From Candidatus Thioglobus autotrophicus (lineage in GTDB: Bacteria; Pseudomonadota; Gammaproteobacteria; PS1; Pseudothioglobaceae), in contig JAKUUR010000017.1 of assembly GCA_022448455.1 (NCBI GenBank), forward strand, positions 1-34,371: a stretch of DNA of 34,371 nt, in the 5' to 3' direction. Each line of letters starts with the position of its first letter. Positions within the stretch are counted from its first letter, which is position 1. Below the pieces are notes generated by a model, which was not told the origin of the DNA, did no database searches, and saw only the letters and a program-made list of their open reading frames with translations. Both the position numbers and the translations under genes were made by a program. Positions 1-34,371 of this stretch are shown piece after piece.

Positions 1-555
1 CATCAATGAGCCATCATTGTCTATAGCTGAGACTCCTATAACTGCATAATCTACTTTGAATTGTCTAATAAAATCAGCTGTATTTTTTCCACTGACAGCA
101 CAATCTGAATTTCGGACCTTGCCTCCCGCCAACCAAACTTCAGCGTTATTAGATTGAGAAAAGACATTAACGATATTAATATTATTTGTAATTACTTTAA
201 GCCCTTGATGAGAAAGAAGTGATTGTGCCACTTGTTCCGTTGTTGTTCCTATGTTAATAACAATAGAAGAATTGTCTGGAATAATTGCAGCAACGGCATT
301 TGCAATTTCCTTTTTTTCATCACTGGCTAAAGATTTTCTAGATCTGTAAGCAACATTGTGCACCCTGGAAGAGTAAAAAGCGCCACCATGAGTGCGCGTT
401 AATAATTCTTGATCACACAAATTATTTATATCGCGTCGTATGGTTTGTTGAGTGACTTCAAATGTTTCAGCTAAATTTTCAACGCTTACATAACCTTCTT
501 CTGATGCAAGAGAAAGTAAGTCATGTTGGCGTTTGTTCAGTATTTCCATATTCAT
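1..555 (-). CDS. DeoR/GlpR-family transcriptional regulator (C-terminus off window)
   Basis: This is the 5' part of a sugar-responsive repressor; the gene runs off the left edge, so about 185 residues are visible. The N-terminal 60 residues form a DeoR winged helix-turn-helix: MEILNKRQHDLLSL, then VSVENLAETFEVTQQTIRRD, then LLTRTHGGA. The DeoRC sensor domain follows, with the INIGTTTEQVA phosphosugar-binding segment and an LAGGKVRN strand. I chose the start at 555; an in-frame ATG at 549 is equally possible. It is divergent from the ABC-transporter operon that starts at 970, so it very likely controls that operon and itself. DeoR-type regulators usually sense a phosphorylated sugar intermediate. 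YihW of sulfoglycolysis and GlpR belong to the same family. Family call is firm; effector is unknown. Confidence 0.9.
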   Translation of the reverse strand, partial: MNMEILNKRQHDLLSLASEEGYVSVENLAETFEVTQQTIRRDINNLCDQELLTRTHGGAFYSSRVHNVAYRSRKSLASDEKKEIANAVAAIIPDNSSIVINIGTTTEQVAQSLLSHQGLKVITNNINIVNVFSQSNNAEVWLAGGKVRNSDCAVSGKNTADFIRQFKVDYAVIGVSAIDNDGSLM

Positions 556-636
556 TATAGAAAAGAATAAGTACAAAACTAAATTATAGTGTAAATTTAA
601 TTGTTTTTCATTTTTTTTCTTATTTTTTCTAATAAG

Positions 637-665
637 TTGACAAACGAACATACTTCATATATATT
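637..665 (+). promoter_or_regulatory. Sigma-70 promoter for the sugar operon
   Basis: TTGACA at 637-642 and TATATT at 660-665 are separated by exactly 17 bases. Predicted transcription start is near 672, about 300 nt upstream of the binding-protein ATG. An operator-like half-site lies in the spacer, which fits repression by the divergent DeoR regulator. Confidence 0.6.
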
Positions 666-785
666 TGCTTTAAGTTTTGATATGATATGAAAAATATCGA
701 ACTTAATAGAATCCCATTAATTTTATTGGGAGTAAATCTATAAGGAAGTACAATTTGTAGCATAAATGTTTCGGTAACGACCTTT
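643..785 (+). promoter_or_regulatory. Candidate DeoR-type operator half-sites
   Basis: Three similar decamers are seen: AACGAACATA at 643-652 inside the promoter spacer, ATCGAACTTA at 696-705, and AACGACCTTT at 776-785. The last follows TTTCGGT, giving an imperfect TTTCG/CGACC inverted repeat. The first equals the half-site I recall for E. coli GlpR, a DeoR-family repressor. The first two are 53 bp apart, about five helical turns. Binding by the partial regulator at 1-555 is inference. Confidence 0.4.
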
Positions 786-793
786 GTTATAAT
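785..793 (+). promoter_or_regulatory. Extended -10 element, second promoter candidate
   Basis: TGTTATAAT is a perfect TGnTATAAT extended -10 with no good -35 at 16-18 bp. It would start a transcript near 800, and an operator-like repeat (768-785) lies just upstream. It may be a secondary start for the binding-protein operon. Confidence 0.4.
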
Positions 794-853
794 GCATACT
801 AGTGCGGGTTCTACCTATAATGAAACTTAGTTTTGTATACCTAACTTTAATTA

Positions 854-879
854 AATTCATGTATATCAATTCATGTATA
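854..879 (+). repeat. 12-bp direct repeat, 14-bp period
   Basis: AATTCATGTATA occurs at 854-865 and again at 868-879, within the leader of the sugar operon. It may be a protein-binding element or simple AT-rich duplication; nothing else shows its role. Confidence 0.5.
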
Positions 880-969
880 CTTGAACTCGATGAGTTATGT
901 AAAAATTGAGTTTTCAATGTTTATGTAATTATTGTAAATTTTTTATTAAATTAACTATCGGAGAGATAT

Positions 970-2220
970 ATGAAAAAAAGTATTTTATTGACATTTTTTC
1001 TTATCGTTTCCTCATTCAGTGTCTACGCAGCAGAGATAAAATTTGTTTGCTATCAAAACTCTAATGAGTGTGATGTTATTAAAGAAATGTCTGTCGTGTG
1101 GGAGTCTTCCACCGGTAATACAGTCAACATAGAGACTGTCAGCTACCAGGTTATAAGAGAACAACTCGAAAACGAACTAGAATCTGGCTCAGCACCTGAC
1201 GTCGCAAGAGTAACAAATCTGGGTGGGCTGAATAAGTTCTACTTAGATTTAACACCTTACGTAGATGCTTCATACTGGGAGAAAAATTATGGTGCTACTT
1301 TGCCATGGTACAGAAAACCTTCGGGTGATAATGGTATCTATGGTTGGCAAACTCAGTTAACGGTTACTGGCCCCTATGTCAATGTAACAATGTTTGAAGA
1401 TGCTGACGTTGAAATGCCTGAAGAGGGTGCGACTTGGGATGATTGGGCTGAGGCCTTGAGACAGGTTAAATCTGAGCTTGGTCTTACAGCTGGTCTTGCA
1501 ATGGATAGAACGGCACATAGATGGGCAGGTCCTGCCTTCTCATATGGAGCAAAATTTCATAAAGACGGTGTACCCATCCTAGTTGATGAAGGATTTAGAA
1601 AGTTTGCTGAGGTGTTTGTTGGTTGGCACGAAGAAGGCTTGATGCCTGCAGAAGGCTGGCCTGCAGGAGCTGGCACTGCGTATAAAAATGCTGCGCCTCT
1701 GTTCTTAGATGGCACTGTAGCAATGCACATGTCAGGATCATGGATGTTAGGCAATTATGACAAAAACATCACTGACTTTGAATGGAAGGTTGTACCAATT
1801 CCTTGCGGTCCAGGTGGATGTGGAGCAATGCCAGGAGGTTCTGGTGTAGTTGCATTCAAGTCAACCAAGCATCCAGAAGTGGCTGCTTCTTATGTTGACT
1901 TCCTAGCGCAGACTGGTAGTTCTGGACATTTTGCTGCAAGCACAAGCAATATTACAGCGCACCAAGGTTTGCAAAAGTTAGGTATCGACTATTCAGGTGT
2001 TAGCCCTGTTGTTTCTGCGGGTCTTTCAACCTTTGCAGCCAATGCAGGAAAGGCGGCCGAATCAACTCCGCAAGCCTACTGGTTCCAAGGTTACAACAAA
2101 AACTTTGCCATTTATGGCATTGTTCCTGACTACATAACTAAAGCTATTACGGGTGAAATGAGCCTAGATGATGCTTTAAATGCAATAGATGCAGATGTAG
2201 CAGCCAAGATTGCTGAATAG
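970..2220 (+). CDS. Extracellular sugar-binding protein of ABC transporter (family 1)
   Basis: This is the periplasmic solute-binding protein that delivers a sugar to the permeases encoded just downstream. It is 416 residues long, typical for the family 1 (MalE/UgpB-like) group. A signal peptide covers residues 1-20 with cleavage after VYA. The N-lobe strand begins EIKFVCYQ, SGSAPDVARV marks the usual ligand-side loop, and the C-lobe has MHMSGSWMLGN followed by a Gly-rich PGGSGVVAF segment, as in sugar binders. The start is fixed by GGAGAG at 960-965, 4 nt ahead of the ATG. It is the first gene of the operon and is followed by a hairpin that probably raises its level over the permeases. Ligand is unknown; SmoF, which binds sulfoquinovosyl glycerol, belongs to this general group. 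Confidence 0.9.
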   Translation: MKKSILLTFFLIVSSFSVYAAEIKFVCYQNSNECDVIKEMSVVWESSTGNTVNIETVSYQVIREQLENELESGSAPDVARVTNLGGLNKFYLDLTPYVDASYWEKNYGATLPWYRKPSGDNGIYGWQTQLTVTGPYVNVTMFEDADVEMPEEGATWDDWAEALRQVKSELGLTAGLAMDRTAHRWAGPAFSYGAKFHKDGVPILVDEGFRKFAEVFVGWHEEGLMPAEGWPAGAGTAYKNAAPLFLDGTVAMHMSGSWMLGNYDKNITDFEWKVVPIPCGPGGCGAMPGGSGVVAFKSTKHPEVAASYVDFLAQTGSSGHFAASTSNITAHQGLQKLGIDYSGVSPVVSAGLSTFAANAGKAAESTPQAYWFQGYNKNFAIYGIVPDYITKAITGEMSLDDALNAIDADVAAKIAE

Positions 2221-2253
2221 AGTATATTAAGTCAAGATTGGTTACAAAAAACT

Positions 2254-2279
2254 TAAGGCCGTCTCTTATGGCGGCCTTA
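2254..2279 (+). terminator. Intra-operon hairpin after the binding-protein gene
   Basis: TAAGGCCG (2254-2261) pairs perfectly with CGGCCTTA (2272-2279), an 8-bp GC-rich stem that can be extended inside by a G-T and a C-G pair. It is followed only by TTTATG, a weak U-tract. Its place between binding-protein and permease genes suggests partial termination or protection of the upstream mRNA from 3' decay, the usual way binding proteins are made in excess. Confidence 0.65.
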
Positions 2280-2304
2280 TTTATGTTAATGCTTAACTTT
2301 CAAA

Positions 2305-3360
2305 ATGCTAGATAACTTATTAAATATTAATAATTGGTATTTTGTTTCTTTTTTCTATCTTTTAATTGGCTTTCTTTTATCAAGGGATGTTGTTGGACTG
2401 ACGCCAAGACTGATGGCCATAGTAGGATGGCCGATTGAACTTTCACAGAAGGTGGCAGGAACGAAGGCCTTGCCTTACTTGTTCTTATTTCCAAATTTAT
2501 TAATTTTTGGTCTCTTCACTTTCATGCCATTATTTATGAATTTTGGCTTTTCTTTGACGGACGGCGCAAGTATCAATTTTTCATCTAGAGATTATTCCGG
2601 ACTAGATAACCTTGCCAGGCTCGTATCAGAAACACAAATAGATGTTGGAATTCAAAATATGGAGGATGATAAATTTATGGCTGCAGCAGCAGACACATTT
2701 GTCTTTGTCGTTTTTCAAGTCCCAATCATGATTCTAATCGCTCTTTTTACTGCCATTGTTCTGAACAGGGAAATTGTTGGCAGGGGTTTTTGGAGGGCGG
2801 TATTCTTTTATCCTGTAATGTTAAGTCCAGTTGTAGTTGCTTTTTTGTGGACTTTGATTCTCAAGAGGCAGGGGCTTTTGTCTCAAACACTTATTGATTG
2901 GAATTGGATTAGCGAGCCTATTCAGTGGCTGGTTGATCCGTCCTGGACAATGTTTTGGTCTGTTTTTGTATACACTTGGGCTCATCTGGGTTTCTATATG
3001 TTGATATTGCTTGCAGGGCTGCAGTCCATCCCGAGGGATCTGTATGAAGCCGCTGAGATGGATGGCACCTCTGACCAACGCGTTTTTTGGAGGATAACAT
3101 TGCCGCTATTAATGCCAATTTTATTGGTAGTAACGGTTTTATCTTTGATAAAGGCTGTTCAAGCTTTTGAGGAATTGTTCGCCTTGCAAGTTGGTTGGGT
3201 GTCTCTTGTTTCTTACATTTTTGAGACCTCAGGCTTAAGGGGTCAAAAGACCGTATTCGGCTTAGGGATCGCTGCAATGGCGTCACTAATTGTGGCGCTA
3301 GTACTGGTCATTCTTTCTTTACTGCAATTCTATCTTACTAGGAGGCAAGTGAAGTTATGA
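2305..3360 (+). CDS. Sugar ABC transporter permease, MalF/UgpA type
   Basis: This is an inner-membrane permease subunit of 351 residues. Hydrophobic segments are visible near residues 10-25, 55-80, 130-155, 165-185, 215-240, 270-295 and 320-345. The cytoplasmic EAA loop, which contacts the ATPase, is EAAEMDGTSDQRVFWRITLP near residues 249-268. The first hydrophobic stretch (residues 1-45) is an N-terminal extension ahead of the usual first helix LPYLFLFPNLLIFGLF. The stop codon overlaps the next permease start (ATGA), so the two are translationally coupled. The ABC permease assignment is secure; sugar specificity is not readable. Confidence 0.92.
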   Translation: MLDNLLNINNWYFVSFFYLLIGFLLSRDVVGLTPRLMAIVGWPIELSQKVAGTKALPYLFLFPNLLIFGLFTFMPLFMNFGFSLTDGASINFSSRDYSGLDNLARLVSETQIDVGIQNMEDDKFMAAAADTFVFVVFQVPIMILIALFTAIVLNREIVGRGFWRAVFFYPVMLSPVVVAFLWTLILKRQGLLSQTLIDWNWISEPIQWLVDPSWTMFWSVFVYTWAHLGFYMLILLAGLQSIPRDLYEAAEMDGTSDQRVFWRITLPLLMPILLVVTVLSLIKAVQAFEELFALQVGWVSLVSYIFETSGLRGQKTVFGLGIAAMASLIVALVLVILSLLQFYLTRRQVKL

Positions 3361-4793
3361 CTGCAGTTATTAATTTCTTTACTAGAACTCAGGGCAAAAA
3401 GAAGCTAAGTCTTGTCGATTGGGTATCTTATATTTTTCTATTTCTTGGCTTTTTAATTATTTTTCTGCCAGTCTTGTGGCTCATATTAAATTCAATTAAG
3501 TCGCAATTCTTGTTACAAAAGTTAGACACAAATTTGTTGCCAATGGACTATGAGAGGATTGGAAGGGCGACTGTTTATGGTCCCGAGGGTAAAGAGATAT
3601 TTATGATGAAAGATTTACCTTCTTGGGTCTTGTATTGGAGCGATTTGAGTGAAGATAAAAGATCTCAGCACGATGTTGAGTCATTTATTTCTCAATATGG
3701 CGACAAAGAGTTTTATGCACTGAGAAGCCATTTTGGACTAGTTCCTGGACAATCCAAAGAGCTAATAATTAATAAAAATTTACCAGAATGGCTAATTAGA
3801 TATCCAAGCATGTTCCCAAGCGCTAAAAAGGAATATGACCCCGAATCCGTAATCAGTGTGTTAAACATTGAAGAGGTTAGGTTGTTGTCAGAATATTTAG
3901 GGCTTAAACCCTATAAGCCTAATGGCTTTACATCGCAAATTTTCGTCACTACAGTTGACCCTGAAACCAGTGAAGTTACAGAGTACTCAGTAAGCAGAAT
4001 TAACACAAATAACGACACAGTGAATGCTAGATTAATTAGCAATCCGCAGGCTGGGATAGTGAAATTACCAAAAAATGAAATCATTCTAAACAGAAGCTTT
4101 AAGCCATCCTGGATTAACTATAGCGACCCATTAACTCAAAACGTTCCTAACATGGACTTTAATGCGGTTAGGTGTCTCAATAATTCCGTTTTTGTGACCA
4201 TCGTGGCAACCTTAATAACTCTTTTAATAAATTCCATGGCGGCCTTTGCTCTTTCAAAATACCGGTTCAATGGTCAAGTCATTTTTTTTATAATTATATT
4301 GATTACCCTGATGGTGCCCGCTTCTGTGCTGATTGTCGGTATATTCAAAATGGTGTCGTTAACCGGTTTATCGGGGTCTTTATGGGGGGTCATAATTCCT
4401 GGTGCAGCAACCCCTACGGGGGTATTTATGCTGCGGCAGTATATGCTGACAATTCCAGATGAGTTGTTAGAGGCTGCAAGAATGGATGCTGCTAGTGAGT
4501 GGACAATCTATTGGCGCATAGTTCTCCCTCTGGCGCTCCCCGCGATAGCTGTACTTGGAATCTTGTCGATAATATGGCGGTGGAACGACTTAATACTGCC
4601 AATGATAGCTGTTTCGACGACCAAGGCCGCCTATACAATACAGCTTTGTTTATTAGACTTTCAAGGCGAATACATTGGACAGGAACACTACCAATTGGCG
4701 ATGACAGTGGTGAGTTTAATTCCCACGACTCTGGTATTCATTTTTCTGCAAAAGTATATTACAACTGGAATATCAACAACAGGAATAAAATAG
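3357..4793 (+). CDS. Sugar ABC transporter permease, MalG type, with large periplasmic insertion
   Basis: This is the second permease subunit, 478 residues against about 280-300 for ordinary MalG proteins. The first helix is residues 22-45. The next helices begin only near residue 274 and run to the C-terminus, with the EAA loop EAARMDAASEWTIYWRIVLP at 372-391. The extra 215 or so residues (about 50-265) lie between helix 1 and helix 2 and should face the periplasm. The insertion contains a degenerate internal duplication: DLPSWVLYW plus HDVESFISQYGDKE at 86-118, and NLPEWLIRY plus YDPESVISVLNIEE at 141-173; a third trace, FKPSWINYSDPL, is at 248-259. AglG-like alpha-glucoside permeases also carry loops here, but I cannot say this one is homologous. 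Four-base overlap with the preceding permease gene. Confidence 0.92.
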   Translation: MTAVINFFTRTQGKKKLSLVDWVSYIFLFLGFLIIFLPVLWLILNSIKSQFLLQKLDTNLLPMDYERIGRATVYGPEGKEIFMMKDLPSWVLYWSDLSEDKRSQHDVESFISQYGDKEFYALRSHFGLVPGQSKELIINKNLPEWLIRYPSMFPSAKKEYDPESVISVLNIEEVRLLSEYLGLKPYKPNGFTSQIFVTTVDPETSEVTEYSVSRINTNNDTVNARLISNPQAGIVKLPKNEIILNRSFKPSWINYSDPLTQNVPNMDFNAVRCLNNSVFVTIVATLITLLINSMAAFALSKYRFNGQVIFFIIILITLMVPASVLIVGIFKMVSLTGLSGSLWGVIIPGAATPTGVFMLRQYMLTIPDELLEAARMDAASEWTIYWRIVLPLALPAIAVLGILSIIWRWNDLILPMIAVSTTKAAYTIQLCLLDFQGEYIGQEHYQLAMTVVSLIPTTLVFIFLQKYITTGISTTGIK

Positions 4794-4797
4794 CATT

Positions 4798-5826
4798 ATG
4801 GCAAATCTTAAGCTTATAGATATAAAAAAATCTTACGGAAAAACACAAGTTATTCATGGGGTAACGCTTGAAGTTTTAGATGGCGAGTTTTGCGTTCTGG
4901 TAGGCCCGTCGGGTTGCGGTAAATCGACCCTGCTTAGGATGATTGCTGGTCTAGAGGCGATTAATGATGGTGCAATACTTATTGATGAAAATAAAGTTAA
5001 TGATATATCCGCAGCTAAAAGGGGATTAGCGATGGTTTTTCAGTCATATGCATTGTATCCACATATGAGTGTACGCCAAAACCTTGCCTTCGGTCTGGAG
5101 AATTTAAAGCTAGACAAAACAGAAATTGAAAAAAGAATCCAAGAGGCTGCCAGACTGCTTAGGATGGAAAAGTATTTGAAGAGGCGTCCTGGACAGCTGT
5201 CCGGCGGACAGATGCAGAGAGTTGCAATTGGAAGGGCTATTGTGAGGGAGCCTTCCATGTATTTGTTTGACGAGCCATTATCAAATCTAGACGCCGAGCT
5301 AAGGGTAGCAACCCGTGTTGAGCTGAAAGCTTTACATAAAAGATTAGGAAATACAATGGTTTATGTTACCCATGACCAGGTCGAGGCGATGACAATGGCT
5401 GACAAGATTGTAGTTTTGAATGAAGGGATTATCGAGCAAGTGGGCGCCCCATTAGAGCTTTATAATAGTCCGGCCAATATATTTGTTGCGGGATTTATCG
5501 GTTCCCCAAAAATGAACTTTTTGGACTACTCATCACTCCCTGAGAGTCTCAAAAAATTGGCCCCAAAAAACTCATCCACTTTTGGTATTAGGCCAGAACA
5601 CCTCTCACTCAGAGATGAAAATTCACTCCCTCTAGAGGTTAATAGTGTCGAACAATTGGGCTCTGACAGCTACCTCTACGGAGTCACCATTGGGGGACAG
5701 GAATTATCTATCAAGCTGAATAATCAAACCGATATTAGGGCTCAACAGAAGATTGATGTCGGTTTTGACCTGGACAATGCGCACTGGTTTGCTTCGACAG
5801 GCGAATCTCTTAAGTTAGATTATTAG
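4798..5826 (+). CDS. Sugar ABC transporter ATP-binding protein, MalK/UgpC type
   Basis: This is the ATPase that drives the importer. It is 342 residues, slightly short for MalK-like proteins (about 360). Walker A GPSGCGKS is at 36-43, Q-loop FQSYALYPH at 81-89, signature LSGGQMQRV at 134-142, Walker B MYLFDEP at 154-160, D-loop SNLDAE at 162-167 and switch His in THD at 191-193. The C-terminal TOBE/regulatory domain begins near FIGSPKMNF (residue 234) and contains FGIRPEHLSL. Only 4 nt separate it from the permease stop codon. The next gene starts 80 nt downstream, so catabolic genes probably share the transcript. Confidence 0.94.
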   Translation: MANLKLIDIKKSYGKTQVIHGVTLEVLDGEFCVLVGPSGCGKSTLLRMIAGLEAINDGAILIDENKVNDISAAKRGLAMVFQSYALYPHMSVRQNLAFGLENLKLDKTEIEKRIQEAARLLRMEKYLKRRPGQLSGGQMQRVAIGRAIVREPSMYLFDEPLSNLDAELRVATRVELKALHKRLGNTMVYVTHDQVEAMTMADKIVVLNEGIIEQVGAPLELYNSPANIFVAGFIGSPKMNFLDYSSLPESLKKLAPKNSSTFGIRPEHLSLRDENSLPLEVNSVEQLGSDSYLYGVTIGGQELSIKLNNQTDIRAQQKIDVGFDLDNAHWFASTGESLKLDY

Positions 5827-5906
5827 CTATGGTATTGATTTTCTTAGTTGATTTCTAGGCAATATATAGCAATTACATAACTTAACAAAAAACAATAAAA
5901 TTCAAC

Positions 5907-6929
5907 ATGACAAAACCTGCACTTGGAAAGCTAATACATTTAAAAAAACTCTGTACAGATAATGGTCACTTTCAAATGCTTGCAATTGATCAAAGACCGC
6001 CTATTTTTAATATTATTACAGCTGCTAAAGAAAGAAAATATAAATATGAAGAGGTGGTCGAGTGTAAAAAATTAATTGCTTCTAATCTGTCTCATTTAGC
6101 TACTGCTATCCTTATGGATCCGCACTATTCTATTCCTAATATTCTTAAATATAATAACTCTAAAGGCCTGGTTATCACACTTGAAGATCATGACTTTATA
6201 GAGACAAGAAATGGTCGATATTCTAAGAATATTTATAATTGGACGATAGAAAAAATAAAAAAAGTTGGCGGAGATGCGGTTAAAGTTTTGGCATGGTATA
6301 GGCCTGATGCTGAGCAAAAATCTCTTGATCATCAACATAAGTATGTGCAGAAAATAGGTGAAGAATGCGAAAAATACTGCATACCGTTTCTATTAGAGCT
6401 TCTCGTATATCCTTTTCAAAACGATATTCATCACAGCAGAGACTACAAAGAACAAAAGCAGAAAAATACAAGGCATATAATTGACAGTGTGAAAGAATTT
6501 GCCCAGGATAAATATAAAGTTGATATTTTTAAATTAGAGAGCCCAGTGGATAGTAGTAATTTAGAAAATGGTATTACAGAAGAGACAGAAATAGCTTTCA
6601 AAGAACTAGCTCAGGCTACAAATCACAAGCCTTGGGTTGTACTTTCGTCAGGAATGGATAAAATATCTTTTTATAAATGTTTGGAGTTGGCCTATAAAAA
6701 TGGCGCGTCTGGTTATCTAGCCGGAAGAACCATTTGGTATGATTCATTTCATCACTACCCTGATATCTCAAAAGTTGATAATGGCTTAAAAAAGGAGTCA
6801 GTAAAGTACATAAAAAAAATTAATGATTTAACTGCTCGCAATGCTCACTCTCTAAAAACATATTTTGAAAATGGCTTTAAAATTCATAAGCCAGAACAGT
6901 TTACTCAAGACTTTGGAGGCTTTAAATGA
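5907..6929 (+). CDS. Class I aldolase of the LacD/YihT (DhnA) family
   Basis: Predicted Schiff-base aldolase of 340 residues that splits a phosphorylated ketose to a three-carbon phosphate and an aldehyde. The substrate-side motif MLAIDQR is at 24-30, GGDAVKVLAWY at 121-131, the likely Schiff-base lysine is K209 in DIFKLESPV, and the phosphate or anion-binding end has VVLSSGMD (244-251) and GASGYLAGRTIW (266-277). From memory, the first half resembles tagatose-1,6-bisphosphate aldolase LacD (ILMDPHYSIP, IGEECEKYCIPFLLEL). LSSGMD and GASGYLAGR look more like sulfofructose-1-phosphate aldolase YihT. It overlaps the next gene by 4 nt. Tagatose-bisphosphate or an inositol-pathway intermediate are alternatives; the isomerase and PfkB kinase nearby favour a ketose-phosphate. 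Confidence 0.85.
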   Translation: MTKPALGKLIHLKKLCTDNGHFQMLAIDQRPPIFNIITAAKERKYKYEEVVECKKLIASNLSHLATAILMDPHYSIPNILKYNNSKGLVITLEDHDFIETRNGRYSKNIYNWTIEKIKKVGGDAVKVLAWYRPDAEQKSLDHQHKYVQKIGEECEKYCIPFLLELLVYPFQNDIHHSRDYKEQKQKNTRHIIDSVKEFAQDKYKVDIFKLESPVDSSNLENGITEETEIAFKELAQATNHKPWVVLSSGMDKISFYKCLELAYKNGASGYLAGRTIWYDSFHHYPDISKVDNGLKKESVKYIKKINDLTARNAHSLKTYFENGFKIHKPEQFTQDFGGFK

Positions 6930-8299
6930 TTGGATACTTGGCGCTAGCAAGAGAAACTTTTGATGTTGATTTTGCTGAATCAAAATTTAGTGAAGCTAAA
7001 AATCTATTGAAGTCTATCACTTCTGAAGCTTTAGGCTTTAATCAATTGATTACTAACGATGATATTGCTAAAAAAGCTTTGGATTTTTTTGGTAAGAATG
7101 AATGTGACAAAATTTTCCTATTTCAAACAACTTTTACTGATGCAAAATTTATTTTAAATTTTGCACAAGATGTAAAAAAGCCAATTTGTATTGTTTCGTT
7201 TCCTGAGCCAAGGACTGGCGGCAGATTGAGATTGAATTCTATTTGTGGGCTTAATCTTGGAATGCACTCCCTAATTAAAAATAACATTTCACCTGAATTT
7301 ATTATCATGGAGGCAGATAGTAAAGCTAATAAACTATCATTTTCTCAATTCATTGAAAGTAATAATAGCGTGAAAACTCCATGGAAAAAAGCCACAACAG
7401 ATAGGAATCAGTCAAATTTTACTGATACTGTTGGTATGCAAAAAATTGGCGTAATCGGGACAAGGCCTGAAGGCTTCGATACCTGTGACTATGATTCAGT
7501 TGAAGTAAAAGATAAGCTTAATGTTTCTCTCATTGATATAGATTTGGATGAACTATTTGAGGAATCAAGAAATGTCAACAACAGCACAATTGCAGCTACA
7601 AAAAAAAGGATTGCGAGCTACCTTGAAGGAACCCAAGAGCTTGAGCAGGATGAGTTTGACAAGAGCATTTCAATTTACCATGGCTTGGATAGTTTAAAAG
7701 AGAAGCACAACCTGGATGCTTTTGCAATTAGATGTTGGCCCGAAACATTCACTGAATATGGATGTGCGTCTTGCGGCCCTATGGCCATGATGAATGAAAA
7801 GAAGGTTAGTTGCGCTTGCGAGGCGGACGTTTTGGGAGGTATTAGTTGCAATATACTTAATCAAATCAATGATAGGCCATCATTGTTGGTTGATATAGTT
7901 GATGTTGACAAAGCCGATAATTCTCTTGTTTTTTGGCATTGTGGTTTGGCGCCAATCAGTATGGCAAAAGAAGGCACCGCTAAATCTGGAATTCATTCAA
8001 ACAGAAAGAAGCCTTTGCTTCATGACTTTAGTTTTAAAGCTGGGGAAATAACCATTTTTCGAGTCTCCAAAGCACGAAATAAGCTACAATTTTTTGTATT
8101 AAAGGGAACGGTTATAGATAGGCCAAATTCTTTTTCCGGAACATCAGGCGTAATCAGTTTGGGTCCTGATAGTGCCCATAAAGCAGAGCAGATGTTTAAA
8201 GGAGGGCTAGAGCATCATGTGGCCTTTACTTATGGCGACGTATCTGATCAATTAGTTCATCTTGGCAATCAAATGGACATTCCAACTTATACGCTATGA
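6926..8299 (+). CDS. L-fucose/L-arabinose isomerase-fold protein, candidate aldose-ketose isomerase
   Basis: 457-residue member of the fucose/arabinose isomerase superfamily, expected to interconvert an aldose and a ketose with a divalent metal. The N-terminal domain carries SFPEPRTGGRLRLNS (91-105) and KIGVIGTRPEGFDTC (173-187). The C-terminal catalytic domain has CWPE (270-273), CACEADVLGG (296-305) and WHCG (337-340), whose Glu and His residues are the likely metal ligands by analogy with FucI/AraI. A Cys-rich patch (C270, C280, C283, C296, C298) is notable. Start overlaps the aldolase stop and its own stop overlaps the next start (ATGA both times), so it is tightly coupled to its neighbours. 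To my recollection the isomerase of transaldolase-type sulfoglycolysis is also of this superfamily. Real substrate unknown. Confidence 0.8.
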   Translation: MIGYLALARETFDVDFAESKFSEAKNLLKSITSEALGFNQLITNDDIAKKALDFFGKNECDKIFLFQTTFTDAKFILNFAQDVKKPICIVSFPEPRTGGRLRLNSICGLNLGMHSLIKNNISPEFIIMEADSKANKLSFSQFIESNNSVKTPWKKATTDRNQSNFTDTVGMQKIGVIGTRPEGFDTCDYDSVEVKDKLNVSLIDIDLDELFEESRNVNNSTIAATKKRIASYLEGTQELEQDEFDKSISIYHGLDSLKEKHNLDAFAIRCWPETFTEYGCASCGPMAMMNEKKVSCACEADVLGGISCNILNQINDRPSLLVDIVDVDKADNSLVFWHCGLAPISMAKEGTAKSGIHSNRKKPLLHDFSFKAGEITIFRVSKARNKLQFFVLKGTVIDRPNSFSGTSGVISLGPDSAHKAEQMFKGGLEHHVAFTYGDVSDQLVHLGNQMDIPTYTL

Positions 8300-9384
8300 A
8301 AAATAAAATCAAATACGCAATTATTGGTGCGGGATGTATGGGACGAGAACATATACTCAACATCGGAATTATTGATGACGCTGAGGTTGTCGCTTTGTGC
8401 GATACTAATGCCGAGTCACTTAGCCAAAGCTCAGAGTTATTAAATAATGATGTTGTGACATTTAGTAATTACGACGACCTTATTAAAGCCAATATAGCTG
8501 ATGCCTATATTGTTTCAACCCCCAACTTTACCCATATAGAAGTTCTAAAAAGTTTAGTCAAAACAAAAGCACACCTGATGATAGAAAAGCCGCTATGTAC
8601 AACAGTAAAAGACTGTAAAGAGTTTGAATCATTAACTAATAACTACCCTGGAATTATTTGGACGGCTATGGAATATAGATACATGCCACCCGTTAAAAAA
8701 ATGATTGAAGAGATTCATAAAAAAACCATAGGCGACCTCAAGATGCTATCTATTCGAGAGCATAGATTTCCTTTTCTACATAAAGTAGATGACTGGAACA
8801 GATTTGCTACAAACACTGGAGGAACATTGGTCGAAAAGAGCTGTCATTTTTTTGACTTAATGAGACTAATTGCGCAAAGCGAGCCACTCAAAGTGTATGC
8901 TAGTGGAGATCAAGATGTGAACCACCTAGATGAAAAATATGACGGCAAAACCCCTGATATCTTGGACAATGCATTCGTCACTGTGGACTTTGAAAATGGA
9001 GTCAGAGCACTTTTAGATTTGTGTATGTTTGCTGAGAACTCTGAATATCAAGAAGAATTGTGCGCTGTTGGTTCAAAAGGAAAAATAGAAACGGCAGTCC
9101 CATCCAGCGATTCAGGTATTGCGAATTCCGATGTCAGGATCGGTTTAAGGGATAGCATTAGAGCTAACAAAGAAACTATAGGAGTTGACGAAAAAATCCT
9201 TGCAGCAGGTCACCATCATGGCTCAACCTACTACGAACATCAGTCCTTCATAAAAGCTATTAGAGATAATTCACTACCAGAGGTTTCATTAAATGACGGA
9301 TTAATGGCGGTCGCCATTGGAGAAGCAGCAGAACTCTCAATAAAGGAGGGAAGGGTTGTAGAAATGAGTGAATTTAATCTCTAA
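8296..9384 (+). CDS. Gfo/Idh/MocA-family NAD(P)-binding protein (oxidoreductase or glycosidase)
   Basis: 362 residues with an N-terminal Rossmann domain: YAIIGAGCMGREH at 7-19 with the dinucleotide loop GAGCMG, acidic end of strand 2 at ALCDTN, and the family signature EKPL at 97-100. The C-terminal alpha/beta domain contains EHRFPFLHKVDDWNR (155-169) and GGTLVEKSCHFFDLM (175-189), where K181 and H184 are in the usual catalytic region. Inositol-type dehydrogenases are the default reading. However, NAD-dependent glycosidases (GH109, GH179, GH188) have the same fold, and GH188 members are sulfoquinovosidases associated with sulfoglycolysis. It is the last plus-strand gene of the operon; its stop is one base from the stop of the convergent dehydrogenase gene. 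Confidence 0.88.
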   Translation: MKNKIKYAIIGAGCMGREHILNIGIIDDAEVVALCDTNAESLSQSSELLNNDVVTFSNYDDLIKANIADAYIVSTPNFTHIEVLKSLVKTKAHLMIEKPLCTTVKDCKEFESLTNNYPGIIWTAMEYRYMPPVKKMIEEIHKKTIGDLKMLSIREHRFPFLHKVDDWNRFATNTGGTLVEKSCHFFDLMRLIAQSEPLKVYASGDQDVNHLDEKYDGKTPDILDNAFVTVDFENGVRALLDLCMFAENSEYQEELCAVGSKGKIETAVPSSDSGIANSDVRIGLRDSIRANKETIGVDEKILAAGHHHGSTYYEHQSFIKAIRDNSLPEVSLNDGLMAVAIGEAAELSIKEGRVVEMSEFNL

Positions 9385-9385
9385 C

Positions 9386-10309
9386 TTATTTAAAAAATTG
9401 AATAATTTTGTCTGCAATAAATTGACTAACCCTTGTATTTGATTCAACTGTAACGCCTGAAGTATGGGGAGTTAAGATGCAATTCATAGTGCTTGAAATG
9501 TTTAAATAAAAATCTTCCTTGACTGGCTCAGATTCATAAACATCTAAGGCAAAGCCATTAATCAAACCATCGTTATATGCCTTTATTAAGTCTCTCTGAT
9601 TAACTATCGAACCTCTGGAAGAATTAATGATAATTGGTTTATTTTTCATTTTAGAGAAAGAACTGTAATTCAACAAGTTCTTTGTCTTATTAGTTAGCGG
9701 AAGATGAATCGATATAATGTCTGAGCATTCAAAAAGGTCGTACCGTTTAACTAGGGATATATTGTATTTTTCAGCATCTGATTGAGGAATATAAGGATCA
9801 TAAGCCACAATCTTAGATCCAAATGCTTGGGCCAACATAGATACTTTTTTACCAATAACACCAAAACCAAGCAAACCTATTGTTTTGCCTTGCAACTCTC
9901 TTGACTTGATAGACGTTCGAGGCCACTTTCCGCTCACTGTTCCTTGGTGCGCAAGAGGTATATTTTTTAGCAAGGAAAGTGAACAGCTGATAACATACTC
10001 GGCAACTGAGTCGGCGTTCATGCCAGTTGCAGGCTGGACAACAATACTTTTGTCTGAGCAATAATCAGTGTCGATATTATCTAAACCAACGCCCAGTCTT
10101 CCAACAAACCTGAGTTTTCTTGCTTTTGTTAGCAAAGCTTCATTGAGTTGAGTTTTGTTTCTGACTATTATGGCGTCTACCGAAGCTATTTGTGAGCTCA
10201 ACTCCTCAATATTTTCATGCAGGCTAGGATCATAGTTGACGTCAAACTGCTCCGAGATTTTGTTAACGCTGTCTTGCTCCATAAACTCAGTTATTAATAT
10301 TTTTTTCAT
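9386..10309 (-). CDS. D-isomer-specific 2-hydroxyacid dehydrogenase
   Basis: NAD-dependent dehydrogenase of 307 residues (the family is usually 310-340) that interconverts a 2-hydroxyacid and a 2-oxoacid. The nucleotide loop is GLLGFGVIGKKV (145-156). The catalytic triad is seen as R232 in SSRGSIV, E261 in VYESEP and H282 in TPHTSG. VGRLGVGLDNID (69-80) is the substrate-side loop. It lies 2 nt after the PfkB kinase gene on the same strand, so the two form an operon convergent with the transporter operon. Phosphoglycerate, glyoxylate/hydroxypyruvate and sulfolactate (SlcC) dehydrogenases all belong here. Sulfolactate oxidation would fit the sulfosugar reading of the locus, but the substrate cannot be told from motifs. 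Confidence 0.88.
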   Translation of the reverse strand: MKKILITEFMEQDSVNKISEQFDVNYDPSLHENIEELSSQIASVDAIIVRNKTQLNEALLTKARKLRFVGRLGVGLDNIDTDYCSDKSIVVQPATGMNADSVAEYVISCSLSLLKNIPLAHQGTVSGKWPRTSIKSRELQGKTIGLLGFGVIGKKVSMLAQAFGSKIVAYDPYIPQSDAEKYNISLVKRYDLFECSDIISIHLPLTNKTKNLLNYSSFSKMKNKPIIINSSRGSIVNQRDLIKAYNDGLINGFALDVYESEPVKEDFYLNISSTMNCILTPHTSGVTVESNTRVSQFIADKIIQFFK

Positions 10310-10311
10310 AA

Positions 10312-11223
10312 CTACTTTATTGCCCTGGTTGGTTTTAGTTGTTTAGAGAACTCAATAAGCTCCTTGTAATTAGGTATAGCACGAATACCGCCACTCCTTG
10401 AGCACTTAAGTGAAGCAGCAGCTGTAGCCAACTCTATTGACTCCTGTATCGATTTATTAGCATGAATAAATCTAGCAAATGCACCATGAAACACATCTCC
10501 AGCGCCATTCGTTTCCCGAACCTCTACCTTGGGTGCCGGGCAGTGATAAATGTCGCCTTTATCTATCCAGTAGACCCCTTCTGATCCGAGCGTGACTGCA
10601 TAAAACTTATTGTTAGCTTGATAGAGGCTCTTTAATGAATTAATTATAGATTTCTCTTTTGTATATTGATGTAAACCATTTTCAGAGAATACGGGGTGAG
10701 ATGAGGCGTTAACCACCTCTTCAACTGCCTTATTTTTAGAAAAATTATCCAAATCAACAATGCAATTGATACCTCGTTCATAGGTATTTTTAGCTAAATA
10801 ATGTGCTGCCTCAATCCAATGTGCATCGATTAAAAAGCTTTGGCCAGATGAAAAATCAAAGTTCGGCAGTCTCTTTTCGTCTAATAGCTTTTGTTCATTG
10901 AATACAGCCAGCATTCTTTCGCCATGAGAATCTTCAAAAATATGACTTTGAGATGTTAATGCGCCTTTGACAGTTATAGATCTATTAAAGCTAATATTGC
11001 ATTTATCAAACTCAGATTGCAAAAAATCAGCAGCATCATCGTCACCAAAACGACCCACAAACTCAGACTCTTCGCCCAGAATATTGACAGCAAAGCTGGC
11101 CACTGCCGCTGGCCCACCCAATCTCTTTTCAAGTCCTTTTGCTACAATTTTTATTGGTTTTTTAGGAAATCTGTCAATTTTTACAATCCTGTCAAGAAAA
11201 ATAGGTCCAACACAAGTTATCAT
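10312..11223 (-). CDS. PfkB-family sugar kinase, YihV-like
   Basis: 303-residue ribokinase-family kinase. N-terminal ITCVGPIFLDRI, the glycine motif RLGGPAAVASFA (34-45), GRFGDDDAADFL (57-68), and the C-terminal signature ETNGAGDVFHGAFA with catalytic base D243. Aligned by hand with YihV (sulfofructose kinase) from memory, long blocks agree: GDDD, TSQS, GER, VFSENGL, GAGDVFHGA, AASLKCSRSGGIRAIPN. At the sulfonate-contact positions I recall in YihV (K27, N109, R138) this protein has K25, V107 and H135, so specificity may differ. A strong ribosome binding site GGGAG (11228-11232) precedes the ATG. First gene of a two-gene unit with the dehydrogenase; divergent from the dioxygenase gene. Kinase call is firm; substrate is inferred. 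Confidence 0.9.
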   Translation of the reverse strand: MITCVGPIFLDRIVKIDRFPKKPIKIVAKGLEKRLGGPAAVASFAVNILGEESEFVGRFGDDDAADFLQSEFDKCNISFNRSITVKGALTSQSHIFEDSHGERMLAVFNEQKLLDEKRLPNFDFSSGQSFLIDAHWIEAAHYLAKNTYERGINCIVDLDNFSKNKAVEEVVNASSHPVFSENGLHQYTKEKSIINSLKSLYQANNKFYAVTLGSEGVYWIDKGDIYHCPAPKVEVRETNGAGDVFHGAFARFIHANKSIQESIELATAAASLKCSRSGGIRAIPNYKELIEFSKQLKPTRAIK

Positions 11224-11347
11224 AGATCTCCCTTAACAAGATTGTTTAATCGAATTGTTGCCTGATTGATCATACTTTTTTTGTCTAACATCATCACTAC
11301 ATTTTAGTTTATGATTAAGTTAAATATTGTTTTAATATCTCATATAG

Positions 11348-12091
11348 TTGTCAAAAAACGAGGCAAAAATTAGTTCAATAAATATTAAAGAGTTCCTATC
11401 TCAAGGTTATCTGGTAATAGAGGATTTTGTTAGTATGGAAACTCTATCGGAGCTTAGAAGTGTTGCTGAAAAGATTGTCCAAGATTACAAAAAGGGCATT
11501 GAGCGCATGCAGCCATCTAATCTAACTAGACATTATGGCAATATCTCACAAATCGGTAGAGTATTTTTGGCTAATCTAAGCCCATTTCATCCTGAACTTC
11601 AAAGATATTTGAGAAGTCAACCAATCAAACAACTTGCCAGTGAACTGCTTGGAAAAAAAGTTTTTCTTTTTAACGAACAAATTGTTACCAAGGAGCCCTA
11701 TACACAATCCAGCTTTAATTGGCATCAAGACTCTGGTTATATAGATTTTGAGCACAAGCCCTATCTGTCAACTTGGTTAGCGCTTGATGACACTAATGCA
11801 TTAAATGGACCGTTGTCTATTATTCCAACTAATTTAGAAAAGACTAATAAGGCGATATTGCATAAGTGGTCGGAAAAATCAAAAGACTTATTCATTGAGG
11901 TTGATGAAAGCAAAGCGCGAACCTTTCTTGTCCCTGCTGGAACCTTAATCGTATTTTCCAGTCTTACTCCTCATGCATCTGGCTCAAATAACTCATCAAG
12001 TCCTAGAACAGCTTTCTTGGCACAGTTTTCCTCAGAGGTAATTATTGACCCAGCAACTGGGCTTAAAAGGAATAGAGCTGTTCCAATTTAA
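11348..12091 (+). CDS. Phytanoyl-CoA dioxygenase (PhyH)-family Fe(II)/2-oxoglutarate oxygenase
   Basis: 247-residue cupin-type oxygenase. The metal triad is H126 and D128 in NWHQDSGY plus H209 in TPHASGSN. R220 in SPRTAF is the expected 2-oxoglutarate-binding arginine. The N-terminal IKEFLSQGYLVIEDF is the usual PhyH opening. I use the TTG start at 11348; the first in-frame ATG (codon 30) would cut into conserved sequence, and no clear ribosome binding site is seen. The gene is divergent from the kinase-dehydrogenase pair with a 124-nt gap. Members hydroxylate many small substrates. A 2-oxoglutarate oxygenase that desulfonates sulfoquinovose (SqoD) is known, so a role on the same substrate is possible, but there is no direct evidence. 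Confidence 0.82.
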   Translation: MSKNEAKISSINIKEFLSQGYLVIEDFVSMETLSELRSVAEKIVQDYKKGIERMQPSNLTRHYGNISQIGRVFLANLSPFHPELQRYLRSQPIKQLASELLGKKVFLFNEQIVTKEPYTQSSFNWHQDSGYIDFEHKPYLSTWLALDDTNALNGPLSIIPTNLEKTNKAILHKWSEKSKDLFIEVDESKARTFLVPAGTLIVFSSLTPHASGSNNSSSPRTAFLAQFSSEVIIDPATGLKRNRAVPI

Positions 12092-12097
12092 AAAAGC

Positions 12098-12529
12098 TTA
12101 CCTGTCAGGTAAATTATAATCGTTGCGTTTATTTACGTCATCTGAGTGATACTCAACAAACTCCCAATCCCTACCTTCTGGATCATAAAAATATAGCCTT
12201 TTGCGAAAAGGGTGGTTATTTTCGACTGTTGATTCAATATAGCCAGCAGCCTTAAGACGACTACGAACTTGTTCGACACTGTCAACCATATAGCCGAGGT
12301 GGTTAACTCCTGGCTTTCCGGAATAGGGTGCCCAGTCAGATGAGTCTTTCTGTGTAGAGTTGTTCAAAGCAATGTAGGTTTTGTCATTGCCAATATGTAA
12401 CCACCTGTCACCGTCGTTATCGGTTTCGTCATGACGGATTATGAAATCGGGAAGTGCTGTTTGCAAAAACTTTATCATCCCGTCAATGTCACTAACACAA
12501 AGGTTGGCATGCTCTAGTTGCGTGCTCAT
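12098..12529 (-). CDS. VOC-family (glyoxalase/dioxygenase-fold) protein
   Basis: Single VOC domain pair of 143 residues. It opens with LEHANLCVSDIDGMIKFL, the classic first beta-alpha-beta unit. GVNHLGYMVDSVEQVRSRL starts the second unit, and RLYFYDPEGRDWEFVEY is the standard C-terminal metal-side strand pair. Possible metal ligands are H7, H97 and E141-region residues by analogy. It is convergent with the dioxygenase gene, 6 nt away. An inverted repeat TTACCT/AGGTAA (12098-12112) at the join includes this gene's stop codon and could be a weak shared terminator. Glyoxalase I, fosfomycin-resistance and ring-cleavage enzymes share this fold; no function can be chosen. Confidence 0.82.
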   Translation of the reverse strand: MSTQLEHANLCVSDIDGMIKFLQTALPDFIIRHDETDNDGDRWLHIGNDKTYIALNNSTQKDSSDWAPYSGKPGVNHLGYMVDSVEQVRSRLKAAGYIESTVENNHPFRKRLYFYDPEGRDWEFVEYHSDDVNKRNDYNLPDR

Positions 12530-12631
12530 CAGAATACTCCAAAAAATAGCGATTCAATAATAGCCCATTCATCATACCCAGAAATTACTCTGAGTTGATC
12601 TATTTAGTTTAACACTTAGTTATCAAAAAAT

Positions 12632-12685
12632 GTATACAAAAAGATTACATAAAATAATAGAAAAAGTATACAATTAGCGTATACT
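12632..12685 (+). promoter_or_regulatory. GTATAC repeats: promoter and probable autoregulatory operator
   Basis: GTATAC palindromes occur at 12632-12637, 12666-12671 and 12679-12684. The last two form a perfect inverted repeat, AGTATAC - 7 nt - GTATACT (12665-12685). Its right arm contains TATACT (12680-12685), a plausible -10, so a protein bound here would block transcription of the small regulator gene at 12706. The gene's own product looks like a ribbon-helix-helix protein, which commonly autoregulates through such repeats. Confidence 0.5.
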
Positions 12686-12705
12686 GCTTAACTAGAAAAA
12701 ACAAG

Positions 12706-13053
12706 ATGAATCTCCAAATGGGTAAATACGTTACAAAAAACCGTAAGGAAGACGAAAAAAGGGTGGTCAGTGTGAGGATACGCAGGCCCATCTTTGAAGC
12801 CTTCAAGGGTGCCTCGTTGGCAGCTCAAAAGTACGGCTACAGTATGTCCTTGTCTGGTGTTTTTGAAACCGCCCTGGAGGACGCGATAACAGAATTCAAA
12901 GAGATTAGCGGGATCGATTTTCAGGACATCGAGAAAACGAGTCTGCATGAGGAGTGGGAAAAGAAATATGAGGCAGCATTAAAGGCAGCTTCAGCTAAGT
13001 CTCACAAGATTGATAACACAAAAAAAAGCAAAAAAAGGAAGGGGAAAGGGTAA
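12706..13053 (+). CDS. Small ribbon-helix-helix-like DNA-binding protein
   Basis: 115 residues, not recognised as a named family. Residues about 19-66 look like a ribbon-helix-helix unit: a basic beta-strand RVVSVRIRRPIFEAF, a helix with AAQKYGYS, a turn MSLSGVF and a second helix ETALEDAITEFKEIS. The C-terminal 35 residues are Lys-rich and probably disordered (KKSKKRKGKG). Start is 12706 or the in-frame ATG at 12718; neither has a good ribosome binding site. The GTATAC inverted repeat just upstream fits autoregulation. It is followed directly by a small ORF in the same direction. Plasmid or island accessory regulators and antitoxins look like this, but the function is unknown. Confidence 0.65.
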   Translation: MNLQMGKYVTKNRKEDEKRVVSVRIRRPIFEAFKGASLAAQKYGYSMSLSGVFETALEDAITEFKEISGIDFQDIEKTSLHEEWEKKYEAALKAASAKSHKIDNTKKSKKRKGKG

Positions 13054-13296
13054 ATGACAGACATTAATTTAGTTAAACAGATTCAGAATTTGAGGAGAGA
13101 TTTAGATATGGAAGTCAACTTAATTCATGAGCAGATCGAACTACCGCTGGATGAGACTTTGATACATGACAAACAGTATTCAGAGAAAAAACAATTTGGC
13201 AGCAATTCAGGTCAACTCAGTAGAGGTATTGCCTTATCTAAATGGTTCAGAAAGATTACCTCGCAATTCGAGTCAATAGACCCGTTCTATAAATAA
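13054..13296 (+). CDS. Small hypothetical protein, partner of the RHH-like gene
   Basis: 80 residues with no recognised family. It starts immediately after the stop codon of the RHH-like gene (TAA ATG), with GGAAGGGGAAAGG just upstream as a good ribosome binding site. Residues 1-30 look helical and charged (LVKQIQNLRRDLDMEVNLIHEQ), the middle is polar, and the C-terminus has ALSKWFRKITSQFESIDPFYK. It does not look like a classical toxin. The tight spacing suggests it works with, or is coexpressed with, the upstream DNA-binding protein. Possibly accessory or island-derived. Confidence 0.55.
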   Translation: MTDINLVKQIQNLRRDLDMEVNLIHEQIELPLDETLIHDKQYSEKKQFGSNSGQLSRGIALSKWFRKITSQFESIDPFYK

Positions 13297-13316
13297 GGTT
13301 GCAGGTTTTTAGGAGG

Positions 13317-14180
13317 CTAGAGTTGCTTTGTCGGCTCGCGCCATTTAATCAAGGTGCTGGCAACACCAGTCATTACAAATAACCCGCCGATTCCCATTGC
13401 CAGCGTAAATTGCTCTTTAAGAAGCACAATGCCGCCTATGATTGAGGTGACGGGTAAGAGCATCAGAAAAGGTGATATCTTGCTAACATCGCTGATCCGC
13501 AACAAGTGATACCAAACACTGTAGCCAATAACTGTCATGATAAAGGACAAGTAAAAGACTATCGACCAGTCTACAAGGTTGGCGCTCTTGATGGACTCCC
13601 ATTGACCCTCTTCAATAACTAGCGAGATGAGTAGCATTTGTGGCGTAGCAATAATAGCAACCCAGGCCAGTATAGTGATACCTGAGAGTGACTTGAGACG
13701 ACTAATCATAATTTGTGCTACCGCCCAGAAAACTGCGCCTGATATCACTAAGGCTACACTATCCAAACTATCACTCAGTCTCGGTTCACCAGCAATAACG
13801 ATAATACCGGCAAAAGCTAGCCCCATTCCTAGGGCTCGGGGCCAGCCGAGTCTCTCTTTGAGGATGAGAGTGCTGAGGAGCGCCAAAATAGGACCCTCTA
13901 GCTGCACCAAAATGGAAGCTGTCGATACGTCTATACCCTTCAATCCATAGTAGGTGAGTCCATACTGTATCGTCGAACCTATAAAGGCGATCATAAAGAG
14001 CTCCCGCATATACTCCCATGGCGGTTTGGTAAACCATACCAGTACCAGACCTGCGATACCAAAGCGGAGCGACATAAGCAGTAAAGGTGTGAACTGGTCC
14101 ATGCCAATCTTTGCTAAGGCAAAGCCAAACCCCCAAGTGATTGGAACAATGAGCGCTAAGAGGATTTGCTTACTGTTCAT
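13317..14180 (-). CDS. EamA-family (DMT superfamily) transporter
   Basis: 287-residue inner-membrane protein with ten predicted hydrophobic helices arranged as two EamA repeats. The first repeat begins LLALIVPITWGFGFALAKIG and the second begins near residue 146 with LVISGAVFWAVAQIMISRL. The motif PLLLMSLRFGIAGLVL and the SILVQLEGPILALLSTLILKE segment are standard for the family (RhaT/YdcZ-like metabolite exporters or importers). The leader on the minus strand holds two tandem hairpins (14208-14262). It is convergent with the small ORF at 13054 and divergent from the serine hydrolase gene. Substrate cannot be inferred. Confidence 0.9.
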   Translation of the reverse strand: MNSKQILLALIVPITWGFGFALAKIGMDQFTPLLLMSLRFGIAGLVLVWFTKPPWEYMRELFMIAFIGSTIQYGLTYYGLKGIDVSTASILVQLEGPILALLSTLILKERLGWPRALGMGLAFAGIIVIAGEPRLSDSLDSVALVISGAVFWAVAQIMISRLKSLSGITILAWVAIIATPQMLLISLVIEEGQWESIKSANLVDWSIVFYLSFIMTVIGYSVWYHLLRISDVSKISPFLMLLPVTSIIGGIVLLKEQFTLAMGIGGLFVMTGVASTLIKWREPTKQL

Positions 14181-14207
14181 GAAGGGAGTTTTTGAAAGTG
14201 GATGTAA

Positions 14208-14262
14208 AAGAGGGTCGGTCGACCCTCTTATTTAGCAGTAATGCTTATAAAGTATTGCTAAA
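14208..14262 (-). promoter_or_regulatory. Two tandem hairpins in the EamA transporter leader
   Basis: Read on the minus strand, the first stem is TTTAGCAATA (14262-14253) with TACTGCTAAA (14240-14231), 10 bp including one G-T pair. The second is AAGAGGGTC (14229-14221), loop 4 nt, GACCCTCTT (14216-14208), a perfect 9-bp stem followed by TTTACAT. The second looks like a weak intrinsic terminator 28 nt before the ATG, so an attenuator or riboregulator is possible. It could also be a spurious or protein-binding inverted repeat. Confidence 0.45.
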
Positions 14263-14377
14263 GTCATAATATTTCCACTATATATTATTGTTGAGTTAGA
14301 AGTCAATATATCTTATAAAAGTTAAGAGGTCAAATTAATCTCTAATTGGTATTAATTTGAGGTTAATATTTCTTTTA

Positions 14378-14406
14378 TTGGCAATAAAAGTAGATTCTTG
14401 TACAAT
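14378..14406 (+). promoter_or_regulatory. Promoter of the serine hydrolase gene
   Basis: TTGGCA (14378-14383) and TACAAT (14401-14406) with an exact 17-bp spacer. The predicted start, about 7 nt after the -10, is 14413, which is the A of the ATG. The transcript may therefore be leaderless. Confidence 0.6.
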
Positions 14407-14412
14407 CATTTT

Positions 14413-15510
14413 ATGAAAATTAGATCTCGCGATAACGACAATTATTACCCTCAGCCAGAGTCCCAAGGGGGTTGGCGCTTTTTGAAAGACAAGAGTGAGA
14501 TAAAGAGTCACACAAATGTGAGTTTAGGTAAGCTCGACGATCTCGTCCAAAGATACAGATTGTTCTTTGATACAGATGCCTCAGGAATTGTCATTATTCG
14601 TAACGGCTACCTTATCAAAGAACACTACAGTTTCATGACCTTGCCTGGTAGTCGTTTTGATGTCTGGTCCTGTACAAAGTCATTTACAGGAACTGCCTGG
14701 GGTTTGCTGCTGGAAAAGGGTCGTAAGGGTACACTACCAAACAACCTAAAGATTGACCTGGATAGTCCTGCATACTCTTTTCTGTCTGATAAGTACAAAG
14801 TGACAGACAAACTCAAAGAAAGAATAACTATTGCTCATTTGCTAAACATGACGTCGGGAATTGCTGGAGAAAATGATCTCGTCTTTGGTGTACCTACTGA
14901 CATTGATTGCGGTCCATTTGAGAACGCACTCGGTCATTGTGATAACCGCTACGGCAGAAAAACTGACACCTTGGTAGCTGAGCCTGGAAAGTTATGGAAC
15001 TATAGTGACCCAGCGATGGCTCATTTATCGATGCTGTTTCACTCTATTATGGGACAAGAAATTCACCAATACATGCAAGAAAAAGTCTTTGAAGAGATTG
15101 GCATCGAGAATGCGAGCTGGGATGTGTTGGGTGGGGGACAATTCATTGGTCCCCATACATGCGCTCATATAGGGCTTCACATTTCGGCAAGAGAGTTGGC
15201 TAGGTTTGGTTATTTATTGATGCATCAGGGGTTATGGAACGGCAAGGAGGTGATTCCAAGTTGGTGGGTCGAGACCGCAACAAAATCCTCTCAGCAATTG
15301 AATCCAGAATATGGATACACTTTTTGGGTTAACACCAATGGAACTCATTGGCCAGGACTGCCCAAAGATATGTTTGCCCTTAAAGGCTATAACTCAAATA
15401 GGTGTTATGTAGTTCCTTCCCAAGACTTAGTAGTTGTTAGGGTTGGGGCAGGTCCAAATCAGTGGAACGAACAGTCACTTATAAGTGGTGTTTTAGATGC
15501 AATTAACTAA
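14413..15510 (+). CDS. Serine hydrolase of the beta-lactamase (class C / MlrB-like) family
   Basis: 365 residues with penicillin-binding-protein fold motifs. The nucleophile motif SxxK is S86-C-T-K89 in VWSCTKSFTG. The second motif position reads Y198-S-D (usually YxN) in LWNYSDPAMAH. Further family landmarks are HLLNMTSG and the HISARELARFGYLLMHQG helix. No signal peptide is visible, so it is probably cytoplasmic. I start at ATG 14413 instead of TTG 14398 because the TTG lies inside the promoter spacer and -10. The last 8 bases overlap the convergent M81 gene. Likely esterase, amidase or peptidase; MlrB of microcystin degradation is one family member and the neighbour is MlrC-like. Confidence 0.85.
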   Translation: MKIRSRDNDNYYPQPESQGGWRFLKDKSEIKSHTNVSLGKLDDLVQRYRLFFDTDASGIVIIRNGYLIKEHYSFMTLPGSRFDVWSCTKSFTGTAWGLLLEKGRKGTLPNNLKIDLDSPAYSFLSDKYKVTDKLKERITIAHLLNMTSGIAGENDLVFGVPTDIDCGPFENALGHCDNRYGRKTDTLVAEPGKLWNYSDPAMAHLSMLFHSIMGQEIHQYMQEKVFEEIGIENASWDVLGGGQFIGPHTCAHIGLHISARELARFGYLLMHQGLWNGKEVIPSWWVETATKSSQQLNPEYGYTFWVNTNGTHWPGLPKDMFALKGYNSNRCYVVPSQDLVVVRVGAGPNQWNEQSLISGVLDAIN

Positions 15511-16903
15511 GCAGATTTGATCCATCACTGACCTCTGGAGCAAATTCATTGAATTCCTGAAATGGAAAGGTTGGCTTCTTTCTGTGGTGGTTGTCTATAT
15601 TTTTTAAATCTTGGTTCACGGCGCCATTTGAAAGAACCATAAATGAAGGGCATGACAAACCTTGAAGCTCAGGTGACAAATAGCCAGACTTGACTACTAG
15701 TAGTCGATAATCCTGAAGCTTTAAGCGTAAATGATTAAAGTCAGAGAGGTAATGAAAAGGCCTTCTTCTTTTGGAGACTACGATTGTTATGTTTTGCACC
15801 CTAGCAATCGCACATTGCTCTTCAAAGTAGACCTCATCGGCATTCAGTTCCAAATTTGGTCCACCACCACCAAAGCTTCCACCAATATTGAACTTATTTC
15901 CTTTTTGGAGTTCATTGTAGGCTGATTCTGAGGCAATCCCTGCGAATAGCACATGCTCAATTTTTTTACTCAATACTGCTTCCAAAACGTCAGCTCTATC
16001 GCCTACACCTCCGGCTGTGGGATTGTCACCACTATCAGCGATGATAGAGAAGTTCTTGGGTAGCGAATTAATTGCAGAGCTGATGTCTCCTGATCGCATA
16101 TCAAACTTTAATTGTTGGCGAGAGTCCCAGTAAAGATTGGCAATGATTTGACAAACTTCTGTGCCTACTTTTTTGTTGGTACAGGTCACCACAGCAGAGG
16201 CTGCTGCTCTTTGGGTATCTGCCCAGACATAGCCAACCATCAGATTGCTGTCAATGATGCCCTGTCTTTGATCTAACGATTCAAGGTTTTTATAAATCGA
16301 TTGGCAGGGCTCAACAAAGGTTGAAGACATTTCCCCAGAAACCAGCATAGGGATCGGCGACCATAACACGGTAGGGCGTTGGTTACTTATGAGCGCATCT
16401 GCGAGCATTTTTGATGCTCTCTTGTAAGTTTCTTCTACATCAATATGAGGGGCAGTTCTATAGGCTGCAAAGGCGTCAATGTTGTTAACGATTTTGTCTG
16501 TCACTTGACCGTGAAGATCAAAACTAACAGAGACAATACAATCTTCACCGACAACATCACGAACAGCCTCAATCCATTCTCCTTCTGGGTCATCTATGTC
16601 ATCAACAAAGATTGCGCCATGCATAATAAGTAGCACCCCGTCTAGTGTTCCTAGAGAATCAAGTTCGGCGATAAATTTATCCTTTGTCTGCCTAAAATAC
16701 TGACTCTCTATAGGACCACCAGGAACCGATCTATTAAAAAAAATGGGATAAGTTTCGATACCATAATCATCGAACGGAAAACCAACCAGATCAAGCAAGG
16801 TTTGACCTTGTAAGCTTACAAAGTCACTTTCATTTTGATATAGCGGCGAATAGGTACTACACTCGGTGCTAATACCGCCAACGGCAATTTTTTTTATAGC
16901 CAT
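15503..16903 (-). CDS. M81-family metallopeptidase, MlrC-like
   Basis: 466 residues with an N-terminal MlrC/DUF1485 domain and a C-terminal MlrC domain. N-terminal landmarks are KIAVGGISTECSTYSP and GGPIESQYF. The metal site is expected around MHGAIFVDDIDDPEGE and VSFDLHGQVT. The C-terminal domain begins near residue 290 with IADSGDNPTAGGVGDRADVL and GGSFGGGGPN, both typical. MlrC of Sphingomonas is a zinc peptidase that finishes microcystin breakdown; most homologues have unknown substrates. It is the last gene of a minus-strand run, 21 nt after the aldehyde dehydrogenase gene. Confidence 0.88.
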   Translation of the reverse strand: MAIKKIAVGGISTECSTYSPLYQNESDFVSLQGQTLLDLVGFPFDDYGIETYPIFFNRSVPGGPIESQYFRQTKDKFIAELDSLGTLDGVLLIMHGAIFVDDIDDPEGEWIEAVRDVVGEDCIVSVSFDLHGQVTDKIVNNIDAFAAYRTAPHIDVEETYKRASKMLADALISNQRPTVLWSPIPMLVSGEMSSTFVEPCQSIYKNLESLDQRQGIIDSNLMVGYVWADTQRAAASAVVTCTNKKVGTEVCQIIANLYWDSRQQLKFDMRSGDISSAINSLPKNFSIIADSGDNPTAGGVGDRADVLEAVLSKKIEHVLFAGIASESAYNELQKGNKFNIGGSFGGGGPNLELNADEVYFEEQCAIARVQNITIVVSKRRRPFHYLSDFNHLRLKLQDYRLLVVKSGYLSPELQGLSCPSFMVLSNGAVNQDLKNIDNHHRKKPTFPFQEFNEFAPEVSDGSNLLS

Positions 16904-16924
16904 CCAGTACGCATAGAGTAGAAA

Positions 16925-18352
16925 TCAACTCCAGTCAGAAACCACCTTCACTTCAATGAACTCTTTTAGTCCTAATTCGCCATTCTCGCGACCAATTCCA
17001 GAGTGCTTATAGCCTCCAAAAGGTGCACCGCTTGCTGTACTTTTGCCATTAACCTCAATAATTCCCGAAAGAAGCTTTTTAGAGACGCGCTTCGCTTTTT
17101 CAGGGTCCTGAGTTTGAATGTAGTTTGTCAAACCGTATGGCGTGTCATTGGCGATCTCGATGGCTTCTTCTTCGGTATCAAATGGAATGATTGATAAAAC
17201 AGGACCAAAGATTTCAGTCTGAGCGATTGTCATTTGATTGTTGACGTCAGCAAAAATAGTAGGCTTCACAAAATATCCTGTTTCTAATCCTTCGGGTTTT
17301 CCAGTACCACCAACAACCAGTCTTGCGTCCTCATCGATACCAGCCTGTATTAGGTTTTGAATCTTATCGAACTGGACTTTTGAGACAACTGGACCAAGAT
17401 GTTTACCTCGCTTTGACGCGATATCAACATTTGTAGAGTTTGCAGTCTCTTTCGCTATCTCAACCGCTTGATCGTAAACCGAGCGCTCTACGAGCATTCT
17501 TGTCGGCGCATTACAGGACTGTCCGGTATTGTTAAAGCAATGCCTAACTCCTCTTTTGACGGCTTTATCGTCCGCATCTGCAAAAATAATGTTGGCGCCT
17601 TTGCCGCCCAGCTCTAATGCAACCCTCTTAAAGTCATCCGCTGCGTTGTGAGAGATGAGAGATCCAGCTCTGGTTGAGCCAGTGAAAGAGATCATGTCGA
17701 TGTCTGGATGGGAAGTAAGCTGACTTCCAACACCGACTCCATCTCCATTAACCAAGTTAAATACGCCAGCAGGGCATCCAGCCTCATCGAGCATTTCAGC
17801 AAAAATCATTGAATCCAGGGGAGCTAACTCAGAAGGCTTTAGGACCATTGTACAGCCAGCAGCAATTGCAGGAATAACCTTAAGTGCAACCTGACTGATT
17901 GGCCAGTTCCACGGTGTAATAAGTGCGCAGACTCCCTTTGGTTCATATAGCAGTTGATCGTCTGAGCCCTCAAGAGGCTCTTCAAACTCAAACTTTTTAA
18001 GTTGCCTAGTAAATTCTTTAATGGCGTCTGTTCCAGAGGTTGCTTGTGACGCTTTCGAGAAATCAATCGGCGCACCCATTTCCATTGAGATGGCCTCTGC
18101 CATATCATCCATTCTTCTTTCATAGATATCGTAGAGTCTCTCTAAGAGTGCAACTCTGTCGGCTTTCGTTGAAATAGACCAAGAAGGCAGAGCTGCTTTA
18201 GCAGCAGCGACTGCAGCGTCAGTGTCAGCTTGAGAGCCCAGAGAAATGACCGCACAGACCGTCTCATCTGATGGGTTAATGACATCAAAGTCGTTTTTTG
18301 TTGATGGGTCGACCCATTGACCGTTAATATAAAATTTTCTTTTGTCTAACAT
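16925..18352 (-). CDS. NAD(P)-dependent aldehyde dehydrogenase
   Basis: 475-residue ALDH that oxidises an aldehyde to the acid. The conserved set is present: Asn149 in PWNWP, FTGSTRAG (223-230), general base E247 in LELGGKGAN, nucleophile C280 in NTGQSC, and EIFGPVLSI. A clear ribosome binding site TAGGAG precedes the ATG. The 70-nt gap from the aminotransferase gene contains a possible promoter on this strand (TTGACA at 18406-18401, TAACCT at 18383-18378, 17-bp spacer). Broad-specificity ALDHs cannot be assigned a substrate. A sulfolactaldehyde role is possible given the locus 5 kb away but unsupported. Confidence 0.92.
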   Translation of the reverse strand: MLDKRKFYINGQWVDPSTKNDFDVINPSDETVCAVISLGSQADTDAAVAAAKAALPSWSISTKADRVALLERLYDIYERRMDDMAEAISMEMGAPIDFSKASQATSGTDAIKEFTRQLKKFEFEEPLEGSDDQLLYEPKGVCALITPWNWPISQVALKVIPAIAAGCTMVLKPSELAPLDSMIFAEMLDEAGCPAGVFNLVNGDGVGVGSQLTSHPDIDMISFTGSTRAGSLISHNAADDFKRVALELGGKGANIIFADADDKAVKRGVRHCFNNTGQSCNAPTRMLVERSVYDQAVEIAKETANSTNVDIASKRGKHLGPVVSKVQFDKIQNLIQAGIDEDARLVVGGTGKPEGLETGYFVKPTIFADVNNQMTIAQTEIFGPVLSIIPFDTEEEAIEIANDTPYGLTNYIQTQDPEKAKRVSKKLLSGIIEVNGKSTASGAPFGGYKHSGIGRENGELGLKEFIEVKVVSDWS

Positions 18353-18422
18353 TTTTTTCTCCTATTTAATGAGAGAGAGGTTATCTTATGAAAATTGTCA
18401 TGTCAAGAAAAGAAAGCACAAT

Positions 18423-19598
18423 TTAAATGTTGGATAAACGCTCTATTGCTAATTTTAAGTTGTCCATGCTTGTTGCAAAAGAGAGTCGCACATATCCAGG
18501 CGCACCAAAAGCAGAACCAGGAACCAAAGCTAAGCTAATTTTATCAAGGCAATAAGTCGAAAATTCAACATCATTCTTGAGTCCGAGTCGATCGATGAGA
18601 CCTTGCACTCTTGGAAATGAATAGAAGGCGCCGCGAGATTGTGGGCATTCGATGCCATCGATGGCGTTAAGACTGTCGACAAGAAAATTGTGTCGTCTCT
18701 CAAAGGCCGCAACCATCATATTGATAAATGATTGGTCGCCACTGATCGCTTCAAGGGCGGCAGCCTGTGAGATTGAGCTCGGATTTGATGTAGACTGTCC
18801 CTGAATCTTTTTCATTGCCTTGATAATTTCTTCCGGACCAGCGGCATAACCAATCCTCCAGCCCGTCATCGCGTAAGCCTTTGAGACACCGTTGAGGATG
18901 ATTGTTCTGTCTTTTAGCTTTGGGCATGCCATCGCAATGTTGACAAATTCGTCGTCTTCCCAACGAATATGTTCATAAATATCGTCACTGATTACGTTGA
19001 CGTGTGGGTGTTTTTCTAGGACCGCACCGAGGGACTCTATTTCAGATTTGGTATACACAGCACCTGTCGGATTTGAGGGGCTATTGAGAACTAGTAGTTT
19101 GGTATTGGCATTAAGGCTAGATTCGAGTTGCTCTGCTGTTATCTTGAATTCCTGCTCTAGCCCGGTTTCAATGAAAACAGGAGTTGCATCAGCGAGGAGG
19201 ACCATGTCCGGGTAGGATACCCAGTAAGGGGAAGGTATGATCACTTCATCACCCTTACTGAGGATGGCCTGACAGAGATTGTAAAAAACCTGCTTACCAC
19301 CAGAAGAGACCATCACCTCGTTGTCAGAGTATTCGAGACCGTTTTCTCTTTTAAATTTTTCACAGATGGCTTTTTTGAGTTGCGGTGTTCCATCCACTGC
19401 GGTGTAACGAGTCTCGCCAGCGCTAATTGCCTGGGTAGCGGCTGTCTGAATATTGATCGGTGTATCAAAGTCTGGCTCACCAGAGCCCATAGAAACAATA
19501 TGTACTCCTTGGGCCTTTAACTGCTTGGCTTTCTCGTTCACGACCAAGGTCGCTGATGGTTTAATTTTTTGTACTCGGTTTGAAAGAATAGTTGACAT
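18423..19598 (-). CDS. Class I aminotransferase, aspartate aminotransferase Ib type
   Basis: 391-residue PLP enzyme that moves an amino group between an amino acid and a 2-oxoacid. PLP lysine is K240 in [24 protein letters not shown] (175-182), ISDDIYEH (203-210) and the Tyr of SPYWVSYPD are the other cofactor-site motifs, and the C-terminal substrate arginine is in GYVRLSFA. Length and motifs fit the Ib subgroup (Thermus AspAT-like). It diverges from uvrB with about 60 nt between starts and leads a minus-strand run into the aldehyde dehydrogenase and M81 genes. Substrate could be aspartate or an aromatic/branched amino acid. Confidence 0.92.
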
Positions 19599-19658
19599 TT
19601 ACGGGCTTATTTAAATAGTTTAAAATTAAGTGTTTATGTTAATGAAAAAATGCCAATA

Positions 19659-21644
19659 ATGGCTAGAAAATTTCAGCTAAAGTCAGCATTTTCACCCAAG
19701 GGTGATCAACCAAAAGCGATCAAAAAATTACTGGACGGAATCAATTCAGGTGCTAAATATCAAACACTTATAGGTGTCACCGGTTCAGGCAAAACTTTTA
19801 CCCTTGCTAATGTCATAGAGAAGAGTCAAAAACCGAGCCTAATCATGGCTCCCAATAAAACTTTAGCAGCTCAACTCTATAGCGAGATGAAGGAGTTCTT
19901 TCCTGAAAACGCGGTCGAATATTTTGTCTCTTATTACGACTATTACCAGCCAGAGGCTTATGTTCCTGCTTCAGACACCTATATCGAAAAGGATGCTTCA
20001 ATCAATGAACAGATTGAGCAGATGCGACTCTCTGCAACCAAGGCACTTCTAGAGCGCAAGGATGTTATCATCATTGCTAGCGTTTCTGCCATCTACGGTT
20101 TGGGTGACCCTGATAGTTACATGAAGATGTTGTTGCACTTGACTGTTGGTGAGGTCACAAAGCAAAGGGAAATTCTATCGACGCTCTCTAAAATGCAATA
20201 CACTCGTAACGACGTTACACTAGTACGTGGTCATTTTAGGGTTAAGGGAGAGGTTATCGATATCTTCCCAGCCGACTCCGAGGAGAGGGCGATACGAGTG
20301 GAGATGTTTGATGACGAGGTTGAAAACCTGTCTTGGTTTGACCCTCTCACCGGTGAAAAGTTGAAGTCGCTTCATAGGGTTACGGTTTACCCGAAGACAC
20401 ATTACGTGACACCTAAATCAACAATTCTAAATATCCTTGATGACATCAAAGTGGAGCTCGCTGAGCGCAAAAAGGAATTGATTTCTCAAAACAAACTAGT
20501 GGAGGAACAGCGCCTTTCTCAAAGAATAGCGCTCGATATGGAAATGATGAGAGAGTTGGGTTACTGCTCTGGTATTGAGAACTATTCGCGCTATTTATCA
20601 GGTCGCAAGCCAGGAGAACCTCCACCAACACTACTCGATTATTTGCCAGAAGATGCACTCGTCATTTTGGACGAATCTCACGTCACCGTGAGCCAAATAG
20701 GGGGTATGTATAAGGGCGACAGGTCTCGCAAAACGACACTTGTTGATTTTGGTTTTCGGCTACCTTCAGCGCTAGACAACAGACCCCTCAGGTTCGATGA
20801 ATTTTCTGAAAGAGTAGGTCAATGCATTATGGTCTCAGCAACACCTGCTAACTATGAAATGGAAGTTTCCTCTGTGATTGCCGAACAGGTTGTCAGACCA
20901 ACCGGTCTGTTGGACCCAAGTATCGATGTCCGTCCGGTTGAAACCCAGGTCGATGACCTGTTATCAGAGATCCATAAAAGAGTTGCCATCAAAGAGAGAG
21001 TGCTTGTAACCACACTCACTAAGCGCATGTCTGAGCAGTTAAGTGATTACTTGCACGAACACAATGTCAAGGTTAGGTACCTTCATTCTGATGTTGATAC
21101 CGTTGAGAGGGTAGAGATTATTCGTGATTTACGTCTCGGTGTGTTTGATGTATTGGTAGGCATTAACTTACTTCGAGAGGGTTTGGATATACCGGAAGTC
21201 TCTTTGGTTGCAATATTAGATGCCGACAAGGAAGGGTTTCTGCGCTCAGAGCGATCACTCATTCAGACTATGGGTCGTGCTTCAAGACATATCAATGGTA
21301 GCGCCATTTTGTATGCAGACCGAGTTACCAACTCGATGCAAAGAGCAATGGACGAAACAACCAGAAGAAGAAATAAGCAGAAGGCTTTTAATAAAAAATA
21401 CGGGATAATACCCAAAGGTGTTGTGAAGCCAATCGTTAATATTCTGGATACCGACCTGTCGGCCTCTGAGATAGCAGAAATGGGACCAGAGATGATACAG
21501 GTTCGCTTATCACCGGTTCAGCTCGCCAAGGAATTAAAGCACCTAGAAAAGGAGATGTATGGGTTTGCTGAGGACTTAAAATTTGAGCAGGCTGCTGATG
21601 TACGAAACCAAATTAAATACTTAAAAGATGGACAATTTAAATAG
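19659..21644 (+). CDS. uvrB: UvrABC excinuclease subunit B
   Basis: DNA-damage recognition helicase-like subunit of nucleotide excision repair. Walker A GVTGSGKT is at 39-46, the damage-sensing beta-hairpin contains [12 protein letters not shown], the DEAD-like box is VILDESH, motif VI is [13 protein letters not shown], and the C-terminal UVR motif ([20 protein letters not shown]) contacts UvrC. Length is about 661 residues, normal for the family. I start at ATG 19659 ([11 protein letters not shown]) because UvrB proteins open with that pattern; an in-frame ATG at 19650 is possible. No LexA box (CTGT-N8-ACAG) is visible in the short upstream gap. queE overlaps its end by 17 nt. Confidence 0.97.
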
Positions 21645-22278
21645 CACTACCTTAAACATTACTGAAATTTTTTATTCTCTCCAGGGAGAGGCAAAAGAGG
21701 TTGGAATTCCGACAGTATTTATACGCTTAACGGGTTGTCCGCTTCGTTGTAATTATTGTGACACAACCTATGCGTTCAAGGGCAACAACCCGTTAACAAT
21801 TGAAAAAATTATGGATGAGATTGGTCAGTACAATACCTCCTATGTTTGTGTCACCGGTGGTGAACCTTTGGCTCAAAGCAACTGTCTTATTTTGTTGGAT
21901 AGACTTATTGAAAACGGCTATAAGGTTTCACTCGAAACTAGTGGTAGTATTGATATAGCCCCAGTCAACAAAAAAGTTTCAGTTGTTATGGATATCAAGA
22001 CACCCTCGTCAACCGAAGAGAAGCAAAACAGATATGACAATATTGCTCTATTAAGGGACAAAGATCAGTTGAAGTTCGTCATCTCTTCTAGACAAGACTT
22101 CGAATGGTGCTGTGATATATTACAGAACTATAGTGTCGACTCTGAGGTACTTTTTTCACCCGTCTATGAAAGCCTAAGACCAGTCGATTTAGCTGACTGG
22201 ATCCTAGAAAAGCAACTCAACGTTCGTCTTCAAGTTCAATTACATAAGCTGCTTTGGGGTGATGAAAAAGGTAAATAA
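21628..22278 (+). CDS. queE: 7-carboxy-7-deazaguanine synthase (radical SAM)
   Basis: Radical SAM enzyme of queuosine/preQ0 biosynthesis that converts 6-carboxytetrahydropterin to 7-carboxy-7-deazaguanine. N-terminal [20 protein letters not shown] is the QueE hallmark. The iron-sulfur motif CPLRCNYC uses C37, C41 and C44 (CxxxCxxC, standard for QueE). VCVTGGEPL binds SAM, and DIKTPSS and the C-terminal VQLHKLLWG are typical. It overlaps the 3' end of uvrB in another frame, so it is probably translated from the same message. 216 residues, normal length. Confidence 0.95.
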
Positions 22279-22295
22279 CCAATTCTAAAAGCTGC

Positions 22296-23837
22296 TTAAA
22301 TACCACCCTCAATTCTTGCTTTTGCTTTGTCAATAGCAACGTGATACTGAGGGTCTTCAAGAACATTTACTTCCACTAGATGCTTTGCCGTCTTAAGTAG
22401 CAGTCGACACTCAGAGCTTAGGTGTGTCAAATGCAATATTTTTCCAGTCTTCTGATAGCGATCAGCAAGCTTATCGATTGCCTGGATAGCAGAATGATCC
22501 ATTACTCGGGAGTCTTGAAAGTCTATATAAACATTTTCCGGATCTTGTTTTGGAGTAAAAATGGCATGAAAGGTGTTAATTGATGCAAAAAATAATGCGC
22601 CATGAAGTATGTAGGTCTTTTTACCATCTGATTCAAATTCTTCAACGGAATGTATTTTTCCTGCTGACTCCCAAGCAAACGATAGGGCAGACATAATAAC
22701 ACCTGCGATAACCGCAAGTGCCAGGTTATCAGTTAAAACTGTAATAACTGCCACGGATATACCAATAATGATATCTGGCACTGGCACTTTGCCAAATAAG
22801 CGAAATGACCCCCACTCAAAAGTACCAATAACGACCATCATCATGACGCCAATTAGGACAGCTATCGGAATCATTTCGATGTATTTAGAGAGGTAAAGTA
22901 TAAAAAATAGCAACACTACAGAGGCTACTATTCCAGATAGTCTTCCGCGTCCTCCTGACTTAATATTAATTAAGCTTTGACCAACCATTGCGCAACCGCC
23001 CATTCCGCCAAAAAGACCGGTAACCGTATTGGCAACTCCCTGTCCAATACATTCACGGTTTGGTTGACCTGTGGTCTCTGTTAAATCGTCAATCAAGTTG
23101 AGCGTTAAAAGGCTCTCTATAATTCCAACCAGCGCCATAACGATAGCATAAGGAAAAACAATTTTAAGCATCTCGAAATTAAGTGGTACGTCAGGCAGGT
23201 GAAATGGAGGAAATAAACCGCCGATAGGGGCAATGTCTCCAACCGTTCTAGTATCAAGACCTAGAAATAAGACCGCGACTGTGCCAATTACAATAGCAAC
23301 CAAGGTTGACGGTACAGCTCGAGTTAACTTTGGTAAAAAATGAATAATAGTCATTGTAATTGCAACAATTACTAGCATTAGAAGTAAAGGGGTTCCAGTA
23401 ATCCATTCGCCGGCAACCTTAAACTGTTTTACTTGTGCTAAAAATATGATAATAGCTAGACCATTTACGAAACCTAGAAAAACTGGATGAGGAACAAGTC
23501 GAATAAATTTACCCATCTTTAATAAACCAAAAACAATTTGAATAAGACCAGTTAAAACTACGGCGGCAAATAAGTATTCCACGCCATGGAGTGCAACAAG
23601 GGTTCCAATCACTACTGCAATTGCCCCTGTAGCGCCTGAAATCATGCCGGGCCTGCCGCCTATGATTGATGTAACTAGTCCAATAATGAATGCTGCATAG
23701 AGCCCAACCAAAGGATTTAATCCTGCCAAAAGAGCAAATGCAACTGCCTCAGGGACCAATGCCAGGGCAACTGTAAGACCCGACAAGATATCGTTTTTCG
23801 CGTTGCGAGGAACGCGCTTATGAATTAGCTTAAACAT
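22296..23837 (-). CDS. SulP-family anion transporter with STAS domain
   Basis: Inner-membrane carrier for sulfate, bicarbonate or another anion. The opening GLTVALALVPEAVAFALLAG is the SulP signature; the phylogenetic core runs through about 11-14 hydrophobic segments to residue 400. A C-terminal STAS domain (YIDFQDSRVMDHSAIQAID) follows. I start at ATG 23837 (MFKLIHKRVPRNAK), giving 513 residues. The longer reading from 23939 would overlap aroC by 74 nt with non-conserved sequence. It lies 28 nt after aroC on the same strand and is convergent with queE. Which anion is carried cannot be told. Confidence 0.9.
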   Translation of the reverse strand: MFKLIHKRVPRNAKNDILSGLTVALALVPEAVAFALLAGLNPLVGLYAAFIIGLVTSIIGGRPGMISGATGAIAVVIGTLVALHGVEYLFAAVVLTGLIQIVFGLLKMGKFIRLVPHPVFLGFVNGLAIIIFLAQVKQFKVAGEWITGTPLLLMLVIVAITMTIIHFLPKLTRAVPSTLVAIVIGTVAVLFLGLDTRTVGDIAPIGGLFPPFHLPDVPLNFEMLKIVFPYAIVMALVGIIESLLTLNLIDDLTETTGQPNRECIGQGVANTVTGLFGGMGGCAMVGQSLINIKSGGRGRLSGIVASVVLLFFILYLSKYIEMIPIAVLIGVMMMVVIGTFEWGSFRLFGKVPVPDIIIGISVAVITVLTDNLALAVIAGVIMSALSFAWESAGKIHSVEEFESDGKKTYILHGALFFASINTFHAIFTPKQDPENVYIDFQDSRVMDHSAIQAIDKLADRYQKTGKILHLTHLSSECRLLLKTAKHLVEVNVLEDPQYHVAIDKAKARIEGGI

Positions 23838-23865
23838 TGATTTTTTTAGTGATTTATTTGGAAGA

Positions 23866-24966
23866 TTAAGACTTTGTAGCAGATACCGACGGCGTGATTG
23901 AAGACACATCAGCATTTTGGGCACGATGTCTGAGCGCATGGTCCATCAAAGTGATTGCCAGCATAGCTTCCGCTATCGGGGTGGCTCTGATGCCGACACA
24001 GGGATCGTGGCGACCTGTCGTACTAATCTCGGTTGCTTTGCCTTTTTTGTCAATAGTCTGGGCACTTAGGCGGATACTCGAGGTAGGCTTGAGTGCAATA
24101 GAAATCAGTAGGTCTTGTCCAGAACTTATGCCACCCAGGATGCCACCAGAATTGTTCGATGTGAAACCTTCAGGCGTTATCGGGTCTCTATGAACAGAGC
24201 CTTTCTGATTGACGACATCAAATCCGGCACCAATTTCGACACCCTTGACAGCATTAATACTCATCATTGCATGGGCTATTTCAGCGTCAAGACGGTCAAA
24301 GATAGGCTCTCCAAGTCCTGTAATCATGTTACTAGCGACAACATTGATCCTCGCGCCAATGGAATCACCAGCCTTTCTGAGTTTGTCTACGTAGTCTTCA
24401 AGCTCACTAACCTTGCTGGCGTCAGGACAAAAGAATGGATTATTGTGTACCTCTTTCCAATCAAAATTCTCAAACGCAATCGGACCGAGTTGAGCTAGGT
24501 AGCCATGGATCTCAATGCCATGCTTTTCTTTGAGGTATTTTTTTGCAATACCTCCAGCTGCAACCCTTATTGCGGTCTCTCTAGCAGATGAACGGCCACC
24601 ACCACGGTAATCTCTGAGACCATATTTTTGTTGATAGGTGTAGTCTGCGTGACCTGGACGAAAAGAGTTTGCAATGTTGCTATAGTCTCTCGGGCGCTGG
24701 TCAGCGTTTTGAATGATAAGGGCTATCGGCGTGCCTGTTGTTACTCCTTCAAAAGTGCCGGATAGAATCTTAACTTCGTCTGTTTCCCGCCTCTGAGTGG
24801 TATGCCTTGAACTGCCAGGCTTCCTCAAATCAAGGTCATCCTGTAAGTCTTTCTCTGTCAATGACATTCCAGGCGGGCAACCATCGACGATTCCAATCAG
24901 GGCTTCACCGTGACTTTCTCCAGCGGTTGTTAGAGTAAATAATTTTCCAAAAGAATTGCCAGACAT
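23866..24966 (-). CDS. aroC: Chorismate synthase
   Basis: Seventh shikimate-pathway enzyme: converts 5-enolpyruvylshikimate-3-phosphate to chorismate with reduced FMN. Signature blocks are [18 protein letters not shown] at the N-terminus, [20 protein letters not shown], and the C-terminal [19 protein letters not shown]. Length 366 residues is normal. A promoter candidate and an inverted repeat lie upstream (25000-25029). tRNA-Arg is further upstream on the same strand and the SulP gene follows. Confidence 0.97.
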
Positions 24967-24999
24967 TGACTATAGTTGAGCTTAAGTTAGATGGCTAAT

Positions 25000-25029
25000 A
25001 TTATACCTGTGACAATTTTTTTATCACAA
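25000..25029 (-). promoter_or_regulatory. aroC promoter with embedded inverted repeat
   Basis: On the minus strand TTGTGA (25029-25024), 18-bp spacer, TATAAT (25005-25000). The spacer is nearly filled by TGTGATAA-AAAAA-TTGTCACA (25028-25008), an 8-bp inverted repeat with one G-T mismatch at DNA level. Arms read like TGTGA/TCACA, but the 11-bp spacing is wrong for a CRP or FNR site. Confidence 0.45.
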
Positions 25030-25076
25030 AAGATTAGATTATTCGCCGTAGAGTAGATAAAACTTGTTCAAAAGTT

Positions 25077-25153
25077 TGGTGCCCTGGGCGAGATTTGAAC
25101 TCACGACCCCTCGCTTAGGAGGCGAGTGCTCTATCCAGCTGAGCTACCAAGGC
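25077..25153 (-). tRNA. tRNA-Arg(CCT)
   Basis: A full 77-nt cloverleaf on the minus strand, 5' GCCTTGG pairing with CCAGGGC, discriminator A and an encoded CCA. The D arm is GCTCAGCTGGATAGAGC. The anticodon stem-loop is CTCGC-CTCCTAA-GCGAG with anticodon CCT and U33 in normal place. The T arm is GTGAG-TTCAAAT-CTCGC. It reads AGG codons. Confidence 0.95.
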
Positions 25154-25187
25154 AGGACTCCTATTATTGCCAGTTATGGCTATTATT

Positions 25188-25808
25188 TCAAGGAATTATT
25201 TGCTTAACAATGTAATTAGCATCTAGGTAGTCAATATCAATTACTTTCAGGGTGCCATTGATATGCAAAACTAAAGAAGGCATTGAATTCATATCCATTG
25301 ATCTAGCAAGCTTAATTTCATTAAGCAGAATTTCATTTACCTGTGATGATTTTAAATCTATTTTAAATTTATCAGTATCAAGCCCTAGGCTCTCTGCAAT
25401 GTTAATCAATACATCGTCGTTTGAAGGATTTTGAGCCTCTAGATAGTAAGACTTTTGAATGCCATAGATCATCAAATTTTCAAAAACAGTGTGCTGCTGT
25501 TTGGCACAAATCACCGCCCTGCAGGCAGGATATGTTGAGCGTTTTGGTTCACAGGATGTCCAAAAATCATAATTAAATCTTGTGTCTGGAATCATCCCCT
25601 GAATTCTCTTCCAGTTTCCCTTGACGTATTCACGGGTTTCAATGGGCATCGGTTCGTTACTGTCTGGCGCCAATCCACCGAGCAGGTAGTCCACCTTCAC
25701 TTTCCCTAATAGTGCCTCTTTAACTTTATCCCAGGCTGGTTTAAATGCCCAACACCAGGAACACATCGGGTCATGGACATAGTAAAGGGTATCGTTAGCT
25801 AAATTCAA
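25188..25808 (-). CDS. DsbA/FrnE-family thioredoxin-fold protein
   Basis: 206-residue DsbA-like protein. It opens DTLYYVHDPMCSWCWAFKPA, with the redox motif C16-S-W-C19 after the first strand. It continues with a helical insertion and ends SMPSLVLHINGTL, where the cis-proline loop of thioredoxin folds is expected (MPSL). No signal peptide is visible, so it is probably cytoplasmic, like FrnE or HCCA-isomerase relatives. The tRNA-Arg gene follows on the same strand and the glycine-zipper gene diverges. Likely a disulfide oxidoreductase or isomerase; partner unknown. Confidence 0.85.
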   Translation of the reverse strand: MNLANDTLYYVHDPMCSWCWAFKPAWDKVKEALLGKVKVDYLLGGLAPDSNEPMPIETREYVKGNWKRIQGMIPDTRFNYDFWTSCEPKRSTYPACRAVICAKQQHTVFENLMIYGIQKSYYLEAQNPSNDDVLINIAESLGLDTDKFKIDLKSSQVNEILLNEIKLARSMDMNSMPSLVLHINGTLKVIDIDYLDANYIVKQIIP

Positions 25809-25872
25809 TGAAAAAAATCAATAAAGGTATATAATTTACATTATAGGGGCTAAAAGATATTGGAGAATGAGT

Positions 25873-26388
25873 ATGAAAATAATTGTAAAAAGTTTGGTAC
25901 TGATATCGTTATTTCTTGGCACACAACTGGTGATGGCTGGTAGTTTTATTGACTATGCAACTGTGACCTCTGTTGAGAAAGTTTACAAACAATACAGGAC
26001 TGAAGAGCCTTATCAGGAATGTTACATAAAAGAGACCTTACAGAACCAAGGTGACGGTAGTGCCACCAACGAGATATTGGGAGCGATACTCGGTGGCGCG
26101 ATTGGTAACACACTTGGTGGGAGTGATGATGCCAGAGATGTCATGACTCTTGCCGGTATTTTTTTAGGTGCTTCTATAGCACATGATGCAGAGACAGCAA
26201 ACTCAACTGGCCAAGTTGTAGTCAGCCAAGAGGTTTGTGAAACAAAGGTTAAAACGAGCTACCTGAAAAAGCTTAGTCATTATTTAGTTCATATCGATTA
26301 TGAAGGTCGTGATTTATCATTTACAAGCAAAAAAAGACCTTATGACGATGTCATTAAAATTAAGGTGACTGTTAGCTCGCTTGACTAA
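25873..26388 (+). CDS. Exported glycine-zipper protein
   Basis: About 171 residues. A signal peptide covers residues 1-22 (cleavage near VMA-GS, no lipobox Cys). A glycine-zipper 2TM-like segment follows, EILGAILGGAIGNTLGG at about 67-83, continuing to LAGIFLGASIAHD. Two cysteines (C50, C122) could form a periplasmic disulfide. The start is chosen at ATG 25873 because GGAG (25862-25865) is 7 nt ahead of it; the upstream in-frame ATG at 25867 is only 1 nt from that site. Such proteins (17-kDa antigen/SlyB-like) are envelope components of unclear role. Confidence 0.8.
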   Translation: MKIIVKSLVLISLFLGTQLVMAGSFIDYATVTSVEKVYKQYRTEEPYQECYIKETLQNQGDGSATNEILGAILGGAIGNTLGGSDDARDVMTLAGIFLGASIAHDAETANSTGQVVVSQEVCETKVKTSYLKKLSHYLVHIDYEGRDLSFTSKKRPYDDVIKIKVTVSSLD

Positions 26389-26557
26389 CAATTGAGTTCC
26401 TAAGCTACAAACCTTTAAGGTGTATTTCACGGGTAAAACCTCAGGCAACTTGTTGTGTTGTTGACTGCTATCGTCTATGAAATCAAAGTATAATTTTTTA
26501 AACCAGATTTACATGGCTAATTGAGTTTATGAGTTATAGAGTTCTAATGAGGCTTTT

Positions 26558-27262
26558 ATGAAAGATATTAATGTAGAAGATAGGTTAATTTTCGCTCTAG
26601 ATTTACCAGAGATTGACCAAGCTAAAGACATCGTCACTGAACTCGATGACAGTGTAAATTTTTATAAAATCGGCATGGAAATGTTGATGACAGGTAGCTA
26701 CTTCGAACTGCTAAATTGGCTTACAGAAAGAGACAAAAAAGTTTTTGTTGATTTAAAGTTTTTCGATGTTCCTGAAACGGTAGGTCGAACGATAGCAAGA
26801 CTGAGTGGCTATGGCGCTACATTTGCAACCATTCATGGCAACCAGGCGATGATGGAAAAGGCTGCAGAAAACAAGAATGATTTAAAAATATTAGCAGTAA
26901 CTGCGCTTACCAGTCTGGATCGAGGCGACTTAGATGATCTGGGATTTGATTGTGATGTCCAGGAATTAGTGATTTCACGCGCTAAACGTGCGTTTGAGGC
27001 TGGCTGTGATGGAGTTGTTTCATCAGGTTTAGAGGTGCCCTACATTCGAAAATATGTAGACAAGAAGTTAATTGCTGTGACTCCTGGAATTCGCCCGGTT
27101 GCAAATGATGACGACCAAAAGCGTGTAGTTGATGTCGCTACAGCATTTAAAAGCGGTTCCGACTACATTGTTGTTGGACGACCAATCAAAAATGCTGAAA
27201 ACCGTTATCAAGCGGCAAGTGACATACAAAAAATTATCCGTTCGGTTTTCGAGGCAGTATAA
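26558..27262 (+). CDS. pyrF: Orotidine 5'-phosphate decarboxylase
   Basis: Last step of UMP synthesis: decarboxylates OMP. The catalytic network D65-x-K67-xx-D70 is in FVDLKFFDVPETV. LIFALDLPE opens the TIM barrel, K37 is in FYKIGME, and the phosphate-binding end is VTPGIRP and YIVVGRPI. 234 residues, the short bacterial form. Ribosome binding site GAGG (26549-26552) is 5 nt before the ATG. tRNA-Val begins 13 nt after the stop codon, so the two are probably cotranscribed. A TATAAT at 26489-26494 could be its promoter, without a good -35. Confidence 0.96.
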   Translation: MKDINVEDRLIFALDLPEIDQAKDIVTELDDSVNFYKIGMEMLMTGSYFELLNWLTERDKKVFVDLKFFDVPETVGRTIARLSGYGATFATIHGNQAMMEKAAENKNDLKILAVTALTSLDRGDLDDLGFDCDVQELVISRAKRAFEAGCDGVVSSGLEVPYIRKYVDKKLIAVTPGIRPVANDDDQKRVVDVATAFKSGSDYIVVGRPIKNAENRYQAASDIQKIIRSVFEAV

Positions 27263-27275
27263 TAAGCCCCTTCGT

Positions 27276-27352
27276 AGTCGCGTAACTCAGCTGGTTAGAG
27301 TGTCACCTCGACAAGGTGGAAGTCGTCAGTTCAAATCTGACCGCGACTACCA
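27276..27352 (+). tRNA. tRNA-Val(GAC) with C at position 33
   Basis: 77-nt cloverleaf with acceptor AGTCGCG/CGCGACT, discriminator A and encoded CCA. D arm ACTC-AGCTGGTTA-GAGT; anticodon stem TCACC/GGTGG with loop TCGACAA; T arm GTCAG-TTCAAAT-CTGAC. The anticodon is GAC (Val). Position 33 (27309) is C instead of the near-universal U. Position 1 is A paired to U72. Shifting the loop to restore U33 destroys the anticodon stem, so the reading is fairly secure. Confidence 0.88.
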
Positions 27353-27396
27353 CTCTATAATCTTCATCTTATCTTCACTCATAAAACATTCGACAC

Positions 27397-27425
27397 TTGC
27401 ATTTAGAGTGTAGACTTGCAATAAT
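27397..27425 (+). promoter_or_regulatory. Promoter candidate for msrAB
   Basis: TTGCAT (27397-27402), 17-bp spacer and AATAAT (27420-27425), with a predicted start near 27432, 20 nt before the ATG. It lies between tRNA-Val and the methionine sulfoxide reductase gene. Confidence 0.4.
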
Positions 27426-27451
27426 ATTTCTTTATTTGGTAGATAAAGACA

Positions 27452-28711
27452 ATGATATTAGAAATTTTTTTTGCGGCAGGTTGTTTTTGGAGTGTTGAAA
27501 AAAACTTTGAAAACATTGACGGTGTCATTGATGTTGTTTCTGGATACTCCGGAGGCAACTATGAACACCCTAGCTATGAGGACGTTCTCAATAATCGCAT
27601 TCCACAAACCGGGACTTTTCTAGATATTTTAAAAAATATTGGTCTTTCAGCCGAAGAGAAGGCAAGAAATGACAATGATTTGGTTAATCATACCGAGACA
27701 GTCAGAGTTATTTATGACTCAAGTCAAGTTTCAACTGAGTCTTTAATCAGAAACTTTTGGGAAATTCATGACCCTACTCAGTTCAACAGACAAGGAAATG
27801 ATGTAGGCAACAATTATCGCTCTGCAATTTATTGGACAACTCCAGAACAAAAAGAGATAGCTTATAGAACTAAACAAGAATTTCAAACACTGTTGACAGC
27901 TCAAGGTTATGGGCAAATTGTAACTGAGATGGGTGCATTAGAAAAGTTTTGGCCAGCAGAGAGCTATCATCAAAACTATTTATTGAAAAATCCTAACGGT
28001 TACTGTCCTGATCACTCGACAGGTGTGAGCTTTCTAAACCAGTCGTTGTCTAAAATTGCTAAAAATGACATAGTTCCCCTTGGGGATAAAGAGATAATTG
28101 TGATTGGTCCTGAGATAGAAGGGACCTGTCTTTTTTGCTTAGAATTTGAAAAAAAAGTTACTTCAAAATATAAAGGCACCATTCCATTGAGGTCTTCCCC
28201 TGCATCTACCTTGAAGGGGTTTGAATTGAACACAGAGACCTGGGCAACGCCAACTATATTTTTTATCGTTGATGGTAGAGAGGTCTGGGCGCACCAGGGG
28301 ATTATGACTTCTGAGGAGTTTTACCAAGCCTTAGGAGAATTCAAGTTGGGTAAGGATTCCGAGGCCTTTAATGTTGCCTTTAATGATGGAACAGATAGAC
28401 GTTTTTGCAAACAATATGAGATATTTAAGGATACCCCCGAAGGCATATTCGTAGATAAGCTTTCAGGAAGGCCGCTATTTGATACTGCTGATCGATTTAA
28501 GTCTAAATCAGGTTGGCTTTCCTTTACTAAGCCTGTGGATAATGAGGTTTATGAGAAGTTTGACTTTAGTTTTGGTATGGTTCGGACCGAGATAAGGTCT
28601 GTTAGTTCTGATATTCATTTAGGTCACGTATTTAATGATGGACCTGACGGAATGCCGAGGTATTGTATCAATGCAACAGTATTAGAGTTTGTTCCCAGAA
28701 ATGGCGTGTAA
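27452..28711 (+). CDS. msrAB: MsrA - thioredoxin-like - MsrB fusion, methionine sulfoxide reductase
   Basis: 419-residue protein that repairs both methionine-S- and R-sulfoxide. MsrA covers 1-190: catalytic C11 in GCFW (10-13), SYHQNYL, and resolving Cys C185 in YCPDHSTG. A 30-residue insertion (about 47-78) sits where MsrA usually has a short loop. Residues about 205-300 look thioredoxin-like, with CxxC at C226-LF-C229, WATPTIFFIVDG as the cis-Pro region and a final helix. MsrB covers 315-415: SGWLSFTKP (353-361), GHVFNDGP (391-398), and catalytic C405 in RYCIN. It lacks the SGCGWPS cysteine (reads SKSGWLS), so it may depend on the middle domain or external thioredoxin. No signal peptide, hence cytoplasmic. 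Known PilB-type fusions put the thioredoxin domain first. Confidence 0.9.
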   Translation: MILEIFFAAGCFWSVEKNFENIDGVIDVVSGYSGGNYEHPSYEDVLNNRIPQTGTFLDILKNIGLSAEEKARNDNDLVNHTETVRVIYDSSQVSTESLIRNFWEIHDPTQFNRQGNDVGNNYRSAIYWTTPEQKEIAYRTKQEFQTLLTAQGYGQIVTEMGALEKFWPAESYHQNYLLKNPNGYCPDHSTGVSFLNQSLSKIAKNDIVPLGDKEIIVIGPEIEGTCLFCLEFEKKVTSKYKGTIPLRSSPASTLKGFELNTETWATPTIFFIVDGREVWAHQGIMTSEEFYQALGEFKLGKDSEAFNVAFNDGTDRRFCKQYEIFKDTPEGIFVDKLSGRPLFDTADRFKSKSGWLSFTKPVDNEVYEKFDFSFGMVRTEIRSVSSDIHLGHVFNDGPDGMPRYCINATVLEFVPRNGV

Positions 28712-28834
28712 ACATATTGCATATCATTGAACGTAATAGTGGCTCATGTTTTGTTTAAATGGACTTAATCGTAGTGTAAAAAGTTTAATCTAAGACTACA
28801 CAGTTACGTAGTATTTCGTATACAATTTCCTTCT

Positions 28835-29443
28835 ATGAAATTTTTATTATTAATAACCCTTTTATTTGCCACTTCGTTCCCTGTTAATGCAGATTCTAGC
28901 CTTTACGAAATAGGGCGGGCTTACTTTTATGGTGACGGTGTTGAACAGGACTATGAAAAAGCGCTACTGGCTTTCGAACATGCAGCCAAAACTGGAGATT
29001 TGGATGCAATTACTGCTATTGGCATAATGCATATTGTAGGTGTCGGAGTTGAACAAAATGACGCAAAGGGGCTTGAATATTTACACAAGGCTGCCAACCA
29101 ATCGCACCCCAAATCTCAGTACTATCTGGGAGCCATGTATTATCTAGGTATCGGGGTACCTTTGGATTTGGAGAAAGCCTTCAGCTGGATTAGCTTATCT
29201 GCGAACCAGGATTACCTTTTTGCACAACACAATCTGGCTGAGATGTATGAGCAAGGAAAGGGAGTCAGTAAGAACCTTGAGAAGGCTTTTGAGTACTACA
29301 TTATTGCTGCAAGGAAGGGCGGTATAGAGTCACAAATCAAGGTCTCTGAAATGTATAAAGAAGGCATCGGTACAGAAAAAAATATAGAAAAAAGTGAGTA
29401 TTGGTTAAAGCAGATCGAGGAATCCAAAGTCATCACTCAGTAA
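28835..29443 (+). CDS. Exported Sel1-repeat protein
   Basis: 202 residues with a signal peptide (1-19, ending VNA) and five consecutive Sel1-like repeats of about 36 residues. Examples are AYFYGDGVEQDYEKALLAFE, AMYYLGIGVPLDLEKAFSWI and EMYEQGKGVSKNLEKAFEYY. These form an alpha-solenoid, usually a protein-protein adaptor in the envelope. TACAAT (28821-28826) ends 8 nt before the ATG, so the message may have little or no leader. A terminator-like hairpin follows. The binding partner is unknown. Confidence 0.9.
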   Translation: MKFLLLITLLFATSFPVNADSSLYEIGRAYFYGDGVEQDYEKALLAFEHAAKTGDLDAITAIGIMHIVGVGVEQNDAKGLEYLHKAANQSHPKSQYYLGAMYYLGIGVPLDLEKAFSWISLSANQDYLFAQHNLAEMYEQGKGVSKNLEKAFEYYIIAARKGGIESQIKVSEMYKEGIGTEKNIEKSEYWLKQIEESKVITQ

Positions 29444-29475
29444 GACCGTTTTTTATTCGGTCAATATATATTTTT
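29444..29475 (+). terminator. Intrinsic terminator after the Sel1 gene
   Basis: GACCG (29444-29448) pairs with CGGTC (29458-29462) across a T-rich 9-nt loop, followed by AATATATATTTTTT. The stem is short but placed directly after the stop codon. Confidence 0.5.
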
Positions 29476-29521
29476 TAAAGGGTGCTAAAATGAATCCTCA
29501 TCAAATTAACGCAACAGTGAG

Positions 29522-30715
29522 ATGGATTACGATATCGTTATTATAGGGGGTGGACCTGCCGGCCTTAGCTTTGCCTGTTCTGTGGCTGGTTTGGACTTGA
29601 ATATTCTTCTAGTTGAAAAGTCATCGCTTGAATCAATTTCAAAACCTAAGCCAGATGGTCGCGAAATAGCACTCACTCATCATTCCCGTAAAATATTAAT
29701 AAAACTTGGCGTTTGGGCGCTTATTGACGAAGCTAAGGTGAGCCCATTAAAAGAGGCAAAAGTATTTGACGGCGGTTCAGATTCTTTGCTGAACTTTGAC
29801 GCTAAAAAATCCGCAATTGAAGCTTTGGGTTATTTAGTGCCAAACTATTTGATTAGAGCAGCACTATTTGAAAGGGCCTCGCAAGCAGACAATGTGACGA
29901 TTTTGAATGAGCTGATGGTAGACGGTGTTAATACTACTAATACGAGCGCAGAAATTTCACTATCTAATGGTAAAACCATTAAATCTAAACTGGTTGTTGC
30001 GGCAGACAGTCGTTTTTCTGAAATTAGGAGAAAGATGGGTATACCTTCGGTTATGAAAGACTTCTCCAAGGTAATGATAACAACAAGGATGTCACACGAA
30101 AAGGCTCACAATCATGTCGCCTTAGAGTGTTTTAATTACGGCCACACGTTAGCACTTTTACCACTTAATGGTAATGTGTCATCTTTCGTATTAACGGTTC
30201 CAACCGATAGGTTAGATGAGATGTTAGACCTTGATGAGGAGCAATTTAGTGAGATGGCAAGCGATGGCTTTGGTGGTAAATTAGGCCAAATGAAGCAGAT
30301 AGGAGATCGCTACTCGTACCCCTTGGTTGGGGTCTATGCTCATAAATTTAGAGCAACAAGGTTTGCCCTGATTGGTGATGCAGCTGTGGGTATGCACCCA
30401 GTAACCGCGCATGGTTTTAATTTAGGTTTGAGAGGCCAGGATCTGCTATCGTTGTCCATTAGTAAGGCGCTTAATAACGGCCTTGATATTGGAGCAGACG
30501 CGGTACTAAAAGAGTTTGAAAGAAAACAAATCAACCTCTCTAAGTTGATGTATTTTGGTACAAACGTCATTGTTTCATTGTTTACTAATGATGATGCGGC
30601 AATTAGGCAGGTTAGAAAGTTAGTACTTAAGTTTGCAAACCGCTTTCCACCAGTCAAGGCTTTGATTACTCAACACCTAACAGAATCAAAAAAGAGTAAC
30701 CTGATACCCTTTTAA
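29522..30715 (+). CDS. FAD-dependent aromatic hydroxylase, UbiH/UbiF/VisC family
   Basis: 397-residue flavoprotein monooxygenase, probably a ubiquinone-ring hydroxylase at the inner membrane. FAD-binding [12 protein letters not shown] is at the N-terminus, the second motif [12 protein letters not shown] matches the Ubi hydroxylases (DxRxxAL), and the ribityl-binding motif [19 protein letters not shown] is the UbiH-family signature. The middle DG motif reads [11 protein letters not shown] with Ser replacing Gly. Which carbon of the ring it hydroxylates cannot be told. A short overlapping ORF (29490-29546) with its own AAAGGG site precedes it. pdxH follows 11 nt downstream. Confidence 0.88.
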
Positions 30716-30726
30716 TTTTAGATATT

Positions 30727-31365
30727 ATGACAGTTGATTTGACTAATCTCAGAAAAGAGTTTCGACAAACCGGACTGAACAGATCTGAGCTCGATAGTGA
30801 TCCATTTAAGCAGTTTTCGCTTTGGTTCTCTCAGGCAATCAAGGTGGGTATCGTTGAGCCCAGTGCTATGAGTTTGGCAACTGCTGATGAGAACGAGATT
30901 GGCATTCGCACAGTGCTCCTCAAGCATTTCGATGACAAAGGTTTTGTTTTTTTTACGAACTATGGTTCAAAAAAATCCCAACAAATTGAAGTAAAACCTC
31001 AGGCTGCCCTTTTGTTTTCATGGTTAGACCTAGACAGGCAAGTAAAAATCGTTGGTAGCGTCGAAAAGATAACAACGCTTGAATCAATTAAGTATTTTGC
31101 TTCAAGGCCAAAAGATTCACAGCTGGGTGCTTGGGCTTCACAGCAATCTGCAACAATCTCCTCAAGAAGTTTACTGGTCAGTCAATTTGAGTCAATGAAA
31201 AATAAATTTTCTAAAGGAGAGGTGCCTTTGCCTGATTTTTGGGGAGGTTACCGTGTAATACCTCAGAGTATTGAGTTTTGGCAAGGAAGAGAGAGTCGAC
31301 TGCACGATCGATTCATTTATCAGCGTTCAGAGACTGGCTGGAGCATTAATCGGTTGTCTCCCTAA
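30727..31365 (+). CDS. pdxH: Pyridoxamine/pyridoxine 5'-phosphate oxidase
   Basis: FMN-dependent oxidase that makes pyridoxal 5'-phosphate. 212 residues, normal for the family. Motifs are [59 protein letters not shown] and the C-terminal [11 protein letters not shown] plus [13 protein letters not shown], which bind FMN and substrate. It follows the hydroxylase gene by 11 nt (likely operon) and its end overlaps convergent aroE by 20 nt. Confidence 0.97.
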
Positions 31366-32158
31366 GAGATTTTAATACTTCTTTTGTTTCTGGGGTCTTG
31401 CCATGCCAAAAAGCAAAAGCGCTGGCAGCTTGCTCGACCAACATCCCAAGACCATCAGTCACTGCTAGAGCAGAGTTTTCCCTTGCCCACTGCATAAATG
31501 GTGTTTGCTTACCATACATTAAGTCATAACATAGCGCACCAGCGGCAACACCTGGTGCAATTTCAGGCATTTTTCCATCCAATGAAGCGCTCGTGGCATT
31601 AATGATAATATCTACAGGTTTGGCTTTTATTTGATCTAAACCAAAGCCACAAACTTTGCCATACTCGCTAAAATTGTTTGCCAATTTTAAGGATTTTGTT
31701 TTTGTTCGGTTTGCAACTAAAATACGTTCTGGTTGACATTCTAGTAATGGTAGCAAGATGCCCTGAGTCGCACCACCAGCCCCTAAAATTAAGATGTCTT
31801 TTCCTTTGATCGACTGTTGTAAATTATTACAAAGGTCGTTAACAAGGCCGATTCCGTCAGTATTTTCTCCATAAAGAGTGCCATTTTCCACTTTAATGGT
31901 ATTGACAGCACCTGCAGTCTTTGCATTTAAGGTGTACTCATCTATAAGATCGTATGCTTCAACTTTAAATGGGACGGTGATGTTGAATCCCAAAGCGCCA
32001 GAACTGATAAAGTTTTTGGCAGCGACACTAAATCCGTCTAGTGGTGCTAGAATTTTTTTATAACTCATTGAAAGCCCAATCTGCTTAGCAAATTGGGCGT
32101 GAATAGTCGGTGACAAGCTATGATCAACAGGATTGCCAATGACAGCGTATTTATTCAT
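31346..32158 (-). CDS. aroE: Shikimate dehydrogenase
   Basis: NADP-dependent reduction of 3-dehydroshikimate to shikimate. The shikimate site is [15 protein letters not shown] (8-22) with the catalytic Lys in [18 protein letters not shown] is conserved, the dinucleotide loop is [19 protein letters not shown] gives the NADP-binding Arg, and [14 protein letters not shown] and the C-terminal [14 protein letters not shown] are standard. 270 residues, normal. It lies 8 nt after the RNase E gene on the same strand and may share its transcript. The second shikimate-pathway gene in the window (with aroC). Confidence 0.97.
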
Positions 32159-32166
32159 ATATCGAA

Positions 32167-34029
32167 CTATTGAGTAACCTTTTCAGTCGATTTTTGTTCG
32201 GTGTTTGAAGCAGCTTTCTGATTTCGGTTTTTATTCTGATTGCGGTTTCTATTCTGGTTCTCAGAACTCTTCTTATTTTCACCTCTTTTTTGGTTTCTAT
32301 TCTGGTTCCGATTCCGATTCCGATTCTGATTCCTATTTTGTGGTCTGGTAGTTTTTTGTTGGGGTGTTGCTTGCTTTTCTATAGAAAACATATCAGACAG
32401 TTTGCTCATAAATGAGGCCTTTCTTTCAGGCATTTTAGTTGAAGGGTGGTTGGCTAAAATAACTGGCATTTCCAGCTTTTCAAGATAATTAATTTCGTTG
32501 TGATTGATTTGAGGTTTTGATATACCTTGAAAGCTTTTGTGTTGCGATTTTTTGTCACCCTTTTGCTTATTTATACTGAAGCTTGGGAATTCCATATATT
32601 GGTTAGGTAACAAGGTTATCTTAATACCATGCTTAACCTCCATATCAATTATATTTTGTCTTTTTTCATTAAGCAGATAAGTGATTACTTCAACGCTTGA
32701 CTGAATTGTAACATCACCATTAATTTTTCTGGAGTTAAGTGAATCCTCAAGCTGACGAATAATGTTAAGCGCTAGCGTAGGTATGGTTGGTGTTGTTCCA
32801 CTTCCATTGCATTGCGAACAAGTTTTGCCTGTTGACTCTGCTACCGAGTTCATTAATCGTTGGCGTGACAACTCTAGCAGGCCAAATCTTGAAATTGTTC
32901 CAATTTGAACGCGCGCACGGTCATTGCCAGTTGCTTTCTCCATGGCCTTTTCAATAGCAACTCTGTTTTCTTCTATTGCCATATCAATGAAGTCAATAAC
33001 GATCAAACCTCCAATATCTCTTAGCTGTAGTTGGACAGCAATTTCTTCTGCAGCATCTAGGTTTGCTTTAAAGGCTGTGTCTTCAATACTGGTACCCCTC
33101 GTTGCTCGTGCGGAATTAATATCGATGGCTGTTAATGCCTCTGTTGTATCAAACACAATTGTCGCTCCAGATTTAAGTATCACTTCTCTGTTAAAGACAC
33201 TTTTGACCTGTGATTCGACACTCATGTGAGCAAATAAAGAATGTTCAGTAATATCGAAATACTTAATTCGATCTAGATAGTGTGGCATCACAAAGCTAAC
33301 AAAGTCTCGGGCCTTTTGATAGGTTTCTAGGTCGTCAATTATGACGCTATCAGTATCTTCTCTGAGATAGTCACGTAGAGCTCTTACAGTTATATCACTC
33401 TCTTGATAAATTAAAAAAGGTTCGTCTTGATTCTTTGTTGCAGTTTTAATAGACTTCCAAAGTTGCGTCAAATGATCTACTTCCCACTGTAATTCTTGAA
33501 GGCCTTTTCCTGCGCCTTCTGTACGAATTATTAGACCTGAATGTTTTGGGACTTGCAACTTTGGTAAAAGGTTTTTTAGATCTTGTCGGTCAGTTGCATT
33601 AATCTGTCTTGAGATTCCAGAACTTTTTGGATTATTGGGGGTAAGAATCATGTAAGCACCAGCCAAATTGATGTAGGTACTAAGAGCAGCACCCTTGTTA
33701 CCTCGCTCTTCCTTTTCAACCTGAACGATGATTTCTTGACCTTCCCTGAGAACGTCACTGATTGTTAGTTTATCGCCTTTAGGTTTGACACTATCAGCAA
33801 AGAACTTTGAAACCTCTTTGAACGGCAAAAAGCCGTGTTTTTCTTTGCCATAATCTACGAACGCAGCCTCAAGAGACTGCTCTACTCGAGAGATTCTTGC
33901 TTTGTATATGTTGCCTTTAGTTTTTCGATTTAGTCTTGTTTCTATATTGAGATCAGTTAGCTTCTGATCCCTTACTATGGCCACTCGAATTTCTTCTTTG
34001 TGGGTGGCGTTGATAAGAATGTGATTCAT
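32167..34029 (-). CDS. rne: Ribonuclease E, short form with Asn/Arg-repeat tail
   Basis: Endoribonuclease central to mRNA decay and rRNA/tRNA processing. N-terminal ILINATHKEEIRVAIV and NIYKARISRVEQSLEAAFVDYG start the S1-containing sensor region. The DNase I-like site has the two metal-binding aspartates in TEALTAIDINSARATRG and GLIVIDFIDM. CSQCNGSG is the zinc-link CxxC that joins dimers. At 620 residues it lacks most of the about 500-residue degradosome scaffold of E. coli RNase E. From about residue 555 it is an Asn/Arg/Gln repeat (RNRNRNQNRNQ), probably RNA-binding and disordered. RNase G is shorter (about 490), and the opening sequence fits RNase E better. Ribosome binding site AGGA (34040-34037) sits in a hairpin of the leader. 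Confidence 0.9.
   Translation of the reverse strand: MNHILINATHKEEIRVAIVRDQKLTDLNIETRLNRKTKGNIYKARISRVEQSLEAAFVDYGKEKHGFLPFKEVSKFFADSVKPKGDKLTISDVLREGQEIIVQVEKEERGNKGAALSTYINLAGAYMILTPNNPKSSGISRQINATDRQDLKNLLPKLQVPKHSGLIIRTEGAGKGLQELQWEVDHLTQLWKSIKTATKNQDEPFLIYQESDITVRALRDYLREDTDSVIIDDLETYQKARDFVSFVMPHYLDRIKYFDITEHSLFAHMSVESQVKSVFNREVILKSGATIVFDTTEALTAIDINSARATRGTSIEDTAFKANLDAAEEIAVQLQLRDIGGLIVIDFIDMAIEENRVAIEKAMEKATGNDRARVQIGTISRFGLLELSRQRLMNSVAESTGKTCSQCNGSGTTPTIPTLALNIIRQLEDSLNSRKINGDVTIQSSVEVITYLLNEKRQNIIDMEVKHGIKITLLPNQYMEFPSFSINKQKGDKKSQHKSFQGISKPQINHNEINYLEKLEMPVILANHPSTKMPERKASFMSKLSDMFSIEKQATPQQKTTRPQNRNQNRNRNRNQNRNQKRGENKKSSENQNRNRNQNKNRNQKAASNTEQKSTEKVTQ
32305..32333 (-). repeat. 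Hexanucleotide repeat inside rne tail
   Basis: Four to five tandem copies of GATTCC/GATTCT-like hexamers. On the coding strand they read CGGAAT repeats, encoding alternating Arg-Asn. It is the purest part of a longer degenerate Asn/Arg-coding tract (about 32200-32340). Slippage here would change tail length in steps of two residues without a frameshift. Confidence 0.75.
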
Positions 34030-34244
34030 GATAAAGTCCTATAATATCTGGACTATTGAGTACGTACAAAGCCTCAATACTTGTGTATTGAATTGGAATA
34101 AGGGGTTGAATAAAGTGATTCATCAATTACTAAATAGGGTCCTGTATGTGGCGTCAATTAGCCCAGTAAACTACCTTAATTTCATTGTTGTTAGTATTAA
34201 GGTGTCTGTAAAAAAAATTCTTGTGGGTCGAAAAAATGTTCGAC
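34030..34244 (-). promoter_or_regulatory. Structured rne 5' leader, probable autoregulatory element
   Basis: Minus-strand leader of about 215 nt. Stems in transcript order: GTCGAA/TTCGAC (34244-34239 with 34232-34227) at the predicted 5' end; ACCTTAAT/ATTAAGGT (34203-34196 with 34180-34173), 8 bp with a 15-nt loop; then TCAATAC/GTATTGA (34091-34085 with 34080-34074, 4-nt loop), which competes with TATTGAG/CTCAATA (34079-34073 with 34060-34054) for the same segment. Last is AGTCC/GGACT (34054-34050 with 34039-34035), which hides the AGGA ribosome binding site. E. coli rne also has a multi-hairpin leader through which RNase E represses its own synthesis. Confidence 0.6.
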
Positions 34245-34250
34245 GACTAA

Positions 34251-34259
34251 ATTATACCA
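34251..34259 (-). promoter_or_regulatory. Extended -10 of the rne promoter
   Basis: On the minus strand TGGTATAAT is a perfect TGnTATAAT extended -10; no strong -35 is seen. Predicted start is near 34244, the first base of the 5' hairpin. A palindrome ACCATA-A-TATGGT overlaps it. Confidence 0.45.
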
Positions 34260-34282
34260 TAATATGGTTTAATTTAACCTTT

Positions 34283-34371
34283 TTACTGATTAAGACTCCG
34301 ACCCCCGTCAATGTTGATAACCTGGCCAGTAATATATTTGGCATTAACTAAAAATAATACTGCTTGTGCTC
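34283..34371 (-). CDS. Short-chain dehydrogenase/reductase, C-terminal end only
   Basis: The last 29 codons of a gene that enters from the right edge. The translation AQAVLFLVNAKYITGQVIN followed by IDGGRSLNQ is the typical C-terminus of an SDR enzyme: YITGQ then the DGG turn. Wording near the end recalls pteridine reductase (FolM-like) proteins, which end in an IDGGRSL-type sequence, but this fragment cannot decide. Its stop codon is 24 nt from the rne -10. Confidence 0.75.
   Translation of the reverse strand, partial: AQAVLFLVNAKYITGQVINIDGGRSLNQ

Follow-up and report, generated by a model that had tools for sequence, protein, structure and literature searches.

The window, the whole stretch of DNA analysed here (34,371 nucleotides), is one contig of the 1.7 Mb genome of Candidatus Thioglobus autotrophicus. 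A minus-strand gene near its end matches the Rne/Rng family ribonuclease profile and is taken here as rne. Its ATG start codon lies at 34027-34029, and aroE (31346-32158) comes after it. A further minus-strand gene ends upstream of the rne leader, with a stop near 34283; it presumably encodes a protein of the short-chain dehydrogenase type, which its C-terminal motif resembles. The tail of the encoded RNase E is rich in Asn, Arg and Gln (NRNQNRN repeats). Across the family the length of the rne ORF varies widely, mostly from ~576 to 804 aa with one of 394 aa on a short contig. At locus L127 the rne match (1501-2750) covers 1250 nt instead of 1029, which suggests a ~221-nt insertion in the 5′ part of the gene. 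A plus-strand ORF of 107 aa (34028-34351) runs opposite the rne leader; it is probably a by-product of the leader sequence and was taken as spurious. In E. coli an annotated ORF, yceQ, is also antisense to the rne leader of that species.

Candidatus Pseudothioglobus aerophilus and MAGs of the SUP05 cluster are among the relatives that share 83-94% identity with the window rne; at 70-77% there are, among others, Candidatus Thioglobus, Ruthia, Vesicomyosocius and Bathymodiolus gill symbionts. We take the family of the window genome and these relatives, marine sulfur bacteria and symbionts of clams and mussels, to be the Thioglobaceae. The search for the gene covered 58 relatives first and 83 family genomes afterwards; the DNA upstream of it was fetched and named genomes were added. 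The 151 loci obtained (E. coli aside) gave 150 leaders with a readable start, 94 of them distinct, of which 70 were taken as family leaders spanning Pseudothioglobus, Thioglobus, Ruthia, Vesicomyosocius and the mussel symbionts. Setting aside the insertion-bearing leaders L039 and L057, which stay in the 70-leader counts of the upstream ORF (uORF), left 68 leaders.

The leader belongs to neither of the two rne leader families searched for. The rne5 model (RF00040) has no match at E≤10 in positions 33950-34371, which gave two chance snoRNA hits (E 7.4 and 8.6). As a control, E. coli DNA searched in this way yields rne5 with a score of 260 bits. No match to rne-II (RF01756) was obtained at E≤10 in the window stretch, and a comparison of eight family loci with both models gave nothing at E≤1. 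Membership of rne5 and of rne-II was thus rejected, in agreement with a previous sequence-only reading of this DNA, which had considered the leader different in sequence from that of E. coli. From its 5′ end the leader consists of an extended −10, a hairpin (Pa), a U-rich stretch, a second hairpin (Pb) and a long-range lock (P1+P2) that encloses an AU-rich domain containing hairpin P3. The features are the following:

34251-34259, minus strand: extended −10 TGGTATAAT, an element found by script in 64/68 family leaders
34227-34244, minus strand: Pa, 5′-terminal hairpin GTCGAA/TTCGAC, whose arms co-evolve
34210-34222, minus strand: single-stranded conserved stretch AAGAAUUUUUUUU (DNA AAGAATTTTTTTT), candidate RNase E site
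34173-34203, minus strand: Pb, hairpin ACCUUAAU/AUUAAGGU (DNA ACCTTAAT/ATTAAGGT), with co-evolving arms at 34196-34203 and 34173-34180
34154-34164, minus strand: P1 5′ strand, GGGCUA with the genus-specific extension AUUGA (swap tests)
34141-34149, minus strand: P2 5′ strand ACAUACAGG (swap tests)
33953-34123, minus strand: uORF of 56 codons and a stop, in a different frame from rne and extending over the first 26 codons of that gene (open frame)
34075-34090, minus strand: P3, hairpin CAAUAC/GUAUUG (conservation and one covarying pair)
34062-34071, minus strand: P2 3′ strand CUUUGUACGU (swap tests)
34050-34059, minus strand: P1 3′ strand UCAAUAGUCC, whose AGUCC (34050-34054) doubles as the anti-Shine-Dalgarno (anti-SD) strand of P4 (swap and folding tests)
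34035-34054, minus strand: P4, AGUCC/GGACU hairpin hiding AGGA, mutually exclusive with P1 and chosen by RNAalifold on 23 leaders of the genus
34037-34040, minus strand: Shine-Dalgarno (SD) sequence AGGA of rne; AGGA lies at most 16 nt from the rne ATG in 69/70 leaders
32167-34029, minus strand: rne, RNase E/G family, 620 aa (profile TIGR00757, 462 bits)

Promoter and helices of the leader

All elements that the sequence-only reading had noted between 34030 and 34259 are present in the minus-strand sequence. Its extended −10 is conserved in the family: besides the leaders in which the script found the element, of which L029 was misplaced, the true one of L029 and those of the four leaders missed are visible by eye. 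In 21 of the 22 leaders of the window genus 6 nt separate the extended −10 from the first paired base, and in the remaining one 5 nt do; the six bases in between vary in sequence though their spacing is kept. Such a spacing is the one expected for transcription that starts at the first base of hairpin Pa, predicted at ~34244. The fixed gap supports the start that had been placed there, and the hairpin claimed for the very 5′ end is a perfect 6-bp stem that begins at the predicted first base. A consensus sigma-70 scan misses this promoter (2 sites found, 1.6 expected) and no −35 hexamer with 4/6 matches was seen by hand at 16-18 nt from the extended −10, so that the promoter call relies on the extended −10 and its conservation. 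These make it likely that the rne leader has a promoter of its own.

The minimum free energy (MFE) of the window leader is −40.1 kcal/mol against −29.2 (sd 4.0) for dinucleotide shuffles (z −2.75; 2/200 shuffles as good), and the segment 34046-34170 alone gives z −2.84 with 1/200 as good. The fold is better than chance without being extreme, and such statistics taken alone are only suggestive; we turned therefore to comparison with relatives. In the swap test, an alignment-free measure of co-evolution, each 5′ segment is paired with its own 3′ segment or with those of other genera. It was applied to 64 of the 68 leaders for Pa and Pb, with L029 anchored at the wrong place, and to 67 for P1+P2, the script having chosen the wrong strand in L068, which was left out of this test and of the folding tests.

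The arms of Pa co-evolve, 21 of 20000 genus permutations being as good as the true pairing, and so do those of Pb (0/20000). The Pb sequence depends on the genus: it is CCUUAAU/AUUAAGG in the window and UUUUUGUG/CACAAAAA or CAUUCGUG/CACGAAUG in others. Between the two hairpins, at the equivalent of 34210-34222, AAGAA and at least six T are found in 23/23 loci of the genus, and AAGAATTT (a AAGAAUUU-type stretch after Pa) in 54/68 family leaders. This U-rich stretch is a candidate cut site for RNase E.

The pairing with the strongest comparative support is the lock, which was absent from the sequence-only reading. In the window 34154-34164 pairs with 34050-34059 (P1) and 34141-34149 with 34062-34071 (P2), and the lock dominates the MFE structure. 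The P1+P2 duplex has a mean energy of −19.7 kcal/mol with its own partner and of −14.1 kcal/mol with those of other genera, the own partner being better in 62/67 leaders. This was not equalled in any of 20000 permutations across the nine genera, nor in any of 5000 within the diverse genus g4, and four control segment pairs showed no effect (z −0.3, 0.3, 0.9 and 0.7). Relatives that are mussel symbionts have a near-continuous helix at the position of the lock, for example UGGCUUUUUUUGCCAUGCGAUAGAG with CUCUAUACGCAUGGAAAAAGGCC in L028 (−31.7 kcal/mol including flanks). Other genera (L025-L030 and relatives) carry by eye extra hairpins between P2 and P3, such as AAGGGU...ACCCUU, that are absent in the window genus. 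In line with this, their lock domain measures ~170-220 nt against ~138 nt in the window genus.

Individual columns were followed in an alignment of 62 leaders, with the register of L028 set by hand and the P1 starts of 12 further leaders anchored by hand; it omits L058, L060, L067, L068, L031 and L071 because of length changes or divergence, an omission that flatters the column counts. P1 and P3 each keep at least 5 of 6 pairs, in 59/62 and 58/62 of these leaders, respectively. The only significant pair in a column covariation test (our own R-scape-like script) belongs to P3 (E 0.02). The other pairs are non-significant in this low-power test, P1 and P4 having almost no variation and P2 shifting its register from genus to genus. 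With 23 leaders of the genus as input, RNAalifold predicted P3, P4 and a local hairpin but not the lock. The evidence is thus strong for helices that co-evolve as units and weak for individual pairs. Compensatory change in relatives, on which the sequence-only reading had counted, is found accordingly at the level of the helix (Pa, Pb and P1+P2 in the swap tests), with little to see at single pairs.

A strand shared by the lock and the Shine-Dalgarno helix

AGUCC (34050-34054) pairs either with GGGCU upstream, in P1, or with GGACU (34035-34039) at the SD, in P4. The two helices sharing this strand are mutually exclusive, one of them hides the SD, and both are kept in 57/62 aligned leaders; P4 keeps at least 4 of its 5 pairs in 58/62. 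A final stem hiding AGGA had been proposed from the sequence, and AGGA (34037-34040) does lie inside AGTCC...GGACT (34035-34054), a stem that we consider possible. The proposal of mutually exclusive hairpins fared differently: a conserved exclusive pair exists, P1 against P4 through 34050-34054, but it is not the one proposed. The segment put forward, GTATTGAG (34073-34080), can indeed pair upstream (CAATAC, within hairpin 34075-34090) or downstream (CTCAATA, 34054-34060). The downstream pairing has 6-7 of 7 pairs in 20/22 leaders of the genus and in 0/40 of the other aligned family leaders, and the competing hairpin is P3, kept across the family as described above; this alternative was rejected as a conserved switch. 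Part of 34054-34060 extends P1 in the window genus.

The middle U of AGUCC forms a G-U wobble in P1 in 54/62 leaders, and the SD base that it faces in P4 is A in 62/62. A C at this position, the base present in 6/62 (L025, L028, L049, L053, L065 and L127), would strengthen P1 and break P4. The wobble is the compromise expected if both pairings matter, and is the best argument that the sequence offers for both. In the folding model, removal of the 5′ strand of the lock raises the mean number of P4 pairs from 1.56 to 4.58 (n=67), and lowers the openness of the SD from 0.46 to 0.24 (0.46 to 0.27 in the window), with a fall in 66/67 leaders that exceeds 0.2 in 33. The same model has P4 outpairing P1 in 19/67 leaders even when the 5′ strand of the lock is present. 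The balance between P1 and P4, a computed quantity, would then be near even, and the closed lock would not clearly be the default everywhere.

We read this region as a conserved cis-regulatory leader of the rne mRNA that would act post-transcriptionally, with feedback from RNase E exerted through the lock and the anti-SD strand, a reading to which we give an even chance. Its main rival is a decay platform without a switch: a folded structure of the E. coli kind that would bind RNase E and direct decay of the rne mRNA, with P4 incidental and no effect on translation. This explanation is possible though we rate it on the improbable side. It has a precedent in E. coli, where RNase E both binds the leader of its own mRNA, at a hairpin, and cleaves it (PMC3997798), and P1, P2, Pa and Pb are all supported independently of P4. 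The SD-hiding helix itself has near-invariant columns, with too little variation to be scored for covariation, and P4 alone in the window does not stand out from shuffles (p 0.136; p<0.05 in 30/62 leaders). Given P1 with its GGGCU, P4 needs little beyond the middle U. A platform does not account, however, for the resemblance between GGGCU in the 5′ strand of P1 and the SD string GGACU, nor for a U that forms a Watson-Crick pair with the SD and has to accept the wobble in P1, and the rne5 model finds no match here.

An open frame through the leader, and its loss

The uORF starts at an ATG at 34123 and its stop ends at 33953, so that the frame runs through P3, the 3′ strands of the lock and the SD. 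This frame is free of stops in 63/70 leaders over an 87-nt stretch, made up of the 85 nt that precede the rne ATG and 2 more, while each of the other two has a stop in every leader (0/70 open); the stops total 15 in the uORF frame and 183 and 161 in the others. In 57/70 leaders the frame has an ATG 60 nt or more upstream from which it stays open as far as rne, the first one being at −94 in 41 and at −91 in 12. Column shuffles had as few stops in 5, 51 and 62 of 2000 cases in genera g1, g3 and g6, and in 209 of 2000 in g2. Among 19 representatives chosen by hand the frame has zero stops, matched by 0/300 shuffles. Conservation of the amino-acid sequence is modest (z 2.5, 2.6, −0.4 and −0.4 in four genera, with L058, L060, L067 and L068 excluded from g2; 1.8 over the 19 representatives), third-position changes are not in excess, and three uORF peptides compared with Pfam gave nothing at E≤1. 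We read these data as pointing to a frame kept open by selection, more for the passage of ribosomes than for the peptide. Coding alone was rejected as an explanation of the conserved leader since the uORF does not include Pa, Pb or the 5′ strands of P1 and P2, whose helices co-evolve; RNA structure alone was found insufficient as well, since one frame alone is open.

The uORF could also be the main regulator. Ribosomes would then pass over the start of rne in another frame, and their passage would be coupled to initiation at rne or compete with it; the helices would modulate their traffic and RNase E would not be the signal. Besides the openness of this one frame and the near-constant position of its ATG, the length of the AGUCC-SD interval agrees with such a role, as its changes keep the frame (7, 10 or 19 nt) outside the Vesicomyosocius-type leaders. 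We nevertheless hold this explanation to be quite unlikely: 48 of the 57 leaders have no SD-like string before the uORF ATG, 6 of the 11 g4 leaders have no upstream in-frame ATG, and the peptide is only modestly conserved. Moreover, seven leaders have stops in the frame, among them the insertion cases L039 and L057, and two of the seven (L048 and L051) keep an intact lock.

A covariance model built from 24 representatives matches 71 of 83 genomes of the order, all of the same family and with one match each. In a sample of the class it matches 4 of 369 genomes, all four of this family, under strict filters and a completeness floor, the family of 345 misses not being broken down. In the six genomes compared (G000, G029, G035, G067, G071 and G102) the rne ATG marks the end of the match. 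The leader of G034 (L031) is missed by the model yet its lock folds as a duplex (−19.8 kcal/mol) and AGUCC/GGACU is present. Four genomes of 1.0 Mb (L058, L060, L067 and L068) have AAAUCC or AAAUUC instead of AAGUCC, with 1-2 extra bases before it; the leaders L060 and L067 equal those of named Vesicomyosocius. Stops interrupt the uORF frame in L058, L060 and L067, L068 is open in this frame with no upstream ATG, and L058 retains a changed, fully paired P1 (GGAUUU/AAAUCC). In these reduced genomes of endosymbionts the erosion of the sequence and that of the uORF frame go hand in hand.

In G060 and G074 insertions separate the model match from the rne ATG. The one in G074 (L057) is a short mobile element in the P4 loop, between the anti-SD strand and the SD, with inverted ends GAGACCTTTGCATAAATA and repeated CTACT flanks; this leader is identical to the locus L112 of Candidatus Thiodubiliella endoseptemdiera. 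Allowing one mismatch or none, G074 has 295 forward and 297 reverse copies of the end sequence, G031 has 27, G081 has 62 and the genome of the window has none. In L039, identical to the leader of a Candidatus Thioglobus perditus locus, an insertion ~30 to 130 nt upstream of rne splits the lock from the SD, and a further GTCC...GGAC pair is found at the end of the model match.

An RNA thermometer or another physical sensor, in which temperature or salt would set the P1/P4 balance, would suit the near-even balance of the folding model but is very improbable in our view, the element being found once per genome, with rne, and with the same architecture in lineages that record titles describe as free-living and as host-associated, neither point being decisive.

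A proposed model for the control of rne

Comparison of the relatives at the sequence level bears out the co-evolution of Pa, Pb and P1+P2, the conservation of P3, the open uORF frame and the strand shared by P1 and P4. What had been called a complete autoregulatory leader is real, conserved and structured, and its autoregulation may reasonably be supposed. In the lock/anti-SD reading, GGGCU, AGUCC and the SD would be transcribed in this order and the lock would form first; with the lock closed GGGCU would hold AGUCC and leave the SD exposed. Were the 5′ strand of the lock lost or unpaired, AGUCC would fold onto GGACU and the SD would be hidden. RNase E, the presumed trigger, would cut the AU-rich domain between the lock strands and so remove GGGCU, upon which P4 would close. 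Translation of rne would then stop and its mRNA be exposed to decay, a feedback loop whose sign we presume to be negative. Ribosomes on the uORF, if it is translated as we suppose, would open the lock and P4, shield the cut sites and tune the response. Cutting of this leader by RNase E is proposed by analogy with the E. coli, Synechocystis and RNase Y cases. Since the U-rich site at 34210-34222 lies outside the lock, cutting there would not release AGUCC.

A more specific form of the lock/anti-SD reading, which we put forward as a speculation with a rather small chance of being right, is a nuclease-sensing riboswitch, a leader that would gauge RNase E activity through its own cleavage. A cut between the lock strands would free the anti-SD strand, already in place, and shut down translation of the mRNA left downstream, and ribosomes on the uORF would protect and reset the device. 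The cleavage itself would thus switch translation off, beyond the effect of mRNA decay alone.

Two-state translational switches (anti-SD/anti-anti-SD riboswitches) and leader-peptide attenuators are known kinds of regulators. The rne leader shares with them the 5′ order of anti-anti-SD, anti-SD and SD strands and a reading frame that passes through the switching helices. It differs in having no known ligand, in a uORF that overlaps the gene by ~26 codons and in its proposed trigger, cleavage by a nuclease. To our knowledge a uORF overlapping the start codon is a layout rarely described for bacterial regulation.

Among rne leaders, rne5 of E. coli and relatives is likewise a long structured 5′ UTR, autoregulatory in E. 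coli, while the leader of the window family is set apart by its long-range lock, anti-SD strand and uORF, and no hp2-like motif was seen in it by eye. The rne-II motif is positioned before rne. Like the leader described here it is structured; it takes its name from rne and belongs to a different lineage, the Pseudomonadales (PMC2864571). The rne 5′ UTR of Synechocystis has a U-rich single-stranded site in the leader that its RNase E cuts (PMC10989929); there cutting was shown, here the site is a candidate by its sequence, and the available part of that paper describes no lock or anti-SD strand. The rny leader of Bacillus subtilis also precedes an endonuclease gene and has cut sites in its 5′ UTR, and RNase Y controls itself partly through 5′ UTR cleavage linked to ribosome occupancy (PMC10303841). 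The enzyme belongs to another family and a conserved lock or anti-SD strand is not mentioned in the available part of that report (PMC10303841).

Among the literature matches listed, no title concerned the rne leader in Thioglobus, SUP05 or relatives. Structured rne leaders were already known; what is new is a lineage-specific one that combines a likely switch of the anti-SD type with a uORF overlapping the gene. RNase E governs mRNA turnover, and E. coli feedback-controls the level of the enzyme through the rne leader. A separate leader, specific to a marine lineage with SUP05/Pseudothioglobus and chemosynthetic symbionts among its members, supports the view that rne leaders have been re-invented with their logic retained. 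If the lock/anti-SD reading is true, the family would offer a concrete design in which the nuclease's own cut is the switching signal, combined with a uORF placed over the start codon.
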